The position numbers were made by a program, and so were the translations under genes. Source: Thermoflexales bacterium (lineage in GTDB: Bacteria > Chloroflexota > Anaerolineae > B4-G1 > DUEL01). Taken from it: a stretch of 42,390 nt of DNA. The stretch is taken from the NCBI GenBank assembly GCA_014360895.1, contig JACIWQ010000015.1, forward strand, positions 1 to 42,390, given 5' to 3'. Shown piece by piece: positions 1 to 42,390 of this stretch. A model generated the notes under the pieces. That model was not told the origin of the DNA, made no database searches, and saw nothing but the letters and a program-made list of their open reading frames with translations. Position 1 is the stretch's first letter. Every line of letters begins with the position of its first letter.

Positions 1-18
1 GACTTTAGTCGGCGCGAT

Positions 19-50
19 GCGGCGGCCCGCCCTTTCGGGCGGGCCGCCGC
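19..50. terminator. Perfect 14-bp GC-rich hairpin downstream of the nucleotidase gene
   Basis: Arms at 19-32 and 37-50 are exact reverse complements, with a TTTC loop. The hairpin lies 35 bp beyond the stop codon of the minus-strand nucleotidase gene. The only T-rich tail (55-58) is on the plus-strand side, so as a terminator it better fits a plus-strand transcript entering from outside the window. It may still stop or stabilise the minus-strand mRNA. Confidence 0.55.
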
Positions 51-84
51 ACCGTTTTCTCACCCCCGCGATGAGGGGAGCCGA

Positions 85-3000
85 CTACTGTCCCTTGAGG
101 ACCAACGGCAGGAACACGCGCTGATTCAGGTAGAGGAACTGCAGGCGGCCCTCAATGGTCGGCGAGATGATGCCCTGGGCCTGGATGTAGTTGATGACCG
201 CGTCCCGCACATAGTACTGTGTGTCGTACACAATCTGGTCCAGCGGCCATATCGTCTGCCCTCCATCGCTAAAGTTGCAGGAGCCGGCAGCCAGGTAGTT
301 GACGGTGGAGACAGTGTAGTAGGTGGTGGCATCCAGGAAGTCCACCTCGTGGCCATTGATAGTCAGAGAGGCCACGTTGTTGCCGTTGGGCAGGAGCGGA
401 TAGGTATCCCGGTAGGTAATCTGGCCGCCGCTGCTGATGTCCAGCATGCAGGTGGTATAGTACGAATAACCGCCCGCGTTCGGCACGTACTTGTAGTAGT
501 AATAGTTGCGGTAGGCGCGCTCCAGAATCCGCTTCAGTTGCGGGCCGTTCATCCGCATGACCACCAGCGAGTTCTCATAGGGCATCAGTGTGAACATATT
601 GCTCACCGTCAGCGTGACCGGGTTAGTAGTCGTCGCGGTGGCCGCGACCTTTTGGTTGGTCATCGCACCGGAGAGGTGGAAGTCCACGTTGATTCCGTGC
701 TGCGCCAGTTCCCATACCGAGGCATCCGCCTGCAGGTTGGCTGCGTTGGTCTCCTGCGTATAGGCCGGCAGCGCGTCCAGCGGAACCGTGGTCTGCCCGA
801 TAGCCCGGTTGGTGTAGTCGTTCAGGGCACTCACATACGGGTCCACAATGCCCTTGATGCGACTATCCTCCAGCGTCGTAGTGTCCACCGCGATGTACCG
901 CCCAGCGCGGGAGACAACCCGGTAGCCACCAGTGCCATCGGGGAGCAAGCCCAACACCACCTCGCCCAGATAGGTGTTGTACCGGTAGGCCTGGTTGACA
1001 ATGACCGGCGTGTTGTCCGGACCGGCGATGATAGCCGGCAGGTACTTGTAGTCGCCGGAGTACAGAGTTTGTTTAGAGGGGTCGGTGTGGCTATGGCCGC
1101 CGATGACGGCGTCCAGGCCGGGGGCCTGCGCGGCCAGAACCGTATCCACCCGGTCGTCCACCTCCACGCTCCCCGAAATGGTGGTGAAGCCGATGTGGGT
1201 CAGCGCCACCACTGCGTCGTAGCGGGATTTCAGCCACGGCGCCCACTTCTGGGCCTCGGTGATGGGGTCGGTGAAGGTCAGGCCGACGATATTGCTAGGC
1301 AATTCGTAGCGCGGCACCCGGTGGTTCCCGATGCCCAGGATGGCGACGTCAACGGTATTGACGCCCTGCACACCCGGACCGGCGACGGGCAACCGAACCA
1401 CGGTGTAGGGCTCCACCGGCACCTTATCCAGACCATACCGACCGTCGTCGTAGACGTTGGCCTGGAGGATGGGGAAGTCCGCCTGCCGCAGGACGCTGGT
1501 GAAGACATCGTTGCCGAAGTTGAACTCGTGGTTGCCCAGTGTCATCGCCGTGTAACTCATCGCGTTCATCACGGCGATCATCGGGTGGACAGTCATCGTG
1601 ACCGGCAGCGGCGTCCCGTCGGCAGCATATCCCTTCGGGGCCGTCTTGAAGTAGTACATCATGGCATCGCCCTGAATCTGGTCGCCCGCGTTGAGCAGGA
1701 TGGTCCGGGTGGGGTTGTGTGCCCGCTCTTGATTGATCAGGGTCGCCAACTGGGTATAGCCCGGATAAGTGGTCTTGTTCAGCCGCCCATGGGAGTCGTT
1801 ATGGTGCAGGATGGTGATGGGGATGACCGGGCCGCCTGCCGCGGTCCCCAGGCGGGTAATACGGCCATCCAGCGTGCCGTTGTAGGGGTTGCTGATGGTG
1901 TAGACGCTGGAGACCCACCGTTCCACCCCGTCCAGCATATCGCCCCAGTAACTGAGATTGGTCATATACTTGAAGGCGAGGAAACCGTCCTGCCCAGCGG
2001 GGGCCAGGAACTCGTTGGTCGCTACCCGGTAAGTGCGGGTCAGAACCAGAGGCTCCCACTGGCTCGTAGAACGGTTGTAGACGGTGGCCGTAATCGCGCC
2101 CCACGCCCAGGGCTGCGGGCCGGGGAGGGTATCGGTGTAGTTGTAGAAGGAGTAGCGGATGCCGGAGACCTGGATGGCGCCCTTGAAGAGCGAGGCACTC
2201 TGGTTCAGGAGTTCCATAATCTGCGCCCCGGTCATATTCCCGACGACGGTCTGGTTGCCGAAGGGCAGGACGTTGAAGAGCATCCCGTGGGTGATGGTGT
2301 ACGGCGTGACGCCCCCGGTCAGAATGTCCGCCCGCAGGCCACCAGGGTTGTTGAAGACCATATCCACGTCGTTATCCGGCGTCCCGTCGGTGTTCAGGTC
2401 GTTGTAGATGGCGTCGTTGATGAAGGCGCCCATCAAGGAATCGCCGTTATAGTTGCGGACGATGTCCACATTGGTGTAGCCGATCACCCGGTTGATTTCG
2501 CTTTGGTACCAAGGGTCATTGGCCCAGTTAGCAATGGTGTTGCTGATCGTCTCGTCTGGCGTAATGGTCGTGGTAACGGTGATGCCCTGCCAACCGACAA
2601 CGGTGAAGGTCGTGTAGGTTGTCGGGTTAATGGCCAGGTCGGCCCGTCCCACCTTGCGCCCGTTGTACCAGGCCTGCACGACGTAGGTATTGCTGATCAC
2701 TGTGGGGGCAACGAGATTCGTGTGAGTGTGCCCACCGATGATGAGCGACACCGGCTTGCCGGCCTCCACCAACCGCCGGGCCAGGGTCTGGTCCCCGTAG
2801 ACGGGGAAGCCGTACCCGTAGCCGCCGTCGGTGTAGCCGAGATGGCTGAGCACAACGATGGTGTTCGCGCCAGCCGCCTTCACCTCGTCGTAGTAGTGGA
2901 TGATGGACTCGGCCGCGTCCTTAAAGCACAGCCCTTGGGTGGCCCAGGCCACGGTGATGTACGGGGTCTCCTGGGAGGTTACGCCGATAATGCCCAGGAT

Positions 3001-3609
3001 GGCCTGGTTGGGCGCAGTCCCGACAGTCATCGTGATCCAGGGCTTTACAAAGGAGGGGTGGGTCCATCCGGCGGTGGCGCAGGAACCGGTGTCGTTAACT
3101 ACCAAGTTGGCAGCGACGAAGGGGAAGTCGGCCTCCTGGGTGCGGCTGATGAGCACCGTCTGCCCCCAGTCAAACTCGTGGTTGCCCAGCGTCGCGGCGT
3201 TGTAGCCCGCGAGGTTGTAGACGTCAATGGTAGACTCTCCCCGGAACAGGTTGGAGAGCAGACTGCCCTGCATGATGTCGCCCGCGTCCACCAGGACGAC
3301 ATTCTCCGCCCCGACCTCCGAACGGACCTGGTTGATCACATAAGCCACCCGCGCCATGCCGGGGTTGGAGCCGGAGAGCTCCAACTGGCCGTGGAAGTCG
3401 TTAGTGTGGAGGATGGTGATGGTCACGACGTCGCTGGATTGGAGGACCGGCGCCGGGGATGCTGCCGGACGGGGGTTCGGGAGCGCAATCACGGGTATGG
3501 CGGAGGAGGGCTGGGGTGCGGGAGCGGGAACTCGCGCGGAGATAGGAGAAGCAAGCACCCAACTCAGAACGATGACCAGAGAGAATACTTTAGAGACCGA
3601 GCGAAGCAT
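85..3609 (-). CDS. Secreted tandem 5'-nucleotidase (two UshA/YfkN-like modules)
   Basis: This is a 1174-residue predicted exported metallophosphoesterase of the 5'-nucleotidase / 2',3'-cyclic-nucleotide phosphodiesterase family, which releases phosphate and nucleosides outside the cell. The ATG at 3609 follows AAAGGAGAATT and opens a signal peptide ending near Ala25 (SPISA). Module one has ILHTNDFHG (about residues 66-74), VDAGDIMQG, TLGNHEFDWG, LSHLGY and GGHTHT, then a C-terminal nucleotide-binding domain starting near NRVIGYTNVD. Module two repeats the set from about residue 600: ILHHNDSHG, NAGDQIQGD, TLGNHEFNFG, LTHIGF, GGHSHTD. Both metal sites therefore look complete. Single-module family members are about 550 residues, so this is a true duplication. 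The protein ends in QRVFLPLVLKGQ, which resembles a C-terminal tail I associate with secreted Chloroflexota proteins. The exact substrate is unknown. Confidence 0.92.
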   Translation of the reverse strand: MLRSVSKVFSLVIVLSWVLASPISARVPAPAPQPSSAIPVIALPNPRPAASPAPVLQSSDVVTITILHTNDFHGQLELSGSNPGMARVAYVINQVRSEVGAENVVLVDAGDIMQGSLLSNLFRGESTIDVYNLAGYNAATLGNHEFDWGQTVLISRTQEADFPFVAANLVVNDTGSCATAGWTHPSFVKPWITMTVGTAPNQAILGIIGVTSQETPYITVAWATQGLCFKDAAESIIHYYDEVKAAGANTIVVLSHLGYTDGGYGYGFPVYGDQTLARRLVEAGKPVSLIIGGHTHTNLVAPTVISNTYVVQAWYNGRKVGRADLAINPTTYTTFTVVGWQGITVTTTITPDETISNTIANWANDPWYQSEINRVIGYTNVDIVRNYNGDSLMGAFINDAIYNDLNTDGTPDNDVDMVFNNPGGLRADILTGGVTPYTITHGMLFNVLPFGNQTVVGNMTGAQIMELLNQSASLFKGAIQVSGIRYSFYNYTDTLPGPQPWAWGAITATVYNRSTSQWEPLVLTRTYRVATNEFLAPAGQDGFLAFKYMTNLSYWGDMLDGVERWVSSVYTISNPYNGTLDGRITRLGTAAGGPVIPITILHHNDSHGRLNKTTYPGYTQLATLINQERAHNPTRTILLNAGDQIQGDAMMYYFKTAPKGYAADGTPLPVTMTVHPMIAVMNAMSYTAMTLGNHEFNFGNDVFTSVLRQADFPILQANVYDDGRYGLDKVPVEPYTVVRLPVAGPGVQGVNTVDVAILGIGNHRVPRYELPSNIVGLTFTDPITEAQKWAPWLKSRYDAVVALTHIGFTTISGSVEVDDRVDTVLAAQAPGLDAVIGGHSHTDPSKQTLYSGDYKYLPAIIAGPDNTPVIVNQAYRYNTYLGEVVLGLLPDGTGGYRVVSRAGRYIAVDTTTLEDSRIKGIVDPYVSALNDYTNRAIGQTTVPLDALPAYTQETNAANLQADASVWELAQHGINVDFHLSGAMTNQKVAATATTTNPVTLTVSNMFTLMPYENSLVVMRMNGPQLKRILERAYRNYYYYKYVPNAGGYSYYTTCMLDISSGGQITYRDTYPLLPNGNNVASLTINGHEVDFLDATTYYTVSTVNYLAAGSCNFSDGGQTIWPLDQIVYDTQYYVRDAVINYIQAQGIISPTIEGRLQFLYLNQRVFLPLVLKGQ

Positions 3610-4018
3610 AATTCTCCTTTCGGATGTCAATGGAGGAACACTACAGGGGATACGCAACGCATACGTAGGGATGGTCGGGCTATCTGGATCCGCATCACCT
3701 CCTTCGCTACAAGACTACGGAGAATATCGGAGTAACGGTCAGAGCCTCCCGTTATGACTGGGGCAAGGATGAGCAAGGGGCTGTCGCGCTGCCGGAAAGG
3801 GGGTAGTAGCCCGCCCTGTTCCTCAGAACCTGATTTCAGTATAGCCGCTTCTTTCCGTTTTGTCAAGATGCGCCGATGCGGGAATTCCTCTGCCGCTCCC
3901 TACTGGAGGACCAAACTTTGCACCGGCCTGAAGGGCCGCCGCAGTGGTTCTACGGCATCTCTCCCCTGAGGAAACACAAAATCCCGTCCACAATCCCCTG
4001 GGCAATCAGGTCCTGGTA

Positions 4019-4171
4019 GAGGTCTATCATCGCGGCCTGAAGCAGTTCACCGGCATAGAGCGCGCCCGATTTCACCTCGCAGTGGCCCAGCGCAATCATA
4101 TTGGTCTGGCTATCCGCGCATTTGTACGATTGGAGGTGTATCGCCTGCGGACCGGTGTGACCTGGTTTGAA
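4019..4171 (+). pseudogene. C-terminal remnant of a DDE transposase
   Basis: About 51 codons on the plus strand read EVYHRGLKQFTGIERAR, then AQRNHIGLAIRAFVRLE and TGVTWFE. These motifs match the C-terminal end of IS4/IS701-like DDE transposases, where the Glu of the E-x-YHRGLKQ segment is catalytic. No matching N-terminal part or start is visible upstream in this frame, and the downstream frame runs into the 3' end of the neighbouring transporter gene. The rest of 3610-4223 shows no other convincing gene. This is a decayed insertion scar. Confidence 0.7.
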
Positions 4172-4223
4172 ACCGACGGCACGTTTCTGACGGCGGGCCG
4201 CCGCAGCCGCTGGCCTCTTAGCC

Positions 4224-5582
4224 CTACTGGCTGCCCGGCGCGACGACCTCCGGCACCGCCCCACCCTTCACCGCGCGGGTACGCCCCAGCGGGTATTTGT
4301 ACATGCACCAGGCGATGATGAGGCAGGCGATGATGGGAGTGATGCCGATGAGGAAGCGGATTCCCCAAACCGCGCTGGCGGGCTGGACGTCGCTTCCGGC
4401 GATGTACCCGGCGGCGGACATCACCGAGGCAAAGAGCACCCCCTGCGCCGAGAAGGCCAGTTTGATGATGCCCGCGTTCATCCCGAAGAAGATGCCTTCC
4501 CGGCGGTAGCCGTGCCGGACCGCGTCGTCGTCCACAATCTCCGAGAGGACGGGAAACGGCATAATCATAGACCCCGCCAGCCCCGGCGCGGCCAGCACGG
4601 TCCCCAGCAGGCCCGTGCAGAAATCCCGGGCGAAGGTCATCAGCAGGAAGCCGGGGACGAAGACGAAACTGGCCAGAATCCAGGCCCTCCGATAACCCAG
4701 GCGGGGGACGATGGGCCGCCAGAGCAGGATGGAGGGCGCCGTCAGCAGGATGGGCACCCCCAGCAGGATGGCCTCCACGTCCCCCGGATTCATCCGCATC
4801 CCGAAGACCTCCGTCGGGCCCAGGATGCCCAGGGCGTACTTGCGCCAGAAGGGGAGCGTCGCGGCTAGGGCCAGCCAGATGTACTCCTTCGCCATATTCG
4901 CCCCCAGAAACCACCGGAAGGGACGGCTGGAGAGGACAATTTTCAGCGACTGGAGCAGCCCGACCGAGGTCTCCTCCTCCAACGGCCGCTCCCGGATGCC
5001 GATGGCGGCGATCAGATACCCGGCGGCGACCAGCGCGCCCATAATGGCCCCCATCCAGACGTACCCCACCGTGTCGGCCAGGATGGGCGCCAGGATGAAG
5101 GAGAGCAGCAGCGCGATGACCGCCAGCACCTCCCGCGCCGCGGAGAGGTTGACCCGGTCCCGTATCGTCGTCGCGATTTCCGGGAAGAGGGAGGTGTAGG
5201 CGATCCAGGTGAGGCTGTAGAGGCCGTCAAAGATGAAGAGGATGATGAAAAAGTACGCGGCCAGAACGGTGGGGCTGTGCCCGGGCGGGGTCCAGAGGAA
5301 AAAGAACGAGAGGCCCAGGGGGATGGCCCCGAAGAGGACGTAGGGGACGCGCCGGCCCATCCGGCTGCGGGTCCGGTCCGAAATCTGGCCCATCAGCGGG
5401 TCGTTGATCGCGTTCCAGAACCCGTAGACCGTCCAGATGATGCCCGCCACCGCCGCATTCAATCCCAGGATGTCCACGTAGTAGAACTGGATGCGGTTGC
5501 CGAAGACCTGGTAGGCGATGGTGTTGGCGAAGTTGCCCATAGAGTAGCGGACGTAAAAGAGCGTGCGGCGAATTCCGTTCAT
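4224..5582 (-). CDS. MFS sugar:cation symporter, GPH (MelB-like) family
   Basis: The 452-residue hydrophobic protein has about twelve membrane segments and resembles the glycoside-pentoside-hexuronide:cation symporter family (MelB/XylP/YicJ). Visible hallmarks are an N-terminal MGNFANTIAYQVFG, the loop ISDRTRSRMGRRVPYVL (the conserved D-x-x-x-S-R-x-GRRRPF region of the family) and TWIAYTSLFPEI. It would import a sugar or glycoside with H+ or Na+. The substrate cannot be told from sequence, and no catabolic enzyme is adjacent. The start chosen is ATG 5582, preceded by GGAGAGGAGAAT. An upstream in-frame extension to 5624 has no ribosome site and would overlap the TPR gene. The gene sits 38 bp downstream of the TPR lipoprotein gene on the same strand. 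Confidence 0.85.
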   Translation of the reverse strand: MNGIRRTLFYVRYSMGNFANTIAYQVFGNRIQFYYVDILGLNAAVAGIIWTVYGFWNAINDPLMGQISDRTRSRMGRRVPYVLFGAIPLGLSFFFLWTPPGHSPTVLAAYFFIILFIFDGLYSLTWIAYTSLFPEIATTIRDRVNLSAAREVLAVIALLLSFILAPILADTVGYVWMGAIMGALVAAGYLIAAIGIRERPLEEETSVGLLQSLKIVLSSRPFRWFLGANMAKEYIWLALAATLPFWRKYALGILGPTEVFGMRMNPGDVEAILLGVPILLTAPSILLWRPIVPRLGYRRAWILASFVFVPGFLLMTFARDFCTGLLGTVLAAPGLAGSMIMPFPVLSEIVDDDAVRHGYRREGIFFGMNAGIIKLAFSAQGVLFASVMSAAGYIAGSDVQPASAVWGIRFLIGITPIIACLIIAWCMYKYPLGRTRAVKGGAVPEVVAPGSQ

Positions 5583-5620
5583 TATTCTCCTCTCCCTGGC
5601 TGAGGTTCGGAAAACGGGGA

Positions 5621-7078
5621 TCACCGGTTGCCCCCCAGTGCTTCTTCAATCTCCTCCCGGAGCCCCGGGTCGGTATTCAGGTCCAGGGCCCGGGTGAACT
5701 CCGCGCGCGCCGCTTCCCGCCGGCCCCGCAGCGCGTAGAGTCGCCCCAGGTCGTAGTGGGCCACCGCCAGGTCCGGCGCCAACTCCAGGGTCCTGCACAG
5801 CGCCTCCTCTGCTCCGGCGTAGTCCTCAGCGAAAAGAAGCGCCTGGCCCAGCAGAGCGTGGGCCGAAGCTGCATCGGGCGCCAGGCGGACCAGGGCGCGG
5901 GCCGCCGTCACGCCGCGCGCATCGCCGGGGAAACGGTCCAGGTAGAACCGCGCGACGGCTTCCCAGATATGCGGGTCTTCCGGCGCCAGACGAGTCGCCT
6001 CCGCCAGCCAGATGTCGGCGACGGCGTACTGCCCCAGGTCGGCGTAGAGCAGACCCAGGTAGAGCGCGAAGGCCGGGTTCTGCGGGTCCCGATCGTAGGC
6101 GGCTTCCAGGTGCGGGCGGGCCGCGTCGGGGTCGCCCCGGTTCAGGAAATGGAGGCCCAGGAGGGAGCGGGCCAGCGGTGAATCCGGCGCCAGTCGGACG
6201 GCGGTCTCCAGTTGGACGCGCGCGCCTTCCAGACGGCCCATCTCCTCCAGCGCGTGCCCCAGCAGCGCGCGGGCATCGGCGAAGTTCGGATTCATGGCCA
6301 CCGCCCGCCGCAGCGCCAAGACGGCCAGGGCCGGCTCGCCGTGGGCCAGTGCGGCCTGTCCCAGGCGGGCCAGCCGGGCGACCTCATCTTTCTCCTCCAG
6401 TGCGGTCAGCCCCGCACGGGCGAAAGGAGTGGCGGCGGCCTGGAGATGGGGCCGGGCGGCCTCGGGATCGGTAAGGGCCAGCAGAAAGCCCAGGCATTCC
6501 CGGGCCTGCACGTCGGCGGGATCGCGCTCCACCAGGGCCTGGCATGCATCCCGCGCCTCCTCCTCCCGCTCCCGTTGCAGGTACCCGCGCACCAGCAGGT
6601 GCCAGGTGGCCGGGTCGTCCCGCAGGGCCAGCGCCTGCTCCCCTTCTGCCACCGCCCGTTCCCAATCCCCCTGCGCGGCGTAGAAGGCCGCCCGCAGGGA
6701 CGCCACCTCCCCCAGGTCGGCCCCTCGCTCCCCGGCCCGGGCCAGCGCGTCCAGCCCTTCCTGAGGACGGTTCCAGTCCCGGTACAGTCGGGCCAGCCGC
6801 AGGTAGGGGGTCGGGTCATCCGGGCGGAGGCTGGCCGCCTGCCGGTACGCGGCCTCCGCCGCCGTCCGTTCCCGGCCCTCCGCGTGGGCATCCCCCAGGG
6901 CCAGAAGGGCCGGGAACGGGTCGCGGGTCGCGGCGGGACTGGTCACAGAGAGGGGCGTCGGCGACGGCCCACAGGCCGCCAGGAGCGCCAGCAGGAGCAG
7001 ACCCACCCCGAAGACCGCCGGTTTCACGGATTTCACAGATGTATCGGACGCGGACCGGCGCGGATGAACGGTGATCAA
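5621..7078 (-). CDS. TPR-repeat lipoprotein
   Basis: A TPR protein of up to 485 residues. A short basic N-terminus is followed by a hydrophobic stretch and a lipobox LLAAC, so Cys36 should be lipidated and the protein anchored on the outer face of the membrane. The rest is about a dozen 34-residue TPR-like helical pairs (A..LG.A....G....A...Y..A....P), including FADARALLGHALEEMGRLEGA and HYDLGRLYALRGRREAA. These are scaffolds for protein-protein contacts with no enzymatic motif. The start is uncertain. TTG 7078 gives the longest frame, but codons 1-20 lie in a sequence resembling the dispersed ATCCGCG repeat. GTG 7036 or 7027, just before KPAVFGVG, would give a more typical lipoprotein signal. 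Confidence 0.75.
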   Translation of the reverse strand: MITVHPRRSASDTSVKSVKPAVFGVGLLLLALLAACGPSPTPLSVTSPAATRDPFPALLALGDAHAEGRERTAAEAAYRQAASLRPDDPTPYLRLARLYRDWNRPQEGLDALARAGERGADLGEVASLRAAFYAAQGDWERAVAEGEQALALRDDPATWHLLVRGYLQREREEEARDACQALVERDPADVQARECLGFLLALTDPEAARPHLQAAATPFARAGLTALEEKDEVARLARLGQAALAHGEPALAVLALRRAVAMNPNFADARALLGHALEEMGRLEGARVQLETAVRLAPDSPLARSLLGLHFLNRGDPDAARPHLEAAYDRDPQNPAFALYLGLLYADLGQYAVADIWLAEATRLAPEDPHIWEAVARFYLDRFPGDARGVTAARALVRLAPDAASAHALLGQALLFAEDYAGAEEALCRTLELAPDLAVAHYDLGRLYALRGRREAARAEFTRALDLNTDPGLREEIEEALGGNR

Positions 7079-7115
7079 TCAGGGGGGCCTCAACCCGCGC
7101 CGGCCCGCGCCCCAT

Positions 7116-8438
7116 TCAGAGCTGCTCCACCTGCTCTTCTACCCGGATTCCCCGCTCTTCCAGTTCCGCCAGCACCGGTCGGTAGATTTCGGGCAGAACG
7201 GGGATATGGACCCCCGTCAACGGGATGACGCCCTGCAGGATCAGCCGGGTGGCAATGGCGGCGGGGAGCCCCACCGTCCGCGCCATGGCCGTATCGCCGT
7301 GGGGGATGCCGAAATCCACGAGCCAGGAGCGAATCCGCTCCCGCCGGTCCGGGTACTCGGCCAGAAAGTCGTGGAGCAGCACCACCATATCCCGCTCGCC
7401 GGGGGCGTACTGCAGTTTCTCCTGCATGCGGACGGCCAGGACATCCAGAATCGTCCGCTGAGGCGGGAGGGGGTCATCGCTCAGGAGCCCCAGCCACTCA
7501 AAGCGGTCCAGAACGGGGGAGTCTTCGGGTAGGTTCAGGTGGACGGCCAGGTCCCGGCGCAGGTCGGACGTCTGGGGACGGCCGATCAGATGGGCCAGCA
7601 ACTGCCGGTAGGTCATCCCGGCCAGGTCGTCCCGCTCCGTCAGGTCCAGGAGCCCCAGTTCCACAAACTTCTGCCAGGTCTCACACCAGCCGGGGTAGCG
7701 GAGCGTCCCCCGGTACATCGTGCGGGCCTCCGGGATGCCGTAGAGTTGGATATAGGGGAGGGAATCCCGGTTGGGGTACGCTTCTAGGATGCCCACGCCC
7801 TCCACCGGCACCGGATGACGGGTAGCGAAGAGGTGACGGTTGGGGACCTCTACCACCCGTCCGTCCTCCAGATAGCGGGCATCGTTGCGGCCAGCCAGGA
7901 GCACCCCGCGAGGGCTCCAGGAGAACTTGTAGCCGAAGGGGTTGGTATTCGCCTCCGGCGCGGGGAGTCCCCCGCAGTAGGAGCGGAACGCCACCACCTG
8001 CCCGCCGCCCGCGTGAACCCGGTCTATCACCCGCATCGCGGACATGTGGTCAATGCCCGGGTCCAGGCCAATCTCGTTGAGGAAGATGACGCCCGCCTCC
8101 CGCGCGGCGCCGTCCAGCGCGCGCATCTCGTCCTTGACGTAGGAGGTGGTGACCAGATGACGGCGATGGTGCAGGCAGGCCTGAGCTACCTGCAGATGGT
8201 GGATGTACGGGAGCATACTGACCGCCAGGTCGGCCTGGGCGACCAGCGCGTCCAGCCGCTCCGGCTCCCGTTCAATGTCAAAGGCCAGCGCCTCCCCGTT
8301 GGGACGGTCTCCGATCAGCGCGTGGGCCTTCTCCACCGTCCGGCTGGCGACGGTGACCTGGAAATCGGGCTGGTCCAGCAGATACTGGACCAAAGGTCGG
8401 GCAACCAATCCGGCACCCAGAACCAGAATTCGCGCCAT
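7116..8438 (-). CDS. Saccharopine dehydrogenase family oxidoreductase (Lys9-like)
   Basis: The 440-residue protein has an N-terminal Rossmann fold with ILVLGAGLVARP at residues 4-15. The signature SYCGGLPAPEANTNPFGYK and the following FSWSPRG segment match glutamate-forming saccharopine reductases (yeast Lys9, and the SDH half of plant LKR/SDH). The family interconverts saccharopine with glutamate plus 2-aminoadipate semialdehyde in lysine metabolism, using NAD(P). ATG 8438 follows a strong AAGGAGGACAT site. The upstream neighbour is a YfcC-type carrier 67 bp away on the same strand, so carrier and enzyme may be co-transcribed for amino-acid use. No lysine-ketoglutarate reductase partner is in the window, so the exact substrate is inferred from motif similarity. 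Confidence 0.82.
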   Translation of the reverse strand: MARILVLGAGLVARPLVQYLLDQPDFQVTVASRTVEKAHALIGDRPNGEALAFDIEREPERLDALVAQADLAVSMLPYIHHLQVAQACLHHRRHLVTTSYVKDEMRALDGAAREAGVIFLNEIGLDPGIDHMSAMRVIDRVHAGGGQVVAFRSYCGGLPAPEANTNPFGYKFSWSPRGVLLAGRNDARYLEDGRVVEVPNRHLFATRHPVPVEGVGILEAYPNRDSLPYIQLYGIPEARTMYRGTLRYPGWCETWQKFVELGLLDLTERDDLAGMTYRQLLAHLIGRPQTSDLRRDLAVHLNLPEDSPVLDRFEWLGLLSDDPLPPQRTILDVLAVRMQEKLQYAPGERDMVVLLHDFLAEYPDRRERIRSWLVDFGIPHGDTAMARTVGLPAAIATRLILQGVIPLTGVHIPVLPEIYRPVLAELEERGIRVEEQVEQL

Positions 8439-8505
8439 ATGTCCTCCTTTTCGTAGAGAATGGGGCTTGCGGGGAACGGGTTTCACCGCCGCGCACCCCT
8501 CTTCC

Positions 8506-9954
8506 TTAAAACGGGCCGTAGTGGATGACCACCGCCACGGCCATAAAGACGACCGTCACCAGAACCACCCACAGCCAGAGCGGGAGCGACCACCGGAACC
8601 ATTGGGGGTAACTGACGGAGGTCAGCCCCAGCGAGATGAGCAGGACGGCGTTGGTGGGGTACACCATGTTGGAGAAACCGTCGCCGAAGCAGTAGGCCAG
8701 CACGGTCGTCTGGCGGGTGACGCCCAAGAGTTCCCCCAGGGGCAAGAGAATGGGCATCATTAGGAACGCTTTGGCCGATCCGGAGGGGACGAAAAACTCC
8801 AGAATCAGGGTCAGGCCGTACATGGCGAGGACAGCGACGAAGGGGGTGGCCCCGCTGAAGGGACGGGAGGCCCAGTGGAGAATCGTATCCATAATGCCGC
8901 CCTGGACGACGATGTGGCGGATACTGGCGGCCATCAAGATAAGAGGGATGCTGGGCGCGATGCCTTTCCAACCCTCCAGTAGCGCCCGTCCCACCGTTTT
9001 ACCGCCCGCGCCCGAAAGCAGGCCCGCCCCAATCCCCGCGAATAGGAAGAGCAGGCCCACTACCGGCAGGGTGTAATCCGAGAGGGCAGGGATGAACGGG
9101 CCGACAAACAGCACAACCAGGATGAGCAGAGTGAAGAGGCCGAACCAGGCCAGCGCGCGGCCCATACGCGGCGGTTCCGTCCCCAGGCCGGCTTCCACCG
9201 CCCGGTATGTTTCCCGCTCTGCCCGGTCTTCCAGATGGACCGGCGAGCGGGTCGGGTCGCGCTCAATCCTGCGGGCGTAGTTGGTGAGAAAGGCCGCGAA
9301 GAGGGCGTAGACGACGATGAACACGGGGACCCGCAGCCACCAGCCCGAGAAGAGGGGCAGTTCGGCCAGTTTCTGGGCGACCCCAATGGTGAAGGGGTTA
9401 GTAATGGCCGCCGAGAAGCCCAGATTGGTTGCCAGCACAGACATCCCCAGGCCCACCAGAGCGTCCCAACCCAGGGAGCAGGAGAGGGCGACCATCACCG
9501 GCACCAGAGGGACGACCTCCTCAAAGATGCCGAAGAAGGCCCCCAGTGCCATAAAGAAGAACGAGATGACCAGCAGGAGGACGTATTTCTTCTGACCGAA
9601 GCGCCCCACGATGCGTCCAATGGCAGCCCGCACGATGCCGCTCCGGTCCAACACCGCGAACGAACCGCCGATGAAGAGGATGAAGATAATGATGACGATG
9701 ACCGTCAGGTTTCCGGGCGCGCCCAGCACCTCTATCGGGGCCGTGAACCACCGCCAGAGGGGGGAATCGGGCCGCTGAGTCACCCGGTACGAGGTGGGGT
9801 CCACCACTTCCCGGCCGTCCACCGAGAGGCGGTCATACATTCCGGCGGGGACGATGCGGGTCAGCAGGCCCGCCACCATCATCAGGGCGAACAGGATGAC
9901 CAGCGACTGGGTGAACGCACGGGCGCTGATCCGGGCACCGGCCTGGGGTTCCAT
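8506..9954 (-). CDS. YfcC/DcuC-type carboxylate or amino-acid carrier
   Basis: The 482-residue membrane protein has about twelve hydrophobic segments and resembles the YfcC family (C4-dicarboxylate anaerobic carrier-like, ion-transporter superfamily). Family features include an N-terminal RIVPAGMYDR, ILFIGGSFAVLDRSG, GAFFGIFEEVVPLVPV, NLGFSAAITNPFTIGVAQ and a C-terminal EFFVPSGSAKAFLMMPIL. The ATG at 9954 is chosen because AGGAGGTGAGC lies directly before it. An in-frame GTG at 9960 overlaps that ribosome site. The gene starts a minus-strand transcription unit with its own promoter and is divergent from secG. The substrate is unknown. Position next to a saccharopine-dehydrogenase-like enzyme suggests amino acids or dicarboxylates. 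Confidence 0.83.
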   Translation of the reverse strand: MEPQAGARISARAFTQSLVILFALMMVAGLLTRIVPAGMYDRLSVDGREVVDPTSYRVTQRPDSPLWRWFTAPIEVLGAPGNLTVIVIIIFILFIGGSFAVLDRSGIVRAAIGRIVGRFGQKKYVLLLVISFFFMALGAFFGIFEEVVPLVPVMVALSCSLGWDALVGLGMSVLATNLGFSAAITNPFTIGVAQKLAELPLFSGWWLRVPVFIVVYALFAAFLTNYARRIERDPTRSPVHLEDRAERETYRAVEAGLGTEPPRMGRALAWFGLFTLLILVVLFVGPFIPALSDYTLPVVGLLFLFAGIGAGLLSGAGGKTVGRALLEGWKGIAPSIPLILMAASIRHIVVQGGIMDTILHWASRPFSGATPFVAVLAMYGLTLILEFFVPSGSAKAFLMMPILLPLGELLGVTRQTTVLAYCFGDGFSNMVYPTNAVLLISLGLTSVSYPQWFRWSLPLWLWVVLVTVVFMAVAVVIHYGPF

Positions 9955-9981
9955 GCTCACCTCCTGTGGGGGATGGCCTCA

Positions 9982-10010
9982 AGTATAGCAGAGATTGCCA
10001 GGGGATGCAA
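9982..10010 (-). promoter_or_regulatory. Sigma-70-type promoter for the YfcC carrier gene
   Basis: On the minus strand, TTGCAT (10005-10010) and TATACT (9982-9987) are separated by 17 bp. The predicted start point is about 20 bp upstream of the ATG at 9954, with the ribosome site between. Confidence 0.7.
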
Positions 10011-10023
10011 TTGGTCGCCTCGC

Positions 10024-10051
10024 TTGCCTCCAACCCAGGGCGTGTTATAAT
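10024..10051 (+). promoter_or_regulatory. Promoter for secG
   Basis: TTGCCT (10024-10029), a 16-bp spacer and a perfect TATAAT (10046-10051). The predicted leader of about 100 nt contains two hairpins: CTGGGCCGG/CCGGCCCAG (10060-10068 with 10086-10094) and GCAGGC/GCCTGC (about 10096-10112). Neither has a U-run, so termination is not implied. Confidence 0.7.
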
Positions 10052-10158
10052 ACCACAAACTGGGCCGGGCAAGCCGCCAGCCAGGCCGGCCCAGTGCAGG
10101 CTAACAGCCTGCGCTACGCTGGTTGAAAAAGCATTGGGAAACGAAGGAGACCCGACGA

Positions 10159-10389
10159 ATGAGCACATACCTGTACATCGTCCAGATTATCCTGGGCATC
10201 GCGCTCACTGCGGTCATCATCCTGGAGGTGCGCAGCAGTGGGCTGGGTGCCATTTTCGGCAGCGGTGAAACCTCTATCTACCGGACCCGGCGAGGCGTGG
10301 AGAAAACCCTGTTCATCGTCACCATCATCCTTTCCGTCCTCTTCTTCCTGATCGCCATTCTCAACGCCGTCGTCATCGGTCCGGCGTAA
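10159..10389 (+). CDS. secG: Preprotein translocase subunit SecG
   Basis: The 76-residue protein has two membrane helices (about 3-21 and 50-72) and a connecting loop with SSGLGAIFGSGETSIYRTRRGVEK. This matches SecG, the small accessory subunit of the SecYEG channel that helps SecA-driven export. The ATG at 10159 follows GAAGGAGA. The frame stays open upstream but has no ribosome site there. The gene is followed after 6 bp by a solute-binding-protein gene, so the two are almost certainly co-transcribed. Confidence 0.92.
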   Translation: MSTYLYIVQIILGIALTAVIILEVRSSGLGAIFGSGETSIYRTRRGVEKTLFIVTIILSVLFFLIAILNAVVIGPA

Positions 10390-10395
10390 GCGCGT

Positions 10396-12072
10396 ATGGC
10401 ACGAACCGTCCGCTGGCCGGCCCTGCTCATCGGCGCCGGTGCCACCCTTCTGGTCATCGCGCTGGTCTATCTGGCCTTCACCTACACCACCATCACCGTC
10501 CCGGCGCCGGGGGGGACGTATGTAGAAGGGGTGGCGGGACTTCCCCATGCCATCAACCCGCTCCTGGCCGCCTATAACGACGTAGACCGGGACCTCTGCG
10601 CCCTGGTCTTCAGCGGCCTCACCCGAATGAATTCCCGGGGCGAGGTGGAGCCCGACCTGGCCCTGAAATGGGAGACCTCGCTGGATGGCCTGACCTACGT
10701 CTTCCACCTCCGCAGCGGGCTCCGCTGGCCGGACGGCGCCCCCCTGACCGCCGACGATGTCCTCTTCACCATCGGCCTGATGCAGGACCCCGACTTCCCC
10801 GGCCCGTCCGACCTCGGCGCCCTCTGGCGCACCGTCCAGGTCTTCAAGGACGATGACCAGACCGTCCGCTTCGTCCTTTCCGAGCCGTTCGCGCCGTTTT
10901 TGGACTACACAACCGTTGGCCTGTTGCCGACCCATATTCTGAGTGGCACCCGGGCGGCCGACCTTTCGTCCCTGGACTTTAACCTCCAGCCGGTGGGCAG
11001 TGGCCCGTTTCAGGTGGCGGAGGTGGAAACCCAGGGGGGAGATATTGCCTCCGTCCTGCTGAAGCCCAACCCGGAATACTATGGCCCCAAGCCGTATCTG
11101 GAAGGGGTCCGTTTTCGCTTTTATCCGTCCTACCAGAGCGCGTTCCGCGCCTATCAGGCCGGAGAGGTAGAAGGAGTGGGCCGGGTCCTTCTCTCCGAAC
11201 TGCCCCAGGCCCGGCAGGAGGCGGACCTGAATCTCTACTCCGCCCCGCTGGCCGACCAGGTGCTCATCTTCCTGAACCTGGCGAAGAGGGACGAATTGCC
11301 CTTTTTCCAGGAGAAAGAAGTCCGGCAGGCGCTCCTCTATGGCCTGGACCGGCAGGGGCTGGTGGACGGCGTGCTGGAGGGACAGGCCATCGTGGCCCAC
11401 AGCCCCGTTCTCGCCGGAACGTGGGCCTACTACGAAGGCATCCGCCGCTACGAGTACGACCCCCAACAGGCCCGCGCGCTGCTGGATGGTGCGGGCTGGA
11501 CATTGCCTCCGGGCGGTAAAGTCCGGACAAAAGGGGAACTCGGCTTTTCCTTTACCCTGCTCTCGTCCACAGACCCGGTGCAGGTGGCCGTCGCGCAGGA
11601 GGTGGCCCGGCAGTGGCAGGCGGTCGGCGTATACGTCACCACCGTCGCCGTCCCGCCTCTGGAACTGCGGGACCGGCTGGAACGGCGGGACTACCAGGCC
11701 GCGCTGGTGGAACTGGCCCTCCCCGGCAACCCCGACCCCTACCCCCTCTGGCATCAGACGCAAATCACCACCGGCCAGAACTACGCCGGGCTGGACCACC
11801 GACGTATCAGTGAAGTCATAGAGACGGCCCGCATCACGGTGGACCCGGCCCGTCAGGCCGTCCTGTACCGGGAGTTCCAGGAACTCTTCGCCGACGAGGT
11901 CCCCGCCATTTTGCTCTATCAGCCGGTCTACACCTACGGCGTGGACCGAAAGGTCCAGGGGGTCCAAATGGGCCCGCTGATGATACCTTCCGACCGTCTG
12001 GCAACCATTTCCTCTTGGTACATCGCCACCCGACGCGTGATTGTCAGCCAGGCAGAGGTTGCGTCTCGGTAA
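10396..12072 (+). CDS. Peptide/nickel-type ABC solute-binding protein (family 5)
   Basis: The 558-residue protein of the SBP_bac_5 (OppA/DppA) family binds oligopeptides or similar ligands outside the membrane. A hydrophobic segment at about residues 8-30 has no lipobox Cys, so it is probably anchored by an uncleaved helix. Family features are PHAINPLLAAYNDVDRDLCALVFSGL near the N-terminus, then EPDLALKWETS-DGLTYVFHLRSGLRWPDG-PLTADDVLFT, and VRQALLYGLDRQGLVDGV. No ABC permease or ATPase gene is adjacent, so the transport partners lie elsewhere or it acts in another role. The link to secG (6-bp gap) is clear. The stop codon overlaps the start of a 7-bp repeat array. Confidence 0.88.
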   Translation: MARTVRWPALLIGAGATLLVIALVYLAFTYTTITVPAPGGTYVEGVAGLPHAINPLLAAYNDVDRDLCALVFSGLTRMNSRGEVEPDLALKWETSLDGLTYVFHLRSGLRWPDGAPLTADDVLFTIGLMQDPDFPGPSDLGALWRTVQVFKDDDQTVRFVLSEPFAPFLDYTTVGLLPTHILSGTRAADLSSLDFNLQPVGSGPFQVAEVETQGGDIASVLLKPNPEYYGPKPYLEGVRFRFYPSYQSAFRAYQAGEVEGVGRVLLSELPQARQEADLNLYSAPLADQVLIFLNLAKRDELPFFQEKEVRQALLYGLDRQGLVDGVLEGQAIVAHSPVLAGTWAYYEGIRRYEYDPQQARALLDGAGWTLPPGGKVRTKGELGFSFTLLSSTDPVQVAVAQEVARQWQAVGVYVTTVAVPPLELRDRLERRDYQAALVELALPGNPDPYPLWHQTQITTGQNYAGLDHRRISEVIETARITVDPARQAVLYREFQELFADEVPAILLYQPVYTYGVDRKVQGVQMGPLMIPSDRLATISSWYIATRRVIVSQAEVASR

Positions 12073-12123
12073 TCGCGTATCGCGTATCGCATATCGCATA
12101 TCGTATATCGCGAATCGCTGATC
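12072..12123. repeat. Heptamer tandem array, ATCGCRT units
   Basis: Seven 7-bp units plus a partial unit: ATCGCGT twice, ATCGCAT twice, ATCGTAT, ATCGCGA, ATCGCTG, ATCG. The array begins at the last base of the TAA stop codon of the solute-binding-protein gene and fills almost the whole gap to the next gene. Confidence 0.85.
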
Positions 12124-12138
12124 GTTTTCTGGGGTCTG

Positions 12139-12921
12139 ATGAAGCGAATTCTGGTCGTAGATGCGAATGAGGCGTTCGCCACGCTCCTCCAGCAGGAACT
12201 GGAGGGGATGGAGATGCGCGCGGATGTGGTGGCCAGCGGGCATGAGGCCCTGCGGGCCACCGCCGCCGCCGACTACGCGATGGCCATCGTGGATATGGGC
12301 CTGCCCGACCTGCCGGCCTCCCAACTGGTGCGCGCCCTCCGCCAGGAGCATCCGGACCTCCGGCTCATGGTCATCCCGCTGGAGGGCGAGGAGATTCCGG
12401 CAGAACTGGCGGATACGTCCATCCAGGGCACGCTCCCCAAGCCCTTCTTCCTCCCGGAACTTCCGGAGCGCATCCGGCAGGCCCTGTCCCGGCCCCTGAC
12501 CGCTCAGGGACAGAGGGAGACAGAGGCCGCCCCCCTGCGCGCGCCCGCAGGAGAGGCCGCCCCGGACGTCCTGCCCCTGATGTCCCGGCTGGCGCAGGAG
12601 GTGGGCGCCGAGGCCGTCCTCCTGATCCGGGGCGGCGAACTGGTCGCTCATACCGGCCGGATGAGCGAAAACGGCGTCTCCGCCCTCACTTCCCTGGTCG
12701 CCGATGCCTGGCGGGCCTCCACGCGCGTCGCGCAGATTCTGGGCAAGGAACAACTCCGCTTTGAGCAGAGCATTGAGGGCGCCGAATATCTGCTCTACTC
12801 GCTGGCCATCACCGAAGACCTCATCCTCTCCGTCGTGGTGGCCGGCAAAGTCCCCCTGGGTATGATCCGCCACCGGGCCAAAGAGACGGCGGAGGAGATT
12901 CGGCGGATGTGGAAAGGGTGA
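12139..12921 (+). CDS. Response-regulator receiver fused to a Roadblock/LC7 domain
   Basis: A 260-residue two-domain protein. Residues 1-120 form a CheY-like receiver: RILVVD, phospho-acceptor Asp52 in IVDMGLPD and Lys101 in LPKPF. The acidic pair is only Asp8-Ala9, and the usual Thr/Ser switch position reads Pro (VIPLEG), so signalling may be modified. A variable linker rich in Ala/Pro follows. Residues about 150-258 resemble Roadblock/LC7 domains (VGAEAVLLIRGGELVAHTGRM, then LLYSLAITEDLILSVVV). Roadblock domains usually dimerise and regulate small Ras-like GTPases. No GTPase or histidine kinase gene is next to it. No DNA-binding domain is present, so output is probably through protein contact. 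Confidence 0.82.
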   Translation: MKRILVVDANEAFATLLQQELEGMEMRADVVASGHEALRATAAADYAMAIVDMGLPDLPASQLVRALRQEHPDLRLMVIPLEGEEIPAELADTSIQGTLPKPFFLPELPERIRQALSRPLTAQGQRETEAAPLRAPAGEAAPDVLPLMSRLAQEVGAEAVLLIRGGELVAHTGRMSENGVSALTSLVADAWRASTRVAQILGKEQLRFEQSIEGAEYLLYSLAITEDLILSVVVAGKVPLGMIRHRAKETAEEIRRMWKG

Positions 12922-12980
12922 AAGAAGTCCTGGCTACCTGACACTTTTCTTCTGCGCTCCCCAAATACCTCTCCGGGGGT

Positions 12981-13310
12981 GTCGTTGCGAGCCCCCGAAG
13001 GGGGCGAAGCAATCCCCGGGAACCTGTTTGGAGATTGCTTCGGTCACGCCGCGCCACGCGCCGCGCGGCGAGCCGCTCGCGGCGTGGCCGAAGGCGCTCG
13101 CGCCGAGGCGAGCGGCGCCTCGGGCGAGCAATGTCATCGCGAGCGGAGCGAAGCGACCTCGTCGTGGCCCCACGGGGCGAGGTAGCCCCCTCGGGCCGAG
13201 GCCCTTCGGGGCCGAGGGCTCGGGCCGTGGCCCCACGAGGCGAGGCCTCTCGGGCCGTGGCCTTCGGCTGCTTGCCCAGAGCGCCAGCGAAGGGTGGCCC
13301 TCGCAATGAC
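12981..13310. repeat. 330-bp GC-rich repeat element with inverted ends
   Basis: The element is bounded by GTCGTTGCGAG (12981-12991) and CTCGCAATGAC (13300-13310), which are inverted copies of each other with one mismatch. Inside are many small palindromes (CCCCCGAAGGGGG, CCTTCGGGGCCGAGG-like) and an internal GTCATCGCGAGCGGAGCGAAG unit. It occupies most of the 433-bp gap between the response-regulator and FMN-reductase genes. Open frames across it are compositional artefacts. A related, apparently truncated copy lies at 39784-39975. Confidence 0.75.
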
Positions 13311-13354
13311 CTTCCCAGCGAAAACTGTCAGATGGATAGAAAGAAGTCCAGACC

Positions 13355-13936
13355 ATGGTCAGCCAATTGCCAGTGCGGATTCTGGGTATCGCGGGAAGCC
13401 TGAGGACAGGTTCATACAATTATGCTCTGCTGCGCGCGGCGCGGGACCTGGCACCGCCCGGTGCAGAGGTCCATCTCCTGGATCGCGCTCTCTTGGCCGG
13501 GATTCCGCCCTATAACGAGGACGTCCGCGCCCAGGGTGAGCCAGCCTCAGTAACCGCTCTGAAAGAGGCGATCCGTCAAGCCGATGCGCTCCTCATCGCC
13601 ACGCCGGAGTACAACTTCTCCATTCCCGGCGTGCTGAAGAACGCGCTGGATTGGGCCTCCCGCCCGCCCGAAACCTCCCCCTTCAGTGGGAAACCGGTGG
13701 CTATTATAGGAGCCACCGCCGGTACATGGGGCACCGTGCGGGCCCAGATGCACCTGCGCCAGGTCTGTCAGGCCCTGAACATGTTCCCCCTGAACCGGCC
13801 GGAAGTCCTGGTCGCCTTCGCCGCCGAGAAATTCAACGCGGACGGCCATCTGACCGACGAGACGGCCCGTCAGTTGATCCGTTCACTCCTGGAAGAACTG
13901 GTCCGGTGGGCCATCTGCCTGCGCAGGAGACCGTAA
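13355..13936 (+). CDS. NADPH-dependent FMN reductase
   Basis: The 193-residue flavodoxin-like protein belongs to the NADPH-dependent FMN reductase family (ChrR/azoreductase group), which reduces quinones, chromate or flavin with NAD(P)H. It has the phosphate-binding IAGSLRTGSYN (residues 12-22) and the family signature TPEYNFSIPGVLKNALDW, followed by KPVAIIGATAGTWGTVRAQ, a second FMN contact. The ATG at 13355 has only a weak purine-rich stretch upstream. It stands alone on the plus strand between a repeat element and the convergent amidotransferase gene. The physiological substrate is not deducible. Confidence 0.88.
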   Translation: MVSQLPVRILGIAGSLRTGSYNYALLRAARDLAPPGAEVHLLDRALLAGIPPYNEDVRAQGEPASVTALKEAIRQADALLIATPEYNFSIPGVLKNALDWASRPPETSPFSGKPVAIIGATAGTWGTVRAQMHLRQVCQALNMFPLNRPEVLVAFAAEKFNADGHLTDETARQLIRSLLEELVRWAICLRRRP

Positions 13937-13984
13937 ACCGTTCCAGCTTGCCCGGCCGCTTCCAAGCGCGCCCAGCACAATGGT

Positions 13985-16606
13985 TTACCCGTCTGCCAGA
14001 ACCGCCATCTCCGGGTCCACCACGACCTTTCGGTACACCTCGGCAGGAGAACGCAGTGCGCCGCCGACGGTCAGCAGGTCCGCGATGGAAATCCCAAAGA
14101 GCCGCTCGTTCTCCCGCAGGTACGGCTCTATCAGGTGCCAATCCTCCTCCGTGAAGGGAGCAAAAACCCCGCCGTTGAGTTGATCCTCATCCACCACCCG
14201 GTACGGGTCCCGCAGGAAAATCGCCCCACCGGTGGCCAGGGAGAAGAGATTGCCGCCGGGATAGGGAGATGGCAGGTCCTCCAGGCGGCCGTCGGGGCTG
14301 AAGGTGACCCCGTTCAGGACGACGAAGCCCCCGCCCTGGCGCGGGTCGCCCGCCATAAAGGACTCCGCCAGATAATCCAGACAGGTGCCGTTGATGACCA
14401 CCCGGGGCCGGCCCACCCCGTTGATCAGCGGACGCCCGGCGGCGGAACCCAGGACGTAAACCTCCCCGCCCTTCGCCCCATAAAGGAACGTCTGCCCGAC
14501 ATCACCGTAGACCACCAGTTTGCCGTCTTTGAGAATCTGCCCCAACTGATCCTGCCCGTCGCCGTGAAGGTAGACTTCCGCCCCGTCCAGACCGGACGCG
14601 GCGTAGTCTCCCACGTCGCCGTAGAGGTCTATACGGACGCCGCAGGTATTCGGACCCAGTCCACAAGCCGCGAAGCGGCCTCCCCGCCAGTTATAGGCAA
14701 CGATGTGCCGCCATCCCATCCGGTAGGCCCGGACCATCCACCGAGCTGCGCTCTCCTCTCCCTCCGGCGGGAAGCCCAGGGTATCCAGAATCAGAGCGGC
14801 ATGCGGAGACGGCGCGGGGCCCAGGATATGCCGGGTCTCCCAGGTGAGCCGGAACAGCATGCCGCCCTCTACTGCCCTGGAACCATCGCCGGGCACGGCG
14901 AAGAGCGCCCCCAGCGTCTCATCCACCAGCGTCAGGAAAGACGCGCGCCTTTTATCGCCCAGATCGGTCCGGCGGTCCCGCAGCAGGGTCAGGACCTCGC
15001 GGGCGAAGTGCCACTCCGCCAGGCCCTGGCGACCCAGATCAGCCAGCCAGCGCAGCCCCCAGGCCAGGTCGTCCCAATGATTGGTTGCCAGCAAGGGCCG
15101 GAGCTCCTCCCAGGCCGGGAGTGGGCCGCCGTTATCCAGCGCCCGCAACAGAACCCCCTCCCATTCGCGCCGAAACTCCTCTCGGGCCCGCGCGGGGTTC
15201 AAAACCGCCGGGGCATGCCGGTATCCCGATGCCAGCTGGACCTCCTTCCCGAACTTGTCGGTACAGGTCAGACGAGCGGGTCCGGCGGGCGTCGGTATGA
15301 CCACAAAGCGGAAGGCTCCCCCGTCGGTGTGAGAGCCTCCCCGCGCCACCCAGTAATGGTCCGCCAGCGGCCTGAACCGTGGATCCTCCGCCGCCAAGGA
15401 ACGCAAACAGGCGTTGATCGCCTGGCGCTCCGACGCGATCAACCCCATCTGTACCCTCTCCCCATCCACCTCGTTCTCAAAGAGCGCGAAGACCTGAGGC
15501 CGGAGCATACTGGTATCGGTGATGCCCAGCAATTCGTACCGGTCATCTCTGGAGCGGGCCACAATGAAGAACCAGGGCCCGTCCGGCGACGCGTGCAGGT
15601 GCGTCCGTTGGACAATGCGATACAGTTCCCGTCTCTCCGGCGGTAGCATCTGGAAGTCGTGCTCCGTGGTGGGCGCGATGGCCTCCAGCGTCACCTCCAG
15701 TGGATAACCATACACCCGGTCCATCAGGTCAAAGAGTTGGACGCCGATTTCGGTGTCGGTCAGGAAGAGTTGGCCGACGCCTCGCTGGCGCAGGTACTCA
15801 CAGACCGCGTGGTAATTGGCGAAGTCGCCATTGTGGACCAGGGCCTCGTGCAGGCCGATGAACGGGTGAGCTCCGCCAGGGTGCCAGACGCGCCCCTTAG
15901 TCGGATACCGCTGGTGACCGATCCAGACATGAGCCACCTGGTCCTCCAGGCCATAATACTGAATGACCTGTTCAGCATAGCCGACGATTTTGAGAACCGA
16001 AAGGTTGTGCCCGTGAGAAAGGACGAAGGCCCGCTTCTCCCCCAGGCTGGCGTAGAAACAGACGTTCAGGCGATAGGAGTTCTGGTAGACGAACTCATCC
16101 TCCACCGCGCGGGGCGGTAATCCTGCCAGCCCTTTTTCAGCGGCGAACCGCTCCAGAGCCTCCGGCCGGGCCCGGACGAAATACCGCCAGACGTCGGGCG
16201 GGCGCACCTCCAGGCCGACCTCGCGGTGGTCTGGCAGATGCGGCAACTCGTATGCGACGGCGACGGCAAAATGTGGGTAGATGAACTGCTCCTCTATCTC
16301 CGTTCGGGCCGAGGGGTCCAGCAGCGCGATCTGGAGCAGGTAATGGGTCCGCAGCGTTTCCTCGTCCACCCCGACCTGGGCCGGGCAGAGCCCGACCATG
16401 GCGATGCCGCCGCCTTTGCCGTTGCCCCGATTGTGCATTTGCTGCACCGCCGCCATCACATGCCGACCGGCGATGGGAATGTTGGCCGCCAGTCCCAGGA
16501 CGCCACAGCCTCCCTCGGCGGCCTCCCTGGAGCGTTGAGGGGCCGGTGCCAGCGCGACCAGCCCTTCCCGGGAACGGATGATGCGTTCGGCCCATGAATG
16601 GGTCAT
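13985..16606 (-). CDS. Class-II glutamine amidotransferase fused to glutamate-synthase GXGXG domain
   Basis: The 873-residue protein covers the N- and C-terminal parts of a glutamate-synthase large subunit. The nucleophile Cys34 sits in EGGCGVLGLAAN. It follows a 33-residue leader and is not exposed by simple Met removal, so the leader must be cleaved if the N-terminal nucleophile mechanism holds. MHNRGNGKGGGIA and GHQRYPTKGRVWHPGGAHPF are further amidotransferase motifs. The C-terminal third is the GXGXG beta-helix: YGDVGDYAASGLDGAEVYLHGDGQDQ and VYGDVGQTFLYGAKGGEVYVLG. It would hydrolyse glutamine and pass ammonia to the FMN subunit encoded 27 bp upstream. AAGGAGGAGCT precedes ATG 16606. 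This domain order differs from the one-chain GltB and from three-gene archaeal forms. Confidence 0.87.
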   Translation of the reverse strand: MTHSWAERIIRSREGLVALAPAPQRSREAAEGGCGVLGLAANIPIAGRHVMAAVQQMHNRGNGKGGGIAMVGLCPAQVGVDEETLRTHYLLQIALLDPSARTEIEEQFIYPHFAVAVAYELPHLPDHREVGLEVRPPDVWRYFVRARPEALERFAAEKGLAGLPPRAVEDEFVYQNSYRLNVCFYASLGEKRAFVLSHGHNLSVLKIVGYAEQVIQYYGLEDQVAHVWIGHQRYPTKGRVWHPGGAHPFIGLHEALVHNGDFANYHAVCEYLRQRGVGQLFLTDTEIGVQLFDLMDRVYGYPLEVTLEAIAPTTEHDFQMLPPERRELYRIVQRTHLHASPDGPWFFIVARSRDDRYELLGITDTSMLRPQVFALFENEVDGERVQMGLIASERQAINACLRSLAAEDPRFRPLADHYWVARGGSHTDGGAFRFVVIPTPAGPARLTCTDKFGKEVQLASGYRHAPAVLNPARAREEFRREWEGVLLRALDNGGPLPAWEELRPLLATNHWDDLAWGLRWLADLGRQGLAEWHFAREVLTLLRDRRTDLGDKRRASFLTLVDETLGALFAVPGDGSRAVEGGMLFRLTWETRHILGPAPSPHAALILDTLGFPPEGEESAARWMVRAYRMGWRHIVAYNWRGGRFAACGLGPNTCGVRIDLYGDVGDYAASGLDGAEVYLHGDGQDQLGQILKDGKLVVYGDVGQTFLYGAKGGEVYVLGSAAGRPLINGVGRPRVVINGTCLDYLAESFMAGDPRQGGGFVVLNGVTFSPDGRLEDLPSPYPGGNLFSLATGGAIFLRDPYRVVDEDQLNGGVFAPFTEEDWHLIEPYLRENERLFGISIADLLTVGGALRSPAEVYRKVVVDPEMAVLADG

Positions 16607-16633
16607 AGCTCCTCCTTGAGCAATCGGGTGAGT

Positions 16634-19084
16634 TCACTCCAGATATACCAGCAGGTCCGACCTCCCCCGCAGTTCGCGGATAGATTTCATCCCCAGTGTC
16701 CGGAGAATCCCCGCCAGTTGCCAGAGCCACGCCGTATAGAGGTTGACGATGCGCCGGAAGGCCTCGTCGGGGTCAATCATCCGGGCGCGCTCCGGGTCCG
16801 TCGTGGTAATGCCGAAGGGACACCCCAATCCCTTCTCGCACTGGGCCACCCGGACGCAGCCCAGGGCCACCAGTTCCGCCGTCCCAATGACAGCCCCGTC
16901 CGCCCCCAGCGCGATGATTTTGGCCACGTCCCAGACCGTGCGGATGCCGCCGGACGCCATCAGCACCACCTGGTCGCGGATCCCTTCTTCCCGCAGGAAC
17001 CGATGGACTTTGGGCACGGCGTACTCAATGGGCATGGCGATGCTCTTCTTGGCGATCTCCGGCGCTGCCCCGGTACCCCCGTAAGCCCCGTCCAGATGGA
17101 CAATGTGGGCCCCGGCGTAGTAGATACCCACTGCCACCATGTCCACGTCGGTGGGCGTGGAGACCTTCACCGAGATGAGAGCTCGTTCGTTGACCTGCTT
17201 CAGCCAGTCCACGTGTTTCTTGTGGTCCTCCACCGAGTACACGCTGTGGAACGGGCAGGGAGAGAAGAGGGAGGTGCCGGGCACCGCCTCGCGGAGGCGG
17301 GCCACGCTCCCGGTGTTCTTGTTGCCCAACAGGTGACCACCGAGCCCCGGTTTGGCCCCCTGAGCGTACTTGATCTCCACCACCCGGGCCCGCTGGATCG
17401 TCTCCTCCCGGACGCCGAAGAGGCCTGTGGCCACCTGAGTGATGATGTGGTCAGCATAGGGTACCAGTTCCTCCGGGTATCCCCCCTCGCCGGTGGAAGT
17501 CAGCGTGTTCAGCGCTCGGGCCGCCCGTGCCCGGGCCAGCATCACCGGGAGGCTGACGGATCCGTAGGACATCCCCGCCCCATACCAGGGGACCGAAATA
17601 ACCACCTGAGGTTGTCCATCCTCCCGCTGGTTGAGGGAAAGGGAAAGGTCAAACTCCGCAGGGTCCGCCAGAGGTGGGTGGGCCGGGTCCATCTCCAGTT
17701 CAAAGGCGAAGGCCAGCCGGTCAAAGCCCCCGTCGGAGGTGCCGAACCGGTACTCCCACTCCACGTCTACCGGCAGCTGACCGGTGCGCGCCTGCGACTG
17801 GGTCGTCAGGAGCAGGGATTGCGGCCATCGGAAATCACCCTCTCCGCCGGTCTGGACTTTCAGCATCGGCAGCGCGGAGAGCAGTCGGCTTCCGCCCAGG
17901 ACCTCCCGGAAGGCGGCCTCTTCGGTCCTGTGCCAGATCGTCCGGCCGGTCTCACCTCGGAGGCGGCGAACTTCCCGCATCCCCATCGCGCCCAGGGCCT
18001 CCAGTATCTGGTCCCGCCAGGCGTTCATCAGATTCATCACCCGCTGCGCGCCCCATTCCGGCGGGATCTCTTCGCTCTCCACCGGGCACCGGCCCCGGTC
18101 GGCCCAAAGGGCACACCCCCAGGCTACCAGCAGGATGTCATCCACGGCCACCAGGTCAGCCCCGCAGGCGATGGACTTCACCACGTGCTCAGCGGCGGCA
18201 ATGCCTCCGGAGACGATCAACGTCACTCGGTCCCGCAGGGCCGCCCGGACCAGGGCCTGATGGACCTCCAGCAGGGCGTCCGGGATCGGACGCCCTGCCG
18301 TATCCCGCCCCATCTCATCGGCGCGGAGGTGGACCACTGCCGCCCCCCGGCGGACCGCGTCCAGAGTTGCCTCCGCCGCCTGGGGGCCCAGGGCAATCCG
18401 CAGCCCGACAACAGCTCCCGGAATCCGGGGGACGTCGGGGTGGCCGTCGGCCTCCAATTCTATGTATGGGGGTGACCAGGGGAGCGGTCCCGCTCCGCTC
18501 TCCCTCACGACAGCGCCCAGAGACGACGTGAAGGGCTCCAGGTCGGCATCGTAATCGGTCGGAGCGATAAGCGCCAGTGTCCCCAGCCGCCGCGCGGCCA
18601 GCGCCAGCGCGCGGAGCGCGCCGCGACCGGGGAGAGGGATGGGCAAGGGGTTGAAAACCACGGGGATGGATAAGCTGAGGCTGGGGGGAAGAGAAGTCAG
18701 CAGATTCCCGTCCGGTCCGAACCGCAAGTAGTCCGGGCGGGCCCCCAGGTCTACTTGAGTGGAGATGTACTCCCGTCCGTGGATGCCGTCCCGCGTAGGT
18801 CGGACGATTTCCGACATGTCCAGCCAGATTCCGTCAAAGCTTTCACCGGCGAATTTGCCGCCATATCCGGCGCCAGAGATGGGGATACGGCCCGTCTCGG
18901 CCTGGTACCAGGTCTGGGTGATGATTTCGGCGGTCCAGTGCTCGTCGCCCCGATGGAGGCGCCCCTCAAAAACGGGATGGCCGTAGTGGATGTACCGGTC
19001 CCCTTCGGCGATAGCGAAGGCAGCTGGATACCCTCGCGCGGGTGGGGGGGCCGGACGGACGGGGATATGGTAGCAGCTGCTCAT
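16634..19084 (-). CDS. FMN-dependent glutamate-synthase subunit with a duplicated barrel
   Basis: The 816-residue protein has a C-terminal half (about 430-816) that is a canonical FMN glutamate-synthase barrel: [60 protein letters not shown]. The [3Fe-4S] cysteines are Cys743, Cys749 and Cys754 (C-x5-C-x4-C). The N-terminal half repeats part of the same fold: [25 protein letters not shown] aligns with [24 protein letters not shown], and [11 protein letters not shown] aligns with [11 protein letters not shown]. The cluster cysteines there are incomplete, so this half is probably a non-catalytic copy. The start ATG 19084 overlaps the nadE stop as ATGA, with GAGGAGGGAAC upstream, implying translational coupling. 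No NAD(P)H-oxidising GltD partner is visible. Confidence 0.87.
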
Positions 19085-20814
19085 GGCGGTTCCCTCCTCA
19101 GATACCGGTTGGTGATGGGCAGGCGCCAGTCCTTCCCGAAGGCGCGCGGCGTGATTTTCACCCCCGGCGGACTCTGGCGGCGCTTGTACTCGCTCCGGTC
19201 CACCATCCGAATAACTCTCCGGACCGTTTCTTCATCAAACCCGCGCCTGACAATTTCCTGGAGGTCACAACTCTCCTCCACGTAGGCCTGGACGATGGGG
19301 TCCAGAATCTCGTAGGGTGGGAGCGAGTCGGTATCCCGCTGGTCGGGCCGCAGTTCGGCCGAGGGGGGCTTCTCCAGCACTCGCCGGGGGATCACGTCCC
19401 ACCCCGCGCGGGCGTTCCGATAGCGGGCTAATGCGTAGACCAGCGTCTTGGGGACATCCTTGATGACCGCAAAGCCGCCGGCCGTATCGCCGTAGAGGGT
19501 GGCGTATCCCACACTCGTCTCGCTCTTGTTGCCCGTGGTCAGCACCAGCCAGCCGAACTTGTTGGAGAGGGCCATCAGGATGGTTCCCCGGATGCGGGGC
19601 TGCAGGTTCTCCTCGGTCACGTCCGGCGCCCGCCCCTGGAAAATCGGGGCCAGAACATCCAGGAATCCCTGGAAAAGGGCGTCAATGGGGACGACCAGGA
19701 ATCGGATGCCCAGGTTGCGGGCCAGTTGCTCCGCATCTTCCAAGCTGTGAGGGGAGGAGTAGCGGGTGGGCATCGCCACGCCGACCACGTTATCGGGCCC
19801 CAGTGCGTCAGCGGCGATGGTTGCGGTGAGGGAGGAGTCTATCCCTCCGGAGAGGCCGATGACGGCTTCCCGGAAGCCGTTCTTGTGGACGTAGTCCCGC
19901 GTCCCCAGCACCAGTGCCTGGTAGACCTCGGCAAGCTCCTCCAGGGGCGGGACATGAGGGGGTGAGAGGGGCTTCCGCTCGGGGACGGGCAGTTCCGACA
20001 GCGCGATCCGGTGGACCCCCTCTCCCTCTGACAGGTGGGCTTTCCGCCAGCGGGGATCCCGGAGTCGCTGCCGGAAGACCCCGCGGACGTCCAGGTCAGC
20101 CACCACCAGGTCCTCCTCAAAGAGCTTACCCCGGGCAATCACTTCTCCCTGAGGTCCGCAGATAAAGCTCTGGCCGTCAAAGACCAGTTCATCCTGCCCG
20201 CCCACCAGGTTGCAATAGGCGACAAGGGCGGTCATATCGGCCGCGCGGGTAGCCAGCATTCGCTCCCGTGCCCGCCCCTTCCCCATATGGTACGGCGAGG
20301 CGGAGATGTTAATAAGGACCTCCGCTCCGGCCTGGAACGCCTGAGCTTCTGGCGGCCCCCCAGGGTACCAGATGTCTTCACAGATGCTGACACCCACCGT
20401 GATGCCGTTCCGGACGAACACGACGTTCTCCCGCCCGGCCCGGAAGTAGCGCTCCTCGTCAAAGACGCCGTAGTTGGGCAGGTACTGCTTGAAGTAGAGG
20501 CCAGCTAGACGGCCGTCGTGGAAAACCGCCGCCGCGTTGTAGAGGTCTCCGACAGCGTAGACGCACCCGACGATGGCCGTCAGCCCATAAGTGGCGGAAG
20601 CGAGGGAGTGCAGTGAATCCATCGCGGCCTCAACGAAATCGGGCTTGAGCAGAAGGTCTTCAGGAGGGTAACCGGTGACGGCCATCTCGGGGAACACCAC
20701 GATGTCGGCCCCGACCGCTCGCGCCCGCTCCATCCAGACCCGGATGCGCTCCCGGTTGCCATCCAGGTCCCCAACGGTCACATTGATTTGAGCCAGAGCC
20801 AGTCGCAGGTCCAT
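19081..20814 (-). CDS. nadE: Glutamine-hydrolysing NAD+ synthetase
   Basis: The 577-residue enzyme catalyses the last step of NAD synthesis: deamido-NAD + ATP + glutamine gives NAD. The N-terminal nitrilase-type glutaminase has catalytic Glu43 ([14 protein letters not shown]), a Lys near [11 protein letters not shown] and the nucleophile Cys in SICEDIW. The C-terminal synthetase begins near residue 280 with [20 protein letters not shown] (ATP pyrophosphatase loop), followed by [22 protein letters not shown] 20814 is chosen because GGGGGAGGTATCCT precedes it and homology starts at [12 protein letters not shown]. It is first in an operon with two glutamate-synthase-type genes. All three use glutamine nitrogen, which links NAD and glutamate supply. 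A leader attenuator lies directly upstream. Confidence 0.95.
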
Positions 20815-20830
20815 AGGATACCTCCCCCGT

Positions 20831-20868
20831 ATAAAAAGCAGGCCGCCCTTTATAAAAGGGCGGCCTGC
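20831..20868 (-). terminator. Intrinsic terminator in the nadE leader
   Basis: The arms at 20838-20851 and 20855-20868 form a 14-bp stem (GCAGGCCGCCCTTT type) with a 3-base loop. In the minus-strand RNA the hairpin is followed directly by UUUUUAU. It lies after the leader peptide stop and 17-22 bp before the nadE start codon, so it would stop transcription into the operon unless disrupted. Confidence 0.85.
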
Positions 20869-20889
20869 CAAAAACCAGTTCGTCACGCG

Positions 20890-20973
20890 CTACAGCGGCG
20901 GCTGCCGCCCTTCGGGCGGGCCATACCAGCGATTATTGTTATTGGTATGAGATACAGCCACCGCAAGACGCAT
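20890..20973 (-). CDS. 27-residue leader peptide with four consecutive Asn codons
   Basis: A 27-codon reading frame starts at ATG 20973 with GGAGGA four bases upstream and ends at TAG (20890-20892). The peptide contains HTNNNNRWY at residues 9-17; the Asn codons AAT AAC AAT AAT lie at 20932-20943. The last ten codons fold into a hairpin in RNA. The frame begins about 15 nt after a predicted transcription start and ends 22 bp before an intrinsic terminator that precedes nadE. This is the layout of amino-acid attenuation leaders such as trpL or hisL. The residue sensed could be Asn, or Arg/Trp/Tyr just after it. Function is inferred; the layout is read directly. Confidence 0.72.
   Translation of the reverse strand: MRLAVAVSHTNNNNRWYGPPEGRQPPL
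20904..20919 (-). promoter_or_regulatory. Candidate attenuator segments 1 and 2
   Basis: In the minus-strand RNA, CCGCCC (20914-20919) can pair with GGGCGG (20905-20910) as a 6-bp hairpin with a GAA loop. The second segment, GGGCGGC (20904-20910), is also complementary over 7 bp to GCCGCCC in the 5' arm of the terminator (20858-20864), with a further 3 bp GCC/GGC possible across a small internal loop. These are mutually exclusive folds, as needed for antitermination. Energies were not computed. Confidence 0.55.
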
Positions 20974-20994
20974 TGCGTCCTCCAACGGGAGTTG

Positions 20995-21022
20995 ATTATA
21001 GCACAGATTAGGGAAAAGACAA
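20995..21022 (-). promoter_or_regulatory. Promoter of the nadE-glutamate synthase operon
   Basis: On the minus strand, TTGTCT (21017-21022), a 16-bp spacer and a perfect TATAAT (20995-21000). The predicted transcript starts near 20988, about 15 nt before the leader peptide start. Confidence 0.75.
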
Positions 21023-21040
21023 CTCTTTTCAGGTGGATAA

Positions 21041-21070
21041 AGTAGGGCAACTGCTCGCAGTTGCCCTACT
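21041..21070. repeat. 14-bp-arm palindrome AGTAGGGCAACTGC
   Basis: The arms at 21041-21054 and 21057-21070 are perfect inverted copies. No T-run follows on either side. It lies between the divergent nadE and polA promoters and resembles other intergenic palindromes in the window (for example 31998-32029). Confidence 0.75.
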
Positions 21071-21104
21071 CTGGGCCGCGGGGGCGGCGGCGAACCCATC
21101 CTTG

Positions 21105-21139
21105 AAGGTGACAGTCACCTTCAAGGTGACTGTCACCTT
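21105..21139. repeat. Paired palindromes AAGGTGACAGTCACCTT
   Basis: Two 17-bp palindromes (21105-21121 and 21123-21139) are separated by one base. The second is the exact reverse complement of the first. They end 5 bp before the -35 box of polA, so they could be an operator. They could equally be a dispersed repeat. Confidence 0.8.
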
Positions 21140-21144
21140 TACTG

Positions 21145-21173
21145 TTGGCAAATCATTTCGCTAATGGTATAAT
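21145..21173 (+). promoter_or_regulatory. Promoter of polA
   Basis: TTGGCA (21145-21150), a 17-bp spacer and TATAAT (21168-21173) with an upstream TGG. The predicted start is near 21180, about 30 nt before the polA ATG. Confidence 0.8.
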
Positions 21174-21210
21174 TCTGCTGCGACCATCCCTGCTCTCGGC
21201 GCCCTGTGCG

Positions 21211-24003
21211 ATGCGACTGGTCCTCATAGACGGTCACGCCCTGGCCTACCGGGCCTTCCACGCCCTGCCGCTGGAGGGCTTCGCCACCCGCGACGGCGAG
21301 CCGACCAACGCCACCTACGGCTTCACCTCCACCCTCCTCCATATCCTCCAGGAACTGAAACCCGATTACATCGCCGTCTGCTTTGACGCGGGCCACTCCG
21401 GACGGGATGAGATTTTCCCCGACTACAAAGCCCACCGGGACCGCATGCCCGATGAGATGCGGGTCCAAATGGACCGCATCCGCCAGATTGTCCAGGCCTT
21501 CGGCATCCCCATCTTTGAGGTCCCCGGCGTGGAGGCCGACGACCTGATGGGCGCACTGGCCCGTCAGGCCGCGGCCCAGGGCCTGGAAACCGTTATCGTC
21601 ACCGGCGACAAGGACCTCCTGCAACTGGTATCGCCGGGCGTGAAGGTCTTCCTGGCCGGACGCCGCCTCTCCGACGGCACCGTCTACGATGAGGAGGCCG
21701 TCCGCGCCCGCTACGGCGGCCTCTCCCCCGCCCAACTCCGGGACTTCAAGGCCCTGGTCGGCGATAAGTCCGACAATATCCCCGGCGTCAACGGCGTCGG
21801 CGAGAAGGGGGCCACCGACCTCCTGCGCAAGTACGGCTCCCTGGAGGAAATCTACAGCCACCTGGACGAGGTGACGCCGCCCCGCTACCGGGAGGCGCTG
21901 GAGAAGAACCGGGACGTCGCCTTCCTGAGCCAGCAACTGGCGACCATCCGCACCGACCTCTCCGTCCAACTGGACCTGGAGGCCTGCACCGTCCGCAACT
22001 ACGACCGGGCACGGGTGACCGAACTCTTCCGCCAACTGGAGTTCCGCTCCCTCCTGGACCGCCTGCCGGAGGCGCTGGGCAAAGCGCCAACCGCTCCCGA
22101 AGTGCCCGAGACCGCTGCCCCTTCCCGCCCTACCCAACTCCCCCTCTTTGAGGCCCCCGAGGCGAAGAAGCCGCCCCGTCGCGCTGTCCCCACCGTCCCT
22201 CACATCGTCCGGGAGCCGGAAGAACTGGCGGTGCTGGTGGAGCAGCTCTCCCGCGCCCCCGCCGTCACCTTTGATACCGAGACCACCTCCGAGGACCCCA
22301 TACGGGCGGCCCTGGTGGGCCTGGCCTTCACCGACCGGGAAGGGGAAGGGTGGTACATCCCCGTCGGCCACCGGCGGGGCCGCCAACTCCCCCTGCCACA
22401 GGTCCTGGAGGCGGTCCGGCCCCTGCTGGAGGACCCCTCCGTCCCCAAGCAGGCCCACCACGCCAAGTACGATATGACCGTCCTGGCCCGTCACGGCGTC
22501 CGGGTGCGCGGCCTGGCCTTTGACACGATGATTGCCGAGTGGCTCTGTGACCCCGCCAGCCACAACCTGGGCCTCAAGAGCCTCGCCTTCATCCGGCTGG
22601 GCGTGGAGATGACCACCATCCAGGACCTCATCGGCTCCGGGCGCAGGCAGGTGACGATGGCCGAGGTGGAGATTGAGGACGCCGCCGCCTACGCCGCCGC
22701 CGACGTGGATATGACCCACCGGCTGGTGCGGGTCCTGGAGCCGGAACTGCGCCAGAAGGGCCACTGGGACCTCTTCACGAAGATAGAACTCCCGCTGGTA
22801 GAGGTCCTGATGGAGATGGAGATGACCGGCGTGGCGCTGGACGTGGACTTCCTGAAGGGGATGTCCGCCGAACTGGGCGCGCGGATGGCGGAACTGGAGG
22901 AGCGGATTCAGGGGATGGTCGGGATGCCCTTCAACATCAACTCTGGCCCCCAACTGGCGGAGGTCCTCTTCGGCGTCCTGCGGCTGCCGACGAAGGGCGT
23001 CCCCAGGACCTCCACCGGCCGCTACTCGCTGACGGCGGAGGTGCTGGAATCCCTGCGGGGCGCGCATCCCATCGTGGACCTCATCCTGGAGCACCGGGAA
23101 CTGGCGAAACTGAAGTCCACCTATGTGGACGCGCTCCCGGCGCTGGTGAACCCCGCCACCGGGCGGCTGCACACCTCGTACCACCAGACCGGCACGGTCA
23201 CCGGGCGGATTTCGTCCTCCGACCCCAACCTCCAGAACATCCCCATCCGCTCCCCGCTGGGGCGGCAGGTGCGGCGGGCCTTCGTCGCCCGGCCGGGCTG
23301 GGCCCTCCTCGGCGCCGACTATTCCCAGATAGAACTGCGGGTTCTCGCCCACATCTCCGGCGACCCCGGCCTGACCGCCGCCTTCCAGCGGGGGGAGGAC
23401 ATCCACGCCTCCACCGCCGCGGCGATTTTTGATATTCCCATAGACCAGGTCACCCCCGAGCAGCGCCGTTTCGCCAAGCAAGTTAACTTCGGTTTGGTCT
23501 ATGGGATGAGCGTCGCGCGGCTGGCGCGGGACGCGGGGATCCCCCAGATGGAGGCGGAGAATTTCGTCTCCCAGTACTTCGGCCGTTTCCCGAAGGTGCG
23601 GGAGTACTTGGAGCGGACCCTGGCCCAGGCCAAGAACCAGGGCTACGTGGAGACGATTCTGGGACGGCGGCGGTACTTCCCGGTCCTGCAGAGCGTCTCT
23701 CCGGCCCAGGAGCAGGCCCGACGGCGGGCGGAGCGGGAGGCCGTCAACGCCCCCATCCAGGGCTCCGCCGCCGACATCATCAAACTGGCGATGCTCAACC
23801 TCCACCGCGCGCTCCACGAGCGGGGCCTCGCCGCCCGGATGATCCTTCAAGTCCACGACGAACTGGTCCTGGAGGTCCCCCAAGAGGAACTCCCGGTCGT
23901 CGCTCCCCTGGTCCGGGAGATTATGGAGTCCGCCTACCCCCTTCGGGTCCCCCTCAAAGTGGACCTGAGCGTGGGGCCGAACTGGGGGGAGATGGAGGGG
24001 TGA
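21211..24003 (+). CDS. polA: DNA polymerase I
   Basis: The 930-residue repair and Okazaki-fragment polymerase has three domains. The 5' nuclease domain spans residues 1 to about 290 (LIDGHALAYRAFHALP, VEADDLMGALA, TGDKDLLQLV, GDKSDNIPGV). A 3'-5' proofreading domain (about 330-520) keeps its acidic residues (FDTETTSEDP, AKYDMTVLARHG, AAADVDMTHRL), so it should be active, unlike that of Taq. The polymerase domain has motif A DYSQIELRVLAH, motif B RRFAKQVNFGLVYGMS (Phe at the sugar-discriminating position) and motif C QVHDELVLEVP. ATG 21211 fits homology (MRLVLIDGHALAYR), but no Shine-Dalgarno sequence precedes it. The stop codon lies in the first unit of a heptamer array. Confidence 0.97.
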   Translation: MRLVLIDGHALAYRAFHALPLEGFATRDGEPTNATYGFTSTLLHILQELKPDYIAVCFDAGHSGRDEIFPDYKAHRDRMPDEMRVQMDRIRQIVQAFGIPIFEVPGVEADDLMGALARQAAAQGLETVIVTGDKDLLQLVSPGVKVFLAGRRLSDGTVYDEEAVRARYGGLSPAQLRDFKALVGDKSDNIPGVNGVGEKGATDLLRKYGSLEEIYSHLDEVTPPRYREALEKNRDVAFLSQQLATIRTDLSVQLDLEACTVRNYDRARVTELFRQLEFRSLLDRLPEALGKAPTAPEVPETAAPSRPTQLPLFEAPEAKKPPRRAVPTVPHIVREPEELAVLVEQLSRAPAVTFDTETTSEDPIRAALVGLAFTDREGEGWYIPVGHRRGRQLPLPQVLEAVRPLLEDPSVPKQAHHAKYDMTVLARHGVRVRGLAFDTMIAEWLCDPASHNLGLKSLAFIRLGVEMTTIQDLIGSGRRQVTMAEVEIEDAAAYAAADVDMTHRLVRVLEPELRQKGHWDLFTKIELPLVEVLMEMEMTGVALDVDFLKGMSAELGARMAELEERIQGMVGMPFNINSGPQLAEVLFGVLRLPTKGVPRTSTGRYSLTAEVLESLRGAHPIVDLILEHRELAKLKSTYVDALPALVNPATGRLHTSYHQTGTVTGRISSSDPNLQNIPIRSPLGRQVRRAFVARPGWALLGADYSQIELRVLAHISGDPGLTAAFQRGEDIHASTAAAIFDIPIDQVTPEQRRFAKQVNFGLVYGMSVARLARDAGIPQMEAENFVSQYFGRFPKVREYLERTLAQAKNQGYVETILGRRRYFPVLQSVSPAQEQARRRAEREAVNAPIQGSAADIIKLAMLNLHRALHERGLAARMILQVHDELVLEVPQEELPVVAPLVREIMESAYPLRVPLKVDLSVGPNWGEMEG

Positions 24004-24076
24004 AGCGTGAAGAGTGAAACGTGAAGCGTGAAACGTGAAGGGTGAAACGTGAAGGGTGAAAGGTGAGGGGTGAAGC
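24000..24076. repeat. Heptamer tandem array, GTGAARC units
   Basis: About ten 7-bp units of GTGAAGC, GTGAAAC, GTGAAGG and variants, beginning at the polA stop codon. The inverse form (TTCACGT) recurs at 30443-30505 and 33059-33114. Confidence 0.85.
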
Positions 24077-24078
24077 GG

Positions 24079-24111
24079 GAATCCGCGTTTATCCGCGTTC
24101 ATCCGCGTCCT
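24079..24111. repeat. 10-bp-period ATCCGCGTTY repeat
   Basis: Three units of ATCCGCGTTT / ATCCGCGTTC / ATCCGCGTCC directly after the heptamer array. Related sequence, in inverse orientation, is seen at about 34074-34101 and at 7020-7075. Confidence 0.7.
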
Positions 24112-24134
24112 GATGAGGTTTTGCGGAGGGAAAG

Positions 24135-25124
24135 ATGACGGGTGAGAAGACCGGAGGATTAACCGATGTGCCCGGCATCCGGGTGGGCCATGCCACCGAC
24201 CCGGTGGGACTGACGGGCTGCACCGTCGTCCTGTGTGAAGAGGGGGCCATCGGCGGGGTGGACCAGCGGGGAGGTGCCCCCGGCACCCGGGAGACCGACC
24301 TGCTGCGCCCGATGCACCTGGTGGAGAAAGTCCACGCGGTCCTGCTGACCGGCGGCTCGGCCTTCGGCCTCGCCGCCGCCGACGGCGTAATGCGCTACCT
24401 GGAGGAGCGGGGAGTGGGATTTGACACCGGTGTAGCGAAGGTCCCCATCGTCCCGGCGGCGGTCATCTTTGACCTGAGCCTGGGCGACCCGGCGGCGCGG
24501 CCCGACGCGGCGATGGGCTACGCCGCCTGCCAGGCCGCAACCGACGGCCCTGTCCCCGAAGGGAACGTCGGCGCGGGGACGGGGGCCAGCGCGGGCAAGG
24601 TCCTGGGGGTCACCCGCGCCATGAAGACCGGCATCGGCAGCGCGGCGATCCGCCTGGGGGACGGGTTGGTGGTGGCCGCGCTGATGGTCGCCAACCCCTT
24701 CGGCAACGTGGTGGACCCGCAGACCGGATGGATTCTGGCCGGGGTCCGGCCGCCGGATATGGAGCGACCCGCCGACACCCTGCTCCTTCTGCAGTTTTTC
24801 TACGAGCAGGGGCTGCTCCGCCCCTTCCCGACCACCAACACCGTCATCGGCGTGGTGGCGACCAATGCCCGGATGAGCAAGGAACAGGTCAACAAAGTCG
24901 CCCAGATGGCCCAGGACGGGATCGCCCGCGCCGTCCGCCCAGCCCACACCATGTTTGACGGCGACACTCTCTTTGCCCTCGCGACCGGGGAGAAGCCCGC
25001 CGACGTCAACGTGGTGGGCGCGCTGGCGGCGGAGGTGGTGGCCCAGGCCATCGTGCGCGCGGCCAAGATGGCAGAGAGTGCCGGCGGACTCCCGGCCCAC
25101 CGCGACCTTTCCGGGCGGTCCTGA
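24135..25124 (+). CDS. P1 family (DmpA-like, S58) peptidase
   Basis: The 329-residue protein resembles the DmpA/BapA family of L-aminopeptidase D-esterases, Ntn-type hydrolases that cut themselves into two chains and release N-terminal residues from small peptides. The start GLTDVPGIRVGHATDP is the family's hallmark opening. ETDLLRPMHLVEKVHAVLLTGGSAFGLAAADGV follows, and EGNVGAGTGASAGK near residue 140 precedes the catalytic region. The processing site normally lies at a Gly-Ser or Gly-Thr further on (NTVIGVVATNARMSKEQ in this group), so I do not assign the nucleophile. GGAGGG sits five bases before ATG 24135. Shorter forms of the family in genomes are often uncharacterised, and the substrate is unknown. 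Confidence 0.85.
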   Translation: MTGEKTGGLTDVPGIRVGHATDPVGLTGCTVVLCEEGAIGGVDQRGGAPGTRETDLLRPMHLVEKVHAVLLTGGSAFGLAAADGVMRYLEERGVGFDTGVAKVPIVPAAVIFDLSLGDPAARPDAAMGYAACQAATDGPVPEGNVGAGTGASAGKVLGVTRAMKTGIGSAAIRLGDGLVVAALMVANPFGNVVDPQTGWILAGVRPPDMERPADTLLLLQFFYEQGLLRPFPTTNTVIGVVATNARMSKEQVNKVAQMAQDGIARAVRPAHTMFDGDTLFALATGEKPADVNVVGALAAEVVAQAIVRAAKMAESAGGLPAHRDLSGRS

Positions 25125-25136
25125 AAACCGCACCCT

Positions 25137-25165
25137 TTGGCAAATCGGACGATATGAGGTAGAAT
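25137..25165 (+). promoter_or_regulatory. Promoter of the F1 (atpA) operon
   Basis: TTGGCA (25137-25142), a 17-bp spacer and TAGAAT (25160-25165). It shares TTGGCAAATC with the polA promoter. The predicted leader to atpA is about 290 nt and contains an antitoxin-like fragment (25340-25441). Confidence 0.7.
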
Positions 25166-25339
25166 AACCTCACCGGATCGGATACCCGAGAGGGCTCTTA
25201 ACAACGTACAGGGGATATGCGCCTGCCCTGCGTTGAGCGAAACGGACGCGCAACGTAGGCTGTCGGCCTGCACTGTATAAGGCAGACGGCGTAAGTTCTG
25301 AAGCCATCCGCGTTACAGGTCCGGTGGGAGATAAGCGAG

Positions 25340-25441
25340 ATGTCCGCTGTAAAGTCACAAACTGTGTCTATTGAAACCATAGAGCGTGACCCAAGATACT
25401 GGCTGGAGCAACTCCTGGCTGGGAAAACGCTCACTAATTGA
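25340..25441 (+). pseudogene. Truncated Phd/YefM-like antitoxin fragment in the atpA leader
   Basis: A 33-codon frame resembles the N-terminus of Phd/YefM-type antitoxins: [12 protein letters not shown], then [12 protein letters not shown], where intact proteins continue with a segment like TIVKGGKPIAEI. Here it stops at TGA after Thr-Asn. GGGAG lies ten bases before ATG 25340. The stop codon is 7 bp before the AGGAGG of atpA, so if translated it could couple to atpA. A decayed toxin-antitoxin insertion is the simplest reading. A functional short upstream frame is the alternative. The rest of 25125-25460 shows only the promoter. Confidence 0.55.
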
Positions 25442-25460
25442 ATTTATCAGGAGGCCGCTC

Positions 25461-27113
25461 ATGCCCAATCCCGAACTGGAAACCATCGCCACCACCCTGC
25501 TGGAACGGCTTCAGCAATTCCAGCCTGTCGTCGTCACCGAAGATGTCGGCACCGTTATGGAGGTCGGGGACGGTATTGCCCGTGTCTCCGGACTCTCCAC
25601 CGTCCAGATGAGCGAACTGGTCACCTTCCCCGACGGCACTATGGGAATGGCCTTCAACCTGGAGGTGGATAACGTCGGCATCATCATTATGGGCGATTAT
25701 ACGAACATCCGGGAGGGCGACCTGGTCCGCCGGACCGGGCGCATCGTCTCCGTGCCGGTGGGGGAGGCCCTGCTGGGCCGGGTCGTGGACGCGCTGGGCC
25801 GCCCCATTGACGGCAAGGGCCCCATCCGCGCCGACAAGTACCGCCCCATTGAGCGCATCGCGCCCGGCGTCGTCATGCGCCAGAACGTGGACACCCCCGT
25901 CCAGACCGGCATCAAGGCCATAGACGCGATGATCCCCATCGGCCGGGGCCAGCGGGAACTCATCATCGGCGACCGGCAGACGGGCAAGACCGCCATTGCC
26001 ATAGACACCATCATCAACCAGAAAGGGAAAGACCTCTACTGTATCTATGTCGCCATCGGGCAGAAGCGGGCCCAGATTCGGCAGGTCGTGGCGACGCTGG
26101 AGCGATACGGCGCGATGGAACACACCATCGTCGTGGCGGCCTCGGCTTCGGAACCGGCCGCGCTCCAGTACATCGCCCCCTACGCGGGCTGCGCGATGGG
26201 CGAGGAGTTTATGGAGATGGGCCGGGACGCCCTGGTCGTCTACGATGACCTCTCCAAGCACGCCTGGGCCTACCGGCAGGTGAGCCTGCTTCTGCGCCGT
26301 CCGCCGGGCCGGGAGGCCTACCCCGGCGACATCTTCTACCTCCACTCCCGCCTGCTGGAGCGGGCCGCGCGCCTGGCGAACCACTGGATCATCGTCCCCA
26401 AGGACGCCCCGGAGGGCGTGATGGAGGGGGTGGACGGCCAGGTCTACATCGGCCCGCTGGGCAAAGAGCGCGCGGAGGAGAAACTGAAGGAACTGGGGGA
26501 TGGATACGAAATCCGCAAGAAGCCCGGCACCGGCGGGAGCCTGACCGCGCTCCCCATCGTGGAGACCCTGCTGGGCGACGTCACCGCCTACATCCCGACC
26601 AACGTCATCTCCATCACCGACGGCCAGATTTACCTGGAGACGGACCTCTTCAACGCCGGGATCCGCCCCGCCATCAACGTGGGCATCTCCGTCTCCCGCG
26701 TCGGCGGCGACGCGCAGACGAAGGCCATGAAGCAGGTCGCGGGCGGCCTGCGGCTGGATATGGCCAGTTACCAGGAACTGGCCGCCTTCGCCCAGTTGGG
26801 CTCTGAACTGGATGAGGCCACCCAGCGGAAACTGGACCGGGGCCGCCGCCTGACGGAAATCCTCAAGCAGCCCCAGTACGAGCCGGTCCCGCTGGAGGAG
26901 CAGGTGATGATTATCTATGCGGGCACCAAGGGCTACGTAGACCGCGTGCCGGTGGCGAAGGTCCGGGAGTACGAGCGGGCGTTTCTGAACTTTATGCGGA
27001 CGATGCACCCAGAGGTGGGCGCGGACATTGCGGCCCGCAAGGCCATCACCCCGGAGACCGAGGAGGCCCTGAAGGCCGCGCTGGAGGAATTCAACCGGCG
27101 TTGGACGCCCTGA
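25461..27113 (+). CDS. atpA: F1Fo ATP synthase subunit alpha
   Basis: The 550-residue alpha subunit of the F1 head is non-catalytic and nucleotide-binding. It has the P-loop [42 protein letters not shown] and the C-terminal signature [28 protein letters not shown] 25461 follows CAGGAGG by six bases, and homology starts there. The N-terminal helix [16 protein letters not shown], which in other species docks with the delta N-terminal domain, is present even though that delta domain is missing from the b-delta fusion in this window. It leads a plus-strand unit atpA-atpG-atpD-atpC separated from the Fo genes. Confidence 0.98.
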
Positions 27114-27141
27114 CCGGGCAAATAACGTGGTGGGGTTTTTT

Positions 27142-27204
27142 AACCGCAAAGAACGCAGAGGGTGCAAAGAGTTTTAAATTTTTCTCTCTGCGTCCTTTGC
27201 GGTT
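27142..27204. repeat. Long inverted repeat between atpA and atpG
   Basis: AACCGCAAAGAACGCAGAG (27142-27160) and CTCTGCGTCCTTTGCGGTT (27186-27204) are inverted copies with one mismatch, and TTTT follows the second arm. It could act as a partial terminator or an mRNA-processing hairpin. The sequence resembles a dispersed CTCTGCGTTCTTTGCGG repeat; a degenerate relative is seen near 35180. Confidence 0.75.
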
Positions 27205-27257
27205 TTACACTGGAAGAAACGCCGGAAGCAGGCGAATCGTGCGGAGGCCTACAGCAT

Positions 27258-28172
27258 ATGGAGACGTTACGGGAAATCCGCCGACGCATCCGCAGCGTCC
27301 AGAACCTGGCCCAGATGACCCGCGCGATGGAGGCGGTCTCCGCCTCCAAAGTGCAGAAGGCCCAGGCGGCCGTCCTGGCGACCCGCCCCTACGCCCACCG
27401 GGCCTGGGAGGTCATCGTCAATCTCTCGGGCGTGCGGGGCATCCCCCTGCACCCGCTCCTGACTGTCCGGGAGCCGGTCCGCTCTGTGATGATGGTCGTT
27501 TTTACCAGCGACCGGGGGCTCTGCGGCGCGTACAACCACAACGTGGTCCGTGCGGCCACCGACTACGCCCGGCGGCTGGGCGTGCCGGTACGCTACGTCG
27601 CCGTGGGCAAGCGAGGGCGGAACATCCTCTGGCGGCTGCGCGCGCCGCTCGTGGCCCAGTTCTCCGGCCTGCCAGCTGTCCCCCGCCTGGCCGACATCAC
27701 CGCCATCGCCCGGCTGGCCATAGACGAATTCCTTTCCGGCGAGGTGGACGCTGTCTTACTGGCCTACACTGACTTCATCAACCTGCTCCGCCAGCGCCCC
27801 GTGGTGAAACGGCTATTGCCCCTGCGTCCTACCCGGCTGGACGAACAAGCGGTCAGCGAATATGTGGTGGATATGAAGCCTGCGCGGGTAACGGATTACA
27901 TCTACGAGCCGTCGCCGGAGGCGTTGCTGGAAGTCGTCCTGCCCCGCTTCATTGAACTGCAGGTCTACCAGGCCGCGCTGGAGGCAGCGGCCAGTGAGCA
28001 CGCGGCCCGCCGGGCGGCGATGCGCAATGCCACCGATAATGCCGAAGAACTCATCCGGGACCTGACCATTCTCCGCAACAAGGCCCGCCAGCACGCCATT
28101 ACCAAAGAGTTGCTGGACATCGCCGGCGGCGCGGAGGCCCTGCGGCAACTGCAGGGAGAGATGGTTTTGTGA
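27258..28172 (+). CDS. atpG: F1Fo ATP synthase subunit gamma
   Basis: The 304-residue central rotor shaft subunit. The N-terminal helix METLREIRRRIRSVQNLAQMTRAMEAVSASKV and the C-terminal helix AMRNATDNAEELIRDLTILRNKARQHAITKELLDIAGGAEAL are the two coiled-coil strands that turn inside the alpha-beta ring. VFTSDRGLCGAYNHNV is the conserved core motif. ATG 27258 is chosen from homology; GCGGAGG lies ten bases upstream. A 144-bp gap with a long inverted repeat separates it from atpA. The stop codon is followed after 14 bp by a toxin-antitoxin remnant, not directly by atpD. Confidence 0.97.
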   Translation: METLREIRRRIRSVQNLAQMTRAMEAVSASKVQKAQAAVLATRPYAHRAWEVIVNLSGVRGIPLHPLLTVREPVRSVMMVVFTSDRGLCGAYNHNVVRAATDYARRLGVPVRYVAVGKRGRNILWRLRAPLVAQFSGLPAVPRLADITAIARLAIDEFLSGEVDAVLLAYTDFINLLRQRPVVKRLLPLRPTRLDEQAVSEYVVDMKPARVTDYIYEPSPEALLEVVLPRFIELQVYQAALEAAASEHAARRAAMRNATDNAEELIRDLTILRNKARQHAITKELLDIAGGAEALRQLQGEMVL

Positions 28173-28186
28173 TGGGGGAGGGATGT

Positions 28187-28405
28187 ATGAGACCTGATAT
28201 TCGCATAGATAAGGACGTTCTCCAACTTGATCTCTCCGTTCTTCCTGAGAATTTGCAGGACTTTCTCAGACGGGTAAGAAACGGCGAGACCATCGTCATT
28301 CTGGAATCCGGCGAGCCGATTGCCGAGATTCGGCCACCAGATAGTTTTCGCAAACGTCCATTTGGACTATGTGCCGGAGAATTTCGGGTGCCGGACGACT
28401 TTTAA
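28187..28405 (+). CDS. Phd/YefM-type antitoxin-like protein, probably a decayed module
   Basis: A 72-residue protein with IRIDKDVLQLDLSVL-ENLQDFLRRVRNGETIVILESGEPIAEI, the fold of Phd/YefM antitoxins that repress their own operon and block a partner toxin. It ends with KRPFGLCAGEFRVPDDF, where intact relatives continue for about ten residues. GGGGGAGGG precedes ATG 28187. It lies 14 bp after atpG and directly before a PIN toxin fragment, so it may still be expressed with the ATP synthase genes. The lower GC content compared with atp genes suggests acquisition. Confidence 0.7.
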   Translation: MRPDIRIDKDVLQLDLSVLPENLQDFLRRVRNGETIVILESGEPIAEIRPPDSFRKRPFGLCAGEFRVPDDF

Positions 28406-29972
<1,567 letters not shown>

Positions 29973-30006
29973 ATGGCTTGTGAGGGAAGAAAATAGGAGA
30001 AGAGGT

Positions 30007-30435
30007 ATGGGCTTCCAACTGGACATCGTGACCCCTGAGAAGCAACTTTTCAGCGGCGAGGTGGATTCCGTTCTGCTTCCCGGCGCGGAGGGGGAACTGG
30101 GCATCCTGCCACGGCATGCGCCGCTCTTGACCGCCCTGACAATAGGGGAACTGGTGGCCCGGCGGGGGGAGGAGGAACTCCTCTTTGCCATCCACGGGGG
30201 CTTCGCCCAAGTCCTCCCGGATCGGGTGATTGTTCTGGCGGACATGGGGGAACGGGCCGAGGAAGTGGACGCTGCCAGAGCCGAACAGGCCCGCCGGGAG
30301 GCGGAGGAACTCCTGAAGAAAGAGCCGCCCCCAGAGGCGCGCGCGGAAGCCCTCATGGCCTTGCGCAAGGCCCAACTGCGCCTGAAAGTTGCCCGGCGTC
30401 AGCGTCCCCATCGCCCTCCCGAAGAACACTCATAG
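30007..30435 (+). CDS. atpC: F1Fo ATP synthase subunit epsilon
   Basis: The 142-residue epsilon subunit of the rotor. The N-terminal beta-sandwich [42 protein letters not shown] is diagnostic. The C-terminal helical pair ([21 protein letters not shown], then [16 protein letters not shown]) is full-length and could give ATP-regulated inhibition. AGGAGA is six bases before ATG 30007. It is the last F1 gene, followed by a heptamer array and the mreB-like gene. Confidence 0.95.
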
Positions 30436-30442
30436 CCTGCGC

Positions 30443-30505
30443 CTCACGTTTCACGTTTCACGTTTCACGCTTCACGTTTCACGTTTCACTTTTCACGTTT
30501 TCACT
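30443..30505. repeat. Heptamer tandem array, TTCACGT units
   Basis: Eight to nine 7-bp units (TTCACGT, with TTCACGC and TTCACTT variants) between atpC and the mreB-like gene. It is the inverse-orientation relative of the 24000-24076 array. Confidence 0.85.
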
Positions 30506-30518
30506 TGAGGAGGCCAAC

Positions 30519-31529
30519 TTGCCAGGCAAAGAAATGGGTATTGATCTGGGCACCGTCAACGTCCTGGTCTACGTGCGGGGCCAGGGCGTGGTCCTGCAGG
30601 AACCGTCGGTAGTAGCAGTCTCGGTCCACGAGCGCAAAATCATTGCCGTTGGTGAGGAGGCCCGGGCCATGCTGGGCCGTACCCCGGGCACTCTGGAGGT
30701 CGTCCGCCCGCTGAGAGACGGCGTCATTGCCAACTACACCGTCACGGAGCGGATGCTCCGCTATTTCATCCGCAAGGCGGGCGGAGCGTCCTGGCTCTTC
30801 CGCCCCCGGGTGATGATTAGCGTCCCCTACGGGGTGACCAGTGTGGAGCGACGGGCGGTCCGGGAGGCCGCACTGGATGCCGGTGCCGGCCGGGCCCATC
30901 TGATCCCCGAGCCGCTGGCGGCAGCCATTGGGGCAGGCCTGCCGGTGGACACTCCTTCAGGGAATATGGTGGTGGACCTGGGCGGCGGAGCCAGCGAGGC
31001 CGCCGTCATTGCGATGAACGGCATCGTCGTCGCCAACTCCGTCCGCGTGGGCGGCCTGCGGCTGGATGAGGCCATCATCGCCTACGTCCGCCGCAAGTAC
31101 AACCTGCTCATCGGTCAGCCGACGGCAGAGGAAGTCAAAATCCGCATCGGCAGCGCGCTCCCGCTGGACCCTCCGCTGAAGATGGAAGTCCAGGGACGGG
31201 ACCAGGTGACGGGGTTGCCGCGCATCGTGACTCTGAGTTCGGATGAAGTGACGGAGGCGATCAACGAGCCACTGATGGCGATGATGGGGGTCATCAAGGG
31301 GGTGCTGGAGCGTACCCCACCGGAACTGGCGTCGGATATCATTGAGCGGGGCATCGCGCTGGTGGGCGGGACAGCCCTTCTGCGCAAAATAGATGAACTG
31401 GTCACCCGGGAGACGGGAGTGCCGGCCTGGGTGGCTGAAGCGCCGATGGCCTGCGTGGCCATGGGAGCCGGGAAGGCCCTGGAGCAATACGAAACTCTCC
31501 GGCGCAGCGTGCCGGACATGGACGCGTAG
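30519..31529 (+). CDS. mreB: MreB-like actin homologue
   Basis: The 336-residue bacterial actin forms filaments under the membrane that guide wall synthesis and rod shape. It shows the nucleotide-binding motifs [12 protein letters not shown] (phosphate 1), [15 protein letters not shown] (phosphate 2) and [15 protein letters not shown] (adenosine). [21 protein letters not shown] and [15 protein letters not shown] are typical. The start is TTG 30519, because GAGGAGG lies five bases before it; the first ATG (30534) is too far from that site. MreC/MreD are not adjacent. The terminator hairpin at 31549-31587 closes the unit. Confidence 0.92.
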
Positions 31530-31548
31530 GGTCTCACAACCCTGTATC

Positions 31549-31588
31549 AAAGGAGGGACGGGCAGCAAAGCCGCCCGTCCCTCCTTTT
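31549..31588 (+). terminator. Terminator after the mreB-like gene
   Basis: The arms AAAGGAGGGACGGGC (31549-31563) and GCCCGTCCCTCCTTT (31573-31587) form a perfect 15-bp stem with a 9-base loop and end in TTTT. It ends the plus-strand F1/mreB unit. Confidence 0.9.
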
Positions 31589-31689
31589 CCCCGCCCGGAT
31601 GTTCTGACAAACGCTCTACCCTCTCTCCGCTGCCCCTGTGATTTGGGTTGCCTCTCTTTTGCAGGATGGCAGGGCTTCGGTTCCGGGTG

Positions 31690-31848
31690 CTACCCCCCAC
31701 CCGGCACACTATCGGCCACTTTTGAGAACACCTGGCTGAGTTGGGTGCCGATCAGAGAGAGAACGATTACAACGACAATCGCTACGAGAACGAGGATTAA
31801 CCCATACTCTACCAGGCCCTGCCCATCCTCCTGGGGCAGATATATCAT
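31690..31848 (-). CDS. Flp-type pilin
   Basis: The 52-residue small pilin of the Flp/Fap family has the signature EDGQGLVEYGLILVLVAIVVVIVLSL: the processing region is before the conserved Gly-x3-Glu-Tyr, followed by one hydrophobic helix. Such pilins are cut by a TadV/CpaA peptidase and assembled by a Tad secretion system for adhesion. GGGGGTGAGCACT precedes ATG 31848, and an upstream promoter is visible. No tad assembly gene is nearby, so this is an orphan pilin gene in a small island between the convergent ATP-synthase units. Confidence 0.85.
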   Translation of the reverse strand: MIYLPQEDGQGLVEYGLILVLVAIVVVIVLSLIGTQLSQVFSKVADSVPGGG

Positions 31849-31922
31849 AGTGCTCACCCCCTTTCTCCCCACGAATGAAACGATCCCATCCGCCGAGCTA
31901 TCGGCCAGAGGGCTCTGCCTTA

Positions 31923-31950
31923 CTTATACCACAAAACGGACTCCTTTCAA
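31923..31950 (-). promoter_or_regulatory. Promoter of the Flp pilin gene
   Basis: On the minus strand, TTGAAA (31945-31950), a 16-bp spacer and TATAAG (31923-31928), about 75 bp upstream of the pilin start. Confidence 0.65.
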
Positions 31951-31997
31951 TAGCCCAGAAGTACCGTTCTTCGCAATCCTGCTCGCTATAAACGCAA

Positions 31998-32029
31998 ACA
32001 GGGGGCAACTACCAGAGGTTGCCCCCTGT
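31998..32029 (-). terminator. Hairpin after the Fo operon
   Basis: A 12-bp stem (ACAGGGGGCAAC with GTTGCCCCCTGT) lies 28 bp beyond the stop of the b-delta fusion gene. On the minus strand it is followed by a T-rich TTGCGTTTATA, so it probably ends the nuo/Fo transcript. Confidence 0.65.
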
Positions 32030-32057
32030 GATCCGTAAGTAGGACGAAAAGCCGCGG

Positions 32058-32801
32058 CTACTCCGCCAGCGCCCGGCGCATCTGCTCCAGTTGGGCCGCG
32101 AAACTGCCGTCCACCACCCGGTCGCCGACGCGGACCACCAGCCCACCCAGCACTGCCGGGTCCACCCGGAAGACGACCTCAGGCTCCCGGCCCAGCCGGG
32201 CGGCCAGTTCCCGCCGCACCACGGAGGCCTCCGCCTCCGTCAGCGGGACCGCGCTGGTGACCACCACCGGCCCCTCGGCAGGCCCCATCTCCTCGGGCAG
32301 AATCTCCACCCGACCCGCGCGCACTCCGCTGAAGAACTCCGCCACCAGCGCGCGCTGCCGCTGTTCGTCCAGCGCCTCGCCCACCAGTTTGTGCGCCGCG
32401 GCCATCGCCAGAGCGACAATCTGCTCTCGCATCTGGCCCAGGAGTTGCGCCCGCTCGGCCTCCGCCTCCTCCCGGGCCGTCGCGCGGATGCGCTCCGCCT
32501 CCTCCCGCGCCTGAGCCAGGAGTTTCTCCCGCTCCTCCTGGGCCCGCCGTCGGGCCTCGGCGACCAGCCCTTCCGCCTCCGCGCGGGCCCGCGCCAGGAT
32601 CTCCTCCCGCTCCGCCTCTATCCGGGCCCGGGCCTCCTCCGCCGCGCGCGCGTCCTCCAGCCCCTTCTGAATCCGCTCCTGCCGCTCCTTCAGAATGCGC
32701 TGGATGGGCTTATACCCGACGGCGTTCAGGATGAACAGCAGCAAGAGAAAGACAATGATCTGGCTCAGCAGCATCCAGGGATTGATCCCCAACGCCTCCA
32801 C
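32058..32801 (-). CDS. atpF: ATP synthase b subunit fused to the delta C-terminal domain
   Basis: The 247-residue peripheral-stalk protein has one N-terminal membrane helix (about residues 9-30) and then a long charged coiled coil, ending in the usual b tail VALAMAAAHKLVGEALDEQ. A further 70 residues (about 178-247) match the C-terminal domain of delta/OSCP: VVVTSAVPLTEAE, RLGREPEVVFRVDP, LGGLVVRVGDRVVDGS. The six-helix N-terminal delta domain that caps the alpha subunits is absent, and no separate atpH occurs in the window. The start is GTG 32801, supported by AAGGAGGCCAGC, which overlaps the atpE stop. Mycobacterial b-delta fusions carry a full delta, so this truncated form differs. Confidence 0.88.
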   Translation of the reverse strand: MEALGINPWMLLSQIIVFLLLLFILNAVGYKPIQRILKERQERIQKGLEDARAAEEARARIEAEREEILARARAEAEGLVAEARRRAQEEREKLLAQAREEAERIRATAREEAEAERAQLLGQMREQIVALAMAAAHKLVGEALDEQRQRALVAEFFSGVRAGRVEILPEEMGPAEGPVVVTSAVPLTEAEASVVRRELAARLGREPEVVFRVDPAVLGGLVVRVGDRVVDGSFAAQLEQMRRALAE

Positions 32802-32811
32802 GCTGGCCTCC

Positions 32812-33114
<303 letters not shown>

Positions 33115-33120
33115 ACTCCG

Positions 33121-34056
33121 TTAATGATGCTCCCCGTGCCCCGCCGTCGCCACGGCGGTGAAGGCCGCGGTCAGCATCGTGAAGACCAATGCCTGGACCG
33201 CGCCCACGAACACCTCCAGAATGTAGAAGGCCACCGGCACCACGAACGGCAATAGCGACGTGATCACCAACAGCAGAACCATCCCGGCAAAGATATTGCC
33301 GAACAACCGGAAACTGAAGGAGATGATTTTGGTGAACTCGCTCAGCGTCTCCAACAGGCCCACCAGGAAGTTCATAATCCCCATAATGCCGCCCCGGGTC
33401 AGGGCCTTGATGTTGATGAAGCGATAGAAGTACCCCCACCCCAGCGCCTGAACGCCGTAGACCTGGGTCATAAAGACCGAAATCAGCGCCAGCGCCAGCG
33501 GGACGTTCAGGTCCGTGTTGGCCGCCCGCAGGTAGGGGACCAGCGTGTATTCGCCCTTCTCGTGGGTCAGAAATACCAGGGGCCCCACATGCCGGACCGC
33601 GTGCCCTTCCCCTTCGTGGACGTGCTCTATCAGGCCAACGGTGTCAAAGCCCGGAAAGAGTTCAATCCAGTTGGCGACCAGGATGAACAGGAAGAAGGTG
33701 ATGAGCAGCGGGAGCATCTTCTCTGCCCGCTCCCCCACAATGCCGCGCAGGAAGTTGGCGAGGAACTCGTAGATGGTTTCCATAAGGTTCTGCAGCCCCC
33801 GCGGCACCATCGCCTCCGGCCGTCCGGCGCGGATGTGCCGGGTACCCGCCGCGAAGAGGCCGATGAGAACGAGGTCCGCGATGATGACCCCCAGCAGCGT
33901 GTTGGGCACCCGGATCGGTCCTACCGGGAAGGTCTCCGGCGCCATCTGGATATGCGGCTGGACCACCCACTTCTGCCCGAATGGGCCGATGACGCACGAG
34001 AACACGCACAGCCCGATCAGCGCAATCACCAGCAGAATTTTGCCGACTCGTTTCAT
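33121..34056 (-). CDS. atpB: ATP synthase Fo subunit a
   Basis: The 311-residue membrane subunit forms the proton half-channels beside the c-ring. The essential Arg lies in IISFSFRLFGNIFAGMV, and ETLSEFTKIIS precedes it as usual. The N-terminal region has a hydrophobic segment, then PETFPVGPIRVPNTLLGVIIADLVL and the conserved LLITFFLFILVANWIELFPGF. A periplasmic-type loop HVHEGEGHAVRH is His-rich. GGAGGTGGTG precedes ATG 34056. The unit order atpI-like, atpB, atpE, atpF is normal, but it is separated from the F1 genes and convergent with them. Confidence 0.96.
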   Translation of the reverse strand: MKRVGKILLVIALIGLCVFSCVIGPFGQKWVVQPHIQMAPETFPVGPIRVPNTLLGVIIADLVLIGLFAAGTRHIRAGRPEAMVPRGLQNLMETIYEFLANFLRGIVGERAEKMLPLLITFFLFILVANWIELFPGFDTVGLIEHVHEGEGHAVRHVGPLVFLTHEKGEYTLVPYLRAANTDLNVPLALALISVFMTQVYGVQALGWGYFYRFINIKALTRGGIMGIMNFLVGLLETLSEFTKIISFSFRLFGNIFAGMVLLLVITSLLPFVVPVAFYILEVFVGAVQALVFTMLTAAFTAVATAGHGEHH

Positions 34057-34100
34057 CACCACCTCCGGGAAATATAGCGGACGCAGATGAACGCAGATAC

Positions 34101-34394
34101 TTACTCCTCTGCTCCCCCGTCCCCCTGCTTCTCCGCTTCCCTGCCCTGCTCACCGGGCGGATATGCGCGCCGGGCGGCGGAGAGGGCCAGCCGGACCACC
34201 AGGTAGAGGCTGACCGGGATGCTCGCCAGCACCAACCCCAGGGTGAACCAGGGCCTGGTCCCCAGGCGGTTATCCAGCCAGAGGCCCGCGCCCAGCGCCA
34301 GCAGGATGACCACGACGGTCAGGCAGCCGATCTGCGCGGCCGCCTCCGCCAGAAACGCCCCTTCGCGCCACCCCAACCCTTTCCGCTCGCTCAT
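34101..34394 (-). CDS. AtpI/AtpZ-like small membrane protein
   Basis: The 97-residue protein has two membrane helices (IGCLTVVVILLALGAGLWLD and WFTLGLVLASIPVSLYLVVRLAL) and a charged tail. The GLWLD-x-x-LGTRPWFTLGLVLAS pattern is that of AtpI/AtpZ family proteins encoded at the head of ATP-synthase operons, which help c-ring assembly and may carry Mg2+. The ATG 34394 overlaps the stop of the upstream nucleotidyltransferase gene as ATGA, so its translation appears coupled to a toxin-antitoxin gene. The 44-bp gap to atpB holds a copy of the ATCCGCG-type repeat in inverse orientation. Confidence 0.82.
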   Translation of the reverse strand: MSERKGLGWREGAFLAEAAAQIGCLTVVVILLALGAGLWLDNRLGTRPWFTLGLVLASIPVSLYLVVRLALSAARRAYPPGEQGREAEKQGDGGAEE

Positions 34395-34738
34395 CTCTCC
34401 TCCCGCCCCAGCGACACGCCCTCCACGATCGCCCTCGCCAGCCGGTTCCCTTCCGCCAGCATCCGGCCCAGTTCCTCCTGCGTGTAGACCAGCAGGTTCA
34501 CATCCAGCGGCAGGTCGGCGAAGTAGTCCACGAACGCGTCGGTCCGCTTCAAAAAGGGCTCCCCATCCCTGCTCAGGAGGATCGCCACATCCACATCGCT
34601 GCGAGGTGTGAAGTCCCCCCGGACGAAGGACCCGAAGAGCAACACGTCCTGGACCCTGGGATGTTCCCGCCGGATCCGGGCCGCGATCTCCTCAAGGCGC
34701 TGCCGGAGCGCCTCCGCGTCCACGGAGAGAATCTCCAC
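34391..34738 (-). CDS. MNT-type nucleotidyltransferase (antitoxin of a HEPN/MNT pair)
   Basis: About 115 residues of a minimal nucleotidyltransferase. The signature LLFGSFVRGDFTPRSDVDVAIL carries the GS motif and the paired Asp residues that bind metal. In HEPN/MNT systems this protein modifies or binds the HEPN toxin and neutralises it. The start is uncertain: GTG 34738 overlaps the end of the HEPN gene by 47 bp, and homology begins around DAEALRQRLEEIA. The stop overlaps the atpI-like start as ATGA. Confidence 0.8.
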   Translation of the reverse strand: MEILSVDAEALRQRLEEIAARIRREHPRVQDVLLFGSFVRGDFTPRSDVDVAILLSRDGEPFLKRTDAFVDYFADLPLDVNLLVYTQEELGRMLAEGNRLARAIVEGVSLGREER

Positions 34739-35108
34739 TCCATTGCAGAATTGCCTCCGCAGCACGGACGGCCTCCTGAGCCATCTCCTCGTCAAAATAC
34801 TCAAAAGGAGCCCCTTCCGGGAATCCGTTCGGATACCGCGCTTCCAGATAATAACGGGTCAGGACGCGGGCAAAAGCATAGAACTGGCTAGGCACCTCGT
34901 ACAATTCCCTCAGCCCCTGAAGCAGGGCTAAAATGGAATGCCCCCGCACCTCCAGGCCCTGATGCTCGTAGAGCGCCTTCAGGGCCTTTTCGGCGGCCTG
35001 CTGGGCAGCGAAGCAGGCCCACTCATAGTCCCCGGCCTCCAGCGCGTTTCGCGCGTGCCGGAGGTCCCGCTCCGCCTGCCGCATCCAGTCCATCGCCCGC
35101 CGAGGCAT
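34692..35108 (-). CDS. HEPN-domain protein (toxin of a HEPN/MNT pair)
   Basis: The 138-residue all-helical protein matches the HEPN family: WMRQAERDLRHARNALEAGDYEWACFAAQQAAEKALKAL, then GHSILALLQGL and TRYYLEARYPNG. HEPN toxins are usually RNases, but many of this subtype lack the classic R-x4-6-H site, and I do not see a clear one here. AAGGAGGCGAG precedes ATG 35108. It overlaps the nucleotidyltransferase frame. The 155-bp gap upstream contains short repeats such as CCTGGCGGCCTG but no gene. Confidence 0.82.
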   Translation of the reverse strand: MPRRAMDWMRQAERDLRHARNALEAGDYEWACFAAQQAAEKALKALYEHQGLEVRGHSILALLQGLRELYEVPSQFYAFARVLTRYYLEARYPNGFPEGAPFEYFDEEMAQEAVRAAEAILQWSGDSLRGRGGAPAAP

Positions 35109-35263
35109 CTCGCCTCCTTGACCACCCTCGCTTGCATCCCGCGTCCCGACAGACCTGGCGGCCTGGAAATTCAAACCCCCCGTGCTCTCTGCGTGTTCTG
35201 CGGTGCATTCTTACAGGCCTGGCGGCCTGCGCTATAAAATCCGCGCCTGTCCCTCCGCGTCTC

Positions 35264-35500
35264 TTAAAGCCGATCTATCTCCTCCGGCTCTACGTCCGGC
35301 ACTTTTGCCAACACCTGCTCAAATCGTGCGCGATCCCCCCGTCGGGCTCGCTCCTCCAGCCAGTCCGCCGTCATTAACGCGGAGACTTTCTCGGCCAGCG
35401 CCAACGCAATAAACTGATTCATAGAGACCCGATCCCTCTTTGCCAGTATTTTCACAGCCCGATGTAAGGATTCTGGTAGCCGCAAACTAATCGTGCTCAT
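35264..35500 (-). CDS. RHH (CopG/HicB-like) antitoxin
   Basis: The 78-residue protein has an N-terminal ribbon-helix-helix STISLRLPESLHRAVKILAKRDRVSMNQFIALALAEKV, the DNA-binding fold of CopG-type antitoxins. The tail WLEERARRGDRARFEQVLAKVPDVEPEEIDRL probably wraps the toxin. ATG 35500 overlaps the toxin stop as ATGA and has a strong GGGGAGGTCGT site. The toxin-first gene order is the reverse of most modules. It probably represses the upstream promoter at 35933-35960. Confidence 0.85.
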   Translation of the reverse strand: MSTISLRLPESLHRAVKILAKRDRVSMNQFIALALAEKVSALMTADWLEERARRGDRARFEQVLAKVPDVEPEEIDRL

Positions 35501-35925
35501 ACGACCTCCCCAATCTCTCTCAGAAATTCCTTTGGCGTCACCACCCGTATTCCGAATTGTTCTGCCCCCTCAAAGTCTCGGATATTGTGCGTGACGATAT
35601 ACTCGCAGTTCGCCGTCACAGCCAGTTCCAATACCATTTCATCCTTTGGATCCCTTAGAACGGGCCGCCACAAATAATGCAATTTCCAGCGGCGCGCAAC
35701 CGCACAGATGTAATCCAGAACAGCTTCTATATCCTCCTCGGTGAGCGGCACTATCCCCAATAACCGTTTCGCCGCTGCTTCGTATTCCAGTAACAAGGGC
35801 ACAGAAATACTAACTTCAAATCGCTCATCCCCAAGGAGCGAAAGCAGTCGGTGGGACGCACCACGCCGGGAACGCAGCGCCGCTACCAATACACTGGTGT
35901 CCAGGACAATGCGCTTCCGCTCCAT
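35497..35925 (-). CDS. PIN-domain toxin (COG1569-like)
   Basis: The 142-residue putative RNase has a PIN fold. RIVLDTSVLVAALRSRRGAS holds the first catalytic Asp, LLLEYEAAAKRLL the conserved Glu, and WRPVLRDPKDEMVLELAVTANCEYIVTHNIRDF the DPKD and later Asp residues. All acidic positions appear present, so it may be active. ATG 35925 lies about where the promoter predicts the transcript to start, and no Shine-Dalgarno sequence is present, so the mRNA may be leaderless. It follows nuoN after 68 bp on the same strand. Confidence 0.85.
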   Translation of the reverse strand: MERKRIVLDTSVLVAALRSRRGASHRLLSLLGDERFEVSISVPLLLEYEAAAKRLLGIVPLTEEDIEAVLDYICAVARRWKLHYLWRPVLRDPKDEMVLELAVTANCEYIVTHNIRDFEGAEQFGIRVVTPKEFLREIGEVV

Positions 35926-35960
35926 TTTTGGTATTGTATACGATACCAAAAACTTGTCAA
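35926..35960 (-). promoter_or_regulatory. PIN/RHH promoter and palindromic operator
   Basis: On the minus strand, a consensus TTGACA (35955-35960), a 16-bp spacer and TACAAT (35933-35938). A 26-bp near-palindrome (35926-35951) with TTTTGGTAT / ATACCAAAA arms covers the -10 box and ends next to the start codon. This is a likely binding site for the RHH antitoxin. Confidence 0.7.
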
Positions 35961-35993
35961 CCCTGACTCACCTCTCACTATACGCCCCACGCT

Positions 35994-37433
35994 TCAGAAC
36001 CACCCTGCGCTCGCCTGCCACACCCACTGGTACACCGGATAGGCCAGGATGCCCAGCAGGACAATCGCCGCCATCGTGATGCCCAGCACCCATTTGGACG
36101 GCGTCGGCACTTCCAGCGGCTCGTGCTCCTGCTCGGAGCGGCGCTCAAAGACCACCTTCACCACGTTCAGGTAGTAGTACAGGCCGATGATGACGTTGAT
36201 CACGCCCACCACCGTCAGCGCGATGAGGCCGCTCTGGATCGCCCCGGCGAAGATGAGCAACTTCCCCACAAACCCGCCGAAGGGCGGCACGCCCCCCAGC
36301 GAGAAGAGCGCCAGCATCATGCTCCACCCCAAAAACGACGACCGCCGGGCCAGACCGGAGAGGCTCTCTATGTCCTCGCTCCCGGTCAGGTTGGAGACCA
36401 GGACCACCACGGCGAACGCGGCGACGTTCATCACCGTGTAGACGATGAGGTAGAAGGCCGCCGACGCCACCCCCATCTGCGAGGCCGCCGCCACGCCGAT
36501 GAGGACGTACCCGGCCTGGGCGATGCTGGAGTAGGCCAGCAGCCGCTTGATGTTCTTCTGCCAGACCGCGAAGGTGTTGCCCAGCGTCATCGTCACCATA
36601 GAGATGGCGACGAGCAACACCACCCACGTCGTCTCCAGCGCGGGGAAGAGGAACCGCAGCGCCCGCAGGAGCACCGCGAATCCCGCCGCCTTGGAGCCCA
36701 CGGACAAAAATGCAGTAATCGGCGTCGGCGCGCCCTGGTAGACGTCGGGCGCCCAGAAGTGCATGGGCACCATCGCCACCTTGAACCCGAAGCCTACCAG
36801 CACCATCAGGAAGGCCAACACCGCCAGCGGGAAGGGAATGTACCGCAATGCCTGAGCCAACTGACTGTACCCCGTCCCGCCCGCGAAGGCGTAGAGCCAG
36901 GAGAAGCCGTAGAGCATCACCGCCGAACTGAAGGCCCCGAACAGGAAGTACTTCAGCCCCGCCTCCGCCGACTGCGGCGTCTCCCGCATATAGCCGACCA
37001 GGACGTACGCGCTGATGCCGGTCAACTCCATCGCCACGTACAGCATCACCAGATTTTCCGCAACCGCCATCAGCGACATTCCCAACAGCGAGAAGAGAAG
37101 CAGGCCGTAGTACGGGCCGTCCTGCCGCAGCGGACGGAAGTCCATAGACATCAGTGCCACCAGGATACCACCCAGCAGGAAGATGACCCGGAAGACCCCG
37201 GCGACGCCGTCTATCCGCACCGCGCCGCCGAAGGCCGGACCCTGTGGCATCGGCACCAGCAATGTCACCAGCAGGATGACAACCAGCCCCCCCGCCGTCC
37301 ACAGCCCCAGCGTCCGCTTCCGCTCCGCCGGGAGCGCGAGGTCTACCCCCAGCACCACCACCGCCAGGGCGAGCAGGAGCAGTTCCGGAAGGATGGAGAG
37401 AAGCCAGGTCGGGTTGAAGGGTGTGACGCCCAT
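35994..37433 (-). CDS. nuoN: NADH-quinone oxidoreductase subunit N
   Basis: The 479-residue antiporter-like membrane subunit of complex I has about fourteen helices. YVAMELTGISAYVLVGYMRE carries the conserved Glu of the proton channel, and KYFLFGAFSSAVMLYGFSWLYAFAG the lysine helix. MHFWAPDVYQGAPTPITAFLSVGSKAAGFAVLLR, NTFAVWQKNIKRLLAYSSIAQAGY and a discontinuous helix near GGVPPFGGFVGKLLIF are typical. ATG 37433 directly follows the TAA of nuoM, with GGGAGGTGC upstream. It is the usual last gene of the nuo operon. Confidence 0.96.
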   Translation of the reverse strand: MGVTPFNPTWLLSILPELLLLALAVVVLGVDLALPAERKRTLGLWTAGGLVVILLVTLLVPMPQGPAFGGAVRIDGVAGVFRVIFLLGGILVALMSMDFRPLRQDGPYYGLLLFSLLGMSLMAVAENLVMLYVAMELTGISAYVLVGYMRETPQSAEAGLKYFLFGAFSSAVMLYGFSWLYAFAGGTGYSQLAQALRYIPFPLAVLAFLMVLVGFGFKVAMVPMHFWAPDVYQGAPTPITAFLSVGSKAAGFAVLLRALRFLFPALETTWVVLLVAISMVTMTLGNTFAVWQKNIKRLLAYSSIAQAGYVLIGVAAASQMGVASAAFYLIVYTVMNVAAFAVVVLVSNLTGSEDIESLSGLARRSSFLGWSMMLALFSLGGVPPFGGFVGKLLIFAGAIQSGLIALTVVGVINVIIGLYYYLNVVKVVFERRSEQEHEPLEVPTPSKWVLGITMAAIVLLGILAYPVYQWVWQASAGWF

Positions 37434-38921
37434 TTATGCACCTCCCAGGACGGCCAGGACGGATTGGACGCCGGACTGCACCACCGGCAGGACCAGAAGC
37501 GGGTAGACGCCGCCCACAATCAGCGGCAAGCTCATCAGCGCCAGCGCGACCTTATCCAGCGGACCGATGGGCGGGATGTCGGCGAACTTCGGCTTCAGTT
37601 CGCCCATAAAGACGTACTGGAACGCCCGCAGCATATAGGCCGCCGTCCCGATAATCCCCAGCGCCGAGATGATGGCGACGATGGGGTACCAGGGCGCCAG
37701 GCTGGCCGCCTTCCACAGCCCCAGGAAGACCTGCACCTCGGCGACAAAGCCCAGGAAGCCGGGCATCCCCATAGAGGCGAACCCGGCGATGGCGAAGCCC
37801 AGGGCCGCGGGCGAGAGCCTCCGGATCATGCCGCCCAGTTCCTTGATCTCCCGGATGTGGGTCCGGTCGTAGACCATCCCCACGATGGCAAAGGACATCG
37901 CGGCGATGATGCCGTGGGCGAACATCATGGTGACCGCGCCGCTCCAGCCCAGTTCGTTCATCGCGGCGAAGCCCATCAACACGACCCCCAGGTGGGCGAC
38001 GCTGGCGAACCCGATGATGTACTTGAAGTCGGTGTGGACCAGGGCGATGAACGAGGCGTAGACGACGTTCATCACCATCAGGAAGACCAGGTAGGGCATC
38101 CAGAACTTCGCCCCTTCCGGCAGCAGCAGCACCGCGACCCGGAAGGCGGTGAAGGCCCCGACGTTCTTCAGCACCCCCGCGTGGAGCATAGAGACGGCGG
38201 TGGGCGCCGCGGCGTATCCGTCGGGGGACCAGGAGTAGAAGGGCCAGAGACTTGCCAGGACCCCGAAGCCCACGAAAATGGGCAGGAACCAGGTCCGCTG
38301 GAACTCCGGCGAGAACTTCACCCCGCCCAGCGCGACCATGTCAAAGGTCCGCAGGCCGGAAGTGAAGTAGATGGCCAGGATGCCGACCAGGGCGACGAGG
38401 CTTCCCAGGAGCAGGTAGAGGGTCAGTTTCATCGCCCCGTACTCCCGCAGCGGCTTCCAGCCCCAGTTGACGATGAGCAGGTAGATCGGGAAGAGGACCA
38501 GTTCGTAGAAAAGGACAAGCAGGAAGAGGTCCAGGAGCGTGAACGCGCCGAAGACCCCCACGCCCATCAGCAGGAGGAGTGCGAAGAACTCCCGGGGCCG
38601 CTCCTCTATGTGCCAGGAGATGAGGACGGCGCAGAAGAGGAGCAGCGCGTTCAGCAGGACCAGCATCACCCCTATCCCGTTGACGCCCACGTAGTAGGAG
38701 GAGCCGATGACGGGAAGCCAGGGCACCTGCTCCACGAACTGGTAGCCGCCGAGGGTCCGGTCGTAGGCCAGAAAGACCCAGACGGCCATAAAGAGGGAGA
38801 TGAAGGCGCCGGTTGCGGCCAGCACCTTCGGCTCCGTCTGCCGGTCTTTGGGCAGAAGCAGAATCAGGACCGCAGCAACCGCTGGTGCGAAGATGATGAC
38901 GCTGAGGAATGGGAAAGCCAT
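37434..38921 (-). CDS. nuoM: NADH-quinone oxidoreductase subunit M (second copy)
   Basis: The 495-residue proton-pumping antiporter subunit of complex I. FYELVLFPIYLLIVNWGWK carries the channel Glu, and LYLLLGSLVALVGILAIYF the helix preceding the Lys. The usual K-x-PFH-WLPDAHxEAPT motif is altered to FGVLASLWPFYSWSPDGYAAAPTAVSMLHAG, which lacks the first Lys and the His. ATG 38921 follows GAGGTGGCT; an in-frame GTG 38927 overlaps that site. Its start region overlaps the 3' end of the TumE-like toxin gene by 58 bp. Confidence 0.93.
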   Translation of the reverse strand: MAFPFLSVIIFAPAVAAVLILLLPKDRQTEPKVLAATGAFISLFMAVWVFLAYDRTLGGYQFVEQVPWLPVIGSSYYVGVNGIGVMLVLLNALLLFCAVLISWHIEERPREFFALLLLMGVGVFGAFTLLDLFLLVLFYELVLFPIYLLIVNWGWKPLREYGAMKLTLYLLLGSLVALVGILAIYFTSGLRTFDMVALGGVKFSPEFQRTWFLPIFVGFGVLASLWPFYSWSPDGYAAAPTAVSMLHAGVLKNVGAFTAFRVAVLLLPEGAKFWMPYLVFLMVMNVVYASFIALVHTDFKYIIGFASVAHLGVVLMGFAAMNELGWSGAVTMMFAHGIIAAMSFAIVGMVYDRTHIREIKELGGMIRRLSPAALGFAIAGFASMGMPGFLGFVAEVQVFLGLWKAASLAPWYPIVAIISALGIIGTAAYMLRAFQYVFMGELKPKFADIPPIGPLDKVALALMSLPLIVGGVYPLLVLPVVQSGVQSVLAVLGGA

Positions 38922-39352
38922 AGCCACCTCACCTGTTTTCCGGTTTCAGAAGGCTTCTGATCCTCCTGCTGGGCAAGTTCTTTTTCCAGAAAGCCCAGCA
39001 ACTGTACAATGCTCAACCTCTCTCCAGGGACTACTGTTTCTTCGTCCATATGGATATGGTACGGGAAGTTAGGTAACCCAGGATAATGCTTCACGTTGTC
39101 CCACCTTCTACGCATCCTTTGTGTTTTCCCTTCCATCCACTGGTACCGGTACCGTTCCGGCCGACATTCGTCGTCTTCCCGTACAAAATATTCCGCCACC
39201 TCCAGCAAGTCTCCATTTGTCAACACACATCGGATACGAATGTATCCTCTGTCTGACCATACTTTCTCCTCAACCACTGTGAAAGAGGCAACAGCTGAGC
39301 TTACCAGTAAATGGACTTTAATCTGCAACACATAATCGGCGGTTGTGGCCAT
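38864..39352 (-). CDS. TumE/DUF6516-like toxin
   Basis: The 162-residue protein resembles the DUF6516 (TumE) family: ADYVLQIKVHLLVSSAVASFTVVEEK, EVAEYFV, ERYRYQWMEGKTQRMRRRWDN and LPNFPYHIHM with conserved Trp, Asp and His. The family is annotated as the toxin of a type II-like system, with no firmly established target that I can state. The ATG 39352 is one base after the TAA of the antitoxin. The last 20 or so residues (Ser-rich, then HQRLLRS) run over the start of nuoM and look like an accidental extension created by insertion. Confidence 0.75.
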   Translation of the reverse strand: MATTADYVLQIKVHLLVSSAVASFTVVEEKVWSDRGYIRIRCVLTNGDLLEVAEYFVREDDECRPERYRYQWMEGKTQRMRRRWDNVKHYPGLPNFPYHIHMDEETVVPGERLSIVQLLGFLEKELAQQEDQKPSETGKQVRWLWLSHSSASSSSHQRLLRS

Positions 39353-39353
39353 C

Positions 39354-39668
39354 TTATCCGGCCTGCAAAACCTCTAGTTTTTTCAAGAGGGCCTGATACA
39401 TCTCGTAGAACACGCTCCATTCTACAAAATCCATATCGTCTCCCAATTCCCCCGCCTGGAAACGGCGATAAAACTCTGCAGAGTCCATCCCATACCGTGC
39501 TTCGTAGGCCGTCAACCGCTTTTCCAGATCCTCTTTCTCTGCCAGAGCCCGTTCAGCCTCCACAGCCAGTAACTTATCAATCGTGCGATCAAATACCTCG
39601 CTCCAAACACCCTGGCGGTAGAGGCGCTCTAAAACCTTTAACTTATCCAATGTCTGGACTACTCCCAT
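39354..39668 (-). CDS. TumA-like antitoxin partner of the DUF6516 protein
   Basis: The 104-residue helical, charged protein has two long predicted helices, with KVLERLYRQGVWSEVFDRTIDKLL and LEKRLTAYEARYGMDSAEFYRRFQAGELGDDMDFVEW. It resembles small proteins habitually encoded before DUF6516 genes. GAGGGGGACA precedes ATG 39668. It is spaced one base from the toxin. No DNA-binding domain is obvious. Confidence 0.72.
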   Translation of the reverse strand: MGVVQTLDKLKVLERLYRQGVWSEVFDRTIDKLLAVEAERALAEKEDLEKRLTAYEARYGMDSAEFYRRFQAGELGDDMDFVEWSVFYEMYQALLKKLEVLQAG

Positions 39669-39698
39669 TGTCCCCCTCACAAGGGCCGTACAACTGGC

Positions 39699-39760
39699 TC
39701 ATCCGCCTCTCTTCTCTACCTGCTCCTCGGGCACATCCAGCGCCCCCAACAGGTCGCCAC
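39699..39760 (-). pseudogene. UPF0175 antitoxin fragment (duplicate)
   Basis: A 44-bp stretch (39714-39757) is identical to 40675-40718 inside the intact UPF0175 gene and encodes DLLGALDVPEEQVE. The rest of the gene is missing and the GC-rich repeat element follows directly. It is probably a scar of rearrangement between toxin-antitoxin copies. Confidence 0.75.
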
Positions 39761-39783
39761 TTCCCGAATGCCCCTCTGGGGGT

Positions 39784-39975
39784 GTCATTGCGAGCCCCCG
39801 AAGGGGGCGAAAGGCCACGGCCCGAGAGGCTTCGCCTCGTAGGGCCACGGCCCGAGAGGCCTCGCCCCGTGGGGCCACGGCCCGAGGCGCAATCTTCGAA
39901 AACCAGCCGGGGAATGGCTTCGGCCACGCCGCGCCACGCGCCGAGGCGAGCGGCTCGCCGTGTGCCTCGGCGATC
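39784..39975. repeat. Second, truncated copy of the GC-rich repeat element
   Basis: The left end GTCATTGCGAG (39784-39794) and the next 20 bp match the element at 12981. The inner part shares CCCGAGAGGCCTCGCC-like modules and GCCACGCCGCGCCACGCGCC. No matching right end is visible before the DUF3368 gene. Together with the UPF0175 scar it fills the 311-bp gap 39669-39979. Confidence 0.7.
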
Positions 39976-39979
39976 ACCT

Positions 39980-40471
39980 CTACTGGATTCTCTCATCAGC
40001 CAGCATTTGAGCCGTTTGATACAGGTCCGCACTCATCCGAAATCCGGCATCCAGAAGACGCTCCAGTAAAGGCGTAATCGCTGGTATCAGATGACGTTTC
40101 TTCGCAAGTACCAAGACACCCAGGGTACCAGATTGATTCAGCCCTCGCGCTTCAGCGATTCTCCGCCCGCGAGCTTCATCAATCAGCAGCAAATCAGCCC
40201 CCAACTCTATCGCCAGAACAATGGCTTCGCTCTCCCCCGCATCCAGCCGTTCTCTCAGAAGACGAACGGCTATGCGGTCCTGAACCGCCACAATATGAAT
40301 CCACTCTGCAGTCTGGACCTCTGAAGCCCCCGGCCGTTCCTGACCTGAGGCAACCACTTCCTCCCATACCGCAGGTGGGATATACAACTCTCCGAAAAGC
40401 GCCTGTAGTATGTGGAAGTGGCTGATCTGCGCCAGGGCAATCAAAGGGCCGGAGTTCGCTACTACAATCAC
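39980..40471 (-). CDS. DUF3368 PIN-like toxin
   Basis: The 163-residue protein has IVVANSGPLIALAQISHFHILQALFGELYIPPAVWEEV and LDAGESEAIVLAIELGADLLLIDEARGRRIAEARGL, then GTLGVLVLAKKRHLIP, the pattern of DUF3368 PIN-like proteins. The acidic positions are Glu in AGESEAI and Asp-Glu in LLIDEARGR; the first Asp is replaced by Asn-Ser, as is common in this family. The start is GTG 40471, overlapping the UPF0175 stop as GTGA. It pairs with the upstream UPF0175 protein as a toxin-antitoxin system. Confidence 0.82.
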   Translation of the reverse strand: MIVVANSGPLIALAQISHFHILQALFGELYIPPAVWEEVVASGQERPGASEVQTAEWIHIVAVQDRIAVRLLRERLDAGESEAIVLAIELGADLLLIDEARGRRIAEARGLNQSGTLGVLVLAKKRHLIPAITPLLERLLDAGFRMSADLYQTAQMLADERIQ

Positions 40472-40752
40472 TTGCCCTGTGACTCCAACAACCGTTCCAG
40501 TGTCCGAACCTCAGCCGCCAATTCACCGGGAGTTTCGGAAAAATAGGAAAGGCCATGTCGAGCTAGTAACTGCACAAATTCCAGTTTGGAAATCCCCAGC
40601 AACTCCGCCGCCTTTCCCGACGAGATTCGGCCCTCGCGAAACAGTTGGATCGCGATCATCTCGCGCAGCCGCCTCTCTACCTGCTCCTCGGGCACATCCA
40701 GCGCCCCCAACAGGTCGCGAGGCAATTGTAGGTGAACATCCAGCACGCGCAT
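40468..40752 (-). CDS. UPF0175 antitoxin
   Basis: The 94-residue protein of the UPF0175 family has the core VERRLREMIAIQLFREGRISSGKAAELLGISKLEFVQLLARHGLSYF, a helix-turn-helix-like segment typical of the family. It is the usual partner of DUF3368 toxins and probably represses the pair. ATG 40752 follows GGGAGTGGGG. Only nine bases separate it from the nuoM stop at 40762, so it is probably read through from the complex I transcript. Confidence 0.82.
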   Translation of the reverse strand: MRVLDVHLQLPRDLLGALDVPEEQVERRLREMIAIQLFREGRISSGKAAELLGISKLEFVQLLARHGLSYFSETPGELAAEVRTLERLLESQGK

Positions 40753-40761
40753 CCCCACTCC

Positions 40762-42321
40762 CTACCCAATCAACCGCATCACCGCCGCATTGAACAGATT
40801 GATCAGCCACGACGGCCACACGCCGATGATGAACATCAGCGCCATCAGCGGCGCCAGCGCCACCACCTCGCGGGCGTTGATCTCCGGCATCTTCTCCCAG
40901 CGCGGGTTCAGCGGCCCCAGGAGCACTTTCTGAATCGTCCAGAGCAGGTAGGCCGCCACCAGCACCAGCCCGATGGTTGTAGCAGCGGTAATCGCCGGGA
41001 AGACCGCCCAGGCCCCCCGGAAGACCATGAACTCGCTGACGAAGCCGTTCAGCCCCGGCAGCCCCAGCGAGGCCAGGGTGCAGAAGAGCAGGATGCCGCC
41101 GTAGGCCGGCACCACCACTCCCAGCCCGCCGAAGTCCTTAAGGTTCCGGGTGTGCGCCCGCTCGTAGACCACCCCGACCAGGGCGAACATCGCCGCGGCG
41201 GTGATGCCGTGGTTGAACATCTGCAGGACCGCGCCGTTGGTCGCCAGCGCCGCGTCCAGCGCGTTCACCCCGCCACCCAGCGCCTTCGCGGCCACCGCGA
41301 CCCCCAGCACCACAAAGCCCATATGCCCCACGGAAGAGTAGGCCACCAGCCGCTTGAAGTCGTCCTGGGCCAGCGCAGAGAGGCCGCCGACCACCGCCGC
41401 CATCAGCCCCAGCAGCGCCAGCACCCACGCGTACTGCACCGACTGCTCCGGGAAGAGCGGGAGCACCAGCCGCAGGAAGCCGTAGGCCCCCAGTTTCAAC
41501 AGCACCCCGGCCAGAATCATAGAGCCGGCCGTCGGCGCCTCGGTGTGGGCATCGGGCAGCCAGGTGTGGAAGGGCCAGATGGGGACCTTGATGGCGAAGG
41601 CGACCGTGAAGGCCCAGAACCCGATGGCCTTCACCACCGAGATGGGCAGGCCGAAGAGGGAGCCGGTGAACGCGGGCCAGACCCTCTGCAACTCCACGAT
41701 GTCAAAGGTCTTCGCCGTCAGGCCGATGACCTGGATGGCCAGGAGAAGCCCCAGCGACCCTGCCATCGTATAGAGCAGGAACTTGAAGGCCGCGTAGGTT
41801 CGCGCCGGGATTTTATATCCGCGCCACAGTTCCCGTTCCCCGTGCTCGCTCCCCCACCGGTTGATGAGGAAGAACATCGGGATGAGCCCGATCTCCCAGA
41901 ACAGGAAGAAGATGAGGAGGTCCAGCGCCACGAAGACCCCCAGCATCCCCGTCTCCAGGAACAGGAAGAGGGCGAAGTAGGAGCGGACCTCCTCGCGGAT
42001 GCTGAAGGAGACCAGGAGCGCCAGCGGCGTGAGGAAGGTGGTGAGGAGCACCATCACCAGGCCGACGCCGTCAATCCCCACATGGTACGACGCCCCGATC
42101 TGCGGGAACCACTCCAGCCGCTCCTCAAACTGGAAGCCCGGCGCGTCCGGCTGGAAGTTGACCCACACGATGACCGAGAGGACCAGCGGGATCAGGCTGA
42201 TGATGAGCGAGACCCACTTGATGAGCCGGTCCTGCTCCCTGGGCAGGAGCATCACCAGTCCGGCCCCGACCAGAGGGATAAAGAGAATCAGGCTGAGCAG
42301 ATGTTGCCAGAAGAACTCCAC
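40762..42321 (-). CDS. nuoM: NADH-quinone oxidoreductase subunit M (first copy)
   Basis: The 519-residue canonical NuoM has the channel Glu in FFLFWEIGLIPMFFLINRWG and the Lys and His helices in AFAIKVPIWPFHTWLPDAHTEAPTAGSMILAGVLLKLGAYG. DDFKRLVAYSSVGHMGFV and FNHGITAAAMFALVG are also typical. The start chosen is GTG 42321, because GGAGGT ends six bases upstream; the in-frame TTG 42327 abuts that site. It is complete at the N-terminus, and the upstream gene (probably nuoL) lies outside. It is more conventional than the second copy. Confidence 0.95.
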   Translation of the reverse strand: MEFFWQHLLSLILFIPLVGAGLVMLLPREQDRLIKWVSLIISLIPLVLSVIVWVNFQPDAPGFQFEERLEWFPQIGASYHVGIDGVGLVMVLLTTFLTPLALLVSFSIREEVRSYFALFLFLETGMLGVFVALDLLIFFLFWEIGLIPMFFLINRWGSEHGERELWRGYKIPARTYAAFKFLLYTMAGSLGLLLAIQVIGLTAKTFDIVELQRVWPAFTGSLFGLPISVVKAIGFWAFTVAFAIKVPIWPFHTWLPDAHTEAPTAGSMILAGVLLKLGAYGFLRLVLPLFPEQSVQYAWVLALLGLMAAVVGGLSALAQDDFKRLVAYSSVGHMGFVVLGVAVAAKALGGGVNALDAALATNGAVLQMFNHGITAAAMFALVGVVYERAHTRNLKDFGGLGVVVPAYGGILLFCTLASLGLPGLNGFVSEFMVFRGAWAVFPAITAATTIGLVLVAAYLLWTIQKVLLGPLNPRWEKMPEINAREVVALAPLMALMFIIGVWPSWLINLFNAAVMRLIG

Positions 42322-42390
42322 GGTCAAACCTCCGTAGATATGTTGGAAGATGCGGCTATGGCTCTACCAAAAATCCCGCCTGCACAAAAT

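Follow-up and report, generated by a model that had tools for sequence, protein, structure and literature searches.

The minus strand of the DNA analysed here (the window, 42,390 nt of a Thermoflexales bacterium contig) carries a short open reading frame and a terminator between a promoter and nadE, which raises the question of whether translation of this frame decides the transcription of the downstream operon, and if so which amino acid is read. Leader-peptide attenuation is a textbook mechanism known for a limited set of amino acids, and to our knowledge it has hardly been described in Chloroflexota. The original prediction, which was made from the window alone, proposed trp/his-type logic at this locus and left undecided whether Asn or Trp/Tyr is the sensed residue. 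Judging from comparative sequence analysis, the locus is in all likelihood a classical ribosome-mediated attenuator that senses Asn-tRNA before the nadE-glutamate synthase operon, and a paralogue of Asp/Asn leaders found before aspS in Anaerolineae.

The anatomy of the leader (20831-21022) largely agrees with what had been proposed (Table 1). The promoter, ribosome-binding site, 27-codon peptide and NNNN run followed by RWY were all located as described; the run lies within AATAACAATAAT, in which NNNN (20943-20932) is followed by CGC TGG TAT. In our scan the promoter is one of two promoter-like sites in 700 bp, against an expectation of 0.3, and extended -10 boxes occur at the equivalent place in other leaders. 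The predicted 6-bp leader hairpin is present as CCGCCC-GAA-GGGCGG (20919-20905), although it occupies codons 19-23 of the frame rather than its very last codons, and the terminator (20869-20837), which had been put at 14 bp, has 15 pairs when one G-U is counted and is rated a good terminator. Its U-run of five (20837-20833) lies close before the nadE start codon as anticipated, 18 nt upstream of the ATG (20814-20812), and the complementarity between GGGCGGC and the GCCGCCC of the terminator 5' arm, on which the proposed antiterminator depends, was likewise confirmed. The leader RNA folds with -85.1 kcal/mol compared with -62.4 +/- 4.3 kcal/mol in dinucleotide shuffles (z -5.3), and at full length it adopts a three-way junction with two additional pairings, GGTGGCTG near the start of the frame being able to pair with CAGCCGCC and, around the Asn codons, CATACCA with TGGTATG. 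The sequence thus holds a predicted translated frame between promoter and nadE, a conserved codon run, and a terminator opposed to an antiterminator.

Table 1 Features of the nadE leader and of the operon downstream
Feature	Position	Strand	Basis or remark
Promoter TTGTCT-N16-TATAAT, TG before the -10 box	20995..21022 (TTGTCT 21022-21017; TATAAT 21000-20995)	-	Sequence reading and promoter scan
Leader peptide ribosome-binding site GGAGGA	20978..20983	-	Retained in genus leaders
Leader ORF (ATG...TAG), 27 codons + TAG, MRLAVAVSHTNNNNRWYGPPEGRQPPL	20890..20973	-	Last 18 residues the same in G005
Sensor codons AAT AAC AAT AAT (NNNN)	20932..20943	-	Kept in G005; Asp/Asn runs in aspS leaders
Segment 1, CCGCCC; partner is segment 2	20914..20919	-	Invariant in nine genus leaders
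Segment 2, GGGCGGC; partner is segment 1, or segment 3 as antiterminator	20904..20910	-	
Segment 3, terminator 5' arm; GCCGCCC (20864-20858) able to pair with segment 2	20855..20869	-	
Segment 4, terminator 3' arm and U-run	20833..20851	-	
nadE, glutamine-dependent NAD synthetase	19084..20814	-	NF010588, 748 bits; PF00795 and PF02540
Glutamate-synthase-type FMN domain protein	16634..19084	-	PF01645, 363 bits
Glutamate-synthase-type glutaminase/GXGXG protein	13985..16606	-	PF01493; PF13522 slightly below its cut-off

We then asked how far the leader is shared. nadE and the glutamate-synthase gene co-occur in two of seven genomes of the genus, that of the window and a second genome (G005), and both carry the leader, the nadE version of which is known from these two genomes. 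Their last 18 codons (TNNNNRWYGPPEGRQPPL) differ by three bases, all at synonymous third positions; it is in the first codons and the spacer that they have diverged. The Asn codons are kept in this relative. No such Asp/Asn (Asx) frame lies upstream of nadE in other genera. A degenerate search for NNNRWYG in 396 genomes of the class returned the two nadE leaders and 12 other matches, none of them leader-like, and scanning GTDB genomes for exact NNRWYGP matches returned 23 motif stretches, of which one (L065) is the leader of G005 and the remaining 22 are in other phyla.

A DNA search of the order revealed a homologous second leader in all seven genus genomes, each time before aspS (for example MYRPIVVDNNRRPGPPEGR, MVRPIIVDNNRWPGPPEGRQPSLPRG and MVRPMVVDHNNRWPGPPQGRQPWLPRG), with the residues DNNRRPGPP or DNNRWPGPP. 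A glutamine-synthetase gene (glnA) follows aspS in the five genus genomes with enough flanking DNA, and also in G010, G021 and G033. More divergent aspS leaders were found elsewhere in the order's families f1 and f2, with the Asx runs DDNDN (G007, G012), NDD (G010), DDD (G011), DNN (G021), NCNDND (G015), DNNND (G033), NNDTN (G029) and DYDDN (G031); the weakest, in G017, has HHN alone. In G023 the run is NNNDN and is followed by an additional AspRS/AsnRS-like gene (L199, contig 476), which lies between the Asx leader and aspS. No aspS leader was found in G013, in the f3 genomes examined or in G008, the contig of which begins just 173 nt upstream. A phylum-wide survey of 60 further aspS upstream regions added leaders in five of five members of a family of the class, f29 (for example MLKQIHFANNNNNDNDDPCIVGRSLAG), and in one f6 genome (RRNSDDDNDAFHRAGVA), with nothing convincing in the survey's other families; these six were chosen by their Asx run and are no independent proof of Asx enrichment. 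The layout is an Asp/Asn codon run, a G-rich arm matching the terminator 3' arm, and a terminator, the f6 case being known by its run alone. Together with the synonymous-only change in the last 18 codons of the second nadE leader, these homologues place the leader beyond chance. They also retain both the short peptide and a run of Asn or Asp/Asn codons, and changes among the leaders respect the reading frame while the terminator and antiterminator arms are kept; trp/his-type logic is thus supported, as far as sequence can tell. By sequence comparison the nadE leader is a paralogue within a family of Asp/Asn-codon leaders that usually stands before aspS in several Anaerolineae families, and our best reading is that part of one genus has recruited it to nadE-GOGAT.

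Several searches delimit this family. A model built on the genus leaders recovered genus leaders only among 249 genomes of the class, and the weaker matches of a wider model away from aspS and nadE (in G000, G001, G002, G003, G004 and G027) proved to be ordinary terminators or coding DNA. The asnS genes of G000 and G002 have no such leader upstream. Downstream of segment 2, the genus aspS leaders contain a separate GGCAGC/GCTGCC hairpin; it showed one compensatory pair and no support beyond shuffles, and was set aside. In the f2 leaders (G021, G015, G029, G031 and G017) the frame starts about 6-12 nt after the -10 box without a clear ribosome-binding site, so translation here may start on an almost leaderless mRNA. 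In G021, the contig with aspS also bears a 6S RNA (74 bits, L154:56-232, minus strand).

The Asx codons behave as codons. Upstream of segment 2, the 16 leaders of the order contain 59 Asp and Asn codons in frame as opposed to 2 and 13 in the other frames, and dinucleotide shuffles gave 19.5 +/- 3.9 (maximum 36 in 2000); at least three Asx within four codons occur in 15 of the 16, where 0.17 would be expected. These counts should be read with the knowledge that some of the leaders were noticed through their Asx-containing frames, while G011, G017 and G033 were recognised by their arms and position. Across 23 leaders, moreover, the runs hold 116 RAY codons (AAT 41, AAC 35, GAT 23, GAC 17) and no RAR codon, that is, no Lys or Glu, which points to reading by tRNA(Asp) and tRNA(Asn), as a purine-rich loop would not distinguish the two. 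AsnRS was found at the family cut-off in 40 of 48 genomes of the order and GatB in 11 of 13 genomes tested, and asparagine synthetase B above cut-off is absent from 6 of 13, G005 included. Some of these genomes may accordingly make Asn-tRNA from Asp-tRNA, and this would account for the interchangeability of Asp and Asn codons. Queuosine sensing, which would involve His, Asn, Asp and Tyr codons and was considered because of H or Y in the runs of G006, G031 and G017, was dropped since the cases are too few.

The pairing arms are equally constrained. In the order leaders segment 2 is GGGCGG (GGGATGG in G015) and is identical to the terminator 3' arm, so that it can replace this arm in pairing with the 5' arm; the pairing of segment 2 with the 5' arm holds in 98.7% of cells. 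Among 13 leaders, the six inner pairs of the terminator are invariant while the outer pairs switch between G-C and A-U, with 7 double-changed cells compared with 3.3 in shuffles (5 of 500 shuffles were as high). Frozen inner and covarying outer pairs are what one would predict for an inner part that has two partners, and the antiterminator pairing, being invariant across the order, has no covariation of its own there. The f29 arms differ in sequence, with segment 2 as CGTTGGGCG and the 5' arm as CGCCCAACG or CGCCCGACG; here part of the segment 2 match falls in the terminator loop, and GGCGAA of segment 2 has a pairing partner in TTCGCC directly upstream of the run.

The last Asx codon lies 15-21 nt ahead of segment 2 in each of the 16 order leaders, and the stop codon 0-21 nt past that segment, a spacing by which a ribosome on the run would leave segment 2 free and an advancing ribosome would cover it. 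We examined this geometry with a static occlusion model (assumed footprints of 9-12 nt), in which all RNA behind the ribosome's front edge is removed codon by codon, the remainder is folded as far as the 5' terminator arm, and the pairing of segment 2 is scored. An early ribosome gives scores close to zero in most genus aspS leaders, and these rise to 0.6-1.0 at the second Asn codon, the exceptions being G004, which needs a 12-nt footprint, and G006, which is high throughout; the f29 leaders score about 0.9-1.0 along the run, and in all leaders modelled the score reaches zero within about six codons past the run. The nadE leader scores 0.5-1.0 over the Asn codons and 1.0 over R-W-Y-G, then drops to zero at the second Pro codon and stays there. 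The occlusion folding that had been proposed as a check therefore favours the antiterminator on the run and loses it a few codons later, but the nadE leader scores high without a nearby ribosome as well, which in the model would make full translation the cause of termination. Full-length equilibrium folding of the nadE leader yields the terminator, so the switch would depend on folding during transcription.

Alternative scenarios must be weighed against these data. One may postulate that the attenuator is the same but that the sensed residues are the Trp and Tyr, or the Arg, that follow the run, the Asn codons being bystanders. Segment 1 of the nadE leader begins 12 nt past the last Asn codon, slightly beyond the usual ribosome footprint, whereas a ribosome on W or Y fully covers segment 1 and leaves segment 2 free, in line with the original prediction that a Trp/Tyr stall covers segment 1 better than an Asn stall; Arg, moreover, comes after the run in every genus leader. 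Conservation does not extend to Trp and Tyr, however: R-R-P or R-W-P takes their place in the genus aspS leaders and the residues in other families are unrelated, whereas an Asx run is a general feature. Neither Trp, Tyr nor Arg has a link to aspS, glnA, nadE or GOGAT. We consider this scenario improbable. Because the paralogues dispense with Trp/Tyr, the choice that had been left undecided falls in favour of Asn, and the sensed residue is likely Asn at nadE and Asp together with Asn at aspS.

It is a little less probable still that the peptide is passive and that stalling comes from its Pro-Pro motifs (with EF-P dependence) or from the nascent chain, without uncharged tRNA. Polyproline slows ribosomes, and GPP is conserved in all genus leaders; the Pro-Pro codons are nonetheless segment 1 itself in the genus, other families lack them yet have both the Asx run and segment 2, and a passive frame would not retain in-frame Asx codons. 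A structured RNA, either a riboswitch or a protein-binding element, in which a three-way junction precedes the terminator and the frame is accidental, would account for the frozen arms and the junction fold of the full-length RNA. We give this slightly less credence again, given that the junction arms near the start of the frame and around the Asn codons are missing from the aspS leaders, that Rfam gives no match, and that the synonymous-only change and the occurrence of RAY without RAR point to codon reading. The least credible of these scenarios, a very remote one, is a plain, unregulated intrinsic terminator between promoter and gene: the terminator is good, but it would block its own gene, and it leaves aside that segment 2 repeats the terminator 3' arm at fixed spacing and that many leaders retain the Asx run.

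An attenuator that senses Asn-tRNA would work as follows. The ribosome would trail RNA polymerase through the leader; with Asn-tRNA charged it would pass PPEGR to the stop codon and cover segment 2, whereupon the terminator 5' arm would pair with the 3' arm and transcription would stop before nadE. With charged Asn-tRNA in short supply, the ribosome would pause on the four Asn codons with segment 2 outside it, and the free segment 2 would pair with GCCGCCC of the 5' arm, so that no terminator forms and the operon is transcribed. The spacing and the occlusion model are consistent with this geometry, with the qualification that the nadE antiterminator also forms without a ribosome. The Asn-rich decoy peptide thus very probably lets the bacterium switch on the nadE/glutamate-synthase genes when charged asparaginyl-tRNA is short. 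The link of the downstream gene to the sensed amino acid is clear for aspS and indirect for nadE-glutamate synthase. Low Asn-tRNA could signal that aspartate, amide nitrogen or glutamine is scarce, and expression would then rise, at this locus of NAD synthetase and glutamate synthase, and at the sister leaders of aspS, joined by glnA in several genomes. More tentatively, and with the odds in our view against it, Asn-tRNA charging might be a nitrogen signal in these Chloroflexota: through the paralogous leaders a single codon-reading sensor would govern glnA together with aspS, and glutamate synthase together with nadE, and glutamine would exert feedback by way of amide transfer, either to Asp-tRNA(Asn) or to asparagine.

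Known regulators resemble this system in part. T-box riboswitches, which include Asn and Asp types in Firmicutes, also control aminoacyl-tRNA synthetase genes by tRNA charging via antitermination, but they bind tRNA directly, whereas here a reading frame is read and the T-box model is unmatched. NAD-sensing riboswitches, of the nadA and pnuC types, likewise control genes of NAD metabolism, but this leader has its relatives before aspS rather than before NAD genes; Rfam models including T-box and NAD riboswitches left the leader unmatched. The closest likeness is to the trp, his, leu, ilv and phe attenuators of Proteobacteria and Actinobacteria, which share a short frame with a run of sensed codons, mutually exclusive antiterminator and terminator, and, clearly so for the aspS leaders, downstream genes for the same amino acid, including an aminoacyl-tRNA synthetase. 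The present leaders differ in their Asn or mixed Asp/Asn codons, in their targets (aspS, at times with glnA, and nadE-glutamate synthase) and in their occurrence in Chloroflexota. Attenuators of trp, trpS2 and leuS have been predicted (PMC1262725), and an RNA with a terminator upstream of Shewanella aspS has been predicted as a 'tRNA synthetase leader' (PMC2659441); the latter shares a terminator before aspS, and the parts of that paper available to us do not mention an Asp/Asn leader peptide. No earlier description of an Asp/Asn leader attenuator was found in the literature searched. The leaders provide clean comparative evidence for an Asp/Asn attenuator class in Chloroflexota, before an aminoacyl-tRNA synthetase gene and an unrelated second operon. 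They illustrate how a codon-reading switch can be recruited to new genes, and make testable both the interchangeable use of Asp and Asn codons and the idea of Asn-tRNA as a report of nitrogen status.

Other hairpins and leader-like elements were observed in passing. Within the window, the interval between polA and the nadE promoter (21060-21139) has two more near-perfect hairpins, GGTGACAGTCACCTTGAAGGTGACTGTCACC and AGTAGGGCAACTGCGAGCAGTTGCCCTACT. Upstream of gltS in G015 there is neither an Asx frame nor an Rfam match, and a strong terminator hairpin (AAGCCCTCTGG...CCAGAGGGCTTTTGT) stands between promoter and gene (L165:2940-3240, contig 104). Finally, in G017 (L206, contig 150, 2500-3151) a candidate branched-chain leader frame ending in LLGLLIALIIVVVVLLLGKSHGRLGWHP is followed by a terminator and then an acetolactate synthase-like gene, a candidate which hints that these bacteria may use leader attenuation widely.
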